From: Williamsia phyllosphaerae
GTDB lineage: Bacteria > Actinomycetota > Actinomycetes > Mycobacteriales > Mycobacteriaceae
NCBI RefSeq assembly: GCF_014635305.1
Contig: NZ_BMCS01000001.1
Coordinates: 1,178,001-1,242,000 of the forward strand
Length of the DNA stretch: 64,000 nt
Reading direction: 5' to 3'
The first letter of the stretch is position 1; the number at the start of each line of letters is the position of its first letter. The position numbers and the translations under genes are program-made. Below, piece by piece: positions 1-64,000 of the stretch. The notes under the pieces are model-generated. The model searched no databases. It worked only from the letters and a program-made list of their open reading frames with translations, and had not been told where the DNA came from.

Positions 1-1521
1 CCGGACATGTTCGTCTCGATGTCCAGCGAGGTGAGCCCCCGAATCCGGGAGTTCGCCCGCAACGCCACGACCATCATGAGTACGCAGATCGGTCCGGGCC
101 TGCGTGACTACCTCGGATCTTTGGAGTCGAAGCTGCGAGATCTGAAGCTGGCCGGGCCGCTGCTGGTGATGCAGAGCAACGGTGGCGCGGTCGCCGCGGC
201 CGAGGCACCGAGGAACGCGATCAGCACGGTCGGGTCGGTGCTGACCGGTGGCGTCGTCGGCGCGGTCTCCCTCGGTCGGCAACTGGGTCACCGCAACGTC
301 ATCGCCACCGACGTCGGGGGCACGACGTTCCTCGTCGGCCTGGTCGTCGACGGCGAGCCGGTCCGTGCGTCGAGCACGATCATCAACCACCACCCGATCA
401 ACGTCCCCACCCTCGAGGTGCATGCGATCGGTTCCGGGGGTGGCGCCATCGCCTGGGTCGATCCGGGCGGCAACCTGCAGATCGGACCGCACAGTGCGCA
501 GGCGGTCCCCGGTCCGGCCTGTTACGGGCAGGGCGGCACCGAGCCCACCAACACCGACGCCAACCTCGTGCTCGGCATCCTCCCCGAGCGGGGCCTGCTG
601 GGTGGGCGCAAGCCGCTCGACAAGAACCTCGCACGCGAAGCGATCCGCCGACGCATCGCCGAGCCGCTCGGTCTGTCGGTCGAGGATGCCGCGGCCGCCA
701 TTTACGCCGTACAGAACGCCCAGACCGGTGACCTGCTGCGCAAGACCGTCGTCGAGGCCGGGCACGATCCGCGTGAGTTCGTGCTCTACGCATTCGGCGG
801 CGCGGGCCCCGCGCACTGCGCCGGGTATGCCGCCGAGGTGGGGGTGAAGGAGGTGGTCGTCCCGCTCGGTCAGGTCGCGTCCGCGTTCTCCGCCTATGGT
901 CTGGCCTCCTCGAACATCGTTCTGGCGGCGGAACTCTCGGACCCGGCGGCCATGCCGCTCGATCCCGCCCGGGCCGAGCGGAACTTTGCCGGACTGGAGG
1001 AGCGAGTCCGTGCGGCGCTGAGCCGTCAGGGACTCTCGTTCACGAGCATCGAGGTCGAGCGTGAGATCGACATGCGCTACACGATGCAGCTCGCCGAGGT
1101 GGCGACCTCACTCCCCGAGGGTGCGCTCGACTCGACGAGTGTCGCGCACGCATCGGATCTGTTCGAGCAGCGCTACGCCGACCTCTACGGCAAGGACAGC
1201 GGGTTCCGTGAGGCCGGCATCCAGGCCATCACCTACCGTGTCCGCGCGACCGGCGTGCTGCCGTTCTCGCCGACCCTGCCCGAGGTGAAGTCGGCCGACT
1301 CGCCGGACGCCTCCGCGGCCCGGATCGGTAGTCGAAAGGTCTGTCTCGACGGACGGGTCGGGTTCGTCGACAGCGACATCTACGACTACAGCAAGCTCTC
1401 CGCCGGCCACGTCCTGACCGGCCCGGCCATCGTCGAGGTCCCCACCACGACGGTCGTCGTACCCCACGGCACCACCGGCACAGTCGACCGTCTCGGCAAC
1501 CTCTCCATCGTCGCCCAGTAG
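1..1521 (+). CDS. HyuA-type hydantoinase/oxoprolinase A subunit (carboxylase subunit), 5' truncated by window edge
   Basis: The reading frame is open at the first base, so the gene begins upstream; 506 residues are visible. The sequence is HyuA family (hydantoinase/5-oxoprolinase A, also acetone and acetophenone carboxylase ATP-dependent subunits): a VSMSSEVSPRIREF block near the start, MQSNGG, a DVGGTTFLVGLV phosphate-binding block of the actin-like ATPase fold, and GGAGPAHC. The family activates carbonyl or amide substrates with ATP together with a HyuB partner. The next gene encodes HyuB 10 bp downstream, followed by an AMP ligase, an FAD monooxygenase and a TetR regulator. I infer a ketone or aromatic carboxylase rather than a hydantoinase, from the acetone-carboxylase-like zinc module on the partner. 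Substrate unknown. Confidence 0.85.
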   Translation, partial: PDMFVSMSSEVSPRIREFARNATTIMSTQIGPGLRDYLGSLESKLRDLKLAGPLLVMQSNGGAVAAAEAPRNAISTVGSVLTGGVVGAVSLGRQLGHRNVIATDVGGTTFLVGLVVDGEPVRASSTIINHHPINVPTLEVHAIGSGGGAIAWVDPGGNLQIGPHSAQAVPGPACYGQGGTEPTNTDANLVLGILPERGLLGGRKPLDKNLAREAIRRRIAEPLGLSVEDAAAAIYAVQNAQTGDLLRKTVVEAGHDPREFVLYAFGGAGPAHCAGYAAEVGVKEVVVPLGQVASAFSAYGLASSNIVLAAELSDPAAMPLDPARAERNFAGLEERVRAALSRQGLSFTSIEVEREIDMRYTMQLAEVATSLPEGALDSTSVAHASDLFEQRYADLYGKDSGFREAGIQAITYRVRATGVLPFSPTLPEVKSADSPDASAARIGSRKVCLDGRVGFVDSDIYDYSKLSAGHVLTGPAIVEVPTTTVVVPHGTTGTVDRLGNLSIVAQ

Positions 1522-1531
1522 GAGCGCCCCC

Positions 1532-3853
1532 ATGACCTCACCGATCCCCGGCTCCGAGATCTTCTCGAGCCGTCCCGTCGATCCCGACGCCCTCGCCCGT
1601 TCGCTGCCGCCGAGCCTGCAGATCCACACGGTGACCCAGCAGCAGATCGATGACCTCGACCCGCTCACCTACGAGGTGATCCGTCACCGGCTGTGGTCGG
1701 TGACCGACGAGATGGGTGAAGCACTCAAACGGATGTCGGGCTCGCCGATCGTCACCGACGCCAACGACTTCGACTTCGCCGTGAGCGACGAACTGGGCCA
1801 GGAGGTCCAGGTCGGTCTCTACAACACGATGCTCGTCGGTGCCGTCGACCTCGCCATCTATTGGACGCTGCAGCACCGCGCCACCAATCCCGGCATCGAA
1901 GAGGGCGACATGTTCCTCTGCAACGACCCCTGGGTCGGCGGCGGTCTGCACCAGAGCGACGTCATCGTCTACCAACCGATCTTCCACGAGGGCAAGCTGT
2001 TCAGCTGGACCAGCGCCATCTGCCACGAGCCGGATCTCGGCGGCTCCGGTCTCGGGTCGTTCGACCCGTCCGCCAAGGACGTCTTCTCCGAGTCACTGCC
2101 CACACCACCGATCAAGGTGGTCCGCAACTTCGAGCTCCAGCGCGACGTCGCCGACGTATGGGTCCGCCGGTCCCGTGTCCCGATGCTCGTGGGTCTCGAC
2201 CTGCGCGCCAAGATCGGCGCCAACACGGTGGGGCGCAACCGTATCCACGCGGTCATCGAGCAGTACGGCGCCGACACGGTCAAGGCCGTCATGAAGCGCA
2301 TGATGACCGACGCCGAGGGCCGCCTCCGGGCGAAGCTCACCTCGCTGCCGGACGGCACGTGGAAAGCGACCGGATATCAGGACCAGTCGAGCGTCGGCGA
2401 CCGTGAGGTTCACAAGATCACCGTGGCCATGAGCAAGACCGCCGACCACCTGACATTCGACTTCACCGGTACCGACAAGCAGACCGGCGTCATCAACTGC
2501 ACCTACGCCGGCATGCGCGGTGGCGTCATGCTTGCTCTGCTCCCGATCCTGGCCGGCGACATCCCGTGGTCGGCGGGTGGACTGATGCGGTGCTTCGACC
2601 TGGTGTCCGAGGAAGGCACCATCAACAACGCGACCTTCCCGGCGGCCGTGAGCCGTGGCCCTATCGGCCCCGCGTGGTTGACCGGAACCCTGATCGCGGA
2701 GTGTCTTTCGCAGATGCTCGACCGTTCGGTTGATCTGGGAACGAGTGTGCAGGCGGCGTGCTGCGGCACCTGGGACACCGCGGTCATCGCGGGGCTGGAC
2801 GAGCGGGCCGAACAACCGGTCCCGTTCCTCAACATCATGATGGAGCCCATGGCCGGCGGATACGGGGCGCGTCCCACCGCCGACGGCATGGACACCGGAG
2901 GCCTCTTCTGCATCCCGATGGGCCGCATCCCGGACACCGAGATGACCGAGTTCCTCTACCCCCTGCTCACATTGTGGCGCCGCGAGGAGCCCGACTCCGG
3001 CGGCCCCGGCCGTCAACGTGGCGGTGTGAGCGCGTCATTGGCGGTCACCCCGTATGGCACCAGTCTGCCCATGGGGCTGGTCCTGGCATCCGCGGGCAAG
3101 GCCGTGGCCCAGAACAACGGTCTCGCGGGCGGATACCCCGGCAACACCGGCCTCGAGATCCTGGCCCGCGGCACCGACATCAACGAGCAGTTCGCGGCCG
3201 GTCTTATCCCCGGTGACCTCGATGAACTCGGCGGCGGCCGGGAGTTCGGGGCCTGCTACGCGGAGAGCTACGTGGCACCAGGGGAAGTGCTGTACATGCA
3301 CTGGCAGGGTGGCGGAGGGTACGGCGATCCGCTGCAGCGTGATCCGGCTGCTGTCGCGATCGACCTGCGCGAGGGCAAGGTCACCGTGGACGGTGCGGCC
3401 GCGGTCTACGGCGTCGTCGTCGACCACAATGGGGCCGATGATCGTGCGACCGCGGACCTACGGACGTCCATGCTGACCGAACGTCGTGAGCGGTCCACGC
3501 GGCACTCCGATGCGCCGACCATGGATCTGAGCCTCGGACGACGACTGGACGACAACCTCGTCGAGGTCAGCGTCGGTGACTCGCGTGTCATCGCGTGTGC
3601 GCACTGCGGTCGGTTGCTCGGCGACGACAAGAACGGCGGTGTTCTGGATCTGGCGAGGTTCGAGGGCCCGTCCACGACGGCAGGTCCCCAGGTCACGTCC
3701 GACCCCACCGAGTACGTCGACACCCCGATCGTGTTCCGTCAGCTGTGCTGCCCGGGCTGTTGGACTGCGATCTATTCGGGCATCGTGCCCGCCGATCACC
3801 CAGACCACTCGCTGGAGATCTCGCGACTGTTGCCGGCGGTGGCGACGCGGTGA
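1532..3853 (+). CDS. HyuB-type hydantoinase/oxoprolinase B subunit with C-terminal zinc module
   Basis: 773 residues, longer than a plain HyuB protein. Residues about 40-600 are HyuB-like (YEVIRHRLWSVTDEMGEAL, then CNDPWVGGGLHQSDV, later GGGGYGDP). The last 100 residues hold a CxxC pair (C689, C692) and a CCxxC cluster (C739, C740, C743), which resembles the small zinc-binding gamma/beta subunits of acetone and acetophenone carboxylases. It therefore looks like a fusion of two carboxylase subunits. It lies 10 bp after hyuA, and its stop overlaps the GTG of the next gene (GTGA), so the three should be co-translated. Predicted role: cytoplasmic ATP-dependent carboxylation or ring hydrolysis with HyuA. 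The family call is firm; the fusion interpretation is inference. Confidence 0.85.
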   Translation: MTSPIPGSEIFSSRPVDPDALARSLPPSLQIHTVTQQQIDDLDPLTYEVIRHRLWSVTDEMGEALKRMSGSPIVTDANDFDFAVSDELGQEVQVGLYNTMLVGAVDLAIYWTLQHRATNPGIEEGDMFLCNDPWVGGGLHQSDVIVYQPIFHEGKLFSWTSAICHEPDLGGSGLGSFDPSAKDVFSESLPTPPIKVVRNFELQRDVADVWVRRSRVPMLVGLDLRAKIGANTVGRNRIHAVIEQYGADTVKAVMKRMMTDAEGRLRAKLTSLPDGTWKATGYQDQSSVGDREVHKITVAMSKTADHLTFDFTGTDKQTGVINCTYAGMRGGVMLALLPILAGDIPWSAGGLMRCFDLVSEEGTINNATFPAAVSRGPIGPAWLTGTLIAECLSQMLDRSVDLGTSVQAACCGTWDTAVIAGLDERAEQPVPFLNIMMEPMAGGYGARPTADGMDTGGLFCIPMGRIPDTEMTEFLYPLLTLWRREEPDSGGPGRQRGGVSASLAVTPYGTSLPMGLVLASAGKAVAQNNGLAGGYPGNTGLEILARGTDINEQFAAGLIPGDLDELGGGREFGACYAESYVAPGEVLYMHWQGGGGYGDPLQRDPAAVAIDLREGKVTVDGAAAVYGVVVDHNGADDRATADLRTSMLTERRERSTRHSDAPTMDLSLGRRLDDNLVEVSVGDSRVIACAHCGRLLGDDKNGGVLDLARFEGPSTTAGPQVTSDPTEYVDTPIVFRQLCCPGCWTAIYSGIVPADHPDHSLEISRLLPAVATR

Positions 3854-5544
3854 CGACGATCGACGCGCGTGGCGAGACCACGTTCGACGACTGGGACGGT
3901 CGGTTGATCCCGTATCCGCCCGAGCGGGCACGGCGCCACCGCGAGACCGGTTCGTGGAGCGCGGATCCGACGGGACGCAGGTTCCACCAGATCGCGCTAC
4001 GTCATCCCGATCGGCCGGCGGTGATCACCGCCGAGGGGTCGATGACCTACGCCGAACTCGACCGGCGCACCGATGCCGTCGCGGCCGGGCTGATCGACCT
4101 CGGTCTGCGCCGACTCGACCCGGTGGTGTTCCAGCTGACGAATCGTCTCGGGACCGTCCTCGCCTGGTACGGCTGCCTCAAGGCGGGCCTCGTGCCCGTC
4201 GCCACGCTGGCCGCGCACCGGATGCACGAGATCGGGCACGTCAGCCGGACCGTCGGTGCGGTGGCACACGTCGTCGAGGTCGGTGACCCGGCGTTCGACC
4301 TGCTGCGCTTCGCCCATGAGCACGCGGCCGGCGGCGACACCGTTCGGCACATCCTCACGGTGGGTGCGCCGTCCGCCGAGCCCGGCTCCATCCGAATGGA
4401 GGACCTGGGTCTCGACGTCGACCCGACGGCGGCACGGCGCACCGTCGAGGCGATCGAACACGACATCCACCCGCAGGACGTCGTCGCGTTCCAGTTGTCC
4501 GGCGGAACCACCGGTGTGCCCAAGGTGATCCCGCGTATCCACGCCGAGTACTGGAACAACGCCGAGATGTACGCGCGGTGGCTGGGGTGGGACGAGACGA
4601 GCCGGGTGGCCCATCTGATCCCGATCATCCACAACGCCGGCATCGTGTGCGGACTCCACGCGTCGCATTCCGTCGGGGCCTGTCTCGTACTCGCGACCGC
4701 CGACGCGGCCAGTGCGTTCGACCTGATGGAACGGGCCGGGGCCACCGAGGTCCTCATCGGGCACGGGCACTATCAGGCGGTCATGGACGCCGGGTTCGAC
4801 CGGGTCCGCGACCGGTTGCGGAGGGTCATCCTGTCCGGTGCCAAGGTGTCCGCGGAGCTGATGGCCCGGGTCGACGACGGCGGAAGCCACTGGGGCGGGC
4901 AACTCTTCGGGATGTCGGAGGGGATGTTTGCGGTGACGCCTCTCGGTGCCCCGTTGCGGGCCCGGGTGGAGACCGTCGGTACGCCGGTCGCCCCGGACGA
5001 CGAGGTCCGCATCCTCGAACCGGGTACCGAGACCGAGGTCCCCGACGGTGTGGTCGGGGAACTGTGCTGTCGCGGTCCGTACACGATCGTGGGATATTTC
5101 GATGCGGCCGAACACAATCGGTCGGCGTTCACCACGGACGGGTTCTACCGGACCGGCGACCTGGCGACCATCGTCGTCATCGACGACGTCCGGTACGTGT
5201 CCATCGAGGGACGCATCAAGGACCTGATCAACCGGGGCGGCGAGAAGATCAACGCCGAGGAGCTCGAGTTCCTGCTCGTCGAGCATCCCGGGATCGACGA
5301 CGCGGCTGTCGTCGCGATGCCCGATCCGCGCCTCGGCGAAAAGACCTGCGCGTATCTCGTGGCAGCACAGGACGAGTTGTCCCTGACCCAAGTTCGTGAG
5401 CACCTGACCCGCCTCGGAGTCGCGAAGTTCAAGTGGCCCGAGCGGCTCGAGTGGGTGTCGGCGCTCCCCCGAACCACCGTCAACAAGATCGACAAGAAGA
5501 GTCTGCGCGCCGACATCGCCGACAAGGTGCTCGCCGACCGCTGA
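3850..5544 (+). CDS. Aryl acid AMP/CoA ligase (2,3-dihydroxybenzoate-AMP ligase-like)
   Basis: 564 residues from a GTG overlapping the hyuB stop by 4 bp. The ANL adenylation superfamily motifs are all present: the P-loop LSGGTTGVPKVIPR, GMSEGMFAVT, GFYRTGDLA, GRIKDLINRGGEKI, and a C-terminal TVNKIDKKS with the catalytic lysine. The N-terminal YPPERARRHRETGSW and the IPR after the P-loop are typical of EntE/DhbE/MbtA-like aryl acid ligases, which adenylate salicylate or dihydroxybenzoate; catabolic relatives form aryl-CoA. No siderophore genes are nearby. With a HyuAB pair upstream and an aryl-CoA-hydroxylase-like flavoprotein downstream, activation of an aromatic or aryl-keto acid for degradation is the better inference. 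Confidence 0.85.
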   Translation: MTTIDARGETTFDDWDGRLIPYPPERARRHRETGSWSADPTGRRFHQIALRHPDRPAVITAEGSMTYAELDRRTDAVAAGLIDLGLRRLDPVVFQLTNRLGTVLAWYGCLKAGLVPVATLAAHRMHEIGHVSRTVGAVAHVVEVGDPAFDLLRFAHEHAAGGDTVRHILTVGAPSAEPGSIRMEDLGLDVDPTAARRTVEAIEHDIHPQDVVAFQLSGGTTGVPKVIPRIHAEYWNNAEMYARWLGWDETSRVAHLIPIIHNAGIVCGLHASHSVGACLVLATADAASAFDLMERAGATEVLIGHGHYQAVMDAGFDRVRDRLRRVILSGAKVSAELMARVDDGGSHWGGQLFGMSEGMFAVTPLGAPLRARVETVGTPVAPDDEVRILEPGTETEVPDGVVGELCCRGPYTIVGYFDAAEHNRSAFTTDGFYRTGDLATIVVIDDVRYVSIEGRIKDLINRGGEKINAEELEFLLVEHPGIDDAAVVAMPDPRLGEKTCAYLVAAQDELSLTQVREHLTRLGVAKFKWPERLEWVSALPRTTVNKIDKKSLRADIADKVLADR

Positions 5545-5593
5545 GGCCGGGCGACCACGCAGTCCACACCCGGATCGATCGTATGGAGATCTC

Positions 5594-7174
5594 ATGAACC
5601 TCGCTCGCATCGCCGTCCTCGGGGGCGGCCCCGGCGGCCTCTACGCAGCACGACTGCTGAAGTTGCGCCACCCCGCAGCCGACGTCACCGTCTACGAACA
5701 GAGCTCGCCCGACACCACTTTCGGGTTCGGTGTCGGGCTCGCCTCACGCACCCAGCGCAACCTCCGGGACGCCGATGCGGCATCGCTCGAGGCGATCGTC
5801 GCGGCCGCGTACTCACACGAGATGTCCATGCAGGTGGGCGCGGACGTGGTCCGCATCGCGCACGGCGATCTGCTGGCCATCGCCCGCACACAGCTGCTCG
5901 CGATCCTGCAGGATCAGGCGCAGCGAGCCGGTGTCACCCTCGTCTTCGGTGAACGCCATGTGGCGGCCGACCTGGACGCCGACCTCGTGATCGCCGCGGA
6001 CGGCATCAACAGTGCAACCCGTGAATCCGATCCCCGCTTCGGTGCCCACCTCACCACCGGAGCCGGTCTGTATCTTTGGTGTGGAACGGATTTCGCGCTA
6101 CCGAGCGCCATCTTCGTCCCGTCGACGACCGAGCACGGGACCTTCGTCGCCCATGCCTACCCCTATTCGGCGGACCGCAGTACCTTCCTCATCGAGACCG
6201 ACGAAGCCACCTGGAGGCGAGCGGGTTTCGACGTCTCGACCGCCGAGACCGACCAGGCCGGTTCTGATCTGACCTCTCTGCGGTACCTGCAGTCGGCGTT
6301 CGCGGAGACACTCGACGGCCACGGTCTGATCGGCAACCGAACCCGCTGGATGCAGTTCCGAACCGTCCGATGCAATCGCTGGTCGGTCGACAACGTCGTC
6401 CTTCTCGGCGACGCGGCGCACACCGCCCACTACTCGATCGGATCGGGTACCAAGCTGGCCATGGAGGACGCCATCGCACTCGATGCGGCACTGTGGGATT
6501 CGGACTCGATCGCCGACGCCCTCGCGCGCTACGAGCGGACCCGTCGCCCCGCGGTCGACCATCTCCAGCAGATCGCCCGGCGCAGTGAACTGTGGTGGGA
6601 GTCCTTCCCGCAGAGAATGGATCTCCCCGTGGACCGGTTGATGGTCTCCTACATGACCAGATCGGGGAAGGTGGGTCTCGACCGGTTCCTCGATTCGGCG
6701 CCCGAGGTGGCGTGGGCGGGTGTCACGAGCTACGCCGGCGTCGCCGACGACCGGGCCCGTCCCGATGACGTCGAGCAGTGGGTGCTGGCGCAGCCCCTGG
6801 AGCACCCGCAGGGGTCCTACTCGGCACGACTGGCGCCTGCGGACCTGCGCGACGGCCCGGCGACCGTCGTCCATCATGTGGACACCGACTCCGCCTGGGA
6901 CGAGGCGGCCGATGCGCTCGTCGCCGCGGCGCGCGGAGATGCCGTGGTCTGGCTCACCGGGGTCTCCGATCGTGACGCCGTGCTGACCCGCCTGGACATC
7001 GCCGAACGCGTCGTCCGTGACACCGACGCACTCGTGGTCGTGGAGGTGCCGTCGAACTGTCTCGCCGATGCGGCGGCGGGTCTGGTCAGTGGTCGTACCC
7101 ACCTCGTGGCGACGCCGGAGCGCGCCGACGCGGAGACCGAGAGGGGAGCGCCGGCCGTGGCGTCCTCGGTGTGA
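5594..7174 (+). CDS. FAD-dependent monooxygenase, salicylyl-CoA 5-hydroxylase-like, without reductase domain
   Basis: 526 residues. The N-terminus has the Rossmann motif GGGPGGLYAARLL, and VVLLGDAAHTAHYSIGSG is the flavin GD motif of group A hydroxylases. The YEQSSPDTTFGFGVGL block is typical of the N-terminal half of salicylyl-CoA 5-hydroxylase and anthraniloyl-CoA monooxygenase. Those enzymes usually continue into an old-yellow-enzyme barrel; here the protein instead has about 130 Ala/Asp/Val-rich residues without recognisable OYE FMN motifs. It lies 49 bp after the ligase gene. The order ligase then aryl-CoA hydroxylase matches a CoA-thioester route for aromatic acids. Substrate is inference. 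Confidence 0.78.
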   Translation: MNLARIAVLGGGPGGLYAARLLKLRHPAADVTVYEQSSPDTTFGFGVGLASRTQRNLRDADAASLEAIVAAAYSHEMSMQVGADVVRIAHGDLLAIARTQLLAILQDQAQRAGVTLVFGERHVAADLDADLVIAADGINSATRESDPRFGAHLTTGAGLYLWCGTDFALPSAIFVPSTTEHGTFVAHAYPYSADRSTFLIETDEATWRRAGFDVSTAETDQAGSDLTSLRYLQSAFAETLDGHGLIGNRTRWMQFRTVRCNRWSVDNVVLLGDAAHTAHYSIGSGTKLAMEDAIALDAALWDSDSIADALARYERTRRPAVDHLQQIARRSELWWESFPQRMDLPVDRLMVSYMTRSGKVGLDRFLDSAPEVAWAGVTSYAGVADDRARPDDVEQWVLAQPLEHPQGSYSARLAPADLRDGPATVVHHVDTDSAWDEAADALVAAARGDAVVWLTGVSDRDAVLTRLDIAERVVRDTDALVVVEVPSNCLADAAAGLVSGRTHLVATPERADAETERGAPAVASSV

Positions 7175-7211
7175 GGGCGTTTCGGCGAATCCCGCCGGTT
7201 ATCCTTCACCG

Positions 7212-7919
7212 ATGACCAGCGAGAACGAGTCGGTACCGGCGCGCAACCCGCGTCGCGAGCTGGTCGAGAAGCAGATCCTCGACCAGGCGACACGGTTGTT
7301 CGCGGAGAAGGGGTACGCGAGCACGACGCTCCAGGACATCGCCGACGCCACCGGACTGACGCGACCGTCGCTCTATCACTACGTGGCGAACAAGGACGCG
7401 CTGTTGTCGCGTCTGGTGAGCGAGAGCACGGACACCCCGGCCGCGATGCTGCATGAGATCAACGAACGCACCGACCTCGGCCCCAGCGAGAAGCTCCGGA
7501 AGATGGCCACGGCGATCGCGCTGAACCAGGCGCAGACCGCAGACCGGTTCAAGCTGATCATCCGATCCGAGGCGGCGTTGCCCGACGACATCTCCCGGGC
7601 TTTTCAGCAGAGCCGTCGGCACGTGCTCCAGGAGTTCGTGCGGGTGATCGAGGACGGGGTGCGCAGCGGCGAGATGCGGCCCGTCCATCCACGGACCGCC
7701 GCGCTCGGGATCATCGGGATGCTCAACTGGGTGGCGTGGTGGCACACCCCCGGCGATCCCGACGCCGACCGGACCGCCGCGGTTCAGCTCGCCGACATGG
7801 CGCTGCGGACGGTGTCACAGACCGAGGTCGGACCATCGACTCCCGAGGGGCCGGAGCGGGCCATCGCCCTCATCCGCCAGGATCTGGACTACCTGGAGCG
7901 ACTGCTCGCGCAGGAGTGA
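7212..7919 (+). CDS. TetR/AcrR family transcriptional regulator
   Basis: 235 residues from the ATG at 7212, beginning MTSENESVPARNPRRE; the longer frame upstream merely overlaps the monooxygenase gene. The HTH is clear at residues about 20-65 (ILDQATRLFAEKGYASTT, then SLYHYVANKDALL). It starts 37 bp after the monooxygenase gene in the same direction and probably regulates the hyuA-monooxygenase operon. It converges with another tetR gene, with only 12 bp between the stops. The ligand is not predictable; an aryl-CoA or aromatic acid fits the context. Confidence 0.9.
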   Translation: MTSENESVPARNPRRELVEKQILDQATRLFAEKGYASTTLQDIADATGLTRPSLYHYVANKDALLSRLVSESTDTPAAMLHEINERTDLGPSEKLRKMATAIALNQAQTADRFKLIIRSEAALPDDISRAFQQSRRHVLQEFVRVIEDGVRSGEMRPVHPRTAALGIIGMLNWVAWWHTPGDPDADRTAAVQLADMALRTVSQTEVGPSTPEGPERAIALIRQDLDYLERLLAQE

Positions 7920-7931
7920 GTTGTTTCCGAT

Positions 7932-8540
7932 CTACTCGAACCTGATCGCGTCAGCCGTTGCGATCAGGGCCTCGCTGAGCGACTCCGCAGTGGGGTTGCT
8001 GTCGGTCGTCCACCGCAACAAAGTTCCGGTGAGCGCGTCACTCGCAGCGCGACCCATCACGATGGGAGACCTCTCGGAGCCGAGCCGGCCGGCAGCCTGC
8101 TCAGCGCCGATCATCTCGGCCAGCAGGTCGGCGGTGGCATCCGATCCGGGTAGTAGCGGGCCACCGGCATGGACCCACGAGTGCACCACGGGGATGACTG
8201 CGTCCACGTGCGTCGCGAACGAGGACGACCACCGCGCCAGTGCGTTGTCGAGACGCACGCGGAGTTCGAGGTCCGGATCGTTCTCGGCGCGAAGGCAGTC
8301 CGCGAAACCGACGTAATGGGTACTCGCGACCGCGTCGAACAACTTCTCCTTGGAGGCGTAATTGTTGAACACCGTGGCCCGGGCGACACCCGCCTCGGCG
8401 GCGATCCGCTCCATGGTGGTCTCGGTGTAACCCAGTTCGCCGAACAGCCTCACCGCGGCGGCCAGAATGCGCTCGCGGATAGAACCTTTGCGGTCAGGAC
8501 CGCCGGATCCGACAGGTTCCCCGCCGTTCTCGGCTGTCAT
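7932..8540 (-). CDS. TetR/AcrR family transcriptional regulator
   Basis: 202 residues. The N-terminal HTH reads RERILAAAVRLFGELGYTETT, then ATVFNNYASKEKLFDAV, a normal TetR DNA-binding domain. The C-terminal ligand domain includes several His residues and AEMIGAEQAAGRL. It points away from the TfoX gene at 8634-8966 with a short gap and has no obvious divergent target; autoregulation is likely for the family. No distinctive operator was recognised in its short upstream region. Confidence 0.9.
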   Translation of the reverse strand: MTAENGGEPVGSGGPDRKGSIRERILAAAVRLFGELGYTETTMERIAAEAGVARATVFNNYASKEKLFDAVASTHYVGFADCLRAENDPDLELRVRLDNALARWSSSFATHVDAVIPVVHSWVHAGGPLLPGSDATADLLAEMIGAEQAAGRLGSERSPIVMGRAASDALTGTLLRWTTDSNPTAESLSEALIATADAIRFE

Positions 8541-8633
8541 TAGGCAGACTATAGAGTCTCGCGCCCCCGAATTCGCCTACTCTCGCGGTTCGGGCGACAT
8601 AGATCACCACCCGTCTCGCGGGTGAGAACGGTG

Positions 8634-8966
8634 TCATTTCGGTGGAAGTGTGCGCACATGGGTGACGCCGCGATCCACCCAGTCACCGAGTTCGTCGCGG
8701 CTCTCGATACCCGCCCTCGCCACGCGCAGCCATCCACGGGCCTCGCGTCCGGACATGATCATCGGCGACGTGTGCAGGTGTTCGAGTAGTTCGTCGGTCT
8801 CGTCGGGTGGGACGCGGAGCATGAGACCGCCCTCTTTGCTGACCGCGACCACCATGTGTCCGTCGATCAGGAACGCCAGCCCACCGAACATCGCCTTCTC
8901 GGTCACGCCGGACTCGATCTCGAGGAGTTCACGGACGCGATCCGCGAGCACTTCGTCGTAGGCCAT
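8634..8966 (-). CDS. TfoX N-terminal domain protein
   Basis: 110 residues from the ATG at 8966 (MAYDEVLADRVRELL). An upstream extension to 9020 is possible but lacks family similarity. The signature EKAMFGGLAFLIDGHMVVAV and the ending ARAGIESRDELGDWV match stand-alone TfoX N-terminal domains, common in actinobacteria. TfoX regulates competence in Proteobacteria, but these short forms have no established role. Single-gene unit; a cytosolic protein with no membrane segment. Confidence 0.85.
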   Translation of the reverse strand: MAYDEVLADRVRELLEIESGVTEKAMFGGLAFLIDGHMVVAVSKEGGLMLRVPPDETDELLEHLHTSPMIMSGREARGWLRVARAGIESRDELGDWVDRGVTHVRTLPPK

Positions 8967-9089
8967 GCCCCCATTCTTCGACGGCGAGACGTGGCTTGTC
9001 TCGCGGTGGGGGAGATCCAATCGAGTTCCAACACCACCCGGCTAGGTTCTGCCCTCGGTGAGTTGTCGGGATCTGACACAGGAGTAGCC

Positions 9090-9449
9090 ATGACCAATGC
9101 CCCCATGCCGCGGCCCGAGTCCGCTCCACCGTTCGACGAGGACTCCGAGCGTCTGGGCACCCCTGCAGTGACCGGCACCGACGACGACGGGCTCCGCTCG
9201 TACCTCCGCGGGATGCATCCGCGGCAGATGCTCGCGATGGGCGAGGGAATGCCCGTCGTGATCAAACAGCTGGTCCAGCTGCTGTTCCTGCTGTGTTGGC
9301 CGTTCTGGGCCGTGGCCGGACTCGTCGTCGGCGTCATCTACTACTGGGTCCTCTACCCGGTGCTGTGGGTTCTGTTCTGGCCGCTTCGTGCCCTGATCGG
9401 CGACAAGAAGACCGCCGCCGAACCCGCGGACGACACCGTCATCACGTGA
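9090..9449 (+). CDS. Small membrane protein of unknown function
   Basis: 119 residues from the ATG at 9090, with SD-like AGGAG at 9080-9084. The first 50 residues are acidic and polar; a hydrophobic, Trp/Tyr-rich segment at about 60-105 (LVQLLFLLCWPFWAVAGLVV, then a second stretch) probably makes two membrane passes, followed by a short charged tail. Unrecognised family. It precedes an SDR gene by 31 bp and may be co-transcribed with it. Confidence 0.7.
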   Translation: MTNAPMPRPESAPPFDEDSERLGTPAVTGTDDDGLRSYLRGMHPRQMLAMGEGMPVVIKQLVQLLFLLCWPFWAVAGLVVGVIYYWVLYPVLWVLFWPLRALIGDKKTAAEPADDTVIT

Positions 9450-9480
9450 GGGTGTCGGGGTCGTGGCCTAGCGTCGTCAC

Positions 9481-10272
9481 ATGGACCTCGACCTGTCGGG
9501 CCGTCGCGCCCTGATCACCGGGAGCAGCGGCGGCATCGGCCGTGCCATCGCCCAGCGATTGGCCGAGGAGGGGTGCGCCGTGGTCGTCCACGGACGCGAT
9601 CGTGGTCGAGCCGAGGAGGCAGCTGCGCAGATCTCGGCAACCGGAGCGCAGTGCTCGTCGGTTGTCGGCGATCTGACCCGCGCCGATGACACCGATCGCA
9701 TCTGCGACGAGGTCGCGGAGCTCGGGGGAGTCGACATCGTCGTCGCGAACGCCGGGCCGTTCGTCGAGAACAGCTGGGACACTGCAGCTCCCGACGATTG
9801 GGCGGCGGCGTTCGAGGGAAACGTCTTCTCGACGGTGCGGCTGGTCCGCCGCCTCACCCCGACCATGCGCGAGAAAGGGTGGGGGCGAGTGCTGACCATC
9901 GGAACCCGGGCCACGGTCACCCCGCTGGCGACCATGGTGGAGTACTCGGCGGCCAAAGCGGCGGTGGTCAACATGACGGTGAGCCTCTCGCAGCACCTCG
10001 CCGGTTCCGGGGTGACCGCGAACTGCGTCAGCCCCGGGGTCATCCTCACCCCGTCGATGCGGTCGATGTTCTCCGTGCGGCCCGAGAACGCGGGCCTGGC
10101 ATGGGAAGACATCGAGCCCGCGGTGACGGCGGACTACGCACCGAACCCCGTCGGACGGCTCGGCCGCCCCGACGACATCGCGTCCGCGATCGCCTTCCTC
10201 GCAAGTCCGCTGGCCGACTACATCACGGGTGTCGAGCTGCGCGTCGACGGTGGCATCACGGGCGTGTGTTGA
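9481..10272 (+). CDS. SDR family oxidoreductase
   Basis: 263 residues. Classical short-chain dehydrogenase: cofactor motif TGSSGGIGRAIAQ at residue 14 onward, NAG at about 90, the YSAAK active-site YxxxK at about 157-161, and SPGVI followed by FLASPLADYITG near the end. The G-rich loop with a following HGRDR suggests NADP(H) preference. Its 3' end overlaps the convergent DUF4126 gene by 17 bp. Substrate unknown. Confidence 0.9.
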   Translation: MDLDLSGRRALITGSSGGIGRAIAQRLAEEGCAVVVHGRDRGRAEEAAAQISATGAQCSSVVGDLTRADDTDRICDEVAELGGVDIVVANAGPFVENSWDTAAPDDWAAAFEGNVFSTVRLVRRLTPTMREKGWGRVLTIGTRATVTPLATMVEYSAAKAAVVNMTVSLSQHLAGSGVTANCVSPGVILTPSMRSMFSVRPENAGLAWEDIEPAVTADYAPNPVGRLGRPDDIASAIAFLASPLADYITGVELRVDGGITGVC

Positions 10273-10717
10273 TCACTGCGGTGTAGGCCAGAGCGTTGGC
10301 CGCGACATCCTCGGCCAGTGCGGCCGCGATCGGCGGGACCTTCGTCGACGCGGCGGAACGGTAGGCTGCGCCGGCGTAGGAACCGACCAGCGCCGCAACC
10401 GATCCGATGACGATCGCGGCGGCGACGGTCTCGGGGTCGTCGCGCCGGGTGAGGCTGTGCGCCCCCAGGCCGCCGGCCGCGACACGCGCGAGGAGACCGG
10501 GCATCTGCAGACGCGACGGAGTGAACGGCAATTTGTCGGCGATGGCTTCGCCGACGATCGCGACCGCCGCGGCACCGTCGGCGAGCGTGGAATTCGGGGT
10601 CCCGGCGAACCGCGCGTGCACGAACGACGCGATACCCACCGCGCTCCGCAGACCACTCGCGAATCCGATGACGGCGGCTGAGCCGAGAGTTCGAGCCGAC
10701 AGCATTCGAGGTGTCAT
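10256..10717 (-). CDS. DUF4126 family membrane protein
   Basis: 153 residues with about four hydrophobic segments (LGSAAVIGFASGLRSAVGIA, a Gly-rich AAGGLGAHSLTRR, then AAAIVIGSVAALVGSYAGAA). The GLRS motif near the start and the VGEAIADKLP segment are typical of DUF4126 proteins. The function of the family is unknown. The gene is divergent from the Nei-type glycosylase, with 61 bp between starts, and its 3' end overlaps that of the SDR gene. Confidence 0.8.
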   Translation of the reverse strand: MTPRMLSARTLGSAAVIGFASGLRSAVGIASFVHARFAGTPNSTLADGAAAVAIVGEAIADKLPFTPSRLQMPGLLARVAAGGLGAHSLTRRDDPETVAAAIVIGSVAALVGSYAGAAYRSAASTKVPPIAAALAEDVAANALAYTAVINTRP

Positions 10718-10778
10718 GGATCAGTCCTACCCGCCCCGGGCCGGTGACGGAACCCGATATGACGAGGACGATGGGAAC

Positions 10779-11591
10779 GTGCCCGAAGGTGACACCGTGT
10801 TCGCGCTTGCCCGGCGCCTCGATTCCGCGATGCGAGGCCGCGTGCTGACGCATGGCGAGTTGCGGGTCCCGGCGCACGCCACCGCCGATCTTGCCGATCG
10901 CACCGTGCTCGAGCACGTGACGCACGGCAAGCATCTGCTGACGCGACTGTCCGGCGACCTCACCCTGCACACCCACCTACGGATGCAGGGGTCGTGGACC
11001 GTCTCGAGAGAAGGCAAGTGGCTGCCGCGGTCGGTGATGCCGGACGTGCGGGTCGTCCTGCGGACCGAGGGGCCCGCCGCCTACGGGGTCCGGCTACCGG
11101 TCGTCGAGTTGATCCGAACCGGTGACGAGGATCAGGCCGTCGGGTACCTGGGTCCCGATCCGCTGCGGACCGACTGGGATGCGACCGAGGCCGCGCGCAG
11201 GCTGTCGGCCGATCCCGGCCGCGCGCTCGTCGCGGCCCTTCTGGACCAGCGCTGCGTCGCCGGGTTCGGCAACCTGTGGGTCAACGAGCTGTGCTTCCTG
11301 CGCGGGCATTTCCCGTGGACACCGGTCTCCGATGTCGATCTCGGAGCTCTGCTGAAACTCGGCGCTCGTGCCCTCACCCATTCGGCCACCGTGCCGGGGG
11401 CGATGCAGGTGACCACCGGCAACAAACGCAAGGGTGAGCAGCACTGGGTCGCGGGACGGGCCGGCCGACCCTGTCTACGTTGTGGGACAACGATACTGGT
11501 GGTCGACGAGGTCCCGAACGACCCCGAGCGCCGTCGGACGTGGTGGTGCCCGCACTGCCAGCCCGAGCCCGCGAACTCGCCGCGGCCCTGA
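10779..11591 (+). CDS. Fpg/Nei-family DNA glycosylase/AP lyase
   Basis: 270 residues from a GTG at 10779. This start is chosen because it gives Met-Pro-Glu-Gly-Asp, where Pro2 is the Schiff-base nucleophile and Glu3 the acid of the family. Other family marks are the HLRMQGSW strand, the helix-two-turn-helix block GFGNLWVNELCFL, a conserved KRKGEQHWVAGRAGRPC, and a C4 zinc finger (CLRCGTT followed by WWCPHC). The protein excises oxidised bases and nicks the resulting site; the sequence is nearer endonuclease VIII (Nei) than MutM. Monocistronic. Confidence 0.9.
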   Translation: MPEGDTVFALARRLDSAMRGRVLTHGELRVPAHATADLADRTVLEHVTHGKHLLTRLSGDLTLHTHLRMQGSWTVSREGKWLPRSVMPDVRVVLRTEGPAAYGVRLPVVELIRTGDEDQAVGYLGPDPLRTDWDATEAARRLSADPGRALVAALLDQRCVAGFGNLWVNELCFLRGHFPWTPVSDVDLGALLKLGARALTHSATVPGAMQVTTGNKRKGEQHWVAGRAGRPCLRCGTTILVVDEVPNDPERRRTWWCPHCQPEPANSPRP

Positions 11592-11680
11592 CCGTCGGGC
11601 GGGCATCGCGGTGGTCACGTTTGCCGGATCTCACCATTCCGCGTCTCTGCTTACCGAGGCTCGGTACCCTCGCTCACGAT

Positions 11681-12688
11681 ATGGGCACTCAGGTGATGGG
11701 CAGAGACGGGTCGATGAGACGGTGGCGGCGCAGCGCGGTGGTGATGGCCGGGGCGATCGCCACAGTCCTCGGGACGATGGCGGTACCCGCGCAGGCGGCG
11801 CCCGCGGGTGAGCTGAGCGACCAGACGGCGGTTGCCGCCACCCAGAAGGCGACGTCGGATGCGGGCCAACCCACCGGGACCGGGGTGTCCTCGGACGGGG
11901 TGTCGGTGCCGGCGTCCGGTCCGGCGCGTGTCGTCGTCACGTCACCGAGCGGCGCCAAGGCGACCGTGACCGCGCAGCGATCCGATGGCAGCCGTGTCGT
12001 CGACGGTGCCGCCGTCGCGGATGCGGGCAACGCCAAGATCGTGTCGCAGGCGGTGTCGCCGGGGGTCGCGCAGCACGCGATCACCATCGGCGCAGAGCAG
12101 GGCGCGTCGTCCTACGCGTTCGACGTCGGCGGACTCCCGGATCAGCGCCTGACGCTGCGTCCCGACGGCGGTGTCGCCCTGCGTGCATCCCAGGACGGGG
12201 TCGACGTAACGCTCGGGTCGGTGGCCAAGCCGTGGGCGATCGCCGCCGACGGAGGGTCGGTCGACACGCGCTTCGAGGTCTCGGGGTCGACGATCACGCA
12301 GCTCGTCGAACCCACCGCGGCCACTCGCTTCCCGGTGGTCGCCGACCCGCGCATCACGTTCGGGCGATCGGTCCAGATTGCTCTGACCGGTGGGGAGGCG
12401 AACGCCGTGCGCCGGGCGGCGGCCGCGGTCCTCGGGGTAGGCGTCAAGATCGGGTGCACCTCGGCGGCGCGAGCTGCTGTCGCCGCTGTCGGTGGACCGG
12501 TCGGCGCCGCCGCGAGCGCGGTGCTGAGCCTCGGCTGCAAGTACGGCGAGGCGGCGTTGGTGTCGAAGCTGTTCGACACCGCTCGAGCGCACGGACCGTA
12601 CGAGGATCTGCAGTGCTACGCGAGCGAACTCCTCGCCGCCATCGGCGGGAAGCTCGCGCCGGTGGCCACCGAGAACTGTTCCGCCTGA
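11681..12688 (+). CDS. Secreted protein of unknown function
   Basis: 335 residues from the ATG at 11681; an ATG at 11714 gives a more compact signal peptide and is equally plausible. The segment RRWRRSAVVMAGAIATVLGT followed by MAVPAQAA is a Sec signal with an Ala-x-Ala site. The mature protein has a beta-rich region ending in FPVVADPRITFG, a motif seen in secreted proteins of Rhodococcus and Nocardia relatives, then an Ala/Gly-rich helix-forming tail with several Cys. No catalytic motif was found. A perfect terminator hairpin follows. Confidence 0.7.
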   Translation: MGTQVMGRDGSMRRWRRSAVVMAGAIATVLGTMAVPAQAAPAGELSDQTAVAATQKATSDAGQPTGTGVSSDGVSVPASGPARVVVTSPSGAKATVTAQRSDGSRVVDGAAVADAGNAKIVSQAVSPGVAQHAITIGAEQGASSYAFDVGGLPDQRLTLRPDGGVALRASQDGVDVTLGSVAKPWAIAADGGSVDTRFEVSGSTITQLVEPTAATRFPVVADPRITFGRSVQIALTGGEANAVRRAAAAVLGVGVKIGCTSAARAAVAAVGGPVGAAASAVLSLGCKYGEAALVSKLFDTARAHGPYEDLQCYASELLAAIGGKLAPVATENCSA

Positions 12689-12700
12689 CCCCACAGACGA

Positions 12701-12733
12701 CCACTGCCCCACCGGGATCCGGTGGGGCAGTGG
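12701..12733. terminator. Bidirectional terminator between secreted protein gene and lon
   Basis: Perfect 15-bp inverted repeat: CCACTGCCCCACCGG at 12701-12715 and its complement at 12719-12733, with a 3-nt loop. It lies between convergent stops (12688 on +, 12757 on -). There is no U-tract, as is usual in high-GC actinobacteria. Confidence 0.85.
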
Positions 12734-12756
12734 TGTCTGGTGACTGATCGCCCGGA

Positions 12757-15075
12757 TCAGGCCGCGATGGACGCGCCCTGCTCGACGTCCTCCAGGGCGG
12801 CGAGGATGATGTCGGCGACGTCGGTCATCGGCCGCACGTCGACCGCGTCGAGCACCTCGGCGGGAACCTCGTCGAGGTCGGGCTCGTTGCGCGCCGGGAT
12901 GAACACCGTTGTCAGACCGGCCCGTTGGGCGGCCAGCAACTTCTGCTTCACCCCACCGATCGGGAGCACCCGACCGTTGAGTGTGACCTCACCGGTCATC
13001 CCGACATCCGCCCGGACCCGACGACCGGTCGCCATCGACACCAGCGCCGTCACCATCGTGACGCCCGCGGACGGGCCGTCCTTCGGGATCGCGCCCGCGG
13101 GGACGTGGATGTGGATCTTGCGGTCCAGTGCCGACGGATCGACACCGAGCTCCGCCGCGTGCGAGCGGACGTAGGAGAGCGCGATCTGCGCCGACTCCTT
13201 CATCACGTCACCGAGCTGACCGGTCAGGGTCAGTCCGGCGTCGCCCACGGTGGACGACGCCTCGATGAACAGGACGTCGCCACCCATGCCGGTGACGGCG
13301 AGACCCGTCGCGACGCCGGGCACGGCGGTCCGCTCCTCGGACTCCGGGGTGAACCGGGGGCGTCCGAGGTAGCCCACCAGATCGGGCTCGTCGATCACCA
13401 ACGCGGTGTCGTCCGCGGCCAGCTTCGTGGTGGCCTTGCGCAGCGCCTTGGCCAGGAACCGCTCGAACTGACGCACACCCGGCTCCCGGGTGTAGTCGGC
13501 CGCGATCTTGTGCAGCGCCTCGTCGGTCACGGTGACCTCGTCGGCGGTGAGCGCCGCGCGGTCACGCTGGCGGGGGAGTAGGTAGTCCCGCGCGATGGCG
13601 ACCTTGTCGTCCTCGGTGTAACCGTCGATCGTCACCAGCTCCATGCGATCGATCAACGCCGACGGGATCTGTTCCACCACATTGGCGGTCGCGAGGAACA
13701 CGACGTCGGACAGGTCGAGATCCAGGTCGAGGTAGTGGTCGCGGAACGTGTGGTTCTGCGCCGGGTCGAGCACCTCGAGCAGCGCGGCCGAGGGGTCACC
13801 CCGGTTGTCCGACCCCACCTTGTCGATCTCGTCGAGCAGCACGACCGGGTTCATCGACCCGGCCTCGCCGATCGCCCGCACGATGCGTCCGGGCAGCGCT
13901 CCGACGTACGTCCGACGGTGACCGCGGATCTCGGCTTCGTCGCGCACACCACCGAGGGCGACGCGAACGAATTTGCGGCCCAGGGCTCGTGCGATCGACT
14001 CGCCCAGTGACGTCTTGCCGACACCGGGAGGGCCGGCGAGCAGCATGACAGCACCGGAGCCGCGGCCGCCGACGACCTGCAGGCCGCGCTCGGCCCGACG
14101 TGCACGCACCGCGAGGTACTCCACGATGCGATCCTTCACGTCCTCGAGACCGTGGTGGTCGGCGTCGAGGATCTCGCGCGCAGAGGCGATGTCGGTGGAG
14201 TCGGTCGTGGTGGTGTCCCACGGCAGGTCGAGGACGGTGTCCAACCAGGTTCGCAGGTAACCACTCTCGGGCGACTGATCGCTCGAGCGCTCCAACTTGC
14301 CGACCTCGCGGAGGGCTGCCTCGCGGACGTTGTCGGGAAGCATCGCCGCCTCGATCCGAGCGCGGTAGTCGTCGGAACCGTCCGGCTCGTCCTCGCCGAG
14401 CTCCTTGCGGATGGCGGCGAGCTGCTGACGCAGCAGAAACTCCTTCTGCGTCTTCTCCATGCCGTCGCGGACGTCGCCGGCGATCTTGTCGTTGACCTCC
14501 ACCTCGGCGAGGTGGTCGGTGGTCCACGTGATCAGCGTGCGCAGCCGCTCGGCGACGTTGGGGGTCTCCAGCAGCTCACGCTTCTGGACGTCAGTGAGGT
14601 AGGAGGCGTACCCGGCGGTGTCGGCCAGGGCCGAGGGGTCGGTCAGCTTGTTCACCGAGTCGATGATCTGCCACGCCTCGCGGCGCTGCAGCATCGCCAG
14701 GACGAGCTTCTTGTACTCGGCCGCGAGCTCCTTGGTCTCGTCGCTGACGGTGGGTTCGGTGACGGTCTCGACCTCCACCCAGAGCGCAGCGCCGGGCCCG
14801 GTGGTGCCGGAGCCGATGTGTGCGCGGCCCTCGCCCTTGACCACGGCGGCGGCCTGCCCACCGTTGAGCCGGCCCACCTGCACGATGGATGCGACCACGC
14901 CATAGGACGGGTAGCGGTCCTCGAGACGGGGCGCGACCAGCAGCTTTCCGGATTCGGTGGCCTGGGCCGCGTCCACGGCCGCGCGAGCTGCGTCATCGAG
15001 TTCGATGGGGACCACCATGCCGGGCAGCAGGATGGGATCGGTCAGGAACAGAACCGGTAAGCGCGTATCGCTCAT
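12757..15075 (-). CDS. lon: ATP-dependent protease Lon
   Basis: 772 residues from the ATG at 15075, preceded by GGAGGAAG. The order is an N-terminal LON substrate-binding domain (LPVLFLTDPILLPGMVVPIE), a coiled helical region, an AAA+ module with Walker A GPPGVGKTSLGES, Walker B VVLLDEIDKVG, and a C-terminal peptidase with Ser669 in KDGPSAGVTM and Lys712 in VKQKLLAA forming the catalytic dyad. It degrades misfolded and regulatory proteins in the cytoplasm. Two HAIR-like dyads lie just upstream, so HspR-controlled heat-shock regulation is likely. Monocistronic; full length for the family. Confidence 0.97.
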   Translation of the reverse strand: MSDTRLPVLFLTDPILLPGMVVPIELDDAARAAVDAAQATESGKLLVAPRLEDRYPSYGVVASIVQVGRLNGGQAAAVVKGEGRAHIGSGTTGPGAALWVEVETVTEPTVSDETKELAAEYKKLVLAMLQRREAWQIIDSVNKLTDPSALADTAGYASYLTDVQKRELLETPNVAERLRTLITWTTDHLAEVEVNDKIAGDVRDGMEKTQKEFLLRQQLAAIRKELGEDEPDGSDDYRARIEAAMLPDNVREAALREVGKLERSSDQSPESGYLRTWLDTVLDLPWDTTTTDSTDIASAREILDADHHGLEDVKDRIVEYLAVRARRAERGLQVVGGRGSGAVMLLAGPPGVGKTSLGESIARALGRKFVRVALGGVRDEAEIRGHRRTYVGALPGRIVRAIGEAGSMNPVVLLDEIDKVGSDNRGDPSAALLEVLDPAQNHTFRDHYLDLDLDLSDVVFLATANVVEQIPSALIDRMELVTIDGYTEDDKVAIARDYLLPRQRDRAALTADEVTVTDEALHKIAADYTREPGVRQFERFLAKALRKATTKLAADDTALVIDEPDLVGYLGRPRFTPESEERTAVPGVATGLAVTGMGGDVLFIEASSTVGDAGLTLTGQLGDVMKESAQIALSYVRSHAAELGVDPSALDRKIHIHVPAGAIPKDGPSAGVTMVTALVSMATGRRVRADVGMTGEVTLNGRVLPIGGVKQKLLAAQRAGLTTVFIPARNEPDLDEVPAEVLDAVDVRPMTDVADIILAALEDVEQGASIAA

Positions 15076-15087
15076 TCTTCCTCCAAG

Positions 15088-15108
15088 GTTAAGTCTGATC
15101 GGCTCAAC
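15088..15108. promoter_or_regulatory. HAIR-like HspR operator, lon-proximal
   Basis: GTTAAGT-N7-GCTCAAC, compared with the HspR HAIR consensus CTTGAGT-N7-ACTCAAG: 5 of 7 matches in each half and the correct 7-nt spacer. It ends 12 bp upstream of the lon start codon, just above the Shine-Dalgarno sequence. Confidence 0.55.
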
Positions 15109-15118
15109 CGGCGGAGGA

Positions 15119-15139
15119 GTTGATCTGTTCCCACTCAAG
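15119..15139. promoter_or_regulatory. HAIR-like HspR operator, lon-distal
   Basis: GTTGATC-N7-ACTCAAG: one half is a perfect HAIR half-site, the other keeps TTGA, and the spacer is exactly 7 nt. It lies 31 bp (about three helical turns) from the proximal site. Streptomyces lon is a known HspR target, which supports the call. Confidence 0.65.
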
Positions 15140-15283
15140 TCCGTGTTCGTTGTGAGCGGAATCCTACGTTCTCAACTTGCGTTCAGCTGTTCCAAATGGA
15201 TGGCACTCGCTGTCAGGACCGGGATCTACCGTGGACGTGAACAGCAAGAGTTTGCCCGCGCGGTTTAAACGAAAGGCCTTGTG

Positions 15284-15949
15284 ATGAGTGCTGGTGCTGA
15301 CCGAGCGTGGAACGCGAGGGATGCGATCCTGCTCTGGCTCTATGAGATGAAGATGCAGGGTAACGGCTCGCCAGTCGTCGACGTCGGGGATGTCCAGGCG
15401 GCGGCGAACTGGGCTGCCGAGCCGATCACTGCCGACGAGGTTGCCTCCGCTACGAATTATCTCAAAGACCAGGGCTACATCAAGGGCAGCGGCGCTTTCG
15501 GCGGTGGCGTTCCCCGCCCAGCAATCACCTCCGACGGGGAGAATCTGGTCGCACAGGGACTCTCGGTGCGGCCGGGACCGGCCCAGCAAGCGAACACCAC
15601 CGGTGTCACGAACACCTACAACGTGACCACCAACGCCCCCACCAATGTGGCGATCGGGAGCAACAACTTCACTCAAACCTTCGCCCCGACCGGTGAGCAG
15701 GTCGAGAGTTTGCTGGCCGTCGCTAACGCACTGGAAAGGCTGCTGGCTTCGCAGGAGCCCGTGGACGCCGGTCGAGTCGAGGCCCTTGCCGACGACGTGC
15801 GGGCGGCAGCGGCCGAGCCGGAGCAGGATAAGAACAAATTGATGGCCATCCTCAGTAACGTCATCGGCGCCGTATCCACCGCGGCCGGTAGTGAGATGGG
15901 CCAACAGGTAACCAATCTCGCCGTAGGCGTCATTCAGAGTCTGGGCTAA
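15284..15949 (+). CDS. Winged-helix protein with RHIM-like motif, unknown function
   Basis: 221 residues from the ATG at 15284 (GTG at 15281 is an alternative; AAAGG lies just upstream). Residues about 8-95 look like a winged helix (ARDAILLWLYEMKMQG; ATNYLKDQGYIKGSG; ITSDGENLVAQG). A low-complexity Asn/Thr linker (103-122) runs into NVAIGSNNFTQTF (121-133), which resembles the amyloid-forming RHIM core (V-x-I/V-G-x-x-N). A coiled-coil-like helix (135-180) and a small hydrophobic C-terminal region follow. Family not recognised; the architecture recalls signalling or defence adaptors. It opens the accessory island. Confidence 0.7.
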   Translation: MSAGADRAWNARDAILLWLYEMKMQGNGSPVVDVGDVQAAANWAAEPITADEVASATNYLKDQGYIKGSGAFGGGVPRPAITSDGENLVAQGLSVRPGPAQQANTTGVTNTYNVTTNAPTNVAIGSNNFTQTFAPTGEQVESLLAVANALERLLASQEPVDAGRVEALADDVRAAAAEPEQDKNKLMAILSNVIGAVSTAAGSEMGQQVTNLAVGVIQSLG

Positions 15950-16013
15950 ACACACCACTCGGAAGCGCTGCCGCTGAGGAATCGGCCCGTACCTCAACGT
16001 AGAGCTGAAAGTT

Positions 16014-16034
16014 CTTAGTAACAGTGTTACTCAG
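16014..16034. terminator. Possible weak terminator between convergent genes
   Basis: AGTAACA at 16017-16023 and TGTTACT at 16025-16031 form a perfect 7-bp stem around one base, extended by CT/AG after a mismatch. It lies between the stops of two convergent genes (15949 and 16042). The loop is too tight for the full stem to form, so this is tentative. Confidence 0.35.
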
Positions 16035-16041
16035 TTAAGGA

Positions 16042-16848
16042 TTACCGTGTGAATTTGACGGTGTATCCGGCCAGACCATCGATGCTCAGGCTGTACTCGA
16101 CACCCTGAAAGGTTTCCAAGGCCCAGCCGTCCTTGACGCTGAACGACTTCCCTAACGGCAGTTCGCCCAATCCGGTAGCAGCCTGGAAGTCGACGTCGCC
16201 GTCGCTCACTGACTGAGTGCTGGAGTCTCCCTGTTCTGCGTTGGTTGCCTGGGAATGGAAGTAAAAATCCTGAACTTCGGACGATTTGTTTTTCACGGTG
16301 ACCGGGAAGTAGACAGTCACCGGCTGTAGAGGACTGTCGTACAAGGTGCTCGCGTTCTTACTCGGCACGAACTTGACTGGTGCGCCCACGGTGATCTCCA
16401 GCCTCACCTCGCCCGCCCGCACCGTGTCGCTGTAGATCGCGGTCTGACCGAACTTGCATGGATCTCCGAAAAACCCTTCCGTTTTGCAAGTCATCGGGTC
16501 AGCCGAGGCGGAGGATTCCGCTTCCCGTTTCGGAGCAGGCTGCGGGGAGGACTGCTCAGCGTCCGAGGCCGCCACGGGGTCAGTCTTGGGCGCGGTGCTG
16601 TCGTCCTCCAACAGCGCCCCGACGGTAATGACGCCCGCCAGGATGACGCCGACACCGGCGAGTGCGGCCCACAATCGCCAAGGAGGTTCTGGCTTTGGTC
16701 GCCGGAAGGTCAAGGTGGTTCGCAGTCGGCCATCCTCTCGGGTGACCAGCTCCCAGCCTTGCTGCTGCTTGCTTGCGATCGTTTTCGACTCAGTGCCCCG
16801 GATCGTCTTGATCTCAGCGATCTCGTACCGTGTTCTCTCGCCGGTCAT
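16042..16848 (-). CDS. Membrane-anchored protein with N-terminal DUF4177-like domain
   Basis: 268 residues from the ATG at 16848; AGGGGA precedes it. The cytoplasmic N-terminus (about 1-52) has SKQQQGWELVTREDGRLRTT, similar to DUF4177-type small beta domains. One transmembrane helix follows (about 56-77, WRLWAALAGVGVILAGVITV), then a Ser/Pro/Ala-rich linker and an extracytoplasmic beta-rich domain with a Cys pair (MTCKTEGFFGDPCKFGQ). The outer domain resembles DUF4352-like telokin folds in length and in its PVTVKNKSSEVQDF strand. Function unknown. It converges with the RHIM-like gene. Confidence 0.65.
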   Translation of the reverse strand: MTGERTRYEIAEIKTIRGTESKTIASKQQQGWELVTREDGRLRTTLTFRRPKPEPPWRLWAALAGVGVILAGVITVGALLEDDSTAPKTDPVAASDAEQSSPQPAPKREAESSASADPMTCKTEGFFGDPCKFGQTAIYSDTVRAGEVRLEITVGAPVKFVPSKNASTLYDSPLQPVTVYFPVTVKNKSSEVQDFYFHSQATNAEQGDSSTQSVSDGDVDFQAATGLGELPLGKSFSVKDGWALETFQGVEYSLSIDGLAGYTVKFTR

Positions 16849-17041
16849 GCTTCGTCCCCTCGCCCGAGCGAGGGGACGTTGATATCTGCGTGCCATCCGG
16901 TTGTCGGGTTGGTCATGGATGCAGAGTAAAACACCCAAAGGCGACACGGTGTGCTTCCACATCCCTGCTGCCCGAGCTCGTGATCCCAGTGCGTCTGGGG
17001 TGGGGCGGGATCCAGTCCGCAGTCGCCGGAGGGCCACCCCG

Positions 17042-17782
17042 ATGCGAACCACACCAGATGCACGAAATCACGTAAGCGAATCTTTGAAGCGTGGCGAACA
17101 AAGGTCTTGCGACTACTGCGGTGCGCCGCTCCTACTCATTGCCGTCAGTCGCTGCAGGATTTGCCTGCACGGAGCCCAAGGACTCAGGGGTGAGATCCGG
17201 TACAGATCGAGCTCGGTCGCAACGCGCCTCAACGAAGTGCAGGCCGGACTCGGCGACTGGTTGCTCGCCAAGGTCGATGCAACTAAGGCTGATCTTGAAC
17301 AACGAAGCCACGAGCTGCAACTGGGAAAGTTTAAGCCGGTCGCGCTGCCAACCCTTTGCTCTCATTAGAGAACCGGACTACATCACACCCTCATGGCGCA
17401 CGTGGCGCCCGCCAGATGGCTTAGATCAGCCAGCCTCCGCGCCCCCTCAATTGTCATTCGGATTGGGAGGTCGCCTTCCGCAGACCTGGCAGGACGCTGA
17501 AAATTTCGCCGAGCATTAGATGCGCAATGATGGTTACCTCGATGCAAAGAAGCCCCGCCTGGCGCGGATGGCGTAGTCGATGTCCGCGCCAAGCGAGCGC
17601 TGGCCCAAGTCAAGCACCGTGCGGTGAAGGTGCCGATCCGAGACGTCCAGCGTTTGAGTGGAATTGCTCGGCCAGAGAACAAAGGTGAGATCTTCTTAGC
17701 ACTCAACGCGTACACCAAATATGCCAAGGGATCGGGTGACGCCCACGGAGTGCGCTGCCTGACCTACCGGGGCCGGATCTGA
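17042..17782 (+). pseudogene. Degraded zinc-finger/Mrr-type restriction endonuclease
   Basis: Three overlapping frames rebuild one protein. Frame 1 (from the ATG at 17042) gives a C4 finger, SCDYCGAPLL with SRCRIC, then a helical region ending at a stop at 17366-17368. Frame 2 takes over and gives TWQDAENFAEH before a TAG at 17517-17519, continuing in frame as MRNDGYLDAKK. Around 17550 the frame shifts by one base (C-run CCCC) into PPGADGVVDVRAKRALAQVK, then VQRLSGIA, ending with TGA at 17780-17782. The pattern DAE...M...GY.DA...GADG..DV...AQVK...VQ.L is the Mrr-type nuclease core with its D...QxK catalytic residues. At least two frameshifts and one nonsense codon mean it is inactive unless recoded. 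The N-terminal half joining this nuclease is inference. Confidence 0.6.
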
Positions 17783-17989
17783 GCTACCCCCATCACTTAT
17801 GCGGGCCGCCGATTCGCCATGTCAAGGTCTGGAAGAGGCAACTTCGTCGCATAACTCGGCCCACTGCGGCCCGGCGGTCGGCGCTTGACATCGGCTTTTC
17901 TGTCCCATGCCGCGACCCTCTGCGTCTGATTACGTCGAGAGTGAAGTCGCGCTTGCAGCCAGACTCGCGGTAATAAATTTGAGGTGTGA
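17783..17989. other. Non-coding stretch in island
   Basis: I see no convincing gene on either strand; short frames lack start signals and family similarity. It separates the nuclease remnant from the oppositely oriented 66-codon gene. Confidence 0.5.
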
Positions 17990-18190
17990 TCAGGGCCACC
18001 GCACCATTCGTTGCTCGCGGATCGACCATACGGCGCGCTGTCCGCTAGTCGTCATGATCACCTCGTCGTCGTCGAGAAGCTCAACGGGAGCCGCATCTAC
18101 GTTCGTGAGCCAGGTCATCGAGCCGCTGACCTTGTCCCGAAACCCTGCCTGATTATTTTCGTTACCGGTGAATTCGTAGTTCGACGCCAT
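17990..18190 (-). CDS. Small orphan protein (66 residues)
   Basis: The ATG at 18190 is preceded by AAGGAG at a 5-nt gap, one of the best ribosome sites in the island. The product starts MASNYEFTGNENNQAGFRDK and has a balanced, globular-looking composition with an acidic LLDDDEV stretch and a C-terminal REQRMVRWP. There is no signal peptide, membrane segment or Cys. Not recognised. The strong SD and protein-like composition argue that it is real, while its surroundings are decayed. Confidence 0.55.
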   Translation of the reverse strand: MASNYEFTGNENNQAGFRDKVSGSMTWLTNVDAAPVELLDDDEVIMTTSGQRAVWSIREQRMVRWP

Positions 18191-18600
18191 CGGGCTCCTT
18201 GGTTGTTCGTTGCCGCCATGCGGATCAGACCTCCAAGCTTTATCAGAACCTCGAGCAGGACGGGCGAGGATTTCCGGCCTAGCGCGAGTGGCATGCGCCG
18301 GGCTGTGCAGCGGACGGGCCGGCTCGTCAACGGGGTTCGGCCCGTTCCACGCCTATTAATCGGTGGGCGGGTCGCGCCGCCACCACCGAGGGGGACCACT
18401 ACGCGGCGACCCGCGGCGCGATCGGGACCCTCAACGGCGCAGATTGCACGCGCTACGCGCGATGCGGAGCGTGCCCTGGGCTCGGTGTTCACCACGTCCT
18501 GAAGTCGGCCGGCTCACTACCACTCGCGCCGAACCGCACCTCGCGGGCCGATGCGTTGTAGTCCGCTAGCTTTCGGTGAAAAATCGAAATTAGACAACTT
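18191..18600. other. Non-coding or decayed stretch
   Basis: About 410 bp with no gene I can support. All long frames are Arg/Pro/Gly-rich GC artefacts. An 8-bp inverted repeat (ACGGGCCG / CGGCCCGT) flanks a loop near 18315-18350. Base composition falls in GC towards the right end. Confidence 0.4.
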
Positions 18601-18916
18601 CAAGACAAGGTTCGACTCGTTCCCACTCAGCGCGAGCTCAATGCGGCTAAGCGCCTCATGGCGAAAAATCTCGGAGCACGACTGCGTTCTTTCTTAGCGT
18701 CTCGCCGTCACCACGCTTGACGCCCCCGAATTCACCGTGGAGAAATCCTGGGCAGATTTTGCGACGCTCAGCATCGAATCCAGATTGTGCAACATCATGG
18801 CTGCGATCGAAATGCGGGCCGTCACCCACGCAGAGATGGCGGCTCGTCGAAAACTGGAAGAAACAGAACGCGAACGGGTCCGCAAAAATGAGGACGCGCA
18901 GGGGCGCCACGTGTAG
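18601..18916 (+). pseudogene. Frameshifted remnant of an unidentified helical protein
   Basis: Two abutting frames look protein-like. The first (18601-18720) reads QRELNAAKRLMAKNLGARL up to a TGA; the second, one frame off (about 18690-18916), reads LDAPEFTVEKSWADFATLSI, then a charged helix MAARRKLEETERERVRKNED before TAG. Joined by one frameshift near 18700 they would give about 100 residues of amphipathic helix. No start codon with an SD is visible and no family is recognised. It could equally be a chance frame in this lower-GC stretch. Confidence 0.3.
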
Positions 18917-19066
18917 GTCGAGGACGCTTTCGGGCACGTCTTTTAGACGACGTAGCGTCGTTCAGAAGCAAGCCTCTCTTCAGGCGCTTCACTCTCGGTT
19001 CAATCTCTTGCTGCGCGTTGAATATTGTGATGGCGGCGTGCTGGCTATAGAGATTTGCTTCGTTCA

Positions 19067-19711
19067 TCAGATCTGCACGTAGCTATACGCCATGAGTTGA
19101 GGGCGGATTCTATTGTCGATGAATGCAATCGCGCGGGGTGAGGAGTTGGGGGGTAGTTGAAATAGGTAATACATCTTCACGGAGAAGCCCGGTTGAAGAT
19201 CGCCGATCAGCTCTTCCGACATACGGTCGTAGTTTTGCCTGATCTGATACACGTTCCGAATAGTGTCGAAAGCCCGATTCTGGTTATCCACCAGCTTAGA
19301 TTTAACCCAACCTTCGAGGTAAACATTGTCACCCTGGCTGCCAGCGTTCTCGACTACCGCCTCCACCAGCACAAACTTGCCCCCCGCGGGCGGTGCGATA
19401 GTGGCGAAGTAGTCGTCGCCTCCGTTCTCCTCATACTTTTCAACCGTGTTTGGGTAGGTCACATTTTGGACCGTGACTCTAGCGGTGCCGGTGGAAACCG
19501 GCTGTCCGATCAAGGACATAGGTGTGGCCGTTTTGGTGGTAGTTACAGTAATTGGCCCCTCGTACGGCGCGGCGTTTGTGCTGGGTGTTGTATAACGCGC
19601 ACTGTTCGAGTCCGAGGTCATTGACGCCGTGATCGCGATAGTGGTACCTCCGACGATGACAACGAGCGCCACTAGTGCGAGGGCGAGTATCCAGTTAGCC
19701 TTGTTTTTAAT
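19067..19711 (-). CDS. Membrane-anchored DUF4352-like (telokin-like) extracytoplasmic protein, possible ATT start
   Basis: From an ATT at 19709-19711 the product has 214 residues: IKNKANWILALALVALVVIV, a membrane anchor or signal, then a Thr-rich linker and a beta-sandwich domain (TARVTVQNVTYPNT, FVLVEAVVENAG, VKSKLVDNQNRAFD, LQPGFSVKMYYLFQLPPN) matching DUF4352. AAGGAG lies 7 nt before the ATT. The first standard start in frame is a GTG at 19672, which lacks an SD and would cut the anchor; an in-frame stop lies just upstream of the ATT. An 8-codon out-of-frame leader ATG overlaps the site. GC is clearly lower than flanking genes. Function unknown. Confidence 0.65.
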   Translation of the reverse strand: MKNKANWILALALVALVVIVGGTTIAITASMTSDSNSARYTTPSTNAAPYEGPITVTTTKTATPMSLIGQPVSTGTARVTVQNVTYPNTVEKYEENGGDDYFATIAPPAGGKFVLVEAVVENAGSQGDNVYLEGWVKSKLVDNQNRAFDTIRNVYQIRQNYDRMSEELIGDLQPGFSVKMYYLFQLPPNSSPRAIAFIDNRIRPQLMAYSYVQI

Positions 19712-19739
19712 CGCTTTGCTCCTTCGAATTCATTGATAA

Positions 19740-20750
19740 ACCTTTTGACTTGCAAGCGGAGGTGGTTTGCTCATCCACTGGGTGCGCTTAGTGGCGCAAG
19801 TTCTGGATAGAGTGAGGCGGCTGTCGCTTACGTTGTGACGTGATCGTGGATCGCGGCCAATAGCCGAGGCTGAAGCTGCCTGAGCCCTGTTCGGACCTGC
19901 ACAAAATGAACTTCCGGTGCCCATTCTGCAGGGAGGCGCGCGGGTATACCTGTCGCGACGAAGCGATGGAATATCTTCCACTGCTCATTGCGAATGTTGC
20001 GACGCTGCTACCTAGAGATTGGCCAGTTCGCAGCTAGTGGGGACGGATGTCTGCACGGTAGTGGGTACCGAGCGACGGCCAGTGGTGGCTCCCGGGTGGG
20101 CCTTGTCGACGTCAAATGGCGGATGACGGGGTGCGTATGGTCGACGTAGCGGACGCGGTATTGGTGCCAGTGTCTCTGGTTCGACGCGACCAACAACGAT
20201 GAACGTCGGCTTACCGCGTTTCGTCGGTGGCTGCCGCCGCAGCCCGGGGGGTGATAGCCGGGGCGGTCGCAGGTGTAACCGGACAAATCCGGCGACGGTG
20301 CATACATGAGTGCGTGGCTTTCTTGAGCGACAAGACGGGACGCGACGCGTGCCGAAGACAGTTATATGCGATGCCGCCAACAGCGTTACAGCCGAGTGGC
20401 CGGTTTTTCTGGTTCGGATATGTCCATGTCGTCTGATCGGATGAAAGTTTCATCGCGACTCGTCAGATCAGTCCGTGACGACGACACTGTGGACGGCCGA
20501 GCTCAAGGGGCCGGGGTTCTGTCGCTGCACGACCCCCAGGCAGGGGGCGGCTGACCAGCAAGCATCGGCGTCGACGAGGAGCGGCCGATTGCCGACCTTC
20601 GAGTCGGGGAACTCCGCGGCTAGTGGGTCGCTGCGGAGTCAGAGCCGAAGCCCGCGGTCGTAGCCATCCCCCGAAAATGGGTCACAGACCTTCTAGGTCG
20701 CGGACCAGATGGCAAGAGCCCAGGCCATCTGAGCGAGAGCCGAACTAGTG
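19740..20750. other. Gene-poor stretch of island
   Basis: About 1 kb with no gene I can support. Frames on both strands are short, Arg/Pro/Ser-rich and lack ribosome sites; one stretch from 19907 encodes MNFRCPFCREARGYTCRDEA, too short to assign. Probably decayed foreign DNA; no inverted-repeat ends of an insertion sequence were recognised. Confidence 0.45.
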
Positions 20751-20754
20751 CCCT

Positions 20755-20990
20755 GCCGGTGGCGCAGGCGGTCAGTCCGCGATCGGCGGCTTCGGTCGCA
20801 GCGGGCGGCTCGGGTGGTACGGGCGGCTCAGGCGGAATCGGTGGCGCGGCGGCCACGGGCGGTCGCGGCGGGCTCCTTGGTGCCTCGGGCGGTACGGGTA
20901 CGGCCGGCGCCAACGGTGCATCCGGCGGTTCGGGTGCCACCGGAGCGAACGGTGCGTCCAATGGCGCCGGTGCCACCGGGCGCGGTCGGC
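20755..20990 (+). repeat. Gly-rich PGRS-like coding repeat remnant
   Basis: Imperfect GGN-GGN repeats encode GGSGGTGGSGGIGG, later GANGASGGSGATGANGAS, the composition of mycobacterial PGRS tracts or collagen-like Gly repeats. A second Gly frame, GGAGGQSAIGGFG, precedes it one register off, as if a frameshift had split one tract. The frame then runs into Arg-rich sequence to 21157. There is no PE domain, start or SD. Likely the remnant of a Gly-rich surface protein gene. Confidence 0.5.
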
Positions 20991-21128
20991 GTTGCAGGCG
21001 CACGAGGCGCGAACGGAACGCCCAGCCAACCCGGCTGACGCGGCGGACCGGAATCGTCCGTGTGGCAGCCCGGCGTGGTCACCAGGACCACGGTGGCCCG
21101 CCAGTCGGACCATCTCAGTGGGCCGGGG

Positions 21129-21965
21129 TCACGGACCCTGACGCCACCACGCGGTGACGTAGAAGACAAGCGAGAGCGCCAGTCCCATGACCACCCAGAG
21201 GACGACGGTGTAGTCGACCCACGAACCGATGGGCGGCGACCCGGGGAACAGGTTGCGGATGGGCAACACCGCGAACAGCATCACCGCGAACCACGTCACG
21301 ATCGGCGGCAGGAACTGCTTACGACGACGCAGCGTCTGGATCGACACGAACAGGGTGCAGATCGGCAGAACGGCCAGCACCACACACATCGCGATGCCGA
21401 AGGCGATCGTCGCCCCGGCACGCGAGACACGAACGTCGAGAGCCTCTCTCGACCCGTCCTCGGTGTCGGTGGTGTCCACCGTCCATGACGACATCGAGTC
21501 GGTGACGGCGACCTCCGTCGGCACCGCGATCCGCGCGTCGCCGGACCCTGCGAACACCCGAACCGTGAGACTCGGCGCGCGATAGGAGTCAAAGGGCCAG
21601 TCACGGATGTCGCCATCGGCGTACAGGGTGACCGGCAACGAGCTCAACTGCGTTCCGCGGGCGAAGGTCAGCGAATTGGCGCTGGCGGCCGGGGTGACCT
21701 CGACGGTCAGGTCCTGGCGCAGATCACCGTTGCCGTCGATGAGGTCGGTACCGGCGTACACCGAGGCTCGGGTCTGCAGGGAGAAGTCCTCACCGGAGAC
21801 GGCGTCGATGTCGAGATAGACCAATGCGCCGTTCGCTTTCGGCTCCCGATTGTCCGCTCCACCACCGTCACCGCCCGTGGCGTAGGCGACGACGACCGTG
21901 ACGTACAGACCGATCACGATCAGGACGAGCAACCCCACGGCCGCTCGACCGCGGGTCGGTGTCAG
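21129..21965 (-). CDS. DUF4436 family membrane protein, probably non-canonical start
   Basis: 278 residues if read from a CTG at 21965, which has GAGGAGGA 9 nt upstream; the next standard start is a GTG at 21938. Extending further would overlap the next gene deeply. It has one N-terminal transmembrane helix (AAVGLLVLIVIGLYVTVVVA), an extracytoplasmic beta domain (YLDIDAVSGEDFSLQTRASV; WPFDSYRAPSLTVRVFAGSG), then three C-terminal helices (FGIAMCVVLAVLPICTLFV onwards). The topology and the DWPFDxY block match DUF4436. Function unknown. It closes the island on the right. Confidence 0.75.
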   Translation of the reverse strand: MTPTRGRAAVGLLVLIVIGLYVTVVVAYATGGDGGGADNREPKANGALVYLDIDAVSGEDFSLQTRASVYAGTDLIDGNGDLRQDLTVEVTPAASANSLTFARGTQLSSLPVTLYADGDIRDWPFDSYRAPSLTVRVFAGSGDARIAVPTEVAVTDSMSSWTVDTTDTEDGSREALDVRVSRAGATIAFGIAMCVVLAVLPICTLFVSIQTLRRRKQFLPPIVTWFAVMLFAVLPIRNLFPGSPPIGSWVDYTVVLWVVMGLALSLVFYVTAWWRQGP

Positions 21966-22012
21966 CGCGATGGCTCCTCCTCGATGGTGGACCGGTGTCG
22001 CACAGGGGACGT

Positions 22013-22240
22013 TCAGCCGGTCCCGCGGGAGCGCATCGAACGGCTCAGGCCGCGGGGCGGATCGTCCGATGTGAACTGTAGGTCGACCCGTCGCGCCCCG
22101 CAGGAGTTGCAGCGGACGTAGCGCACCGTGCCCTCGCTCGTGGGATGCGCGGACTCGGTGGACCATCCGTGTTCGTGAGCGGTGCGCTCCGGCCGGAGGT
22201 CGGTGTGGCGGGACGGATTGTTCAACGGCGAGGTGGTCAT
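22013..22240 (-). CDS. Small CxxC protein
   Basis: 75 residues, polar and His/Arg-rich, with one RCNSCGARRVDLQ knuckle that could form half of a zinc site. No membrane segment. It is divergent from the CGNR gene (26 bp between starts) and probably upstream of the DUF4436 gene on the same transcript. Family not recognised. Confidence 0.6.
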   Translation of the reverse strand: MTTSPLNNPSRHTDLRPERTAHEHGWSTESAHPTSEGTVRYVRCNSCGARRVDLQFTSDDPPRGLSRSMRSRGTG

Positions 22241-22265
22241 GTCACCACTGTGCTGTCATGGTCTT

Positions 22266-22808
22266 GTGCATCTCAACCCTTACGGTGAGTACGCGGTCCT
22301 CCTCGCGGCATCGTTGGCCAACGACTGGCCGGACACGTGCGACGGCATCGAGGAGCGAACGCGCGACTTCGGTATGACCATGAGCTTCCGCATCGGCGCC
22401 GACGACCACGCGCAGACCAGGGCGGTGATCGACGAGTGGCTGCGGATGGTCGACGCCCCGACGGAGGACGAGCGGGCGCGGTTGCTCAACGAGACGATGA
22501 GCGTCGCCGCGGCGTATCCCCGCCTGACCAACCACGACGACGAGGGCTGGCACCTGCACTACCGCGATCGTGACCAGTCCCTCGCGCACGTACTCACCGC
22601 GGTGATCTCGGTCGGCACGGCGCTGCACCTGACCACCCGTGGCATGCACCGCATCGGACGCTGCGCGGCAGGAGAGTCGGGTGGGGCGTCGTGCGAGAAG
22701 GTGATCGTCGACGTCACCCGCAACGGCACCCAGCGGTACTGCTCGGTGCGTTGTGCGAACCGGTCGGCGGTCCGCCGGCACCGGGCTCGCGCGGCTGCCC
22801 GACGATGA
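22266..22808 (+). CDS. CGNR zinc-finger (ABATE) domain protein
   Basis: 180 residues from a GTG at 22266. The N-terminus LNPYGEYAVLLAASLANDWP is the usual start of ABATE/CGNR proteins. The C-terminus carries the finger: RCAAGESGGASC, then RYCSVRCANRSAVRRHRAR, the CxNR signature followed by a basic helix. The family is thought to bind nucleic acid and act as transcriptional regulators; the ligand of the N-terminal domain is unknown. Divergent from the CxxC protein gene. Confidence 0.85.
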   Translation: MHLNPYGEYAVLLAASLANDWPDTCDGIEERTRDFGMTMSFRIGADDHAQTRAVIDEWLRMVDAPTEDERARLLNETMSVAAAYPRLTNHDDEGWHLHYRDRDQSLAHVLTAVISVGTALHLTTRGMHRIGRCAAGESGGASCEKVIVDVTRNGTQRYCSVRCANRSAVRRHRARAAARR

Positions 22809-22823
22809 TCCTGGTGCGGCCGA

Positions 22824-23528
22824 TCAGCTGCCGTCGCCGGTGACGATGGCGTCGATCGCCCAGCGGTTCGGATCGATCTCGGAGACGTAGAACGTGTCCT
22901 GGACACCGACCTGTGCGATACCGGCGTCGGTCCGCACCCGCAGGGTGACGAGAAGGCGAGCGGTCGACTCGGTCGTGGTGATCTGGGCGCACCACGCATT
23001 CGTCGACGCGGGCAGTGCCGAGATCCATTGCTGGAGTTGAGCAACGGTCGGGATCGCGGCGGCCTCCGACAATGTCGCGCGCGCGCCGACGGCGGACCGG
23101 TCGTCGATGGCCGCGCCCACGAAGGCCGCGACGACACCGGTCGGCGTCGTCGGATCGCCGCCCCGCGAGACAGTCGTCACCGCACCGTCGGTGCCGGTTG
23201 CGCACCACCCCGCGGGGGCGGTCCCGGCGGTCGAGTCATCGCCTGAGCCGGTCACGAACACGACCAGCACGGTCACTCCGGCCGCGAGGAGCACGACGAG
23301 AGCGACGGCACCCGCGATCACCATCCGACGCTTGGTGCGGGCCTGCGAGCGAGCGCGCTGACCCTGCATCGCGAGCTCGTCGAGGGTGGCCGACCACGCA
23401 CTCGTGGGGCCGGGTTCGGGGCCGAACCACGACGGATCCTGTGGCGGGCCCTGCGGTGGTGGGCGGTACGGGTCCTGCGGTCCGAGGCCTTCGGGGTCGT
23501 TGCTCCAGCCCCAGCGGTTGTCACTCAT
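22824..23528 (-). CDS. Membrane-anchored protein, third gene of secreted-protein operon
   Basis: 234 residues. The cytoplasmic N-terminus is Pro/Gly/Gln-rich (DPYRPPPQGPPQDPSWFGP). A single helix follows (about 68-92, RRMVIAGAVALVVLLAAGVT) and then an external domain with two Cys and an NTF2-like flavour (VVAAFVGAAIDDRSAVGA). Its ATG overlaps the stop of the lipoprotein gene by 4 bp, so the two are translationally coupled. Function unknown; likely acts in the envelope with its neighbours. Confidence 0.75.
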   Translation of the reverse strand: MSDNRWGWSNDPEGLGPQDPYRPPPQGPPQDPSWFGPEPGPTSAWSATLDELAMQGQRARSQARTKRRMVIAGAVALVVLLAAGVTVLVVFVTGSGDDSTAGTAPAGWCATGTDGAVTTVSRGGDPTTPTGVVAAFVGAAIDDRSAVGARATLSEAAAIPTVAQLQQWISALPASTNAWCAQITTTESTARLLVTLRVRTDAGIAQVGVQDTFYVSEIDPNRWAIDAIVTGDGS

Positions 23529-24088
23529 TGGTCGACCTGGCCGGTCATCTTCACCGAGCCCGGTGTCCCGGTGATGCTGGCGCGCAGCCGGAAATCGGAG
23601 ACCACACCGCTCGGGGGTTGGTAGGTGATCGTGAACAGGACTGTGCCGGCGTCGGTCTGGCGTAACCGGAGGCAGTAGGTGGTCCCGGCGGGGTAGCCGT
23701 TGAGCGCTTCGCGGATCAGTTCGGGGCGGCCCATGGGGTTGCCGGGGGCGATGGCCTCGGAAGCGCGTGCGGTGTCGCGGGCGGTGATGACCGCCCAGTA
23801 GTAGTACGCGACGGCGCTGATGGCCGAGTCGGGTCCGCCCTTCTCCCGGGTGACGGTCTCGCCGGGCGCGGCGGTGGTCGGATCGCAGGGGAGTGGCTCG
23901 ATCGCAGGCAGTGCGGCGATGGGGGCGATCGAGGACCCGCCGACAGCACTCGCGTCGGGCAACGCCTCGGGCGCGGGATCACTGCCGCATGCCGCGACGG
24001 TGACCAGCAGAACCGTTGTCGCACACGCGACCAGCCCACGCCCCGCCTCATGGCGACGGTGTGGGCCGGCAACGTGCCGAGGGGTCAT
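23525..24088 (-). CDS. Putative lipoprotein
   Basis: 187 residues from the ATG at 24088. Signal segment GRGLVACATTVLLVTVAACG with lipobox VAAC. The mature part has a LPCDPTTAAPGETVTREKGG stretch and an NTF2-like region (AISAVAYYYWAVITARDTAR). Its C-terminal layout resembles that of the next gene's external domain. It lies 10 bp after the preceding secreted-protein gene and overlaps the following gene by 4 bp, so it is the middle member of a three-gene operon. Function unknown. Confidence 0.75.
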   Translation of the reverse strand: MTPRHVAGPHRRHEAGRGLVACATTVLLVTVAACGSDPAPEALPDASAVGGSSIAPIAALPAIEPLPCDPTTAAPGETVTREKGGPDSAISAVAYYYWAVITARDTARASEAIAPGNPMGRPELIREALNGYPAGTTYCLRLRQTDAGTVLFTITYQPPSGVVSDFRLRASITGTPGSVKMTGQVDQ

Positions 24089-24098
24089 CGAATGGCGC

Positions 24099-25328
24099 TC
24101 ACTTACGGTGCTTGCCCCCAGCCGACGCGGCGGCGTACTGCGGGTGCTCGATCCGGAGGTTGGGGAACGCGCGCAACGCCTCACGCCCGAAGTTCTCGAC
24201 CGCCGCGGCCACCGAGTCGCGCGCGGTCTGCGCGAAGACACCGGCCGCCTGGTACGGCGCGTCGGCCTGCGCATGGTCGATGTCGATCGGGACGTTCACG
24301 GCTCCGATTCTCACATTGCCGGTGACGTCGCCGTTCTTCGCGACCACGTAATCGACCTTGCCGCCACCGGGGAGACCGCGATCGTCGAGGTGGAGCTCGT
24401 ACTGGTTGGCGTCCGGGTTCGGGGGCGCGGGCTTCGACTTGCGCGGGTCCTCGTTGGTGGCGCCGAGCGGGGCGTTGGGATCGCCACCCGGGTCACCTGC
24501 GCCGACGGCGTATCCGATCGCTCCGCCGATGACCCCACCGATGCCTGCTCCGACGACAGCACCTCCGGCTGCTCCGCCTGCGATGCCGACACCCGTACCG
24601 ACTCCCAGGCCGATGAGGGCGCCCGGTCCGGCGAGCGCTGCAGAACCGGCGGGACCGCCGGGCGCGCCGACCACTGCGCCGGTGATCGCTCCCGCAGCTG
24701 TTCCGACTCCCGCACCGACGACGCCACCGACCACAGCGGCCGGGATGCCCAGCGCGATGGCGCCGGCGGTGCCGCCGATGAGCGCGCCCACTGTGGTGGA
24801 CGCGGCGGTACGCGCGGCCTGATCCGGCGGGAAGCCGATGGACTCGTAGTACGTGGCGGTGCGCGCCTCGATCGTCGCCGCCTGCCCGTTGAGGTTGCGG
24901 GCGTCGGCGTCGGACAACCACGCCGGCTGGGGGGTGCGGAAGTTGCCGAGCTTGATGATCCCGGGGCGCGGGAGGATCGGGTTGACCGGCTTGACGCGCT
25001 GGGGTGCACGCAACACCGGCGGAGCCGGGTTGTACGAGCCGTTGAACACCGGTGCGACGTAATCGGGGCTGCCTTCGTAGACCGGGGGAGCGTCGAAGGT
25101 GGCGGCGGGGATGATGCTGCGACCCTGAGGTGCCGGGGGCGCTGGTGCGGGTGCCGGTGTCGGTGCCTGGCTGGGAGGTGCGGAGCCCGGAGCGGTGTCA
25201 CCCGAGGGAGGGGCCGATCCGGGAGGCGCGGCCAGGGCCTGGCCGGCGGCTCCGGAGGCGATCGCTGCGGCGATCACCACACCGGCGGTCGTACGGGTGA
25301 TTCGCTGCGTTTGCTGCGACACGGTCAC
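24099..25328 (-). CDS. Secreted Pro-rich/glycine-zipper protein
   Basis: 409 residues. Sec signal ending SGAAGQALA; then a Pro/Ala-rich linker, a region with an ADARNLNGQ segment, and a long Gly/Ala/Val glycine-zipper stretch (about 165-285, VGALIGGTAGAIALGIPAAV repeated in style) that would insert in or pack against a membrane. A soluble tail (YELHLDDRGLPGGGKVDYVV) ends Lys/Arg-rich. The layout recalls proteins of related actinobacteria annotated as insoluble-domain proteins. First gene of the three-gene operon. Function unknown; a cell-envelope role is inferred. Confidence 0.75.
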   Translation of the reverse strand: MTVSQQTQRITRTTAGVVIAAAIASGAAGQALAAPPGSAPPSGDTAPGSAPPSQAPTPAPAPAPPAPQGRSIIPAATFDAPPVYEGSPDYVAPVFNGSYNPAPPVLRAPQRVKPVNPILPRPGIIKLGNFRTPQPAWLSDADARNLNGQAATIEARTATYYESIGFPPDQAARTAASTTVGALIGGTAGAIALGIPAAVVGGVVGAGVGTAAGAITGAVVGAPGGPAGSAALAGPGALIGLGVGTGVGIAGGAAGGAVVGAGIGGVIGGAIGYAVGAGDPGGDPNAPLGATNEDPRKSKPAPPNPDANQYELHLDDRGLPGGGKVDYVVAKNGDVTGNVRIGAVNVPIDIDHAQADAPYQAAGVFAQTARDSVAAAVENFGREALRAFPNLRIEHPQYAAASAGGKHRK

Positions 25329-25688
25329 GCTCCTTGGCGTCAGGTATCGACGTGACCGTCGACGAAATGGTGAAGACCAACTCAGCCCTCACAGATCGTC
25401 CGGGCGCGACTGGTCAGCCCCCGGGATCAGTAGCCTCTGTAAAGATTCACCGAATTCAATCATGTGCGTTTGTCTAGTTCAACTGGGAATGTCGACACTG
25501 TGGAGTTCCGTTCGCGGTGAACGAGAACACCTGTCGTCCAATGGCCTGCACGCTTGGAACGCCCCGCTGCCGGACGCGTCGGGCGCCGTGTCGGCCGTTC
25601 GTATGACACCTCGGCGTTGTCGAGCGTGCTGCCGGCACGTGGCGGGGGCCATATACGGTGAACCGGACATCGTCACGTCAGGAGCCCA
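25329..25688. other. Divergent intergenic region
   Basis: 360 bp between the starts of the secreted Pro-rich protein gene (-) and the DUF3068 gene (+). It must hold both promoters. A locally AT-richer patch with GATTCACCGAATTCAATCAT lies at 25444-25463. The right end carries CAGGAG ahead of the GTG at 25689. No RNA gene or clear operator dyad was recognised. Confidence 0.5.
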
Positions 25689-26843
25689 GTGTTGAAGAAG
25701 TTGCTCGCCCCCTTCCTCGTGTTCATCGGGGTCGCCGCGATCACCGCGGCCATCGCGGTCCCGACCTGGCTCGTGCCGAAGCTCGAGGTCGTGCCGCTCG
25801 ACCTCGACATCACGACGGTGTCGCAGTCGGTCCCGATGGGGATCACCTCCGACAACAACCTCCCGGCGCGGGTGTTCGACCGCTGCTCGGTCGGTGAGGA
25901 CAAGGCGCGCGTCTTCGACGCACACGTGACCCAGCAGCGCCGCACCGTCGTGGTGGACCCGTCGAACGCCGACCAGGCCACGGTGCAGTCGGGCCAGACC
26001 GTCCGCATCGACCGCATCGACGACAACGGCACCACCGTCGACCAGACGACCGCACCCATCGGCGCGACCCGTTCCTGCAGCGACGGCCTGCTGTCGTCGA
26101 ACATCGATCTCCTGTCGGTCGACCGGAAGACCAGCGCGCCCAACGGGAAGCTGAACCGTCTCTACCTCTCGGCCGGTCCGGACGGGCAGCCGATCCAGGA
26201 GAACGAGGGCAACTTCATCGATGTCCCGCGCAAGGGCTACCAGTACAAGTTCCCGTTCGACACGAAGAAGCAGGAGTACCCCTACTTCGACGCGAACACC
26301 CGTCGGGATCTGCCCGCGAAGTTCGTGAAAGAGACCAAGATCAACGGCCTGACCGCCTACGAGTTCGTCAGCGAGGTGCCGGAGATCGACCAGGTGCTCC
26401 TCCCCACCCCGAACGGGCAGCCCGCGCTGGGGACGTCGCTGGAGAAGCCCGCCTCGTGGTGGGGAATCGCGGGCATCCCGGCCAATGAGCCGGTCGTCAT
26501 GCACCGTTTCGCATCGGCCACCCGCCACGTGTGGGTCGAACCCGAGACCGGCACCGCGCTCAAGGGTCTCGAGGTCCAGCACCAGTACTTCAAGTCACCG
26601 GGCGCGGACGATCCCGACCTCGCCGCACCGCTGCGGGAGTTCCGGATGGACGCGTTCCACGCCACGGTGGCCTGGAACGACGCCACCATCGACAGGCAGT
26701 CCGACAAGGCCCAGGGTTACGTCGACCAATTGCGATGGGGCGGCGTGATCGTCCCGATCATCCTCGGCGTGGTCGGTGCCATCGCGTTGATCGCCGGTGT
26801 GGTGCTCCTGCTGCGTCGGCGCAAGGACACCCCGACGGCGTAG
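25689..26843 (+). CDS. DUF3068 / PorA-family envelope protein
   Basis: 384 residues from a GTG, with AGGAG just upstream. An N-terminal helix (LAPFLVFIGVAAITAAIAVP), a large external domain (about 30-345) with the conserved RKGYQYKFPFDTKKQEYPYFD and TRHVWVEPETGTALKG blocks, and a C-terminal helix (GGVIVPIILGVVGAIALIAG) ending in RRRK. This is the DUF3068 (PorA-family) architecture found in mycolate-containing actinobacteria; its biochemical function is not established. Monocistronic, followed by a strong nested hairpin. Confidence 0.85.
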   Translation: MLKKLLAPFLVFIGVAAITAAIAVPTWLVPKLEVVPLDLDITTVSQSVPMGITSDNNLPARVFDRCSVGEDKARVFDAHVTQQRRTVVVDPSNADQATVQSGQTVRIDRIDDNGTTVDQTTAPIGATRSCSDGLLSSNIDLLSVDRKTSAPNGKLNRLYLSAGPDGQPIQENEGNFIDVPRKGYQYKFPFDTKKQEYPYFDANTRRDLPAKFVKETKINGLTAYEFVSEVPEIDQVLLPTPNGQPALGTSLEKPASWWGIAGIPANEPVVMHRFASATRHVWVEPETGTALKGLEVQHQYFKSPGADDPDLAAPLREFRMDAFHATVAWNDATIDRQSDKAQGYVDQLRWGGVIVPIILGVVGAIALIAGVVLLLRRRKDTPTA

Positions 26844-26858
26844 GCCCGACCTCCCACT

Positions 26859-26925
26859 GAAATCGTCCGACTCAGGGACCGTCGAGGGCAATATGCCCTC
26901 GGTGGGCCCTATATCGGACGATTTC
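26859..26925. terminator. Nested bidirectional terminator
   Basis: Outer arms GAAATCGTCCGA (26859-26870) and TCGGACGATTTC (26914-26925) are perfect 12-bp complements. Inside sits a second perfect hairpin, GAGGGCA-ATA-TGCCCTC (26884-26900). It lies between convergent genes; the right outer arm covers bases next to the TAG of the serine hydrolase gene. Confidence 0.75.
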
Positions 26926-28315
26926 CGTGTCGCAGGAGCAGGACGGCCGCGGCGACGGCCCACGCGGCGACCGTGACGATCAACGCTGCGGCCAGATCGG
27001 GCGCCCAGATCCAGACGGTCCGGTAGGCACTGCCCAGCACCACCGGTATCGACGCCGCTGCCGCGCAGACGATCCCCGCCACGACGGCGAGTCCGATGCG
27101 GACGCCCCGTCGACGCGGCCGCGACCACGCCAGGCCGATCATCGCCACCCCGAGTAGGCCGGCCACCGCCGCGACCCAGGGCGCCGACGACAACACGATG
27201 TCGCCGCGCTCCGACACCGTCTGTTGCCCGTCCAGCACGCGGAGCAGGTTCGGCGCGATCGATGCGAGCACGGGCGCCTCGGCCTCGCCGTAGGCGTTCA
27301 TCAGCACCACCACGTCCCGACCGTCTGAGGTCATCAGCACGTGCGCGAAGTAGCCGGGAGTGGCGCCGGTGTGCTGAATCGTTTGCGGGACCGCGCCTCG
27401 GGAGACGCGCCACCCGTAGGCGTAGTCGTCGTCACCGGAGCGGACACGCGGTTGGTGCAATGCGGCGAGTATCGACGGGTCCAGCACGCCGGGCGCGCGC
27501 CCGGACTGTGTACGGGCCCAGCGCTGCATGTCTCCCAGGGTCGAGACCACGTAGCCGAACGGTCCACCGGATTCGTCGAAACCCGGTGCGTAGCCACGTG
27601 GGTGGCCCCACCAGAACCGGTGTCCCGGAGGCAGACCGGCGGCGTCGGACGCCGCGGCTCCGGTGTGGCGCATCCCCAGGGGCTCGAGCAGATCAGATCG
27701 CAACACCTGCGCGAACGGTCGCCCGGCCAGCGCCTCGACCAGTGCTCCGAGGACCAGGTAGTTGGCGTCGCTGTAGGCGTAGCGTCCAACGGTCCCGCTG
27801 TGGTCGAGATCCTGCGCGGCGCGTCGGACGGCCCCGGGTGAGTTGTCGAATCGCTCGGCGACCGCGAGGCCGTCGGCAGCGGTGTATCCACCGGTGTGGG
27901 TCAACAACTCCTCCACGGTCGGATCTCCGGCGCGCAGCCACGGCAGATGCGTTCCGATGCGGTCGGTGAGCCGCACCTCCCCGCGCGCCACCCGCTGCGC
28001 GATCAGCGTGGCCGTCATCGATTTGGCCACCGACCCGATGAGGAACGGCGTGTCCTCGTCGACGGGGCGATCGTCGCCGTCCCGGCCCCCGGTTGCGACG
28101 AACAGATCTCGACCGTCTCGACCCGTCACGGCGACCGCATAGCCGGGAACCCTCTCTTCTGCAGCAACATTCGACACGTAGTCGCGGACTTCCGAGGCCC
28201 CGGCGCCCCTGGGGCCCGCATGCGTGATGCCGACGCCCGGTGCACACGCGACAACGAGCGCTACAGAAGCGACCAGACCGATGGCCCAGCGTCGTCGTCC
28301 GTGACCCATACCCAC
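26909..28315 (-). CDS. Beta-lactamase-fold serine hydrolase with C-terminal membrane domain
   Basis: 468 residues from a GTG at 28315, chosen because AAGGAG lies 5 nt upstream; an ATG two codons later is possible. A signal segment with lipobox-like LVVACAPG is followed by the class C beta-lactamase/DD-peptidase fold: SVAKS gives the SxxK nucleophile, YSDANY the second motif, and HTGATPG the third (HTG in place of KTG). Three hydrophobic helices close the protein (about 375-460). Probably an envelope esterase or peptidase rather than a drug-resistance enzyme. A tetR gene is divergent from it. Confidence 0.85.
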   Translation of the reverse strand: MGMGHGRRRWAIGLVASVALVVACAPGVGITHAGPRGAGASEVRDYVSNVAAEERVPGYAVAVTGRDGRDLFVATGGRDGDDRPVDEDTPFLIGSVAKSMTATLIAQRVARGEVRLTDRIGTHLPWLRAGDPTVEELLTHTGGYTAADGLAVAERFDNSPGAVRRAAQDLDHSGTVGRYAYSDANYLVLGALVEALAGRPFAQVLRSDLLEPLGMRHTGAAASDAAGLPPGHRFWWGHPRGYAPGFDESGGPFGYVVSTLGDMQRWARTQSGRAPGVLDPSILAALHQPRVRSGDDDYAYGWRVSRGAVPQTIQHTGATPGYFAHVLMTSDGRDVVVLMNAYGEAEAPVLASIAPNLLRVLDGQQTVSERGDIVLSSAPWVAAVAGLLGVAMIGLAWSRPRRRGVRIGLAVVAGIVCAAAASIPVVLGSAYRTVWIWAPDLAAALIVTVAAWAVAAAVLLLRHGNRPI

Positions 28316-28333
28316 CCCAGCTCCTTGATTACC

Positions 28334-28375
28334 GTATCGACATATTGTGAAACAAATATAGACATACTTTTAAAG
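28334..28375. promoter_or_regulatory. Possible TetR operator in AT-rich divergent promoter
   Basis: The 84-bp gap between the serine hydrolase (-) and tetR (+) is unusually AT-rich. It contains ATATT and AATAT arms around GTGAAACA (CATATTG...CAAATATAG) and two GACATA words. A TetR-type operator here is plausible; symmetry is imperfect. Confidence 0.35.
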
Positions 28376-28399
28376 CGGTCAACCGGATAGGATCGGCCC

Positions 28400-29035
28400 A
28401 TGGCCAGAACAGCCGACCATCAGCAACGACGCGCGCAGATCATTGCCGGTGTCCGCGTCGTGGCCGGCGAGTCCGGACTGGGTCGCGTGACCATCGCCCG
28501 GACGGCGGAGGCGGCGGGGGTGTCCGTCGGTCTGGTCCAGCACTACTACGCGTCGAAGGAAGACCTGCTGGCCGACGCGTTCGCCGATGTCCGATCCGAC
28601 GTGCTGACCCGGATCGACGCCGAGATCGCGCGGTCGGAGAAACGTGGAGCGCGGATCGAGACCATGGTGGTCGACGGCCTGTCGCAGTTGCTGCCCATCG
28701 GCACATCACGTCGCGCCGAGGTCTACCTCTCGCACGCGTTCGTGGGTCTGGCCCTTGAGGACGAGACTCTCCGGACACAACTGCGAGATGCGCGGCAACA
28801 GTTGCAGGATCGGGTGAGCACGGCTCTGGCCAACGGGATGACGTGTGGTGAGGTCGATGCGGACACCGACACCGGGCAGGCGGCATACGGTCTGCTCGCA
28901 CTCACCGACGGTCTGGCGTCACATCTGTTGCTCCAGTCGGGCCCGCAACTGCGCGCCTGGTCGGCCGCCGTACTGTGCGCGCGGGTCGGCGAGCTGTGCC
29001 CGGGTGAGTGCTCCCACCGGCTGGCCGACCGGTGA
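28400..29035 (+). CDS. TetR/AcrR family transcriptional regulator
   Basis: 211 residues. HTH at about 10-55 (RAQIIAGVRVVAGESGLGRV; VSVGLVQHYYASKEDLLADA), similar to BetI-like TetR proteins with GLVQHYF-type recognition helices. The C-terminal domain fits TetR_C_6. It is divergent from the serine hydrolase across an AT-rich promoter and 91 bp upstream of the aldo/keto reductase; either could be its target. Confidence 0.9.
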   Translation: MARTADHQQRRAQIIAGVRVVAGESGLGRVTIARTAEAAGVSVGLVQHYYASKEDLLADAFADVRSDVLTRIDAEIARSEKRGARIETMVVDGLSQLLPIGTSRRAEVYLSHAFVGLALEDETLRTQLRDARQQLQDRVSTALANGMTCGEVDADTDTGQAAYGLLALTDGLASHLLLQSGPQLRAWSAAVLCARVGELCPGECSHRLADR

Positions 29036-29126
29036 CGGGTCGGGGAGTGGGACTCTCGGCCGCAGCGCACTACGCTGTCCATTAGCGCTGCGAACCATCG
29101 ACCGCGGCCGTGTGAAGGGACAGCCC

Positions 29127-30053
29127 ATGGTGCAGATCGGCCCGACGGACCTCGACACGTTCCCCCTCGTTCTGGGTGGCAACACGTTCGGGTGGACCAG
29201 TGATGAGCAGCAGAGCGGCGCCGTTCTCGACGCGTTCACCGACGCGGGCGGCAGCTTCGTCGACACCGCCGACCAGTACTCGCAGTGGGCTCCTGGACAC
29301 AGCGGCGGCGAATCAGAGACGGTGCTGGGCAACTGGCTCGCCCGGCGCGGCAATCGCGACTCGGTGATCGTCGCGACCAAGGTCGGCAAGCGCGAAGGAC
29401 ACATCGGGCTGTCGCCGGACAACATCCGCGCGTCGGTCGACGGGTCGCTGAAACGACTGCAGACCGATCACATCGACATCTACTACGCACACGCCGAGGA
29501 CCCGACGGTCCCGCTGCACGACATCGCGGTGGCGTTCGACGGTCTCGTCGTGGCCGGCAAGATCCGCCACATCGGGCTGTCCAACTTCTCGCCGGTGCTG
29601 ATCGAGGAGTGGTTCAGCGTGGCCGACGCGCTCGGGCTGGCGAAACCGGTTGCGCTACAGCCGCAGTACAGCCTGGTCCACCGTACCGAGTACGAGGGCG
29701 GTCTCCAGCAGATCGCCGTCGACAACGGTCTCGCCGTCCTTCCCTACTGGGGTCTCGCATCGGGCTTCCTCACCGGCAAGTACACGCAGGGAACACCGTT
29801 CGACGACACCGCGCGCGCCTCGATGGCGTCGGGGTACGCGACCGACGAGGGCTACGCCGTGCTGACGAAGGTCACCGAGATCGCCGACGCGCACGGTGTC
29901 GAACCGGCGACAGTGGCGTTGGCCTGGCTGACGACGCGGTCACAGATCACCGCGCCCATCGCGAGTGCCCGCACGCCCGAACAACTCCCGGCCCTGCTCG
30001 CCGCGGCCACCCTCGAACTGTCCGACGACGACCTCGCCGCGCTCGAGGGCTGA
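29127..30053 (+). CDS. Aldo/keto reductase
   Basis: 308 residues from the ATG at 29127, with GAAGGGA upstream. AKR barrel marks: FVDTADQYSQ with the catalytic Asp and Tyr, VIVATKVGK with the catalytic Lys, DIYYAHAEDP where the usual His is present, IGLSNFSP, and a C-terminal SARTPEQL NADP-binding segment. A soluble NADPH-dependent carbonyl reductase of unknown substrate. It is 12 bp ahead of the trypsin-like protease gene, so probably co-transcribed with it. Confidence 0.92.
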   Translation: MVQIGPTDLDTFPLVLGGNTFGWTSDEQQSGAVLDAFTDAGGSFVDTADQYSQWAPGHSGGESETVLGNWLARRGNRDSVIVATKVGKREGHIGLSPDNIRASVDGSLKRLQTDHIDIYYAHAEDPTVPLHDIAVAFDGLVVAGKIRHIGLSNFSPVLIEEWFSVADALGLAKPVALQPQYSLVHRTEYEGGLQQIAVDNGLAVLPYWGLASGFLTGKYTQGTPFDDTARASMASGYATDEGYAVLTKVTEIADAHGVEPATVALAWLTTRSQITAPIASARTPEQLPALLAAATLELSDDDLAALEG

Positions 30054-30065
30054 GAGGGAGACGGG

Positions 30066-30959
30066 ATGCGCTTGAAACTTCTCACCGTGATCGCGACCGT
30101 GGCGGCGACCGTTGCCCTCGGCGCCGCCCCCGCAGCGGCGATGTCCAACGGTCAACCCACTTCTCCTGGTTCGGCCCCGTGGTTCGCCGAGATCGTGTTC
30201 GCCGACGGCGCCGACGTGGCCGGCACCACCGTCACCGGGGACCGGCTGATGCGCAGCCACTGTGGTGGTGCACTGATCGATGCCCGAACCGTCCTGACCG
30301 CAGCCCACTGCGTGGCCGATCCGGCGGCGTCCGCAGACGATCCGACGAAGCCGTTGCCAACCGACGTGTTCCGCGTCATCCTGGGCGATCATTCGCTGAG
30401 CGCAGACCGCACGCCGGAGATCGCGATCAGCCGCGTCGACATCGACCCCGCGTTCGGGCTCGTGCCGAATCCCCGAGACCCCGGAAACCTCGACACGGCC
30501 GCCGCCCACGACGATCTGGCGCTCATCACGCTGGCGGAGCCGCAGCCGAAGGCGCCGACCATCGGGCTGTCGCCGACGCCCGGTCTCCGGGGGACGCCGG
30601 TCGCGTTGTACGGCCACGGGCTGACCCCCGATGGTGGGGCATCCGACCGACTGTTAAGTGGCCCGCTCGCGGTGATCTCCTCCGCTGACTGCGCTCGAGA
30701 GACATTCGCCGACCCCGTTCGTGGGGGATTGATCTGTGCCCGGTCGCCGAAGAACGGGCCGTCGGTTCAAGCCGGGTTCGGCGACAGCGGCGGACCTGTC
30801 GTGACGACAGACCGTTCGGGACGCGCAGGTCTGGCGGGGGTCTTCTCGTTCGGCACCGAGACAGTTGCTCCGCTGTTCACGCCCGGGTTCAACGCTGCGA
30901 CCGACGTTCGCATCGGCGCGCTCCGCTGGCCGGAACTACGGGCGCACCTACACCTCTGA
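30066..30959 (+). CDS. Secreted trypsin-like serine protease (S1 family)
   Basis: 297 residues. Sec signal (LLTVIATVAATVALGAAPAAA) followed by a short propeptide-like MSNGQPTSPGSAPW. The triad is visible: His81 in LTAAHC, Asp150 in AHDDLALITL, Ser241 in FGDSGGP. Cys residues pair as in the chymotrypsin fold (HCGG with AHC; CARETF with GLICAR). An exported endopeptidase; the missing IVGG-type activation motif (SNGQP instead) suggests altered maturation. Follows the aldo/keto reductase by 12 bp. Confidence 0.9.
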   Translation: MRLKLLTVIATVAATVALGAAPAAAMSNGQPTSPGSAPWFAEIVFADGADVAGTTVTGDRLMRSHCGGALIDARTVLTAAHCVADPAASADDPTKPLPTDVFRVILGDHSLSADRTPEIAISRVDIDPAFGLVPNPRDPGNLDTAAAHDDLALITLAEPQPKAPTIGLSPTPGLRGTPVALYGHGLTPDGGASDRLLSGPLAVISSADCARETFADPVRGGLICARSPKNGPSVQAGFGDSGGPVVTTDRSGRAGLAGVFSFGTETVAPLFTPGFNAATDVRIGALRWPELRAHLHL

Positions 30960-30967
30960 GCCGTCGC

Positions 30968-31549
30968 TCAGCTCCCGACGAGCAGCCGCGCCATCTCGGC
31001 GATCTGGTCGTCGTCGAGGGGAGTGGGACCGATCATGACCTGCCGCTGCATCATCCCGTCGATGCCCAGCCGGACGAGCTCGCCGCGGGCGTCGGAGACG
31101 GGGTGGCCGGCGATGCCGAACGTCTGCACGATCATCCTCACGAACGCGGCGTGCTGGTCGTCGAACGCCGCCCGCAGCTCGGGGTCGGTCATGCTCTCGG
31201 CCCGCAGGTGGTGGCGTGCGATGACCCGGTCGCGATTCTCCTCGTCGGACATCTCGGTGACGAACCGCGTGATGGCCTCCGCCGCGCGCGAGCGGCTCCA
31301 CTCGGAGATGTCGAAGTGCCTTGTCGCCGTCTCGATGTCGCGGCGGAAGACCTCCTCGAGGGCCAGGTGCAGCAACCGGGCCCGAGTAGGTGCGTGATAG
31401 TTCACCGACCCCGAGCTCAGGCCCGCGGCCGCGTCGACAGCCCGGTGAGTCAATCCACGTGGCCCGCGCTCGGCCAGCACCGACACCGCAGCAGCCATGA
31501 TCGCGGCCCGTCGGCTCGTCCGCGGGGGACCGGTGTCGGTTGCTGTCAC
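30968..31549 (-). CDS. TetR/AcrR family transcriptional regulator
   Basis: 193 residues. The HTH region (RRAAIMAAAVSVLAERGPRG; LSSGSVNYHAPTRARLLHLA) is a TetR type with an NYHAPT recognition helix. The C-terminal domain (LDDDQIAEMARLL) resembles TetR_C_31-like proteins. It is divergent from the PhlG-like hydrolase gene (89 bp between starts) and probably represses it. A near-full-length second frame overlaps it but has no HTH. Confidence 0.88.
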   Translation of the reverse strand: MTATDTGPPRTSRRAAIMAAAVSVLAERGPRGLTHRAVDAAAGLSSGSVNYHAPTRARLLHLALEEVFRRDIETATRHFDISEWSRSRAAEAITRFVTEMSDEENRDRVIARHHLRAESMTDPELRAAFDDQHAAFVRMIVQTFGIAGHPVSDARGELVRLGIDGMMQRQVMIGPTPLDDDQIAEMARLLVGS

Positions 31550-31638
31550 AGATCACAGATTACCGGTCGTGGTTACGGTCCCGTAGGAACATGCGCGTCC
31601 GCTTGCACCGGTCAAGGCGACGCCCCTAGTCTCAACGG

Positions 31639-32475
31639 ATGTTGAGCAACCGGACGCGCGGGGTCCGCTATGTCGGCTACCGCGACGCCGATCGGGCGCT
31701 GCCGTTCGCGAAGTACATGGCGGCGCACACCGACCCCGCGCCCGCGCCGGTCCGCCGGGCGTTCGACAGCCCGCCTCTGGCGCCCCTGTCCATCCCCGAC
31801 TTCGCGAACATCACCCGCGACCTGCGCCCCGCCGGCTACTCGACGATCGAGACCGGATACGGCCGGAGGCCCGACGGTGTGCTGTTCGTCGCCGTCCGGA
31901 CCGAGATGCCCCGGGTGACCGCGGCGATGTGGGACTGGTGGTTCGGCTGGCACTCGGTCTGCTCGGCCCGGTACAAGCTCTGGCATCCCGACGCCCACGA
32001 ATACGCGTCGGTGCGGGACGACCGCACGACCGCCGCGATCCCCGACCGGCAGAAGTACGTCGGCAACACCAGCTACGTCGACGAGCTGGTCGGACCGAAA
32101 CTGCAGCAACTCGGCATCGACTTCCGCGACCCGCGCAGACAGGGCTTCACCATCCCGTCCGACCAGACCATCGTGTTCGGACGTGTGGGCAGCAGCATCG
32201 CGCCGATCGACCTGGGCTGGCTCGCGCATCAGGTGCGGCCTGTCCCCGGCGGCGCAGAGATGCGCAGCCGCTTCTACCTGAACATGCGCGGCCTGCACCG
32301 GCCTGATCTTCGGCAGGCCGCGCGCGCCATGAGACGCGGAGCATCGGTGGACCCCACCGACCTGTTCCTCGGGCTCGACGTGGCCAGAGACCTCCTGATG
32401 CACTGCGGTCAGGAGATGAACCACCTCGCCGGGTTCCTTCCCGAGCTCCACCGGGAGTTCGCCGCCCGTCCGTAG
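31639..32475 (+). CDS. PhlG-like (2,4-diacetylphloroglucinol hydrolase family) C-C hydrolase
   Basis: 278 residues. The DAPG-hydrolase (PhlG) signature WDWWFGWHSVCSARYKLWHP is present, with candidate zinc ligands His105, His116/His120 and a C-terminal HxxxE (His255, Glu259 in LMHCGQEMNHL). PhlG cleaves the C-C bond between a phenolic ring and its acetyl group; actinobacterial relatives are mostly uncharacterised. The actual substrate here is unknown. Divergent from a tetR gene and followed by DUF427 and an LLM oxidoreductase, suggesting an inducible detoxification or catabolic unit. Confidence 0.8.
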   Translation: MLSNRTRGVRYVGYRDADRALPFAKYMAAHTDPAPAPVRRAFDSPPLAPLSIPDFANITRDLRPAGYSTIETGYGRRPDGVLFVAVRTEMPRVTAAMWDWWFGWHSVCSARYKLWHPDAHEYASVRDDRTTAAIPDRQKYVGNTSYVDELVGPKLQQLGIDFRDPRRQGFTIPSDQTIVFGRVGSSIAPIDLGWLAHQVRPVPGGAEMRSRFYLNMRGLHRPDLRQAARAMRRGASVDPTDLFLGLDVARDLLMHCGQEMNHLAGFLPELHREFAARP

Positions 32476-32507
32476 TCTGGACCGGTGACCCAGAGACGAG
32501 CCGTGTG

Positions 32508-33005
32508 ATGCGCCGACCCACCCCGGAGACCCCCGGACCCGGACAGGAATCGGTGTGGGACTACCCGCGCCCGCCGCGGCTGGAGACGTTCGCCGGATCC
32601 ATCACGATCGAGTTGGGCGGCCTGACCATCGCGTCCGCGACGCGCGGGTGGCGGGTGCTCGAGACCAGCCATCCGCCGACGTATTACATCCCGCGTGACG
32701 CGTTCTCCGACGGAGTCCTGCGCGAGACCCAGGGCGCGTCCTGGTGCGAGTGGAAGGGGCAGGCCTCCTACTTCGACCTCGTCACCCCCGAGCGCGGAGC
32801 CCCGAAGGCCGCCTGGACCTACCTCGACCCCACCCCGGGCTTCGTCGACCTCCGCGGAGCGATCGCGGTGATGGCCCGCGACGTCGACCGCGCAACGGTC
32901 AACGGCGAGGAGGTGACCCCGCAACCCGGCGGCTTCTACGGCGGCTGGGTCACCGACAGCGTCGTCGGCCCGTTCAAGGGCATCCCCGGCTCCATGGGCT
33001 GGTAG
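32508..33005 (+). CDS. DUF427 domain protein
   Basis: 165 residues from the ATG at 32508 (GTG at 32505 is in frame). DUF427 marks: RPPRLE-like start, ETSHPPTYYIPRDAF, CEWKGQASYFDL, AAWTYLDPTPGF, and ending FYGGWVT. A small soluble beta barrel whose biochemical role is not established. It lies 32 bp downstream of the PhlG-like gene and is probably co-transcribed. Confidence 0.88.
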   Translation: MRRPTPETPGPGQESVWDYPRPPRLETFAGSITIELGGLTIASATRGWRVLETSHPPTYYIPRDAFSDGVLRETQGASWCEWKGQASYFDLVTPERGAPKAAWTYLDPTPGFVDLRGAIAVMARDVDRATVNGEEVTPQPGGFYGGWVTDSVVGPFKGIPGSMGW

Positions 33006-33052
33006 CCGACCCACGACCATCCCGCTCGCCCCTCCGTCCGAAGGAACCCGTC

Positions 33053-33922
33053 ATGCAGATCGCCGTTCATCTCTCCAACATGACCCTGCCGGGTGGTGCA
33101 CCCGCGTTGGGCCGCACTCTCGCCGACACCGCGAAGGCCGCCGACGAGGGCGGGGTCGACACGCTGACCGTGATGGACCACTGGTTCCAGATGGAACAGC
33201 TCGGTGGGCCGGATCTGGCCATGCTGGAGGGGTACTCGACGCTGACGTTCCTCGCGGCGCACACCAGTCGGGTGCAGCTCGGCACGCTGGTCACCGGCAT
33301 CACCTACCGACACCCCGGACTCCTCGCCAAGGTCGTGACGACGCTGGACATCCTGTCGCAGGGTCGGGCCATGCTGGGCGTCGGCGCCGCCTGGTACGAG
33401 CGCGAACACCAGGGCCTCGGCGTGCCGTACCCGTCGACCTCCGAGCGTTTCGAGCGCCTCGAGGAGACCATCCAGATCGCGCGTCAGATGTTCGGTGACG
33501 ACGAGGGACCGTACGAGGGCACGCACTACCGACTCGCCGAGACACTGAACAACCCGCAGACCATCTCCCGGCCCGGCCCGCCGTTGATGATCGGTGGCAG
33601 CGGCGAGAAGAAGACCCTCAAGCTCGTCGCCCGCTACGCGGACATGTGCAATCTGTTCGCGACGGGCGTCGACGAGGTCGCCCACAAGATCGATGTGCTC
33701 AAGGGCCATTGCGAGACCGAACAGCGGGACCCGGCCACCATCAAGACGACCATCATCGGTGCGGCCGACCCGGTCGCCGACGTCGACGGATTCCTGACCG
33801 AGATGGAGCGTTACGCCGCGTTGGGTGTCGAGCAGGTCTTCGTCGGTCCCGCCGGGCCGGATCCGGTCGGGTGGACCGAGAAGCTGACCTCGACCGTGAT
33901 CCCGCGGTTGCGCGAGATCTGA
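33053..33922 (+). CDS. LLM class F420-dependent oxidoreductase
   Basis: 289 residues from the ATG at 33053, with GAAGG upstream. Luciferase-like barrel: VDTLTVMDHWFQMEQLGG, LGTLVTGITYRHPGLLAKVV, LDILSQGRAMLGVGAAWYER, and PPLMIGGSGEKKTLKLVARY. The TGxxYR and GAAWYE blocks are typical of F420-using mycobacterial members. Cytosolic hydride-transfer enzyme, substrate unknown. Third gene after the PhlG-like hydrolase; the LLM protein at 51066-51875 is a paralogue. Confidence 0.9.
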   Translation: MQIAVHLSNMTLPGGAPALGRTLADTAKAADEGGVDTLTVMDHWFQMEQLGGPDLAMLEGYSTLTFLAAHTSRVQLGTLVTGITYRHPGLLAKVVTTLDILSQGRAMLGVGAAWYEREHQGLGVPYPSTSERFERLEETIQIARQMFGDDEGPYEGTHYRLAETLNNPQTISRPGPPLMIGGSGEKKTLKLVARYADMCNLFATGVDEVAHKIDVLKGHCETEQRDPATIKTTIIGAADPVADVDGFLTEMERYAALGVEQVFVGPAGPDPVGWTEKLTSTVIPRLREI

Positions 33923-33959
33923 CCCGTCCGGCCGATGCGCCGGGGCGCACCGACGACTG

Positions 33960-35129
33960 TCAGCTGTGCGCCTCGGCGTTGGCCGAGGGCATCGGGTCGG
34001 GTACCGACCAGTCGATCTCCACGCGGTCGCCGCCGGCGTCCTGCGCGGAGCGCATCGCCACCTCGGCACGATCGAGTAGCGCGTCGATCGCGACCTGCAC
34101 GCCCGTGGACGGGATCGGGGTGGGCGCGAACGCCACTCCGACACTCGCCGACACCGGCACCGGGTCTTCGACACTGAAGACGAGTTCACGGAAACGATTC
34201 GCGAAGATGCGCACACCCTCGTGGGTGACGCCGGCGAGCGCGGAGAACTCGGCGTCGCCGGTGCGGGCGACGAAGTCGCCCCCACGGACGCCCTGGGCCA
34301 GACGCGAGGCCACACGCTTGAGGACCTGCTCGCCACGTTCGCGACCGTCGCCGACGGCGATGTCCTGGAACTGGTCGAGGTGCACCCGGACGACCACGAG
34401 GTAGTCCTTGCGGTTCAACGCGCCGAGACTCGTCGACGCCGCCGAGTAGAGACCGTGGCGCGTGAGCACCTCGGTCAGTTCGTCCCGCATGGGTCCACCC
34501 GTCTGCAGTGAGTTCCGTGTGCCGATAGCGGCGAATCCATAATGCAGTATCGCCGTCAGGAAAACTCCCGCGAACGCCGCCTGCGCTGCGAACGGGTAGA
34601 GCGACCCGATCGACTGATCGCCACCGGTGAGACCGACGACGAGCACCGCGATGATCACCACCGCCGACGCCGCGATCTGACCGGCGGTCACCCGGCGGCT
34701 GGTGAAGAATGCCGCATAGCTGCCCACGAGCCCCAACGTCACGGTGCTGGCGAGTCCGACACGGGCATCGCTGCAGCTCAACGCGGTCAGGGCGCAGCCG
34801 AGGTCGGCCGCTCCGAGGAACACGACGCGGGCGAGGGGACCGGTACGCGGCGCCACGAGCAGCAGGATCCCGACGGCGACCGCTCCGAGGCAGGCGACTC
34901 CGAGGGCGACGCGTCCGACCGTCCCGTCCGGACCTCCGGGTACCCACGCCAAACCGAGCCAGGCGGCTGCGGTCAGGATGCTCAGGATCCCGATGCCACC
35001 TGACAGCGCGCTGATCACACGCGTGTTCGTACTCGATCTGTTGCTGCCCCCCGGCTGAAGTCCCCCTTCGATGACCGGCACCTGACGATTGTGTCCGACG
35101 TACACCGGTTTGGGGCTTCGAACGGTCAT
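33960..35129 (-). CDS. Membrane protein with degenerate GGDEF domain
   Basis: 389 residues from the ATG at 35129 (GAGGGA upstream; an ATG at 35150 has no SD). Five to six transmembrane helices (about 45-200) are followed by a GGDEF-fold domain (about 215-375). The signature is RTGDAEF in place of RxGGDEF, so the second Gly and first acidic residue are lost and cyclase activity is doubtful. SASVGVAF and a helix ending ALLDRAEVAMRSAQDAGGDR are conserved. Probably a c-di-GMP-related or GTP-sensing membrane protein. Divergent from the ketosteroid isomerase gene. Confidence 0.8.
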   Translation of the reverse strand: MTVRSPKPVYVGHNRQVPVIEGGLQPGGSNRSSTNTRVISALSGGIGILSILTAAAWLGLAWVPGGPDGTVGRVALGVACLGAVAVGILLLVAPRTGPLARVVFLGAADLGCALTALSCSDARVGLASTVTLGLVGSYAAFFTSRRVTAGQIAASAVVIIAVLVVGLTGGDQSIGSLYPFAAQAAFAGVFLTAILHYGFAAIGTRNSLQTGGPMRDELTEVLTRHGLYSAASTSLGALNRKDYLVVVRVHLDQFQDIAVGDGRERGEQVLKRVASRLAQGVRGGDFVARTGDAEFSALAGVTHEGVRIFANRFRELVFSVEDPVPVSASVGVAFAPTPIPSTGVQVAIDALLDRAEVAMRSAQDAGGDRVEIDWSVPDPMPSANAEAHS

Positions 35130-35185
35130 GCGTCCCTCGTTTTGGGACATTGCGGCGGGAAAAGGTTCATGGGTTAGTGTCCATC

Positions 35186-35203
35186 ACTAGAACACGTTCT
35201 AGT
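35186..35203. promoter_or_regulatory. KstR-type operator
   Basis: ACTAGAAC-AC-GTTCTAGT, a perfect 8-bp dyad with 2-nt spacer, containing TAGAACACGTTCTA, an exact fit to the KstR consensus TNNAACNNGTTNNA. It lies 29 bp upstream of the ketosteroid isomerase start and 56 bp from the GGDEF gene start. Confidence 0.88.
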
Positions 35204-35232
35204 TCCAGGGCCGAAGAAACGAGGATGGACGC

Positions 35233-35604
35233 ATGAGCAGCGAGAAGATCCGGGCAACCGTCGAGAGCTACGTCGAACTGGTCGGAGCAGGCACGGCGGA
35301 GGCCGTCGTCGACCTCTTCGCCGAGGGCGCGACGGTCGAGGACCCCATCGGCGCCGACGTCCGTTCCACCCGCGAGTCGCTGTTGGAGTTCTACGGTGCG
35401 ATCGCCGGGCTCGAGCGGTCGACGTCGCTGTCGTGGGTTCGCATCGCCGGTGACACCGCCGTCTTCGAGTTCTCGCTGACCACCGCGGCCGGCGACGCGT
35501 CGTTCCAGGTCACCCCGATCGACATCATGCGGTTCGACGACGACGGCCGCGTGGTCAGCATGCGCGCGGTCTGGGATCCGGCGACCGACCTGAAACAGAT
35601 CTGA
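35233..35604 (+). CDS. Ketosteroid isomerase (NTF2-like fold)
   Basis: 123 residues, the size of bacterial delta-5-3-ketosteroid isomerases. The VEDPIG box is near-identical to the KSI VEDPVG segment. The triad aligns with Tyr14, Asp38, Asp99 of the Comamonas enzyme as Tyr13, Asp37 and Asp97 (PIDIMRF), and the ending RVVSMRAVWDP matches. The enzyme moves a steroid double bond from delta-5 to delta-4. A consensus KstR operator lies just upstream, so the gene should be induced by sterol-derived CoA esters. The catalytic call is strong; the natural substrate is inference. Confidence 0.88.
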   Translation: MSSEKIRATVESYVELVGAGTAEAVVDLFAEGATVEDPIGADVRSTRESLLEFYGAIAGLERSTSLSWVRIAGDTAVFEFSLTTAAGDASFQVTPIDIMRFDDDGRVVSMRAVWDPATDLKQI

Positions 35605-35618
35605 CCGATGCGCGGCGT

Positions 35619-36296
35619 TCAGCGTCGCGCGGTCGGACGCAGGATGATCTCGGTGGGATGTGCGTCGGCGGGCGTGGCGATCGCGTGGGCGACCGCGGCC
35701 GCGACGGTGTCGGGCGCGAGGAAGCGTGACCCGTCGTATTCGCCGCCCTCCATCGCGACGATGTCGGCCTGCATGTCGGTGTCGATGCGTCCGGGATAGA
35801 CCGAGGTCACCCGCAGACCGGGTTCCTCGGCGCGCAGCGAGTCGGCGAATGCCCGCAGCGCGAACTTGCTCGCCGCGTAGGCACTCCACCCGGGATTGGC
35901 GTTGCGTCCGGCCCCCGAGTTGATGAACACGATGTGCCCGCCCACCTCGCGCAGCGCGGGGAGTAGCAGCCGCGTCAGCTCCGCGACGGCGATGAGGTTG
36001 ACCTCCATGATCCGGCGGTACTCGTCGGCGGGCGTCTCCTCGACGGTGCTGATGCTGCCGACGCCCGCGTTGTGCACGAGCACGTCCAGGGAGTCGATGG
36101 CGTCGACGGCGTCGGCCATCTCCTCGTGGTCGGTCAGCTCGACCGGCCAGGTCGACGATCCCTCGAGCTGGGTGGCCAGGGTGTCGAGTTCGGACGACGG
36201 TCGGCCGCCGAGCAGGAGGTCGTGCGTGGGGGCGAGGGTGCGCGCGATGGCGGCGCCGAGACCGCGACTGGCGCCGGTGATCAGAGCTGTGGGCAT
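35619..36296 (-). CDS. SDR family oxidoreductase
   Basis: 225 residues. Motifs: TGASRGLGAAIAR cofactor loop, HNAGVG, a serine in VFINSGAGR, and YAASK active site, then YPGRIDTDM. The short length and LLLGGRPSSEL after the first strand suggest NADP(H). It converges with the KSI gene, 14 bp between stops. It is not obviously in the KstR-controlled transcript. Confidence 0.9.
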   Translation of the reverse strand: MPTALITGASRGLGAAIARTLAPTHDLLLGGRPSSELDTLATQLEGSSTWPVELTDHEEMADAVDAIDSLDVLVHNAGVGSISTVEETPADEYRRIMEVNLIAVAELTRLLLPALREVGGHIVFINSGAGRNANPGWSAYAASKFALRAFADSLRAEEPGLRVTSVYPGRIDTDMQADIVAMEGGEYDGSRFLAPDTVAAAVAHAIATPADAHPTEIILRPTARR

Positions 36297-36331
36297 CTCC
36301 CGAGCGTAGTGACCCGCGTCTGCGGCCCGGG

Positions 36332-36913
36332 TCAGCCCGTCGCGGGGCCGAGCAACCGCGTGGTGGCGATGATGGCCGTCTCGACGACGTCGTCGACGGG
36401 CCGGTTCTCCTCGACGACCAGGGCGGTGAGCTCCTCGAGCCCGCCGACGAGGAAGCGGGCCATCTCGACCGTCACCGGCGCGATGTCGGGGGTGCGCAGC
36501 GACGCGGTGTCGCTCAGGCCCACCAGCAGGGCGATGAACTGGTCCCGCGGACGCGACTGCAACGTGACGGTCGGGTCGCCGAGTGAGGGCAACTCGCGGA
36601 CGTAGCTGCGGATGACCGCCGGATGCGTCTGTACGCCTGCGAAATACGCGGTGATCGCCTGTCGGACCTGGACTCGCCAGTCGGCGGTCATGTCGACCGC
36701 GTTCGCGACCATCCCGAGGATCTCACCGTGCACCGAACGCAGCAGCGCGAAGTAGCAGTCGTCGAGACCGCTGAACTCCTTGTAGAAGGTCCGACGGGAC
36801 GTCCTGGCGTGGGCGACGATCTCGCCGATCGTGGTGTCTCGGTACGTGCGTTGCGTCAGCGACGCCGCCATCCCGGCCATCAGGCGGTCCCGGTACGAGG
36901 GTGCGGTGGTCAC
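36332..36913 (-). CDS. TetR family regulator divergent from P450
   Basis: 193 residues from a GTG at 36913 with GGAAGGGAA upstream; a longer start at 36943 lacks this site. HTH: RLMAGMAASLTQRTYRDTTI; TSRRTFYKEFSGLDDCYFAL. It is divergent from the cytochrome P450 gene, as Rv0135c is from cyp138 in M. tuberculosis, so it is likely the P450 repressor. The C-terminal domain has LVGGLEELTALVVEENRPVD. Confidence 0.88.
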   Translation of the reverse strand: MTTAPSYRDRLMAGMAASLTQRTYRDTTIGEIVAHARTSRRTFYKEFSGLDDCYFALLRSVHGEILGMVANAVDMTADWRVQVRQAITAYFAGVQTHPAVIRSYVRELPSLGDPTVTLQSRPRDQFIALLVGLSDTASLRTPDIAPVTVEMARFLVGGLEELTALVVEENRPVDDVVETAIIATTRLLGPATG

Positions 36914-36971
36914 GATTCCCTTCCGATGCCCGACGTCAACCACGCATTCGACCGTACGCCGCGCACGTGCT

Positions 36972-36987
36972 GGTACGTTGGAGTACC
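36972..36987. promoter_or_regulatory. Candidate TetR operator, tetR/P450 intergenic
   Basis: GGTAC-GTTGGA-GTACC, a perfect 5-bp dyad with 6-nt spacer, in the 107-bp gap between the divergent tetR and P450 starts. Modest length, so tentative. Confidence 0.4.
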
Positions 36988-37020
36988 TGCAGACCGACGC
37001 GATCTCCGAAGGGTTCCTCC

Positions 37021-38364
37021 ATGACCACCGACATCACCTCGGACGTCGCCGGCCCGTGTCTTCCACCGTCCTCGCGGCTACCGAGATCGGTTCAGGGGGC
37101 ACTGTTCATCGCCTCCCGACGTCGGCTGTTCGCGCTCATGCGCCGACGCCACGGTGTGGACTACACGGTGAACGTGCCCATGTTCGGCAACGCGGTGGTC
37201 CTCGGCGACACCGATCTGATCCGGCAACTGTTCCTCAGTGGATCGGATGTGGTGCACAACGTCCGCCCCAACCTCGGTCGCGTTCTCGGACGGGCGTCGA
37301 TGTTCTCGCTGGAGGGCGAGGAGCACCGTCGGCAACGCAAACTGCTGACCCCCCCGTTCCACGGCAAGCGGATGCGGGAGTACGAGTCGATCATCGTCGA
37401 GGAGACCCTGGCCGAAGCGCGAACGTGGCCGTCTGGGAAAGAATTCGAGTCGCTGGCCCCGATGATGCGGATCACGCTGAACGCCATCCTGCGTGCGGTG
37501 TTCGGCGCCGAGGGCGAGGAGCTCGAGGTCTTCCGCAGACACATGCCGGAGTGGATCGAGCAGGGTTCGCGGATCTCGGTGCTCCCCAAGCCGCCGTTCG
37601 ACTTCCCCGGGTCGCCGTGGCGCCGGTTCCACACCAACCGGCGCCGCTTCGACGAACTCGTCGACGCCCTGGTCGTGAAGGCGCAGGCGGACCCGGACTT
37701 CGAGAACCGATCCGACATCCTGTCGTTGATGCTGCGTAGCCGGTACGACGACGGGACGGCGTTGTCACGTAAAGAGATCGCAGATCAGCTGTTGACCATG
37801 CTCGCCGCCGGCCACGAGACGACCGCGAACACGTTGGCCTGGGCGGTCGAACGACTGACCCGCCATCCCGATGTCCTGCGTCGGCTCTACGACGAGGTCG
37901 ACGCCGGCGGCTCCGAGCTGCGCCAGGCCGTCATCTACGAGGTCCAGCGCTCACGTCCGGTGATCGACCTGTGTGGTCGCACCGTCACCGCCGACTCGCT
38001 GACCCTCGGCGAATGGACCATCCCGCGTGGCCGGGTGGTGCTGGTGAGCATCGCTCAGGTGCAGGCCGACGAGGCGCTGTTCCCGCACGCCGACCGATTC
38101 GACCCGGACCGCTTCCTCGGGTCCAAGCCCAGCACCATCTCGTGGATCCCGTTCGGCGGTGGCACGCGGCGCTGCATCGGCGCAGCGTTCGCGAACATGG
38201 AGATGGACGTCGTGTTGCGAGAGCTGCTCCGGCACTACGACATCGAGACCACGACGGCCCCCGACGAGGCCTGGCACTCCCGGGGGGTCGCGTTCAACCC
38301 AGCGAAGGGCGGACGTGTTCGGTTGTCACCACGCCGTCCCGCCGCCTCCCGCGTGCCCGACTGA
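37021..38364 (+). CDS. Cytochrome P450, CYP138-like
   Basis: 447 residues. The heme ligand is Cys385 in FGGGTRRCIGAAFANME; the oxygen-binding helix is AAGHETTANTLAW with Thr267; the ExxR element is EVQR in the AVIYEVQRSRPVID region; the C-terminal half is typical of actinobacterial soluble P450s. The FGGGTRRCIGAAFA style and the divergent TetR match mycobacterial CYP135/138-type proteins. No ferredoxin gene is adjacent. Substrate unknown; a lipid or steroid is possible from neighbours but unproven. Confidence 0.9.
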   Translation: MTTDITSDVAGPCLPPSSRLPRSVQGALFIASRRRLFALMRRRHGVDYTVNVPMFGNAVVLGDTDLIRQLFLSGSDVVHNVRPNLGRVLGRASMFSLEGEEHRRQRKLLTPPFHGKRMREYESIIVEETLAEARTWPSGKEFESLAPMMRITLNAILRAVFGAEGEELEVFRRHMPEWIEQGSRISVLPKPPFDFPGSPWRRFHTNRRRFDELVDALVVKAQADPDFENRSDILSLMLRSRYDDGTALSRKEIADQLLTMLAAGHETTANTLAWAVERLTRHPDVLRRLYDEVDAGGSELRQAVIYEVQRSRPVIDLCGRTVTADSLTLGEWTIPRGRVVLVSIAQVQADEALFPHADRFDPDRFLGSKPSTISWIPFGGGTRRCIGAAFANMEMDVVLRELLRHYDIETTTAPDEAWHSRGVAFNPAKGGRVRLSPRRPAASRVPD

Positions 38365-38370
38365 AGTCCC

Positions 38371-38841
38371 TCAGCGGCCGGACTCGGCCTGTTCCTTCAG
38401 GTTGCGCAGGCCCCTCTCGAAGTCCTTGCCGATCAGCTTGTCCATGGGCACGACCTTCGCGAACAGCTTGGCGAACCCGGTGGAATGGCCGGCCATCGTC
38501 CAGTCGACCGTCGTCGACGACTCGGTCTCGACGATCGTGAACACGACGGTGCTCTCGGACGAGAACGGCTTGTCGAACCTGAGGTCGATGGCCACGCGTC
38601 CCGGTCGATCCGCCTCGGTGATCGTCATGCCGCCCGCGCCGGCCTTGCGGTTGCCCCGCCATTCGTAGGAGGCGCCCTGTCCGGAGTCCGGGCCGCTGTA
38701 GGTGCGCTCGACGTCGGGGTCGTTGCGCTCCCACGGTGACCACGCGGTCCACTCGTGGAAGTCGGCGACCAGTCCGAAGACGGCATCGGCGGGCGCGGTG
38801 ATCTCCGTCGAACGGGAGACGGTGTACGGGGTGGGTGCCAT
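38371..38841 (-). CDS. SRPBCC (START-like) family protein
   Basis: 156 residues: [20 protein letters not shown] opening strand and helix, [37 protein letters not shown], and a C-terminal amphipathic helix with [13 protein letters not shown]. The hydrophobic-cavity fold binds lipids or aromatic polyketides; a specific ligand cannot be named. It converges with the P450 gene (6 bp between stops) and is divergent from ilvD. Confidence 0.88.
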
Positions 38842-38954
38842 GCCGTCGAACGGTAGCCGGATCGGGCGCCCGTCGGAACGGGTTTACGCTGGCTCCGGAG
38901 TTCCATTCACCGGGCAGCCCAGCCCGATTCTCGATGAAGAAGGTCAGGAGCGTC

Positions 38955-40661
38955 ATGTCGACGGAGGACAACTCACCGGACGTCAAACCCCGCAGTCGCG
39001 ACGTCACCGACGGCCTGGAGAAGACCGCGGCGCGCGGGATGCTGCGCGCGGTCGGCATGGGTGACGACGACTGGGTCAAGTCGCAGATCGGTGTCGCGTC
39101 GTCGTGGAACGAGATCACCCCCTGCAACCTCTCGCTCGAGCGTCTGGCCAAGGCGGTCAAGGTCGGGGTGCACGCGGCGGGCGGCTTCCCGCTCGAGTTC
39201 GGCACCATCTCGGTGTCCGACGGCATCTCGATGGGGCACGAGGGCATGCACTTCTCGTTGGTCTCGCGCGAGGTCATCGCCGACAGCGTCGAGACCGTCG
39301 TCAGCGCCGAACGTCTCGACGGGTCGGTGCTGCTCGCCGGATGCGACAAGTCGCTACCCGGAATGCTCATGGCCGCAGCACGACTGAACCTCGCGAGCGT
39401 CTTCCTCTACGCCGGCTCCACCCTCCCGGGATTCGCGACGCTGTCGGACGGCAGCGAGCACCAGGTCACCATCATCGACGCCTTCGAGGCCGTCGGAGCC
39501 TGCTCGCGCGGCCTGATGTCGCGCGCCGACGTCGACACCATCGAACGCGCGATCTGTCCCGGTGAGGGTGCCTGCGGCGGCATGTACACCGCGAACACGA
39601 TGGCCAGCGCCGCCGAGGCGCTGGGGATGTCGTTGCCGGGCAGTGCTTCTCCGCCCGCGCCCGACCGACGTCGCGACCAGTTCGCGCACGCCAGCGGCGA
39701 GGCCGTCGTCGAACTCCTCCGTCGCGGGATCACCGCGCGCGACATCATGACCCGCGAGGCGTTCGAGAACGCGATCGCCGTCGTCATGGCGTTCGGCGGG
39801 TCGACCAACGCGGTTCTGCACCTGTTGGCCATCGCACACGAGGCCGAGGTCGAGCTGACCCTCGACGACTTCACCCGCGTCGGTGCCCGGGTCCCGCACC
39901 TCGCCGACGTCAAGCCGTTCGGCAAGCACGTCATGACCGACGTCGACGCGATCGGCGGCGTGCCCGTGGTGATGAAGGCCCTGCTCGACGCGGGCCTGCT
40001 GCACGGGGACTGCCTGACGGTGACCGGCCGGACCGTCGCCGAGAACCTCGCCGACATCGCCCCGCCCGACCCCGACGGCAAGGTGCTGCGCGCGATGAGC
40101 GAACCGATCCACCCCACCGGCGGGATCACGATCCTGCAGGGATCCCTCGCCCCGGGTGGTGCGGTGGTCAAGTCCGCCGGGTTCGACTCCGACGTGTTCG
40201 TCGGCACCGCCCGCGTCTTCGAGCGTGAGCGTGCGGCGATGGATGCCCTCGAGGACGGCACGATCGCGGCCGGCGACGTCGTCGTCATCCGCTACGAAGG
40301 CCCCAAGGGTGGTCCCGGCATGCGCGAGATGCTCGCCATCACCGGTGCGATCAAGGGCGCCGGCCTCGGCAAGGACGTCCTGCTGTTGACCGACGGGCGT
40401 TTCTCCGGCGGCACCACCGGACTGTGCGTCGGCCACGTCGCACCCGAGGCCGTGGACGGCGGCCCGGTCGCCTTCGTGCGCGACGGTGACCAGATCCGGC
40501 TCGACGTCGGGACCGGGACACTCGATCTGCTGGTCGACGAGGCGGAGCTCGAATCACGCAGGCAGGGCTGGGCACCGCTGCCCCCGCGGTACACCCGCGG
40601 GGTCCTGTCCAAGTACGCCAAGCTCGTCGGCTCGGCGTCGCAGGGAGCGGTCTGCAGCTGA
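38955..40661 (+). CDS. ilvD: Dihydroxy-acid dehydratase
   Basis: 568 residues from the ATG at 38955 (CAGGAG upstream; an in-frame ATG at 38934 is weaker). IlvD catalyses dehydration of 2,3-dihydroxy-3-methylbutanoate and its ethyl homologue to the keto acids for valine, leucine and isoleucine. The iron-sulphur Cys residues lie in [10 protein letters not shown] and [18 protein letters not shown]; the [20 protein letters not shown] block and [20 protein letters not shown] are diagnostic. Full length. Apparently a single-gene unit away from other ilv genes, as is usual in actinobacteria. Confidence 0.97.
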
Positions 40662-40677
40662 GCCCGGGCCTGCGCGA

Positions 40678-41373
40678 TCAGGCGCGGTCGAGGTTGACCA
40701 GGAACTCGATGGACCCGGTCTTCTCGACCTGGACGAAGCCCAGCGTCGGCGCCTCGACGCCGTAGTCCGACCACGTCACCGGGATCGATCCCTGCACGAT
40801 GACCGAGGTCCCGGATCGTTCGACGTTGAGATCGGTGCTGACGTAGCGCTTTTCGCCCTTGAGGGTCATCGTGCCGGTCACCGGGACCGTGGCGGCCTCG
40901 CCCGAGGCCGGGACCCCGGAGATGTCGGCGGGAGCGGTGATCTCGAACGTCGCGGTGGGGTGCGCGGAGGTGTCCATGATCCCGGAGCCGCGGAACCGGT
41001 TGTCGCGCGACGAGTCCGGGCTGGTGATGGACGCGACGTCGACGGTGATGGTTCCGCTCTCCAGCTTGTCGGCGGCGACGTCGATGCCGCCGGTGACCTT
41101 CGTGGTGCGACCGTTGACCGTGATGTTCTCGCCGCGCAGCACCTCGTCGACCCGGTACCCGGCCTGCGTGCGGGTGTCTTCCGCGTCCGGCCCGGCGACC
41201 ACGGTCCACGCGCCGTTGACGTCGCCCTGGGCGGCCTGGGTCTGTGACGGCAGGGTCAGCGCCTCATCGGCGTCGTCGACGATCCAGTTCTTGTAGACCC
41301 ACGGTCCGGCGGCGATCGCCACGACCACGACCACGACGATCACTCCGGCGGCCCACAGCAGCTTTTTCTTCAT
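40678..41373 (-). CDS. YceI family protein, membrane anchored
   Basis: 231 residues from the ATG at 41373 with GGAG upstream. A Lys-rich start and one helix (KKLLWAAGVIVVVVVVAIAA) export or anchor it; the rest is the YceI lipocalin-like fold (GAWTVVAGPDAE; AGYRVDEVLRGE; ITVDVASITSPDSSRDNRFR; HPTATFEITAP). The family binds isoprenoid-like lipids. It converges with ilvD (16 bp gap) and is divergent from the glucosylglycerate hydrolase gene, about 170 bp between starts. Confidence 0.88.
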   Translation of the reverse strand: MKKKLLWAAGVIVVVVVVAIAAGPWVYKNWIVDDADEALTLPSQTQAAQGDVNGAWTVVAGPDAEDTRTQAGYRVDEVLRGENITVNGRTTKVTGGIDVAADKLESGTITVDVASITSPDSSRDNRFRGSGIMDTSAHPTATFEITAPADISGVPASGEAATVPVTGTMTLKGEKRYVSTDLNVERSGTSVIVQGSIPVTWSDYGVEAPTLGFVQVEKTGSIEFLVNLDRA

Positions 41374-41542
41374 GTCGCTCCGTCTCATCGTGTCCTGGTG
41401 CGGTGATGAGTCCCGAAGATATGCGGCGATCCTGAAAACCTCCTGGCAAATTGGTGCGAATCGGACGTGTCCCGGTGCCATCGGCGGTGGGCTCGACCGC
41501 GCCGCCGCGCGCGAAACCGCAGGTGTGCGGGACAATGGCGAC

Positions 41543-42883
41543 GTGGCGAACCTCGGCTTCACCCCGACCCAGCTGTCGGCGCGCGCGGCCTATCTCCTGC
41601 GCGGCAACGATCTCGGCACCATGACCAGCGCCGCACCCAAGCTGTACCCGCACATGTGGAGTTGGGACGCCGCGTTCGTCTCGGTCGGTCTGGCACCGCT
41701 GAGCGTGGAGCGTGCGGTCATCGAGATGGACACGCTGCTGTCGGCCCAGTGGACGAACGGGATGATCCCGCACATCGTGTTCGCCAACGGCCGCGACGGG
41801 TACTTCCCCGGTCCGGCGCGCTGGGAGTGCGCAAAACTCGCCGCCCACGCACCGACGACCGCAGACACCTCCGGCATCACCCAGCCGCCCGTCCATGCGA
41901 TCGCCGTGCAGCGGATCCTGGACCAGTCCCGTCGACGTGGGCGCACGACCCGCGCGGTGGCCAACGAGTTCCTCGATCGGCGGTGGGGCGACCTCGTCCG
42001 GTGGCACCGGTGGCTGGCCGATGCCCGGGATCCGGGTGGGCGGGGTCGGATCACGCTGTTCCACGGGTGGGAGTCCGGAATGGACAACTCGCCGCGTTGG
42101 GATGCCGCGTACGGCAACGTCGTCCCCGGCGACGATCTGCCGCCGTACACACGTGCCGACCTGATGCACGTCGCCGACCTCACCATGCGCCCGACCGACC
42201 TGGAGTACGACCGATACCTCTGGTTGGTCGAGCAGATGAAACGGGTGAACTACGACGACGCCCTGCTGCCCGAGGTGATGAGCTTCGCCGTCGAGGACGT
42301 CTTCGTCAGCGCCATCTTCGCCGTCGCCTGCGATGTGCTCGCGACCATCGGCGAGGACTACTCGAAGCCACGGGCGGACGTCCGGGACCTGCGTGCGTGG
42401 GCCGATCGCTTCCGCGCCGGTGTGGTGTCGGCGACCAACGAGCGCAACGGCATCGCCCGCGACTTCGACCTGCGTGCGGGACGGTGGATCAACACCGAGA
42501 CCATCGCCGCGTTCGCCCCCCTGCTGTGCGGCGGGCTGCCCCGCGACCGCGAGCGGACGTTGCTGCGAATCTTCGAGGGCCCGCGCTTCTGCGGGCATCC
42601 CGACCTGAAGTACGCGGTCCCCCCGTCGAACTCACCCATCGCGGCGAACTTCAAACCGCGCGAGTACTGGCGCGGACCGGTGTGGCCGGTGATCACCTGG
42701 CTCTTCTCGTGGGCGTTCGCCCGCCGAGGCTGGCCCGAACGATCGGCCCGACTCCGCGAGGAGGGGTTGCGCCAGGCGCAGGACGGCGCGTTCGCCGAGT
42801 ACTACGAACCGTTCACCGGCGAACCGCTGGGGAGCATGCAGCAGAGCTGGACCGCCGCGGCCGTTCTGGACTGGCTCGACTAG
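41543..42883 (+). CDS. ggh: Glucosylglycerate hydrolase (GH63-like)
   Basis: 446 residues from a GTG at 41543. That is the length of mycobacterial GgH, which hydrolyses glucosylglycerate made during nitrogen starvation. Conserved blocks: PHMWSWDAAFVSVGLA, ARWECAKLAAHAPTT, ITLFHGWESGMDNSPRWD with Asp181, and AEYYEPFTGEPLGSMQQSW with Glu419, the two acids expected at the active site. It is a cytosolic (alpha/alpha)6 barrel. No synthesis genes (gpgS/gpgP) lie nearby. GgH is common in rapidly growing mycobacteria and relatives; specificity rests on the family match. Confidence 0.85.
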   Translation: MANLGFTPTQLSARAAYLLRGNDLGTMTSAAPKLYPHMWSWDAAFVSVGLAPLSVERAVIEMDTLLSAQWTNGMIPHIVFANGRDGYFPGPARWECAKLAAHAPTTADTSGITQPPVHAIAVQRILDQSRRRGRTTRAVANEFLDRRWGDLVRWHRWLADARDPGGRGRITLFHGWESGMDNSPRWDAAYGNVVPGDDLPPYTRADLMHVADLTMRPTDLEYDRYLWLVEQMKRVNYDDALLPEVMSFAVEDVFVSAIFAVACDVLATIGEDYSKPRADVRDLRAWADRFRAGVVSATNERNGIARDFDLRAGRWINTETIAAFAPLLCGGLPRDRERTLLRIFEGPRFCGHPDLKYAVPPSNSPIAANFKPREYWRGPVWPVITWLFSWAFARRGWPERSARLREEGLRQAQDGAFAEYYEPFTGEPLGSMQQSWTAAAVLDWLD

Positions 42884-42935
42884 GTCACCCCGAAGAGTAA
42901 AGGAACTTTTACGTTCAGTTGGACGTAGAACTGTC

Positions 42936-44327
42936 GTGACGATCCTCGGAATCCTCGCCGGCATGCTCGTGGTCCTCGTGATCACCGCGTTCACCGGCTA
43001 CTTCGTCGCGCAGGAGTTCGCTTACATGGCGGCCGATCGCTCACGACTCAAAGCCCAGGCTGCAGCGGGTGACCGCAGCGCCGAGCGTGCACTGCGGGTG
43101 ACGCGACGGACCTCGTTCATGCTGTCCGGCGCACAACTCGGCATCACCGTCACCGGCCTGCTGGTCGGCTATGTGGCCGAGCCGTTGATCGGCGAGGGCG
43201 TCGGTGAACTGCTGGGCGGTCTCGGGTTCGTGGCCGCCACGGGTGTCGCGTTGGGCACCATCGTCGCCGTCGTCCTCTCGACGCTCGTGCAGATGCTGTT
43301 CGGCGAGCTGTTCCCCAAGAACCTGGCCATCGCCCGACCCGAGCCGGTGGCGAAGTGGCTCGCCCGGTCCACCACGCTGTACCTGTCGCTGTTCGGGTGG
43401 CTGATCTGGCTCTTCGACCAGTCCTCGAACCTGCTGCTCAAGGTGCTCGGGATCAAGCCTGTCCACGACGTGGAGCACTCCGCGACACCCCGCGACCTCG
43501 CGCACATCGTCGCCGAGTCGAGGGCCACCGGCGAGCTCGCCCCCGATCTCTCGGCGTTGCTCGACCGGATCCTGGACTTTCCCGGGCGGACCGCAGCGCA
43601 CGCGATGATCCCGCGGTCGCGCGTCGACACGATCTCGTCCGGCGATGACGTGCCGGCGGTTCTGGCCGTCATGGGTTCCGGGCACACGCGCTACCCGGTC
43701 ATCGGCGACGGTCCCGACGACCTACGAGGTGTGATCGCGCTGCACGACATGCTCTCCGATGACCTCTCCGGCACCGCGAACGACCATGTGCGGCCCGCGG
43801 TGATGGTGCCCACGACCCTGCCGCTGCCCGCCGTGCTGACGACGCTGGAGTCGGCGCACGCCGAGATGGCGCTGGTCATCGATGAATACGGCGGATTCGC
43901 CGGAATCGTCACCGTGGAGGACATCGCGGAGGAGCTCGTCGGCGCCATCGACGACGAACACGACGCGGGCACGGCCGGCGCGGTCATCGGTTCGGTCGAT
44001 GAGGGGTGGTCGATGCCGGGCGACCTGCCCATCGACGAGGTCGAGCGCGTCATCGGTTTCCGTCTGCCTGCAGGCGATTACGAGACCCTGGCCGGCGCGA
44101 CGATCCACGCGGCCGGTGGATTCCCCGAGAAGGGGAGCCACGTCGTCATACCGCTCGAGGCCGACGCCGCCGATCTCGTCCATGATGACGACCCACCCGG
44201 GCGAGTGCTGACGGTCGTCGTCGCGGCGGTCGAACGGATGGTCCCCGCGCGCGTAGAGGTGCGGGTGGACATGGCACACAACGACACCGACGACCACGCC
44301 GCAGCCGACATGGAGACGACACGATGA
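42936..44327 (+). CDS. CNNM/HlyC-CorC family protein with DUF21, CBS pair and CorC domain
   Basis: 463 residues from a GTG at 42936. N-terminal DUF21 with about three helices (LAGMLVVLVITAFTGYFVAQ; YVAEPLIGEGVGELLGGLGF), then two CBS motifs (AHAMIPRSRVDTISSGDD; VDEYGGFAGIVTVEDIAEEL-type) and a C-terminal CorC/HlyC domain (GDLPIDEVERVIGFRLPAGD). The family exports or senses Mg/Co ions; the hemolysin label is historical. The stop overlaps the next start (ATGA), so the two CNNM proteins are co-translated and may form a heterodimer. Confidence 0.9.
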   Translation: MTILGILAGMLVVLVITAFTGYFVAQEFAYMAADRSRLKAQAAAGDRSAERALRVTRRTSFMLSGAQLGITVTGLLVGYVAEPLIGEGVGELLGGLGFVAATGVALGTIVAVVLSTLVQMLFGELFPKNLAIARPEPVAKWLARSTTLYLSLFGWLIWLFDQSSNLLLKVLGIKPVHDVEHSATPRDLAHIVAESRATGELAPDLSALLDRILDFPGRTAAHAMIPRSRVDTISSGDDVPAVLAVMGSGHTRYPVIGDGPDDLRGVIALHDMLSDDLSGTANDHVRPAVMVPTTLPLPAVLTTLESAHAEMALVIDEYGGFAGIVTVEDIAEELVGAIDDEHDAGTAGAVIGSVDEGWSMPGDLPIDEVERVIGFRLPAGDYETLAGATIHAAGGFPEKGSHVVIPLEADAADLVHDDDPPGRVLTVVVAAVERMVPARVEVRVDMAHNDTDDHAAADMETTR

Positions 44328-45355
44328 GCAATCCCTGGGTACTCGTCCTCGTCACCGCAGGGCTGATCGCCGCGAGCGCATTCTTCGTGGCCATCGAGTT
44401 CGCGCTCATCGCCGCCCGCCGCCACCGACTCGAGGACGCCGCGGTGAACAGCCGTGCGGCGCGAGCCGCACTGCGCAGCGCGTCGGATCTGTCGGTGCTG
44501 CTCGCGGGTTCACAGCTGGGCATCACGGTCTGCACCCTGGCGTTGGGAGCGGTGACGAAGCCGGCCGTGCACTACTGGCTGACACCGCAGTTCGAGAGCC
44601 TCGGTGCACCACTGTGGATCGCCGACGTCATCGGTTTCGTGCTCGCGCTGATCATCGTGACGTTCCTGCACCTCGTGGTCGGTGAGATGGCGCCGAAGTC
44701 GTGGGCCATCGCACACCCGGAACGGTCGGCCACGCTGCTCGCGATCCCCATGCGCGGCTTCATGTTCCTCACCCGACCGCTGCTCGTCGGCCTGAACCAC
44801 ATGGCCAACTGGTGCCTGCGTCGCGTCGGCGTCGAGCCCGTCGATCAGACCGACGGCACCCAGGACACCGAAGGACTGCGGCACCTGGTCGAGCACTCCG
44901 GCACCGTCGGCACGCTCGACGAGCGCTACCACGGACGGCTGACCAGCGCGCTGGACATCGAACGCCTCGCCATCGGCGACATGGTCGGGGAGTCAGGGAC
45001 CCTGGCGACCATCGCGGCCGTCGATGTCGGTGCATCGATCGCCGAGATCAGGGCGACCGCCCGGACCAGTGGCCACCTGCGGTTGCTGGTGCGTGCCGGC
45101 GCCAACACCGTCGGCGTCGTGCACGTCCGCGACAGCCTCACCGCCGAGAGCTCCAGCACCGCGGGGGATCTCATGCGCTCACTGCTCCGCGTCGACGCGC
45201 ACGAACCGGTGCACGCGGTGCTGCGGACGATGCGTGAGACCCGAACCCATCTCGCCGTCGTGCAGTCCGCCGACACCGGCGATGTCCGCGGCGTGGTCAC
45301 CCTCTCCGACGTGGTCGACCGCCTTCTGCCGGGAACGGTCGCCGCGACCACGTAG
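44324..45355 (+). CDS. CNNM family protein lacking CorC domain
   Basis: 343 residues. DUF21 (LVTAGLIAASAFFVAIEFAL; GSQLGITVCTLALGAV) and a CBS pair (RLAIGDMVGESGTLATIAAV; VRDSLTAESSS; TRTHLAVVQSADTGDVRGVV) but no C-terminal CorC/HlyC domain, unlike the upstream partner. Overlaps that gene by 4 bp. A shortened subunit paired with a full-length one is the usual actinobacterial arrangement. Substrate ion unknown. Confidence 0.9.
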   Translation: MSNPWVLVLVTAGLIAASAFFVAIEFALIAARRHRLEDAAVNSRAARAALRSASDLSVLLAGSQLGITVCTLALGAVTKPAVHYWLTPQFESLGAPLWIADVIGFVLALIIVTFLHLVVGEMAPKSWAIAHPERSATLLAIPMRGFMFLTRPLLVGLNHMANWCLRRVGVEPVDQTDGTQDTEGLRHLVEHSGTVGTLDERYHGRLTSALDIERLAIGDMVGESGTLATIAAVDVGASIAEIRATARTSGHLRLLVRAGANTVGVVHVRDSLTAESSSTAGDLMRSLLRVDAHEPVHAVLRTMRETRTHLAVVQSADTGDVRGVVTLSDVVDRLLPGTVAATT

Positions 45356-45389
45356 CGGTTCGTGCCGCCAGGCGACACGAACTGCTACG
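45351..45389. terminator. Bidirectional terminator between CNNM and phoX genes
   Basis: Arms CGTAGCGGTTCGTG (45351-45364) and CACGAACTGCTACG (45376-45389), 14 bp with one mismatch and an 11-nt loop, between convergent stops. The left arm covers the TAG of the CNNM gene. Confidence 0.65.
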
Positions 45390-45399
45390 AACTCGACCC

Positions 45400-47505
45400 T
45401 CAGACCCCGATCTTGCCGCCGGTCTTCCACACCGCGACCACCGACGGACGGGGCTGCGAGCTGCCGCCGTCGGGCCAGTGTGAGTACGGCTTGTCCGCGC
45501 TGTACTCGTCCTCCTCGCCCGGGTGCTGAACGCAGACGATCACCCGGTCCTCGGTGATGATCGGCCCACAGGTCTCGGCGCCACGTGGGACGGTCAGGAA
45601 CTGCTTTGTCTCGCCGCGGTTGTCGCCGTCGAGCGCGACCGCGAACAGGCCGTCGTTGCTCTTCAGCGCGTTGCCGTCGGTGGAGATCCACAGGTTGCCG
45701 TGCGGATCGAAGGCCACGTTGTCCGGGCATGAGATCGGGCTGACCTTGGTCTTGTCGAACCCGCCGTAGTAGGTGTCGGCCTCGGCCGGGTCGCCGCAGA
45801 CCAGCAGCAACTCCCAGGTGAACTCAGTACCGGCGTGATCGTCGGTGAACTCGATGATCTGACCGTTCTTGTTCTCGTTGCGCGGGTTGGCCTCGTCGGC
45901 GCCGGCCTCACCATCGGTGCCGCGCTTGGTGTTGTTGGTCAACGCGCAGTACACCTTGCCGGTCTTGGGGTGCGGCTCGATGTCCTCGGGGCGGTCCATC
46001 TTGGTGGCACCGGCCTTGTCGGCGGCGGTGCGGGTGAACACCGCGACCTGCGCGGCGGTCATACCGGCGATCTTCGAGTCCGACGAGCCGTCGTCGTTGA
46101 CGGTGAGCAGCGGGATCCAGGTGCCCTTGCCCGCGAACTTCCCGTCGGCCGGAAGCTTTCCGCTGCCGTCGATCTGATCGGGTGCCTCGCCCGTGAGTTT
46201 GGCGACGTAGAGCGTACCGACCTCGAGGATGCGCAGATTGCTGCGCATCGCCGACGCGCCGTTGCCGGGCGTGATCTTCTTCGACGACACGAACTTGTAG
46301 ATGTACTCGAAACGCTCGTCGTCGCCGGTGTAGGCGACGACGGTCCCGTCGGAGGTGACGAAGATGTTGGCCGACTCGTGCTTGAGACGCCCGAGCGACG
46401 AGTGCTTGATCGGAGTGGACTTCGGATCGTGCGGGTTGACCTCCACGACGTAGCCGAACCGGTTGGCTTCATTGGGATCCCGGGCCAGGTCGAAGCGTGA
46501 CTCGTACCGACCCCACACGTGGTAGTCGGCGTCGTCGGCGAAGCTGTACCGGTCGAGGCCCTCTTTCGCGGCCGGGTCGGTCACCTTGTCGGCGTTGGAG
46601 AAGTAGTTGTTGTAGTTCTCCTCACCCGAGAGCATGGTGCCCCACGGGGTCAGACCGCCGGAGCAGTTGGCGATGGTGCCGAGCACGGTGGTCCCGGCCG
46701 GATCGGCCGTGGTCTTCACGTACTCGCTGCCCGCAGCGGGTCCGGTGAGGGTGAACGGTGTCGACGCGGTGATGCGCCGATTACGCTGTCCGACAACCGG
46801 GGTCAGCTTGCCACTACCCGACTCGGACGTGACCTCGACGACGGTGATCCCGTGTGCGGCCATCGACACCCGTGCCTGGTTCTCGGTCGGGTCCAGCTTC
46901 TTGTAACCGGTGAACATGAACTCTTCGGTCGTGTACTCCTGGTTGCACACGAGGTAAAAGTTGTTCGGCTCGCCGTCGATCGCGATCAACCCGGCGAAGT
47001 CGTTGTTGAAGCCGAACTGCATCTCCTGGGCCTGCGGGGTCTGCGAGGCGAAGTCGAAGGCCGGCGCGCCGGGCATCACCGGGTCGCCCCAGCGGATGAC
47101 GACGGACTGCTCGTAACCGTCCGGGACCACCAGGGCGTCCTGGGTGTTGGGCGCGACGGGGGTGAAGGCCATGCCGTCGCCCGAGCCGGACCCGGTGACC
47201 GGGGGTGTCGACGGCGTCGAGGTGGACGCGCTGTCGTCACCACAAGCGGCGAGCGCGGCGGCCGCGCCCACACCCACGGCGACGGTCGCCGAGCCCTTGA
47301 GGATCGAGCGTCGGGAGACCATCGTGCGCACCACGTCGCCGAAGTACTCGTTGTCGCTGGTGTTGCCGGGCTGGTGCCGGCACGCGTCACCGCATTTGTA
47401 GAGGCATGTCACCCGAGCGCGCCCGGATGATCCGGGCGTGGCGCCGCAGGTCTGCGATCGGGCGCCTGCGGGCGCAGAGAAAAGGGTGAGAGGAATGCGA
47501 ACCAC
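45400..47505 (-). CDS. phoX: PhoX family alkaline phosphatase (Tat-exported)
   Basis: 701 residues from a GTG at 47505 with GGGAGA upstream; the frame stays open far beyond, but this start gives the normal PhoX leader. The leader contains CLYKCGDACRHQPGNTSDN, then the twin-arginine motif SRRSILKG at about 64-71 and a hydrophobic AALAACG lipobox-like stretch. The catalytic propeller follows (GLTPWGTMLSGEENYNNYF; FGYVVEVNPHDPKSTPIKH; MDRPEDIEPHPKTGKVYC; CPDNVAFDPHGNLWI). PhoX is a Ca/Fe-dependent phosphomonoesterase exported folded by Tat; no Pho box was identified. Confidence 0.92.
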   Translation of the reverse strand: MVRIPLTLFSAPAGARSQTCGATPGSSGRARVTCLYKCGDACRHQPGNTSDNEYFGDVVRTMVSRRSILKGSATVAVGVGAAAALAACGDDSASTSTPSTPPVTGSGSGDGMAFTPVAPNTQDALVVPDGYEQSVVIRWGDPVMPGAPAFDFASQTPQAQEMQFGFNNDFAGLIAIDGEPNNFYLVCNQEYTTEEFMFTGYKKLDPTENQARVSMAAHGITVVEVTSESGSGKLTPVVGQRNRRITASTPFTLTGPAAGSEYVKTTADPAGTTVLGTIANCSGGLTPWGTMLSGEENYNNYFSNADKVTDPAAKEGLDRYSFADDADYHVWGRYESRFDLARDPNEANRFGYVVEVNPHDPKSTPIKHSSLGRLKHESANIFVTSDGTVVAYTGDDERFEYIYKFVSSKKITPGNGASAMRSNLRILEVGTLYVAKLTGEAPDQIDGSGKLPADGKFAGKGTWIPLLTVNDDGSSDSKIAGMTAAQVAVFTRTAADKAGATKMDRPEDIEPHPKTGKVYCALTNNTKRGTDGEAGADEANPRNENKNGQIIEFTDDHAGTEFTWELLLVCGDPAEADTYYGGFDKTKVSPISCPDNVAFDPHGNLWISTDGNALKSNDGLFAVALDGDNRGETKQFLTVPRGAETCGPIITEDRVIVCVQHPGEEDEYSADKPYSHWPDGGSSQPRPSVVAVWKTGGKIGV

Positions 47506-47608
47506 GTGGATCTCCCAGGGCTGTGGAAGTGGACGAGAACGTCCGAACGCTACGTACCCCAGGTAAAGGGATCGCATGACCAAGGTAAATGGATGGCAAA
47601 GAAGCCGG

Positions 47609-48190
47609 TCATGGGTGGGACGCCGGGATCGCGGCGTCGATGAGTACGGCGGCGATGGCCGCCGCAGTCGAGAACGATCCCCGGTTGATGACGCGGGTGC
47701 GGGCAGCGGCGCCGTCGAGCAGCAGCGCCAGTTGTTCACCGAGTTGTTCGGGGTCGGTGGCCCCGGCCTCGCGAGCTGCGTCCGTGAGCCGTGCGGCGAC
47801 GGCGAGCTTGTAGTCGCGCGCGTACTGCGACGCAGGGTGTTCTGGATCGTGGAGTTCGACGGCGGCCCCGATGTAGGGACACAGAGGCGCGGAGTCGGGG
47901 ACCTCGAACGCGGCCATGAGTCGCTCCCGGGGTGAGAGATCCTCACGATCGAAGACTCCGGGCATGACGTCGGGATCGACCTGCCGCAGGTACTCGGCGA
48001 TGAGTTCGTCTTTGTTCGTGAAGTGCTGATACGCAGTGCGTTTGGACACCTGTGCCACCGCGCAGAGTTGGTCCACCCCGGTGCGGTTGACGCCCTGCTC
48101 GCGGAACAGTTGCTGCGACGCCCCCAGGATGCGCTCCCGAGCCCCCCGCCCACGCCGCCGGCCCAGTGGGCCCTTCTCCAACTCCGCCAT
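47609..48190 (-). CDS. TetR/AcrR family transcriptional regulator
   Basis: 193 residues from the ATG at 48190. HTH: RERILGASQQLFREQGVNRT; SKRTAYQHFTNKDELIAEYL. The C-terminal domain is of the TetR_C type with CPYIGAAVELHDPEHPASQYA. It is divergent from the SDR gene at 48324-49058, and an ACCGATCGGT palindrome lies 23 bp upstream of its start. It probably represses that SDR and itself. Confidence 0.9.
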   Translation of the reverse strand: MAELEKGPLGRRRGRGARERILGASQQLFREQGVNRTGVDQLCAVAQVSKRTAYQHFTNKDELIAEYLRQVDPDVMPGVFDREDLSPRERLMAAFEVPDSAPLCPYIGAAVELHDPEHPASQYARDYKLAVAARLTDAAREAGATDPEQLGEQLALLLDGAAARTRVINRGSFSTAAAIAAVLIDAAIPASHP

Positions 48191-48212
48191 ACCAGCACCA
48201 TACGCCTTCGGT

Positions 48213-48222
48213 ACCGATCGGT
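48213..48222. promoter_or_regulatory. ACCGATCGGT operator, tetR/SDR intergenic
   Basis: Perfect 10-bp palindrome inside CGGTACCGATCGGTGTATG, in the 133-bp gap between the divergent tetR (48190) and SDR (48324) starts. The same word recurs upstream of two further genes in this cluster. Confidence 0.65.
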
Positions 48223-48323
48223 GTATGTAGCTTGCGGCCATTCACGATCGCCGCTAGCTTAAGTACACAGACCGGTACCAACCAGGACCGCCGGCTGTAG
48301 GACATCAACTCAGGGGAGTGATC

Positions 48324-49058
48324 GTGGGAAAACTCGATGGCAAGGTTGCGGTGATCACCGGCGCATCAACCGGGATGGCACTGGCGGGCGCCAAGCTGTT
48401 CGTCGACGAAGGCGCGTACGTCTTCATCCAGGCTCGACGGCAGGAATCGCTCGACGCCGCCGTCGACCTGATCGGCCGCAACGTCACCGCCGTACAGGGC
48501 GACGCGGCCGACCTGGCCGACCTGGATCGCCTGTACGACACCGTGAGGCGGGAGAAGGGATCCATCGACGTGCTGTGGGCCAGCGCCGGAATGGGTGAGG
48601 CGGCCGTCCTCGGCGAGATCACCGAAGATCAGTTCGATCGGGCGTTCTCGCTGAACGCGCGCGGCACCCTGTTCACCGTTCAGAAAGCGCTGCCGCTGAT
48701 AAACGACAACGGTTCGATCTTCATGACGGGGTCCAGTGCCTCACTCAGTGCCTTTCCCGGTTGGAGTCTCTATGCGGGAAGCAAGGCCGTGCAGCAGGCC
48801 TGGGCTCGCGTCTGGCTGAACGAACTGCGCGACCGCAGGATCCGGGTCAACGTGCTCACCCCGGGCCAGGTCGCCACGGCCAAACAGGAGGAACTGTTCG
48901 ACGAGGCGACCAAGAACGCATTCGAGGCACTCATCCCTCGCGGGGAGATGGGCCGTCCCGAAGAGATCGCCACCATCGCACTGTTTCTCGCCTCCGACGA
49001 CTCCAGCTACGTCAACGGGCTGGAACTGCTCGCCGACGGCGGCACGACGGCTCTCTGA
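48324..49058 (+). CDS. SDR family oxidoreductase
   Basis: 244 residues from the GTG at 48324, with AGGGGAG 5 nt upstream; a GTG at 48318 overlaps that site. SDR motifs: TGASTGMALAGA cofactor loop, ASAGMG in place of NNAG, TGSSAS, YAGSK active site, TPGQVAT. The altered loop GASTGMA (GxxxGxG lost to Ala) may change cofactor affinity. Divergent from a tetR gene, with a palindrome between. Confidence 0.9.
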   Translation: MGKLDGKVAVITGASTGMALAGAKLFVDEGAYVFIQARRQESLDAAVDLIGRNVTAVQGDAADLADLDRLYDTVRREKGSIDVLWASAGMGEAAVLGEITEDQFDRAFSLNARGTLFTVQKALPLINDNGSIFMTGSSASLSAFPGWSLYAGSKAVQQAWARVWLNELRDRRIRVNVLTPGQVATAKQEELFDEATKNAFEALIPRGEMGRPEEIATIALFLASDDSSYVNGLELLADGGTTAL

Positions 49059-49078
49059 ACGGATCCCGCCACTCTCGA

Positions 49079-49864
49079 TCAGCCCGCGACGTGGGCCTGG
49101 CCGGTCGACGCAGAGGTGCCGCCGTCGACGGGCAGGATCACCCCGTTGACGTAGCGGGCGGCGTCGCTGGCGAGGAAGAGGAAGGCCGGTGCGATGTCCT
49201 CGGTCTCGGCCAGTCGGCCCAGCGCGACCCGGTTCTCGAACTGCTTGCGCACGACGTCGTTCCCGGTGATGCCGGAGACGGCATCGGTGTTGGTCACCGA
49301 CGGGGCGACACCGTTGACCCGGACCCCCTTGGGCGCCCAGTCCAGCGCCAGTGACTGGACGAAGAGGGAGACCGCGCCCTTGGAGGCGTTGTAGACGGCC
49401 TGGTTCCAGTCGCCCCGTAGTCCCGAGACGCTCGACGTCGCGATCAGGGTGCCACCGCGCTGCGCGAGCAGTGGCAGCGTCTCCTGGGCGAGGTAGAAGA
49501 ACCCGTCGATGTTGGTCGACCGGATGTCGGTCCACTGGTCCGGCGTGATGTCGGTGATGTCCCCGGGGATGAAACTCGCTGCGTTGCTGATGACGACGTC
49601 GATCCCGCCGTGATCACGAACCGTCGACGCGACCAGGTCTCGGATCTGATCGGGATCGGCCATGTCGGCCGCGAACGTCGACACCGATCCGGCCGGCAGA
49701 CCTTCGGCGGCGGCGGCCAACTTCGCCTGGTTGCGTCCGACGATGACGACGTGCGCGCCGGACCGGGCGAAGTCTCCCGCGACCTGCAGGCCGATCCCAC
49801 TCGCACCCCCGGTCACGATCACGACGTTGCCGGTGAAGTCGAAAGAAGCTGTCTTGGTAGTCAT
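49079..49864 (-). CDS. SDR family oxidoreductase
   Basis: 261 residues from the ATG at 49864. Classical motifs: TGGASGIGLQVAG, SNAASF (variant NNAG), TSSVSG, YNASK, APSVTNT, and a final ASDAARYVNGVILPVDGGT. Likely an NAD(P)-dependent alcohol or 3-oxoacyl reductase; substrate unknown. It converges with the previous SDR (20 bp). A CCGATCGG dyad lies about 70 bp upstream, just after the end of the tetR gene at 49950. Confidence 0.9.
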   Translation of the reverse strand: MTTKTASFDFTGNVVIVTGGASGIGLQVAGDFARSGAHVVIVGRNQAKLAAAAEGLPAGSVSTFAADMADPDQIRDLVASTVRDHGGIDVVISNAASFIPGDITDITPDQWTDIRSTNIDGFFYLAQETLPLLAQRGGTLIATSSVSGLRGDWNQAVYNASKGAVSLFVQSLALDWAPKGVRVNGVAPSVTNTDAVSGITGNDVVRKQFENRVALGRLAETEDIAPAFLFLASDAARYVNGVILPVDGGTSASTGQAHVAG

Positions 49865-49930
49865 CTGGTGTTCCCATCTCGCCGGCCCACTCACCTGTTG
49901 GGCGGGCACGGGAACCACCCTACGCCGTTC

Positions 49931-49945
49931 TGTACCGATCGGACA
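49931..49945. promoter_or_regulatory. CCGATCGG operator upstream of SDR
   Basis: TGTACCGATCGGACA: a CCGATCGG core within TGT...ACA arms, in the gap between the SDR start (49864) and the tetR stop (49950). Same core as the sites at 48213 and 50579. Confidence 0.6.
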
Positions 49946-49949
49946 AGAA

Positions 49950-50555
49950 CTAGCTCGACGACGCAGACACCGGGCGCGGGATCGTCTCCACGACCTGGTC
50001 GAAGGCGGCCCGGAGGTGTTCGGTGGGCACGCCGCCCTTGCGCAGCGCCTCGAACCCGCGGATGACCGTCAGCAGCGTCCACGCCAGGGTGTCGGCGTCG
50101 ACGTCGGCGGCGACGTCGCCCTCGTCCCGGGCCCGGGAAATGCACGCTGCCAATTCGTCGTGCCACCGGGTGAACGAGGCCGAGACGAGTTCTTTCACCG
50201 CCGGATCGAACGAGCCGAGCTCGGCCGCGGCCTTGGCCATCATGCAACCGCGGCCCGGCGAGTTTTCGACGTCGAGTCGGGCCGAGATGCGCAGATGCGC
50301 GGTGAGACGGTCGATGGCGCGCCCGTCCCCGGACAGTTCATCGCGCGCGTCGGCCACGGCGTCGCTGCAATAACCCTCGAGCGTTCGCATGAACAGCGCA
50401 TGTTTGTCGCCGAAAGCCCCGTACAGGCTGCCCTTGCCGAGCCCGGTGGCCGCGGTCAGGTCCGCCAGAGATGTTCCGGCGTAACCGGTTTCCCAGAACT
50501 GCCGTCGAGCAGAGTCGAGAACGGCATTCTCGTCGAATTCGCGCGGGCGGGGCAT
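49950..50555 (-). CDS. TetR/AcrR family transcriptional regulator
   Basis: 201 residues. HTH: FDENAVLDSARRQFWETGYA; GLGKGSLYGAFGDKHALFMR, characteristic of the TetR_C_16/TetR_C_47 subgroup. The middle contains GRGCMMAKAAAELG with the conserved GC Met motif found in quinone- or electrophile-sensing TetRs. It lies just upstream of the SDR at 49079-49864 on the same strand and has ACCGATCGGT 24 bp before its own start, so it likely controls itself and that SDR. Confidence 0.9.
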   Translation of the reverse strand: MPRPREFDENAVLDSARRQFWETGYAGTSLADLTAATGLGKGSLYGAFGDKHALFMRTLEGYCSDAVADARDELSGDGRAIDRLTAHLRISARLDVENSPGRGCMMAKAAAELGSFDPAVKELVSASFTRWHDELAACISRARDEGDVAADVDADTLAWTLLTVIRGFEALRKGGVPTEHLRAAFDQVVETIPRPVSASSS

Positions 50556-50578
50556 GGGTCCGAGTCTAGTCGTTGGAT

Positions 50579-50588
50579 ACCGATCGGT
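50579..50588. promoter_or_regulatory. ACCGATCGGT operator upstream of tetR
   Basis: Perfect palindrome within GGATACCGATCGGTCCAT, 24 bp upstream of the tetR start at 50555 and before the DCC-family stop (50615). Third copy of the word in 2.4 kb. Confidence 0.65.
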
Positions 50589-50614
50589 CCATAACTGAGC
50601 GTCACACCGTGCGG

Positions 50615-50998
50615 TCAGCGCGCACAGTCACCCGGGGCCGAGGTGCAGTGCGGAGTGGTACCGGGGAAGTACTGCCGGTGGCCTGCGACCCAGCGGTAGG
50701 CGAGTTCCTGGACCTGGTGGACACCGGGGAGTCGGTACAGCGCCAACGGGATCTGGGTTCCGACCGCGGCCGCGACGGCGGCGTTGGCCGCGTGTGCCGC
50801 GGAGTAGACGGTGCCGTCGTCGTCGAGCCACCAGATCGAGTCCATGAACGTCTCCGCCGGGGCGCCCACGCGCTCCGCGGTGCCGGGGCGCTGCATGGGT
50901 TCGGTACGGACCGCACCCGTGCGGTTCATCCGCAGCAGCAGATTCTTGGCGCGGGTGCACATTCCGCAGTCGCCGTCGAAGAACAGAATTCCGGACAT
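50615..50998 (-). CDS. DCC family thiol-disulfide oxidoreductase-like protein (DUF393)
   Basis: 127 residues from the ATG at 50998. The hallmark FDGDCGMCTRAKNLLLRMN at the N-terminus (DxxCxxC) and later WWLDDDGTVYSAAHAANAAV, IPLALYRLPGV match DUF393. Members have a thioredoxin-like CxxC but no settled function. Soluble, with two further Cys at the C-terminus (PHCTSAPGDC). It lies 67 bp downstream of the LLM gene on the same strand. Confidence 0.88.
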   Translation of the reverse strand: MSGILFFDGDCGMCTRAKNLLLRMNRTGAVRTEPMQRPGTAERVGAPAETFMDSIWWLDDDGTVYSAAHAANAAVAAAVGTQIPLALYRLPGVHQVQELAYRWVAGHRQYFPGTTPHCTSAPGDCAR

Positions 50999-51065
50999 GG
51001 GTCCAGTCTGCTCTTCGACAGGCGCCTGCGGGATGTGATGATCGCGACGTCGGTCCGCGCGGTGC

Positions 51066-51875
51066 TCAGGCGATCGAGTCGCGCCAGCGGCAGAGTTCCT
51101 CGGCCACCGAGAGGTCATAGTCGGGACCGTTCACGCCCACCGTGAACAGCGTGATCCCGGCGGCGTGCAGTTCGTCGGCCTTGGCCACGAGCTCCTTGAC
51201 CCCCTCGCCACGGCTCACGCCACCGTTCAGCTCGACACCGGCCGAATGTTGGATCTCGCTCGGATCGCGCCCGACGGCCGCGCAGTGTTCGGCGAGCACT
51301 GCGCTCTTGTGGGCGTAGCTCTCGGGGTCGACGAAGCCGTGCCAGATGTGTGCGTGCTGCGCCACCAACTTCAGGGTCTTCTTCTCACCCTGTCCGCCGA
51401 TCAGGATCGGGATCTCGCGGGTGGGTGCGGGGTTCAGCTTGCCCAGGCGGGCGCGGATGCGCGGTAGCGCCGCGGCGAGGTCGTCGAGGCGGCTGCCCGC
51501 GGTCCCGAAGTCGTACCCGTACTCGTCGTAATCCTTTTCCTTCCAGCCCGATCCGATGCCCAGGATCAGTCGGCCGTCGGAGATGTTGTCGACGGTGCGG
51601 GCCATGTCGGCCAGCAACTCCGGGTTCCGGTAGGAGTTGCACGTGACCAGCGCGCCGATCTCGATGCGCGAGGTCTGCTCGGCCCAGGCGCCGAGCATCG
51701 TCCAGCACTCGTAGTGCGCGCCGTCGGGGTCGCCGTAGAGCGGGAAGAAGTGATCCCAGTTGAAGGCGACGTCGACACCCATGTCCTCCGCGCGACGTAG
51801 TGCGTCACGCATGTGTGAGTACTCGGGCGAGTGCTGGGGCTGGATCTGGACACCGATGCGTACGGGGGTGGTCAT
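51066..51875 (-). CDS. LLM class F420-dependent oxidoreductase
   Basis: 269 residues. Luciferase-like barrel: VDVAFNWDHFFPLYGD, IGALVTCNSYRNPELLADMA, ISDGRLILGIGSGWKEKDYD, and IPILIGGQGEKKTLKLVAQH, all typical of mycobacterial F420-dependent members. Paralogue of the protein at 33053-33922, sharing the GEKKTLKLVA segment. Cytosolic; substrate unknown. First gene of a possible pair with the DCC protein. Confidence 0.9.
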   Translation of the reverse strand: MTTPVRIGVQIQPQHSPEYSHMRDALRRAEDMGVDVAFNWDHFFPLYGDPDGAHYECWTMLGAWAEQTSRIEIGALVTCNSYRNPELLADMARTVDNISDGRLILGIGSGWKEKDYDEYGYDFGTAGSRLDDLAAALPRIRARLGKLNPAPTREIPILIGGQGEKKTLKLVAQHAHIWHGFVDPESYAHKSAVLAEHCAAVGRDPSEIQHSAGVELNGGVSRGEGVKELVAKADELHAAGITLFTVGVNGPDYDLSVAEELCRWRDSIA

Positions 51876-51914
51876 GTGTCCACGAATACACGGTGTGGGG
51901 GCCTGCGGACAGGG

Positions 51915-52340
51915 TTACGGCGCGTCGACGTCCTGAGATCGGCGAATGAAGCCGAACCAGTCCTCCAGATGCCAGGTGCGCCGTATTCGGCCGTCCGCGA
52001 TCTCGTGGAACTCGTGCAGCGCTATGGCGATCTCACGAGCCGAACCGGGTACCCCCATGAGCGCCCCGGTGTGGACGCCGCGGATCTCGCAGCGCGTCGC
52101 GATGGTGCCGTCGCCGTCGGATCCGCGGCCGTCGACCACGTCGAGGACGACGATCTCCAGTCCACTGATCGCCTCGGCCAGCCCGCTGATGATCGGCACG
52201 GCCCCCTGGGGTCCGGGGCCCTGGCCGGGCGCGAGTGGGATGTCCTCCCAGTCCGGCGTGACCACGGTCTCGAGCAGGTCGGTGTCGCCCGAGAAGGCGC
52301 GATAGAACGTTGTGACGAGGTCGTCGATCGGATGGGTCAT
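51915..52340 (-). CDS. SnoaL-like ester cyclase/NTF2-fold protein
   Basis: 141 residues from the ATG at 52340. SnoaL-like fold: DDLVTTFYRAFSGDTDLLET, TPDWEDIPLAPGQGPGPQG, a FHEIADGRIRRTWHLEDWFG C-terminus. Related proteins include polyketide cyclases and many without known substrate. It lies 47 bp downstream of the SDR at 52388-53095 on the same strand and probably shares its TetR-controlled transcript. Confidence 0.85.
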   Translation of the reverse strand: MTHPIDDLVTTFYRAFSGDTDLLETVVTPDWEDIPLAPGQGPGPQGAVPIISGLAEAISGLEIVVLDVVDGRGSDGDGTIATRCEIRGVHTGALMGVPGSAREIAIALHEFHEIADGRIRRTWHLEDWFGFIRRSQDVDAP

Positions 52341-52387
52341 CGTGATTCCTTCGGTCGTTCGATGGTGTTGGGGGCTGGTGTGGTGGG

Positions 52388-53095
52388 TCACCACGGCAGT
52401 TCAGCGCCGTCTTGGAAGAAGCGCCCGGTCCCGGTGCCGGCGGGCAGTTCGATGACCCGGCGGATGCTCTCGGCCCCGTCGGCGATCGGGCGCCCGCCCT
52501 CGCCGCCCATGTCGGTGGCGGTCCACCCCGGTGAAGCGGCGTCGACGGTGATGTCGGCATCGGCCAGCTCTGCGGCGAGCATCCGGGTCAGTCCGTTGAG
52601 GGCGACCTTGGACGTCCGGTAGGCGGGGACGCCGGCACCCATCCGGGCCAGCGACGCCTGCTCGGAGGAGACGTTGACGATGCGCGCCGAGTGACCCTTT
52701 CGGAGAAGCGGCAGGAACGACTGCGTGACACGCCACGTGCCGATGAGATTGGTGTTCAGTGCTTCTCCGACGATGTCGAGGTTGGCGTCGACGGCGCTCT
52801 GCCAGGCGTCGAAATGAATGGCCGCGTTGTTGATCAGCACGTCGACTCGACCGAGATCGGACTCGACGGTCTCGGCGGCCGCGCGTATCGACTCGGGATC
52901 GGTGACGTTGAGAGCGAGCGGGACGATCGATCGGGCCGATCCGGCCTCGACCAGCTCGGCGGCTGCAGACCGTGCGGCCTCGGCGGTGCGCGCGGCGACC
53001 ACGACGGTGTGGCCACGATCGGCGAGCTGGGCCGCCAGTTCGCGGCCGATGCCGCGGTTGGCCCCGGTGATCAGGGTGACGGTGGTGTCGGGCAT
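52388..53095 (-). CDS. SDR family oxidoreductase
   Basis: 235 residues. Motifs: TGANRGIGRELAAQ, NNAAIH, NVSSEQASLARMG, YRTSK, SPGWTATDMGG. It resembles carbonyl-reductase-like SDRs that accept quinones or small carbonyls. Divergent from a tetR gene (91 bp) with two dyads between; the SnoaL-like gene follows it. Confidence 0.9.
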   Translation of the reverse strand: MPDTTVTLITGANRGIGRELAAQLADRGHTVVVAARTAEAARSAAAELVEAGSARSIVPLALNVTDPESIRAAAETVESDLGRVDVLINNAAIHFDAWQSAVDANLDIVGEALNTNLIGTWRVTQSFLPLLRKGHSARIVNVSSEQASLARMGAGVPAYRTSKVALNGLTRMLAAELADADITVDAASPGWTATDMGGEGGRPIADGAESIRRVIELPAGTGTGRFFQDGAELPW

Positions 53096-53118
53096 GGAAT
53101 CCTCCGGAGGTGTGATCG

Positions 53119-53135
53119 ATGCTCACGTTGAGCAT
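53119..53135. promoter_or_regulatory. TetR operator candidate (ATGCTCA dyad)
   Basis: ATGCTCA-CGT-TGAGCAT, perfect 7-bp arms with 3-nt spacer, 24 bp upstream of the SDR start. A shorter GCTCA-CA-TGAGC copy overlaps the tetR start codon at 53187, suggesting two binding sites. Confidence 0.65.
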
Positions 53136-53153
53136 GCATCGACGCTAACACAT

Positions 53154-53181
53154 CAACGATGTGACGAGGGTGTTATCGTTG
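53154..53181. promoter_or_regulatory. Second inverted repeat in SDR/tetR divergent promoter
   Basis: CAACGAT (53154-53160) and ATCGTTG (53175-53181), perfect 7-bp arms 14 nt apart, ending 5 bp before the tetR ATG. May be a second operator or promoter-proximal structure. Confidence 0.45.
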
Positions 53182-53186
53182 CTCAC

Positions 53187-53948
53187 ATGAGCCGCGACGC
53201 GCCCCGATCGCCACGAGATCGGATCCTCGTCGCCGCCACGCGTCTGCTCGCCGAGGGTGGGCGCGACGCCGTGACCACGCGCGCGGTGAGCGCCGCGGCA
53301 AACGTGCAGGCCCAGACCATCTACCGCCACTTCGGCGACATGCGATCGCTGTTGCAGACGGTCGCCGCGGACGGATTCCAGCGCTTCCTGACGGCCAAGA
53401 CCCGTCGTGAGCACGGAACCGATCCTGTGGGGGAACTGCGGGCCGGGTGGGATCTGCACATCGAGTTCGCAGAGGCGAACCCCGCGATTTACACGCTGAT
53501 GTACGGCGAGCGACGACCAGGTCCGGGTGCGGACGAGTCCACCCAGGTCTACGAGGTGCTGCGCGGGATCGTCGAGCAGGCCGCCGCCGCCGGACGGCTG
53601 GCGCTGCCCGTCGACGTCGCGGCCGCCATGATCTACGCGACCGGCATCGGCGTCGCGATGACTCTCATCACCACCGATCCGACCGATCTGCCGGCAGCGC
53701 AATCCCTGTCGGCGACCACCCGAGACGCCGTGCTCGGCGCGGTCACCGTCGACGCCCTCGAGCAGCCTGCCGACCACGCCGCCGACGATGTGGCCCGCCA
53801 CGCGATCGCGCTGCAGGCTCTGCTGGTGGCAGACGGCAATGAGGACCTGGGTCCCGCCGAGGCGGCACTGTTCGGGCAGTGGCTCGGCGTCCTGGCCCGT
53901 CGGGAAGCGCCCGCCGCGAACCCGCCCGGCGGCGCGTCGCCGGACTGA
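53187..53948 (+). CDS. TetR/AcrR family transcriptional regulator
   Basis: 253 residues from the ATG at 53187. HTH: RDRILVAATRLLAEGGRDAV; VQAQTIYRHFGDMRSLLQTV. A TetR_C_33-like ligand domain and a disordered Pro/Ala-rich tail follow. Divergent from the SDR/SnoaL pair with dyads in the gap, hence a probable autoregulated repressor of that pair. Its stop lies 35 bp upstream of dinB. Confidence 0.9.
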   Translation: MSRDAPRSPRDRILVAATRLLAEGGRDAVTTRAVSAAANVQAQTIYRHFGDMRSLLQTVAADGFQRFLTAKTRREHGTDPVGELRAGWDLHIEFAEANPAIYTLMYGERRPGPGADESTQVYEVLRGIVEQAAAAGRLALPVDVAAAMIYATGIGVAMTLITTDPTDLPAAQSLSATTRDAVLGAVTVDALEQPADHAADDVARHAIALQALLVADGNEDLGPAEAALFGQWLGVLARREAPAANPPGGASPD

Positions 53949-53983
53949 GGTTCTGCGGCCTTGTCGGGGCCGGATGCGAACAT

Positions 53984-55252
53984 GTGTTCGTGCAGGATCG
54001 TGGTTCGGCGCAGCCCGCAGGTGACGCCACGATCCTCCATGCCGATCTCGACGCCTTCTACGCGTCGGTCGAGCAGCGCGACAACCCGGCGCTGCGCGGA
54101 CGGCCGGTGATCGTCGGTGGCGGCGTGGTCCTGGCGGCGAGCTACGAGGCCAAGGCGTTCGGCATCCGTACGGCGATCGGGGGGCAGGAGGCGCGCCGAA
54201 TCTGTCCGCAGGCGATCGTCGTCCCACCCCGGTTCGAGGCGTACACCGAGGCGAGCCGCGCGGTGTTCGAGATCTTCCGCGACACCACCCCGCTGGTCGA
54301 GGGGATCTCCATCGACGAGGCGTTCCTCGACGTGGGCGGCCTGCGTCGTATCGCCGGCTCACCTGTCGAGATCGCGACCCGGCTCCGGTCGCGAATCCAC
54401 GCCGAGGTCGGACTCGCCATCACGGTCGGTGTCGCTCGCACGAAGTTCCTCGCGAAGGTGGCCAGCGCGGTCGGCAAACCCGACGGCTTGCTGGTGGTCC
54501 CCCCGGACGGCGAGATCGAGTTCCTCCACCCGCTACCGGTGGAGCGGCTCTGGGGCGTGGGCAAGGTGACCTCGGCAAAGCTGCACGGCAGCGGCATCCA
54601 CACCGTCGGCGACATCGCCGACCTCGGTGAGGCGATGATGACCGCGCTGGTGGGCCCGGCCGCCGGTCGGCACCTGTTCGCGTTGGCCATGGCCCGCGAC
54701 CCCCGTCCGGTCCACGTCGGCCGCCGCCGACGGTCGATCGGTTCGCAGCGCGCACTCGGCCGCCGACCCAAGACCGAGGCCGACATCGAGGCGTCGATCG
54801 TCGCGATCACCGACCGTCTCGGCAAGCGTCTGCGCACCGCGAACCGTGTCTGCCGGACGGTGGTCCTGCGTCTTCGTTTCGACGACTTCACCCGGGCGTC
54901 GCGCTCGCACACGCTGTCCGAGGCGACCGCCTCCACCGAGGTCATCCTCCTGGCCGCCCGACGCCTGCTGTCCGACGCGATGCCACAGCTCACCGACCGC
55001 GGGTGCACCCTCATCGGGTTGTCGCTGACCAACCTCGACAACGACGACGCGATCCAGCTGGCCCTGCCGTTCGGCGACACCGCCGCCGGGTCGTTCCGCG
55101 AGGAGAGCAGCGGCGGCGCGGTCACCATGGACACCGCTGCCCTCGACGGCGCGATGGACGAACTGCGCAACCGTTTCGGGGCGTCGGTGCTGACACGCGC
55201 GGTGCTCCTCAACCGCAGCGAGGGCATGGAGGTTCCGAAACTGCCCGATTGA
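53984..55252 (+). CDS. dinB: DNA polymerase IV (Y family)
   Basis: 422 residues from a GTG at 53984, giving MFVQDRGS as in the mycobacterial DinX start; a GTG at 53990 is possible. Y-family blocks: ILHADLDAFYASVEQRDNP with the first metal Asp, VVLAASYEAKAFGIRT, SIDEAFLDVGGL with the catalytic Asp-Glu, VGVARTKFLAKVAS, and a little-finger domain with RSIGSQRALG and FDDFTRASRSHTL. Replicates past lesions with low fidelity. No LexA box was recognised. There is no C-terminal beta-clamp motif beyond QLALPF, which fits the clamp-binding consensus. Confidence 0.95.
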   Translation: MFVQDRGSAQPAGDATILHADLDAFYASVEQRDNPALRGRPVIVGGGVVLAASYEAKAFGIRTAIGGQEARRICPQAIVVPPRFEAYTEASRAVFEIFRDTTPLVEGISIDEAFLDVGGLRRIAGSPVEIATRLRSRIHAEVGLAITVGVARTKFLAKVASAVGKPDGLLVVPPDGEIEFLHPLPVERLWGVGKVTSAKLHGSGIHTVGDIADLGEAMMTALVGPAAGRHLFALAMARDPRPVHVGRRRRSIGSQRALGRRPKTEADIEASIVAITDRLGKRLRTANRVCRTVVLRLRFDDFTRASRSHTLSEATASTEVILLAARRLLSDAMPQLTDRGCTLIGLSLTNLDNDDAIQLALPFGDTAAGSFREESSGGAVTMDTAALDGAMDELRNRFGASVLTRAVLLNRSEGMEVPKLPD

Positions 55253-55291
55253 TCTGGACAGTCACCGGGTCGTCTGTCCAGAAAGGAACGT

Positions 55292-56572
55292 GTGTCATAT
55301 GGTGAGTGCGTGAAATCACATCTACGCGCGATCGCGATCGCCGCCGCTGTGGTCATCGGGTCGGGAACCCTTACGTCGTTCACCGCTTCGACCGCCTCAG
55401 CCGCGCCGGACTTCTACACACCGCCGGCAAAGTACGACACGAGCCCCGGTTCGATCATCAAGTCGAGATCGACACCGATCTTCCTGCAGATCCCTGCGAA
55501 TCCGCGCCCGTTCCCGGGCAAGGGAACGACCGTCATGTACACCTCCAAGCTGCAGGACGGCACACCCGCCGCTGTCACCGGCACCTACATCGAGCCGTTC
55601 GCGCCGTGGCGCGGCAGGGGTGCCCGCCCGACCATCGTCATGGCGCCGGGCACCATCGGCCAGGGTGACGAATGCGCGCCGTCGAAGCTGGTGTCGTTCC
55701 CCGTCGCGGTGGACACCAAGAACCTGACGTTGGCCTCCAACTATGAGCAGCTCTTCGCCAACCTGCTGCTCTACCAGGGCTACCGCGTGCTCATGACCGA
55801 CTACATCGGTCTGGGAACCCCCGGCGTCCACACCTACGTCAACCGCGTCGAGGAGGGCCACGCCGTCCTCGACGGCGCGCGCGCGGCGCTGAAGTACGGC
55901 AAGCTGCCCGCCGATTCACCGGTGGGCTTCTGGGGCTACTCGCAGGGCGGCGGTGCGACCGCATCGGCGGCCGAGATGGCGTCCTCGTACGCACCCGAGC
56001 TGAACATCAAAGGCACCTATTCGGGCGCGCCTCCGGCAGACCTGCAGAAAGTGCTGAAGGCAGTCGACGGCTCGTCCATCACCGGCGTCATCGGTTACAC
56101 GGTGAACGGGTTGGTGGCGAGATACCCCGAGCTGGGCCCGTTGATCCAGAAAGAAGCCAGCCCGGCAGGAAAAGCCGCCCTCAAGAAGCTGGCGACCTCC
56201 TGCATCGGTGACACCGCGTTCCGCTACGGCTTCCACCGCACCAGTGAGTGGACGACGTCGCGAAAGTCGCTGTTCGAGATCTCTCAGAAGTACCCGCAGA
56301 TCCAGAAGGCATTGGCCGAACAGCTCATCGGGAAGTCGAAGCCCAACGCGCCGGTCCTGGTCGACACCGGGATCAACGACGACATCATCCCGCACGGGCA
56401 GGTGCTCGAGATGGTGCGGAGTTGGCGTGCTCAGGGTGCGGATGTGCGGGTCGTCAACGACGGAACGCCGCCGATCTTCCCATCGCTGGCCGTGAACCAC
56501 GCGCTGCCGTACGTGTTCAGCACGCTGCCGGCATCGCAGTTCCTCTACGACCGGTTCAACGCTCCTAGCTGA
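55292..56572 (+). CDS. Secreted lipase (LIP family, alpha/beta hydrolase)
   Basis: 426 residues from a GTG at 55292 with GAAAGGA 4 nt upstream; a GTG at 55310 would also give a signal peptide. Sec signal (IAIAAAVVIGSGTLTSFT, ASTASAA). The fold matches the secreted triacylglycerol lipase family related to Candida lipases, abundant in mycolate actinobacteria: APGTIGQGDECAPS oxyanion region, WGYSQGG with the nucleophile Ser, DTGINDDIIPHGQ with the Asp, and a final NHALPY His. Hydrolyses acyl esters outside the cell. Followed by a strong terminator. Confidence 0.9.
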   Translation: MSYGECVKSHLRAIAIAAAVVIGSGTLTSFTASTASAAPDFYTPPAKYDTSPGSIIKSRSTPIFLQIPANPRPFPGKGTTVMYTSKLQDGTPAAVTGTYIEPFAPWRGRGARPTIVMAPGTIGQGDECAPSKLVSFPVAVDTKNLTLASNYEQLFANLLLYQGYRVLMTDYIGLGTPGVHTYVNRVEEGHAVLDGARAALKYGKLPADSPVGFWGYSQGGGATASAAEMASSYAPELNIKGTYSGAPPADLQKVLKAVDGSSITGVIGYTVNGLVARYPELGPLIQKEASPAGKAALKKLATSCIGDTAFRYGFHRTSEWTTSRKSLFEISQKYPQIQKALAEQLIGKSKPNAPVLVDTGINDDIIPHGQVLEMVRSWRAQGADVRVVNDGTPPIFPSLAVNHALPYVFSTLPASQFLYDRFNAPS

Positions 56573-56598
56573 TCGGCCCCGCGCCGACCGATACGAAC

Positions 56599-56638
56599 GA
56601 CAGATGCCGTGCACCCGACCGGGTGCACGGCATCTGTC
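56599..56638. terminator. Strong bidirectional terminator
   Basis: Perfect 18-bp arms (56599-56616 and 56621-56638) around a GACC loop; the core stem is CAGATGCCGTGCACCC with its complement. Lies between convergent lipase (+) and usp (-) stops. Confidence 0.9.
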
Positions 56639-56652
56639 ATCGGAACCAAAAA

Positions 56653-57048
56653 CTAGTGCACCAGTGCGGGTTTCACCGCGAGAACCGGCTTCGGGCACGC
56701 GAGGAGCAGCCGTTGAGCGGTGCTACCCATGAGCAGCTTCCCGACCGGTGAGCGGTGCCGGATGCCGATCACCAGCAGATCGGCGTCGTCACGGTCCATC
56801 GCGTCGAGCAGGGCGTCCACCGGGTCGACCGAGACGTCCTGCTCGACGACGAAGCTGATGCCCGACGCCCCCAGCGTCTCCTCGAGGTTCCCCACGTCGG
56901 TCGAGTCGGCGAAGCGGGGGTCGGCCAACGCGTCCCCCTTGGTCGCGTTGAGCACGGTGACGGCGGTGTCGCGTACCCGCGCCTCGGTGATGGCGTGCTC
57001 GAGTGCGGCCCGTCCGTACACATCCGGGGTGTAGCCGACGACGATCAT
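56653..57048 (-). CDS. Universal stress protein (UspA domain)
   Basis: 131 residues, a single Usp domain: [20 protein letters not shown] at the start, [20 protein letters not shown] (the G2xG9xGS ATP-binding loop), and CPKPVLAVK at the end. Its ATG overlaps the tctA stop by 4 bp, so it is the last gene of the tct operon. Usp genes are often linked to transporters of this type; an ATP-dependent modulator role is inference. Confidence 0.9.
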
Positions 57049-58574
57049 GCGTTCTCCTTCTCACGGGCGGGGGTGGTGTCGGTGGCGAGGGTGATGCGAG
57101 GGCCGAAGAACCGGGCGATCAGCGGGAACACGAGCAACGACACGATGATGACGTACACGACGACGGCGATCGGTTCGGTGAAGATGCCGCTCCAGTCGCC
57201 CTCGTTGAGCTGCAGCGTCTGGCGTAGCTGACGTTCGATTCGCGGCCCGAGGATGACGCCGATGATCAACGGCAACACCGGGAGTCCGAATCGACGCATC
57301 ATCAGCCCCATCAATCCAAAGACCAGCAGCAGCGCGAGATCGAGCCACTGCAGGTTCACCGCGTACGCACCCAGGACGGCGAAGAACAAGATGCCTGCGT
57401 AGAGGTAGGGCCGCGGCGTCCGCAGCAGCTTCGCCCACAGCGGCGCGAGCGGCAGGTTGAGCGCGAGCAGCAGGAAGTTGCCGATGAACAGGCTGGCGAT
57501 CAACGTCCAGACCAGCAGCGGTTCCTTGTCGAACAGTGTCGGCCCGGGCTGGATGCCGTAGGAGACGAACGCGGTGAGCATGACCGCCGCGGTCGCGTTG
57601 GTCGGCAGACCCAGCGAGAGCATGGGTACGAGAGTGCCTGCGGCCGATGCATTGTTGGCCGCCTCCGGCCCGGCGACACCCTCGATGGCGCCCTTGCCGA
57701 ACTCCTCCGGGTGCTTGGTCAGCTTCTTCTCGGTGATGTACGAGAGGAAGGTGGGCAACTCGGCGCCGCCGGCGGGAAGCGCGCCGAACGGGAACCCGAA
57801 TGCGGTGCCGCGCAGCCACGGCTTCCAGGAACGCTTCCAGTCGCTCTTGCCCATCCACGGACGGCCGACGGGGATGACCTCGGCGGGCTTGCGCCGCAGG
57901 TGCGCGGCGACCCAGAGTGCCTCACCGAGAGCGAACACCGCGACGGCGATCACGACGATGTCGATGCCGTCGGACAGCTGGGGGATACCGAAGGTGGCGC
58001 GCGGCTGTCCGGTGAGGAAGTCGATACCGACCAGTCCGATCGCCAATCCCAGCAGCAGCGAGATGCACCCGCGCAGTTTGGAACTGCCGAGGACGGCGGT
58101 GACCGCGACCAACGCCAACAACATGATGGCCAGGTAGGACGGGGCGCCGAGGGACACCGCGAACTTCGAGACGATCGGTGCGAAGAGCACCAGCAACACG
58201 GTGCCGATGGAGCCCGCGACGAAGGACCCGATGGCGGCCGTGGCCAACGCCTGCGCGGCCCGGCCGGCCCTCGCCATCTTGTTGCCCTCGATGGCGGTGA
58301 TGACCGACGACGACTCACCCGGGGTGTTCAACAGGATGGAGGTCGTCGACCCGCCGTACATGCCGCCGTAGTAGATGCCGGCGAACATGATGAATGCCGC
58401 ACTGGGACTGACGTTGTAGGTGATCGGGAGGAGGAGTGCGACGGTCATGGCCGGCCCGATGCCGGGCAGGACGCCGACCGCGGTGCCCAGCAGGACGCCG
58501 ATGCACGCGTAGAGCAGGTTCATCGGTGTCGCTGCCTCGGCGAAACCGTTCATCAGCCAGTTGAGGTTGTCCAT
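57045..58574 (-). CDS. tctA: Tripartite tricarboxylate transporter, large membrane subunit
   Basis: 509 residues from the ATG at 58574, which shares its A with the tctB stop. About 11-12 helices. Family blocks: [57 protein letters not shown], and [16 protein letters not shown]. The large subunit moves the carboxylate with the Na or H gradient, fed by TctC and helped by TctB. Continues into usp with a 4-bp overlap. Confidence 0.95.
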
Positions 58575-59107
58575 CAGAGGATCCCGTCCAGAATGCCTGC
58601 GGACAGCGGGATCCCGAGTCCGACGTAGAACGCGTAGAAGCTGATCAGCGACAGCGCGAGGCCGATCGCGAGATTGCGGACCCAGTGCCGGTTGCCGAGG
58701 ATGGTCGCCGCGCCACCGAACAGGCCGGCGCCCACGATCACCCAACCGAGCACATCGACCAGGGCGATGGTCGCGACGAACAGGAGGACCAGCAGGCCGA
58801 CCGTCTTCCAGTCCGCGGGTGCGGAGGTGTCGATGTCCTCGCCGTCGTCGGGCGTCCCTTTCTTGCCCCGCCAGGTGGCGATGGCCAGGAGCACCGAGCA
58901 GATGAGCAGGCCGATTCCGATGACCAGCGGGAAGAGCTTGGGGCCGACAGGGTCGACCTTCGCGAACTCGGCGGTCAGCGAGACGGCGTCGACGATCAGG
59001 AACACCCCGACCACGACCATCACCGCGCAGACGACGAGCTGTGCCCAGTCGGGACGCTCGGCCTCGGTCTCCTCCGGCCCCTCGGGACGGTTCAGTGTGG
59101 CGGTCAT
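58574..59107 (-). CDS. tctB: Tripartite tricarboxylate transporter, small membrane subunit
   Basis: 177 residues with four helices ([80 protein letters not shown]), the usual TctB layout. Start overlaps the tctC stop by 4 bp (ATGA); its stop shares a base with the tctA start. Required for transport complex activity; the exact mechanism is unknown for the family. Confidence 0.92.
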
Positions 59108-60072
59108 ACCAACCCCAGCTCGGTCAGGGTGGACTCGACCCGCTGGTCCTGCTCACGCAGGAACTGCGCGAAGGGTTCGCCCGTCTCGAACGCGTCCGTC
59201 CAGCCGTTCTTGCTCAACGCTTCTCTCCATTCGTCGGTCCCGTGCAGCTCGGTCAGCGCGGCGACCATCTCGTCGCGTGCGGCGTCGGACAGCCCGGGCG
59301 GCGCGAGCACGCCGCGCCAGTTGGTGAACTCGAGGTCGATTCCCGCCTCGCGCAGCGTGGGCGCGTCGACGTCGGCCACCCGCTCGGATCCCGATACCGC
59401 GAGTACGCGCACCTGGCCTGCCTCGATCTGGTCGACGTACTCGCCAAGGCCGGAGGTGCCGGCCGCGATCTTGTTGCCCAACAGGGCCGTCAGCAGATCG
59501 CCGCCGCCGTCGTAGGAGATGTAGTTGACCTTCGTGGGATCGATCCCCACCGCCTCGGCGGTCTCCATCGGGAAGAGGTGGTCGGGTCCGCCGGGTGACG
59601 AACCGCCTCCGATCGTCACCGACGACGGGTTGGCCCGCCATGCGCGTATGAGGTCGTCGACGGTCTTGAACGGTGAATCCGCGGGTACGAGAATGCCTTC
59701 GGGCTCCTCGACCATCTTCGCCAGTGGCGTCGCATTCGACACGCGCGCCTTGGAGCCGTTGGTGTAACCGGCGCCGACGACCCCGAGCCCCATCATCATC
59801 ATGAGATCGTTGTTGCCGGACTCGTTCATCAACCGCGCCATCGCCACGGTGCCGCCCGCACCGATGACGTTGAACACCTCCACGCGTCCGGTGATGTCCT
59901 TGTCCTCCATCACCTTCACCGCGGTGCGGGCGGTGAGGTCGTACCCGCCACCGGGGCTGTTGGGCACCATCATGCGTATGCGGTGTAAGCCCTCGCCGTC
60001 GTCGCCGCGGGTGACTCCGCACGCCGCGACGAGCAGCAGCAGCGCCAGGATGACGCCCAGCCGTTTGCGCAT
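59104..60072 (-). CDS. tctC: Tripartite tricarboxylate transporter, substrate-binding lipoprotein
   Basis: 322 residues. Lipobox LLLLVAACG after a short signal. TctC fold: [80 protein letters not shown]. Captures a di- or tricarboxylate outside the membrane; the ligand cannot be read from sequence. First gene of tctC-tctB-tctA-usp; the region ahead, shared with a divergent two-component system, holds a perfect dyad. Confidence 0.93.
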
Positions 60073-60128
60073 CGGTCCTCGATTCGTGTCGATGATGTGA
60101 GACTGTGATCGAGGCCAAGCATGAAGCC

Positions 60129-60150
60129 AAAGGTGAGCCACGTCACCTTT
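60129..60150. promoter_or_regulatory. Candidate operator between tctC and sensor kinase
   Basis: AAAGGTGA and TCACCTTT, perfect 8-bp arms with 6-nt spacer (GCCACG), in the 103-bp divergent gap. A natural binding site for the CitB/DcuR-type response regulator encoded two genes on. No other dyad of similar quality lies in the gap. Confidence 0.6.
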
Positions 60151-60175
60151 TCGGAGCCAACGAAAGTAGTGTTCT

Positions 60176-61825
60176 TTGTGGTCGCGACCGAAAGTCCGTC
60201 TGCGGCGAGGACCGGGACGTCCCGCCCGCCGCGGTCGTTCCCTGGCGGGCCAGTTCCTCGTGCTGCAGTTGCTGGTGGTCGCCGTGGTCCTCGGTGCGGT
60301 CGCCGCGATCTCCATCCACCAGTCGACCACGGAGTTCCGCGACATCGCGGGCGGACGCATGCTGTCGGTCGCGGAGAGCCTCGCCTCGACCCCGATCGTT
60401 CGTGAGCAGTTGGCTGCCCCGCTGGTCGAGCAGGTGCTCGCTCCCGACGTGGACCGGGCTGTCGCACTGTCCGGTGCCACCGTGGCCGAGATCGTGTCCC
60501 CGAACGGCAGGGTGATGGTCTCGACCGATCCGACCAGGGTGCGGGGTGACGCAGACCTCGGTGACAGCGACGTCCTGGGTGGACGCGGGTGGTCCGGCGA
60601 CGTCGACATCGACGGCCGACGGTCCATCGCCGGGCACGTCCCGATTCTCGACACCGACGGGCGAGTACTGGCGGTGGTGACCGTCTCGGAGAACTACCCG
60701 TCGACGTGGATGCTGTTGTCCGACGCCGGTGCTCGCCTGCTGATCTACCTCGGTATCGGTGCGGGGGTCGGGGCGGTCGGGTCCTGGTTGCTCTCCCGTC
60801 GCATCCGACGACACACCCTGGGCATGGAGACCGCGGAGATCGCCGGCCTCGCCGATCACCGGGAGGCGTTGCTGCACAGCATCGCCGAGGGCGTCATCGC
60901 GGTAGGCAACGACGGTCGCATCACGATGATCAACGACAGCGCCTGCGTCCTGCTCGATCTCGAGCCCGACGTGGTGGGCACACCCGTGGCCGAATCGGGC
61001 ATGGACGCCGGTGTTCGCGAGATCCTCCTGTCCCCAGGTGATGTGGAGGATGTGATCGTGACGACATCGACGCGGGTGCTGGCGCTGAACCGCCGCAGCG
61101 CGACGAGCAGACGAGCCGAGAGTCGCGGCCAACACATCGGGTCGGTGACCACCATGCGTGACAGCACCGAACTCGCGTCCATGCAGAGCCAGCTGACCTC
61201 GCACAAGAGCGTCACCGACACCCTCCGGGCCCAGACACACGAGTTCGCCAACCAACTCCACACCATCTCCGGGCTCGCGCAGCTCGGCGCCTATGACGAC
61301 GTCACCACCTTCGTGGGGACCCTGACGCGTCGGCGCGCGGAGATCAGCGAGTCCATCACCGCGCACATCGGCGACCCGGCGGTCGCCGCGTTGCTGATCG
61401 CCAAGACATCGCTGGCGGCCGAGACCGGCGTCCGGCTGACGCTCGACCCGTCGTCGCGCCTGCGAGCCCTCGACCCCGCTTTGTCGACCGACGTGATCAC
61501 CGTCGTCGGCAATCTCGTGGACAACGCGCTCGACGTGTCCCGCGACCACGGCTCCCGGTCGATCACCGTCCTGGTGCGCGACGAATCGAGTTCGGACGTC
61601 CCCGATCTGTGCGTCGAGGTCGTCGACTCCGGGCCCGGGGTGCCGCCCGAGAAACGTGAACTGATCTTCTCGCGAGGGGTGAGCTCGAAAACCGACACCC
61701 CGGGCGGGCGGGGGATCGGGCTGGCGCTGGTGCGTCTGGTCAGCGCTCAACACGGTGGCACCGCCACCATCGACGACGCCGAATCCGGTGGCGCACGTTT
61801 CCGCGTCCGCATGCCGCTCGGCTGA
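60176..61825 (+). CDS. Sensor histidine kinase, CitA/DcuS family
   Basis: 549 residues from a TTG start at 60176; no closer ATG/GTG fits the first helix. Topology: helix at about 28-47, an extracytoplasmic PAS (about 50-182; MVSTDPTRVRG, SIAGHVPILDTDGRVLAVVT), a second helix at about 186-206, a cytoplasmic PAS, then the H-box with phospho-acceptor His355 in RAQTHEFANQLHTISG and the ATPase (NLVDNALDV; DSGPGVPPE; GRGIGLALV). The extracytoplasmic PAS of this family binds citrate or C4-dicarboxylates. Divergent from tctC and 30 bp before its response regulator, like the TctDE arrangement. Confidence 0.92.
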   Translation: MWSRPKVRLRRGPGRPARRGRSLAGQFLVLQLLVVAVVLGAVAAISIHQSTTEFRDIAGGRMLSVAESLASTPIVREQLAAPLVEQVLAPDVDRAVALSGATVAEIVSPNGRVMVSTDPTRVRGDADLGDSDVLGGRGWSGDVDIDGRRSIAGHVPILDTDGRVLAVVTVSENYPSTWMLLSDAGARLLIYLGIGAGVGAVGSWLLSRRIRRHTLGMETAEIAGLADHREALLHSIAEGVIAVGNDGRITMINDSACVLLDLEPDVVGTPVAESGMDAGVREILLSPGDVEDVIVTTSTRVLALNRRSATSRRAESRGQHIGSVTTMRDSTELASMQSQLTSHKSVTDTLRAQTHEFANQLHTISGLAQLGAYDDVTTFVGTLTRRRAEISESITAHIGDPAVAALLIAKTSLAAETGVRLTLDPSSRLRALDPALSTDVITVVGNLVDNALDVSRDHGSRSITVLVRDESSSDVPDLCVEVVDSGPGVPPEKRELIFSRGVSSKTDTPGGRGIGLALVRLVSAQHGGTATIDDAESGGARFRVRMPLG

Positions 61826-61855
61826 CGACCGCTCACGACACGGTAGGAGAAGGCA

Positions 61856-62545
61856 GTGCCCACAGTGCTGGTGGTCGACGACGACTTCATGGTGGCCGAC
61901 ATCCACCGTCGGTTCGTCGAGGCCACCGACGGATTCCGTGCCGTGGGCGTCGCGCACTCGGCTGCGCAGGCACGCGCGAGCATCGCGACGTTGCGACCGG
62001 ATCTGATCCTGCTCGACGTCCATCTGCCCGACGCCTCCGGTCTCGAGGTATTGCGCGAGCTCCGCGCGGCCAAGGACCCGGTGGGCGTCATCATGATCAC
62101 CGCTGCGCGCGAGGTCGACACCGTCGCCGACGCATTGAGTGGTGGCGCGGCCGACTACCTCATCAAGCCGTTCGAGTACCCGCAGCTGCGCGACAAGCTC
62201 GAGGCGTTCGCGACCCGCTTCTCCGCATTGCGGAGCGGCGAGGCCGATCAGAACCTCGTCGACTCGCTCTTCGGTGCCGGTTCCCCGGCGGGTCCGGGCG
62301 AGACCGCCGAACGCTTCCCGAAGGGGCTCTCACCGGAGACCGGAACCCTCATCCTCGACGCCGTCGCCGGCGGGGCGGAGTTCTCGGCGACGGAGTGCGC
62401 CGAGGCGGTCGGTATCTCCCGGGTCAGCGCGCGACGCTACCTCGAGCACTACCTGGAGTCAGGTGTGCTCGAAGTCCGTCTCCAGTACGGCCGCGCGGGC
62501 CGACCGGTCCGCAAATACCGGGGACGCGAGCAGCGAGGGAACTGA
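61856..62545 (+). CDS. Response regulator, CitB/DcuR family
   Basis: 229 residues from a GTG at 61856. Receiver: VLVVDDDFMVADIHR (acidic pair), LILLDVHLPDASGLEVLREL (phospho-acceptor Asp), IKPFEY (Lys). The C-terminal part is an HTH of the CitB type (SATECAEAVGISRVSARRYL). It follows the kinase gene by 30 bp and likely activates the divergent tct operon through the dyad at 60129. A large imperfect palindrome lies just past its stop. Confidence 0.92.
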   Translation: MPTVLVVDDDFMVADIHRRFVEATDGFRAVGVAHSAAQARASIATLRPDLILLDVHLPDASGLEVLRELRAAKDPVGVIMITAAREVDTVADALSGGAADYLIKPFEYPQLRDKLEAFATRFSALRSGEADQNLVDSLFGAGSPAGPGETAERFPKGLSPETGTLILDAVAGGAEFSATECAEAVGISRVSARRYLEHYLESGVLEVRLQYGRAGRPVRKYRGREQRGN

Positions 62546-62555
62546 AGCTGACTGG

Positions 62556-62636
62556 GTGGAAAGCACCATCGAGTGTGCTGGCAGCGGGTCGTGAGAATGC
62601 TTGCGGGACAACGCACACTCGATGAGTGCTTTCCGC
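62556..62636. repeat. Long imperfect palindrome
   Basis: GTGGAAAGCAC-CATCGAGTGTGC (62556-62578) pairs with 62613-62636, about 22 pairs with one bulged T and one G-U pair, around a 34-nt loop. It follows the response regulator stop by 10 bp and precedes the ino1 terminator. Could be part of a composite terminator, a processed RNA stem or a small dispersed palindromic repeat. Confidence 0.6.
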
Positions 62637-62686
62637 ACTGTCGGCGGTGTGAAACGTGCGTTGCGCGTGTCGGGCACGTTCCATGC

Positions 62687-62724
62687 GAAAGGCCCGCACC
62701 TCGAGATCGAGGTACGGGCCTTTC
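62687..62724. terminator. Terminator between response regulator and ino1
   Basis: GAAAGGCCCG (62687-62696) pairs with CGGGCCTTTC (62715-62724); after one mismatch an inner ACCTCGA/TCGAGGT stem continues to a 2-nt loop. The arm ends in TTTC on both strands, so it can end transcripts in both directions. Confidence 0.85.
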
Positions 62725-62741
62725 GACGTACTACGGACGAA

Positions 62742-63836
62742 TCACTCAGCGGCGCTGATGAACGTCTCGAGCTCCACGCGCGCGACGTCGTCGGCCATCT
62801 GCTCCGGCGGGCTCTTCATCAGGTAGGCCGAGGCCGGGAGGATGGGTCCACCGATGCCACGGTCGAGGGCGATCTTCGCCGCGCGGACCGCGTCGATGAT
62901 GATGCCTGCCGAGTTGGGCGAGTCCCAGACCTCGAGCTTGTACTCCAGGTTCAGGGGCACGTCGCCGAAGGCGCGACCCTCGAGGCGGACGTAGGCCCAC
63001 TTGCGGTCGTCGAGCCACGCGACGTGGTCCGAGGGTCCGATGTGGACGTTCTTGTCGTCGATCTTGCCTGCCAACGAACCATGCAGGTTCGAGGTCACGG
63101 CCTGGGTCTTCGACACCTTCTTGGACTCGAGACGCTCACGCTCGAGCATGTTCTTGAAGTCCATGTTGCCGCCGACGTTGAGCTGGTAGGTCCGGTCGAG
63201 CGCGACACCGCGATCCTCGAACAGCTTCGCCATGACGCGGTGGGTGATGGTGGCACCGACCTGGCTCTTGATGTCGTCACCGACGATCGGGACGCCCGCG
63301 GCGCGGAACTTCTCGGCCCACTCCGGGTCGGAGGCGATGAACACGGGCAGCGCGTTGACGAAGGCCACGCCCGCGTCGATGGCGCACTGTGCGTAGAACT
63401 TGTCGGCCTGCTCGGAGCCCACCGGGAGGTAGGACACGAGGACGTCGACCTTGGCGTCCTTGAGGGTCTGCACCACGTCGCCGCCGTCACCGTCGGCCTC
63501 GGTGATGGTCTCGCGGTAGTACTTGCCGAGGCCGTCGAGGGTGTGGCCACGCTGCACGGTCACGCCGGTCGGGGGGACGTCGGCGATCTTGATGGTGTTG
63601 TTCTCCGAGGCGAAGATGGCCTCGGACAGGTCGAATCCGACCTTCTTGGCGTCCACGTCGAACGCGGCGACGAACTGCACGTCGCGGACGTGGTACTTGC
63701 CGAACTTCACGTGCATGAGGCCGGGAACGGTGACGTTCTCGTCGGCGTCCTGGTAGTACTGCACGCCCTGAACCAGGGATGAGGCGCAGTTGCCCACGCC
63801 CACAATGGCTACGCGCACAGAGTTGTTGTCACCCAT
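62742..63836 (-). CDS. ino1: Inositol-3-phosphate synthase
   Basis: 364 residues, the size of mycobacterial Ino1. NAD loop [50 protein letters not shown]-type segment, [20 protein letters not shown], and [21 protein letters not shown] are diagnostic. It turns glucose 6-phosphate into inositol 3-phosphate, the source of phosphatidylinositol, PIMs and mycothiol. Its start overlaps the end of the gene upstream by 8 bp, so the two are coupled, as ino1 is with a PadR-like gene in mycobacteria. Confidence 0.97.
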
Positions 63837-64000
63837 GGTCGGGCTCTCTTTCTGTATTCGGTGTTACTGACGTTGCTTCGCCGGTGGTTGCCGACGGGAC
63901 GGATGTGGCCGCGGTTTCGGACGCATCCGGTTCGACGATCGCTGCGTCGTCGGCGGCTGCCGACGATTCAGCGGCGATGAGCTCGTTGAGCCAGCGCACT
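63829..64000 (-). CDS. C-terminal end of gene upstream of ino1 (probable PadR-family regulator), truncated
   Basis: Only about 56 residues are visible: [20 protein letters not shown] and a Thr/Pro/Glu-rich tail ending EREPDHG, with TGA overlapping the first codons of ino1. The low-complexity tail carries no domain. In mycobacteria a PadR-type regulator gene sits at this place upstream of ino1, which is the only basis for the name. Confidence 0.55.

Follow-up and report, generated by a model that had tools for sequence, protein, structure and literature searches.

The window, the whole stretch of 64,000 nucleotides of Williamsia phyllosphaerae DNA analysed here, contains an inserted island that encodes a predicted winged-helix protein with a conserved C-terminal module. 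The features on which the argument draws are the following, with residues numbered from ATG 15284.

15164..21048 (no strand): inserted island of ~5.9 kb, separating lon from the next conserved block
15281..15949 (+): winged-helix protein gene, stop included; start GTG 15281 or ATG 15284, giving 222 or 221 aa
15290..15553 (+): winged-helix-like domain, residues 3-90, predicted by AlphaFold2 (pLDDT 68-89 by blocks of ten)
15593..15694 (+): conserved linker, residues 104-137, mostly without confident monomer structure
15644..15682 (+): peptide NVAIGSNNFTQTF of the original prediction, residues 121-133
15692..15946 (+): four-helix bundle, residues 137-221, predicted by AlphaFold2 (pLDDT about 85-94 by blocks, tail modelled alone)
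16045..16848 (-): convergent neighbour gene, its product with one hydrophobic stretch by reading
17564..17779 (+): remnant of an Mrr-type restriction endonuclease, PF04471 (Mrr_cat) E 0.0047, below the curated cut-off

The island has a GC content of 60.5%, against 68.6% in lon and 69.2% in the right flank. We compared the insertion site in three of seven sister genomes: in G007 the flanks lie only 24 bases apart and the insertion is absent, and G004 and G003 also lack it, different sequence of about 260 and 130 bases filling the site. The winged-helix gene is found in none of the seven. No clear direct repeats mark the island ends, and a check for an attachment site found no tRNA. The next island gene had been described as a broken nuclease; a nuclease remnant with weak likeness to Mrr_cat does lie in the island, but the gene that actually follows is the convergent one at 16045-16848. 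Its product shares 66-69% identity with proteins of four Rhodococcus plasmids, and its weaker matches are annotated DUF4839. At the two of these plasmid loci that we read, no winged-helix gene is evident beside the relative, and the product has no similarity to that of the Ig-like gene convergent with the winged-helix relative on plasmid pVT2. Also inside the island, a DUF4352 protein (19070-19672, minus strand) matches the phage family phrog_806 (E 1.3e-13).

The winged-helix gene is single-copy in its own 4.8-Mb genome, and its product has no match in Pfam, PHROG, NCBIfam or PADLOC at E<=0.1. The tail searched alone gives two Pfam matches (E 0.018 and 0.032), both below cut-off; DUF4404 and WXG100-like matches in Pfam were set aside as below cut-off. 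Neither the protein nor the module is matched above cut-off by any family in the libraries that we searched. AlphaFold2 and fold comparisons predict a winged-helix-like N-terminus, an Asn/Thr-rich linker and a helical C-terminus. In the full-protein model, built from an input of eight sequences, pLDDT falls below 50 at residues 106-131 and four helices occupy residues 137-220; in the tail modelled alone the leading 25 residues are below 50 and a confident four-helix bundle follows. The linker proposed in the original prediction is thus upheld, the single coiled coil thought to follow it gives way to a four-helix bundle, and no ordinary beta domain is predicted for the segment. Four-helix bundles are common folds, and we treated the copper-storage, Dps and designed four-helix proteins in the VIA-align and Foldseek lists as common-fold matches; comparisons of the bundle and of the protein against the PDB gave no significant match. 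For residues 3-90 the closest PDB folds are MarR/PadR-type regulators and SSV1 F-93, at E 0.12 and worse and Z 8-9, a level that the comparison tool calls common, so that the resemblance is one of fold only. The likeness to MarR/PadR-type regulators is therefore confined to the predicted fold of these residues; there is no significant sequence match, and the window protein has an extra module.

Plasmid searches for relatives of this protein returned 32 records at E<=0.01, 5 of which cover at least 80% of the query. Among genomes, a single-sequence search found relatives in 9 of 151, and a profile search in 25 of 397 from the order and 5 of 396 from the phylum, the own genome being included each time. 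Eight named loci came from a search of the contig collection with the A3 profile; a first scan of that collection had yielded 77 pattern stretches and no relative, viral contigs gave 6 pattern stretches and no relative, and a phage collection held no relative at E<=0.01. The Nocardia amamiensis relative lies in a prophage that also carries genes for integrase, endolysin and tail proteins, primase and capsid genes adjoin the Streptomyces NP160 copy, and invertase and integrase genes are found near the Sinomonas copy; for others, Nocardia pneumoniae for example, no mobile context emerged. Many relatives, then, sit on plasmids or beside phage genes.

In four mycobacterial loci (M. avium pVT2, M. 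pallens, M. iranicum and M. komossense; L004, L019, L039 and L042) the relative shares one open frame with a serine resolvase (PF00239), a domain that the window protein lacks. The resolvase was checked against Pfam in two of the four, and an internal start codon stands at the joint, so that separate products are possible. The incomplete gene table of pVT2 lists no gene at the site of the relative, and a literature search found nothing joining pVT2, Mycobacterium avium and resolvase. On Rhodococcus megaplasmids (L018 and L020), proteins of 119 and 126 aa that consist of the winged helix alone are annotated 'serine recombinase', a label that was probably carried over from the fusions to stand-alone relatives. 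Architecture varies in other directions too: by our reading of the alignments, longer distant relatives seem to carry a second winged helix, and some profile matches comprise just the linker and bundle behind other N-termini.

The neighbours differ among relatives, and no consistent partner emerges. In Hoyosella a Pycsar cyclase and effector come after the gene; MUG113-type proteins are encoded nearby in G304 and G273, the latter also with a weakly matching Mrr_cat protein. At another locus (G693, L083 4021-6151) the gene after a winged-helix relative encodes a CyanoTRADDas_TM protein, and the upstream genes read as integrase-like and replication-like. One relative, L130, has an EAD2-like match (E 0.0059) that is below cut-off and serves as a lead only.

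What unites the family lies behind the winged helix. Conservation extends jointly over linker and bundle in an alignment of 36 relatives, all with a full linker, and across the segment of interest the consensus is N-[VIL]-A-x-x-S-x-x-x-x-Q-[TNS], with N121 kept in 22/36, A123 in 29/36, S126 in 25/36 and Q131 in 32/36. These rows are not independent: the mycobacterial ones are mutually close, as are L023/L024, L049/L050 and L057-L059. We omitted repeats of one locus (L001/L027/L046; L002/L005; L012/L058; L007/L013/L045/L071, with L052 kept), frameshifted or broken plasmid copies (L014, L016, L025, L026), matches to the winged helix only (L006, L008, L018, L020, L054, L062), weak or partial matches (L010, L065-L070, L072, L075, L076), and L011/L063, in which a different sequence follows the linker. 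Judged by this alignment, the segment is real and conserved, by its own rules rather than those of a RHIM.

The original prediction had taken the peptide for a RHIM-like amyloid motif. Its location is correct, as 15644-15682 (+) does translate to NVAIGSNNFTQTF, and a general likeness exists: with the RHIMs of RIPK1 and RIPK3, the fungal PP motif and BASS3 the window protein shares a short, beta-prone, N/G-rich segment with alternating hydrophobic residues, including [VI]-x-[VI]-G. The RHIM core is given, in the part of PMC7885112 available to us, as G-(I,V)-Q-(I,V)-G; where it would be expected, the window protein reads N-V-A-I-G. Across the 36 relatives the core Q is present at the A123 position in 0/36, the second G (G125) in 15/36 and the later N (N128) in 8/36. 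Scored position by position over 5 features in the 36-row alignment, the window protein and one distant relative reach 4/5, and the other 34 at most 3. The segment is thus conserved in place among homologues, but the RHIM residues are not kept; a second G in fewer than half of the relatives and no core Q set it apart from RHIM, PP and BASS3, as do its own conserved A, S and downstream Q. The distant relative with the equal score (L053, from G218) reads IVVGDNNYVHN at the motif position, near the V-Q-V-G-D-N-N-Y of RIPK3 but without the Q. A search of the linker profile against the PDB returned no RHIM chain at E<=10, a weak test for a motif so short; its top match was ribosomal S11 (E 0.029).

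Matches of this kind also arise readily. Our chance control covered 183 ORFs by our own gene calling (56,988 aa, from the window and 13 loci) with 50 rounds of shuffling. The pattern [VIL]x[VIL]GxxN occurred 9 times against a shuffled mean of 4.94, [VI]A[VI]GxxN once, in the peptide itself, against 0.24, and [VIL]Q[VIL]GxxN 3 times against 0.12. The last three are VQVGLYN in the gene at 1532-3850 (+), and VQVGRLN in the window's Lon (12757-15138, minus strand) and in the Lon region of G004; both strings are nearer the RHIM core, Q included, than the peptide is. Since VQVGxxN exceeds its shuffled expectation, the shuffles understate how frequent such strings are in real proteins, and since RHIM-like heptapeptides, even better ones, occur in ordinary proteins, the match alone is uninformative. 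On these core-residue counts and the in-window VQVGxxN control we reject RHIM identity. It is conservation among relatives, as read from the alignment, that lifts the segment above chance. A short RHIM look-alike can mislead motif scans, and the useful signal is the family consensus.

In a BASS signalling pair the same motif occurs in an adjacent NLR, at its N-terminus, and in an effector, at its C-terminus. No NLR or Bell partner was seen for the window protein, and the protein itself has no match to an NLR domain. A search for a nearby or distant partner sharing the motif had been suggested as a check, and the module profile finds no such partner in the own genome: there is no second copy, though a bare 13-residue motif could escape such a search, and besides the protein itself it returns just two weak matches, at E 0.12 and, in Lon, E 0.89. 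A literature search found nothing joining bacterial amyloid signaling, winged helix and RHIM.

A different link to defence comes from the module as a whole. Beside a winged-helix relative in one genome of the order, G421, is a gene whose product ends in the same module (linker HMM E 0.0077, module E 3.3e-17) and which encodes an AbiTii protein (PF18864, E 5.6e-22). The two genes are convergent and about 110 bp apart, and both carry the module. For wider comparison we used a linker-plus-bundle profile, A5, of 119 positions and 36 proteins drawn from winged-helix queries, with the window protein as row 1. A Pfam-led AbiTii search of 298 order genomes, made without A5, had positives in 6. In three of these the AbiTii protein is picked out by A5 (G293 at 49.6 bits, G033 at 24.0 and G300 at 17.7), and in G167, G273 and G212 it is not. 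We then scored seven AbiTii proteins, the domain being confirmed by Pfam in all of them; they are those of G293, G033, G300 and G167 from the Pfam-led set, that of G421, and those of G414 and G451, which were found through A5 itself. Their scores are 61.6, 49.6, 33.0, 29.9, 24.0 and 17.7 bits, and -0.1 for the seventh (G167); the best of 700 shuffled AbiTii C-termini reached 9.2 bits, the shuffles not preserving helix periodicity.

Lon supplies a background for these scores. A5 matches 48 of the 397 order genomes, and among its matches are frames of 775-885 aa, taken as Lon coiled coils, at 21.5-24.9 bits; it also weakly matches the lon loci L031-L034 and the own Lon. Because of this background the proteins of G033 and G300 are borderline, and those of G421, G293, G414 and G451 exceed it. 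The Lon-type matches extend over 43-71 positions of the bundle only. Five of the AbiTii matches span both linker and bundle (positions 4-116 in G421, 4-118 in G293, 8-111 in G414, 5-111 in G451 and 6-114 in G033, of 119), and the linker of the G414 protein reads SVAVASSNFSQTI against NVAIGSNNFTQTF in the window. By profile score, then, the module ends some AbiTii proteins: of the seven, four are clear, two borderline and one without it. The window protein differs in carrying a winged helix where the AbiTii domain stands, that domain being absent from it (E<=1) and from its genome. Close pairs of module genes on one contig are found in only 2 of the 48 A5-positive order genomes, G421 and G304, the latter with its two genes about 2.7 kb apart. 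Both a distant relative (E 5.7e-4) and an AbiTii protein (E 1.5e-4) show, in the helical module, a weak likeness to DUF5955 (PF19380), with matches below the curated cut-off; three DUF5955 proteins that we read have neither linker nor winged helix, and we found no paper naming DUF5955.

We favor, at a probability near 0.55, the reading that the gene encodes a mobile-element winged-helix protein whose C-terminal assembly module is shared with AbiTii proteins, and that the peptide is part of this module and not a RHIM. We regard as established the island, the plasmid or phage context of many relatives, the conserved linker and bundle, and the sharing of the module with some AbiTii proteins, including one adjacent pair. 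The proposed module would consist of a conserved linker of ~30 residues (N-V-A-x-x-S-x-x-x-x-Q-T, including the peptide) followed by the four-helix bundle, and would be the same one seen behind AbiTii abortive-infection domains and behind other N-termini. It may make the protein multimerise, or join it to other module-bearing proteins; the winged helix would supply DNA binding or sensing, and DNA or another ligand bound there might bring about the assembled state. In its carrier element such a protein could serve defence, control of the element or upkeep of a plasmid. Two observations favor defence, the module shared with AbiTii and the assorted conflict-type neighbours. The tie to defence-type proteins hinted at in the original prediction has support through the module around the segment; the RHIM amyloid motif does not. 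How AbiTii and other Abi proteins act is largely enigmatic according to the portion of a 2013 survey available to us (PMC3710099). The accessible part of one study reports that lactococcal AbiTii does not inhibit growth of E. coli (PMC3985639), which weighs against a simply toxic effector. By linking AbiTii with winged-helix proteins of mobile elements, in one case as adjacent genes, the module suggests a testable way in which AbiTii may be triggered.

The alternative that holds up best, though we think it improbable, is an accessory protein that would bind DNA and help to maintain a plasmid or element (by resolution, partition or copy control); in it the bundle would oligomerise and the linker be a mere spacer. 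The open frames shared with serine resolvases speak for plasmid upkeep, and fit upkeep as well as defence; the small-plasmid setting near parA and relaxase genes and the winged-helix-only versions on Rhodococcus megaplasmids point the same way. A spacer, however, has no need of conserved positions, the module is common to AbiTii proteins and other N-termini, and the window gene stands free of a resolvase, as do the relatives in Hoyosella and Nocardia.

A more speculative extension, to which we give lower odds still, is that linker and bundle form a homotypic signalling module: a winged-helix sensor of invading DNA or its signals would, by way of the linker, nucleate a beta-stacked assembly to which AbiTii or other effectors with the same module are recruited. 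If true, actinobacterial mobile-element immunity would have a counterpart to the logic of RHIM adaptors, built on a motif of its own that is not a RHIM. The varying neighbours and the single module copy in the own genome argue against a fixed signalling pair. Somewhat more doubtful again is an element-encoded MarR/PadR-like transcriptional repressor with an unusual dimerisation tail, controlling for example its own island or prophage. The fold of the N-terminus and the N. amamiensis copy near prophage integrase genes would suit such a role; the apparent second winged helix of longer distant relatives and the presence of the module in non-regulator proteins tell against it. Last comes the idea that the peptide is a genuine amyloid signalling motif of RHIM type (BASS3-like) in an adaptor for defence or cell death, which we consider very unlikely: the positional likeness of the peptide, the L053 string, a segment without confident monomer fold, the suggestion in the accessible part of PMC7889193 that a centrally placed RHIM can function, and a motif shared between adjacent genes in two distant relatives are outweighed by the missing core residues, the VQVGxxN strings in Lon and another window gene, and the failure to find an own-genome partner by module profile or an NLR domain in the protein.

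Those two distant relatives, short proteins of G345 and G381, share just the bundle with the window family (hhalign probability 90%, E 1.4e-6). At both loci (L080 1741-3830 and L079 3699-6458) the upstream protein carries a C-terminal motif, NQGVIQTGGLSVVGNQAVG, that is similar to one at the N-terminus of the bundle protein encoded next. A like arrangement is described for bacterial amyloid signalling pairs in the accessible part of PMC7889193, and by their sequences these adjacent genes are a candidate amyloid-type signalling pair; the relation is distant, and the window motif cannot be called amyloid on its strength. The Gly/Gln motif pair was recognised by eye in G345, and a comparison of the upstream protein of G345 with a small set of G381 frames gave a match at E 4.2e-5.
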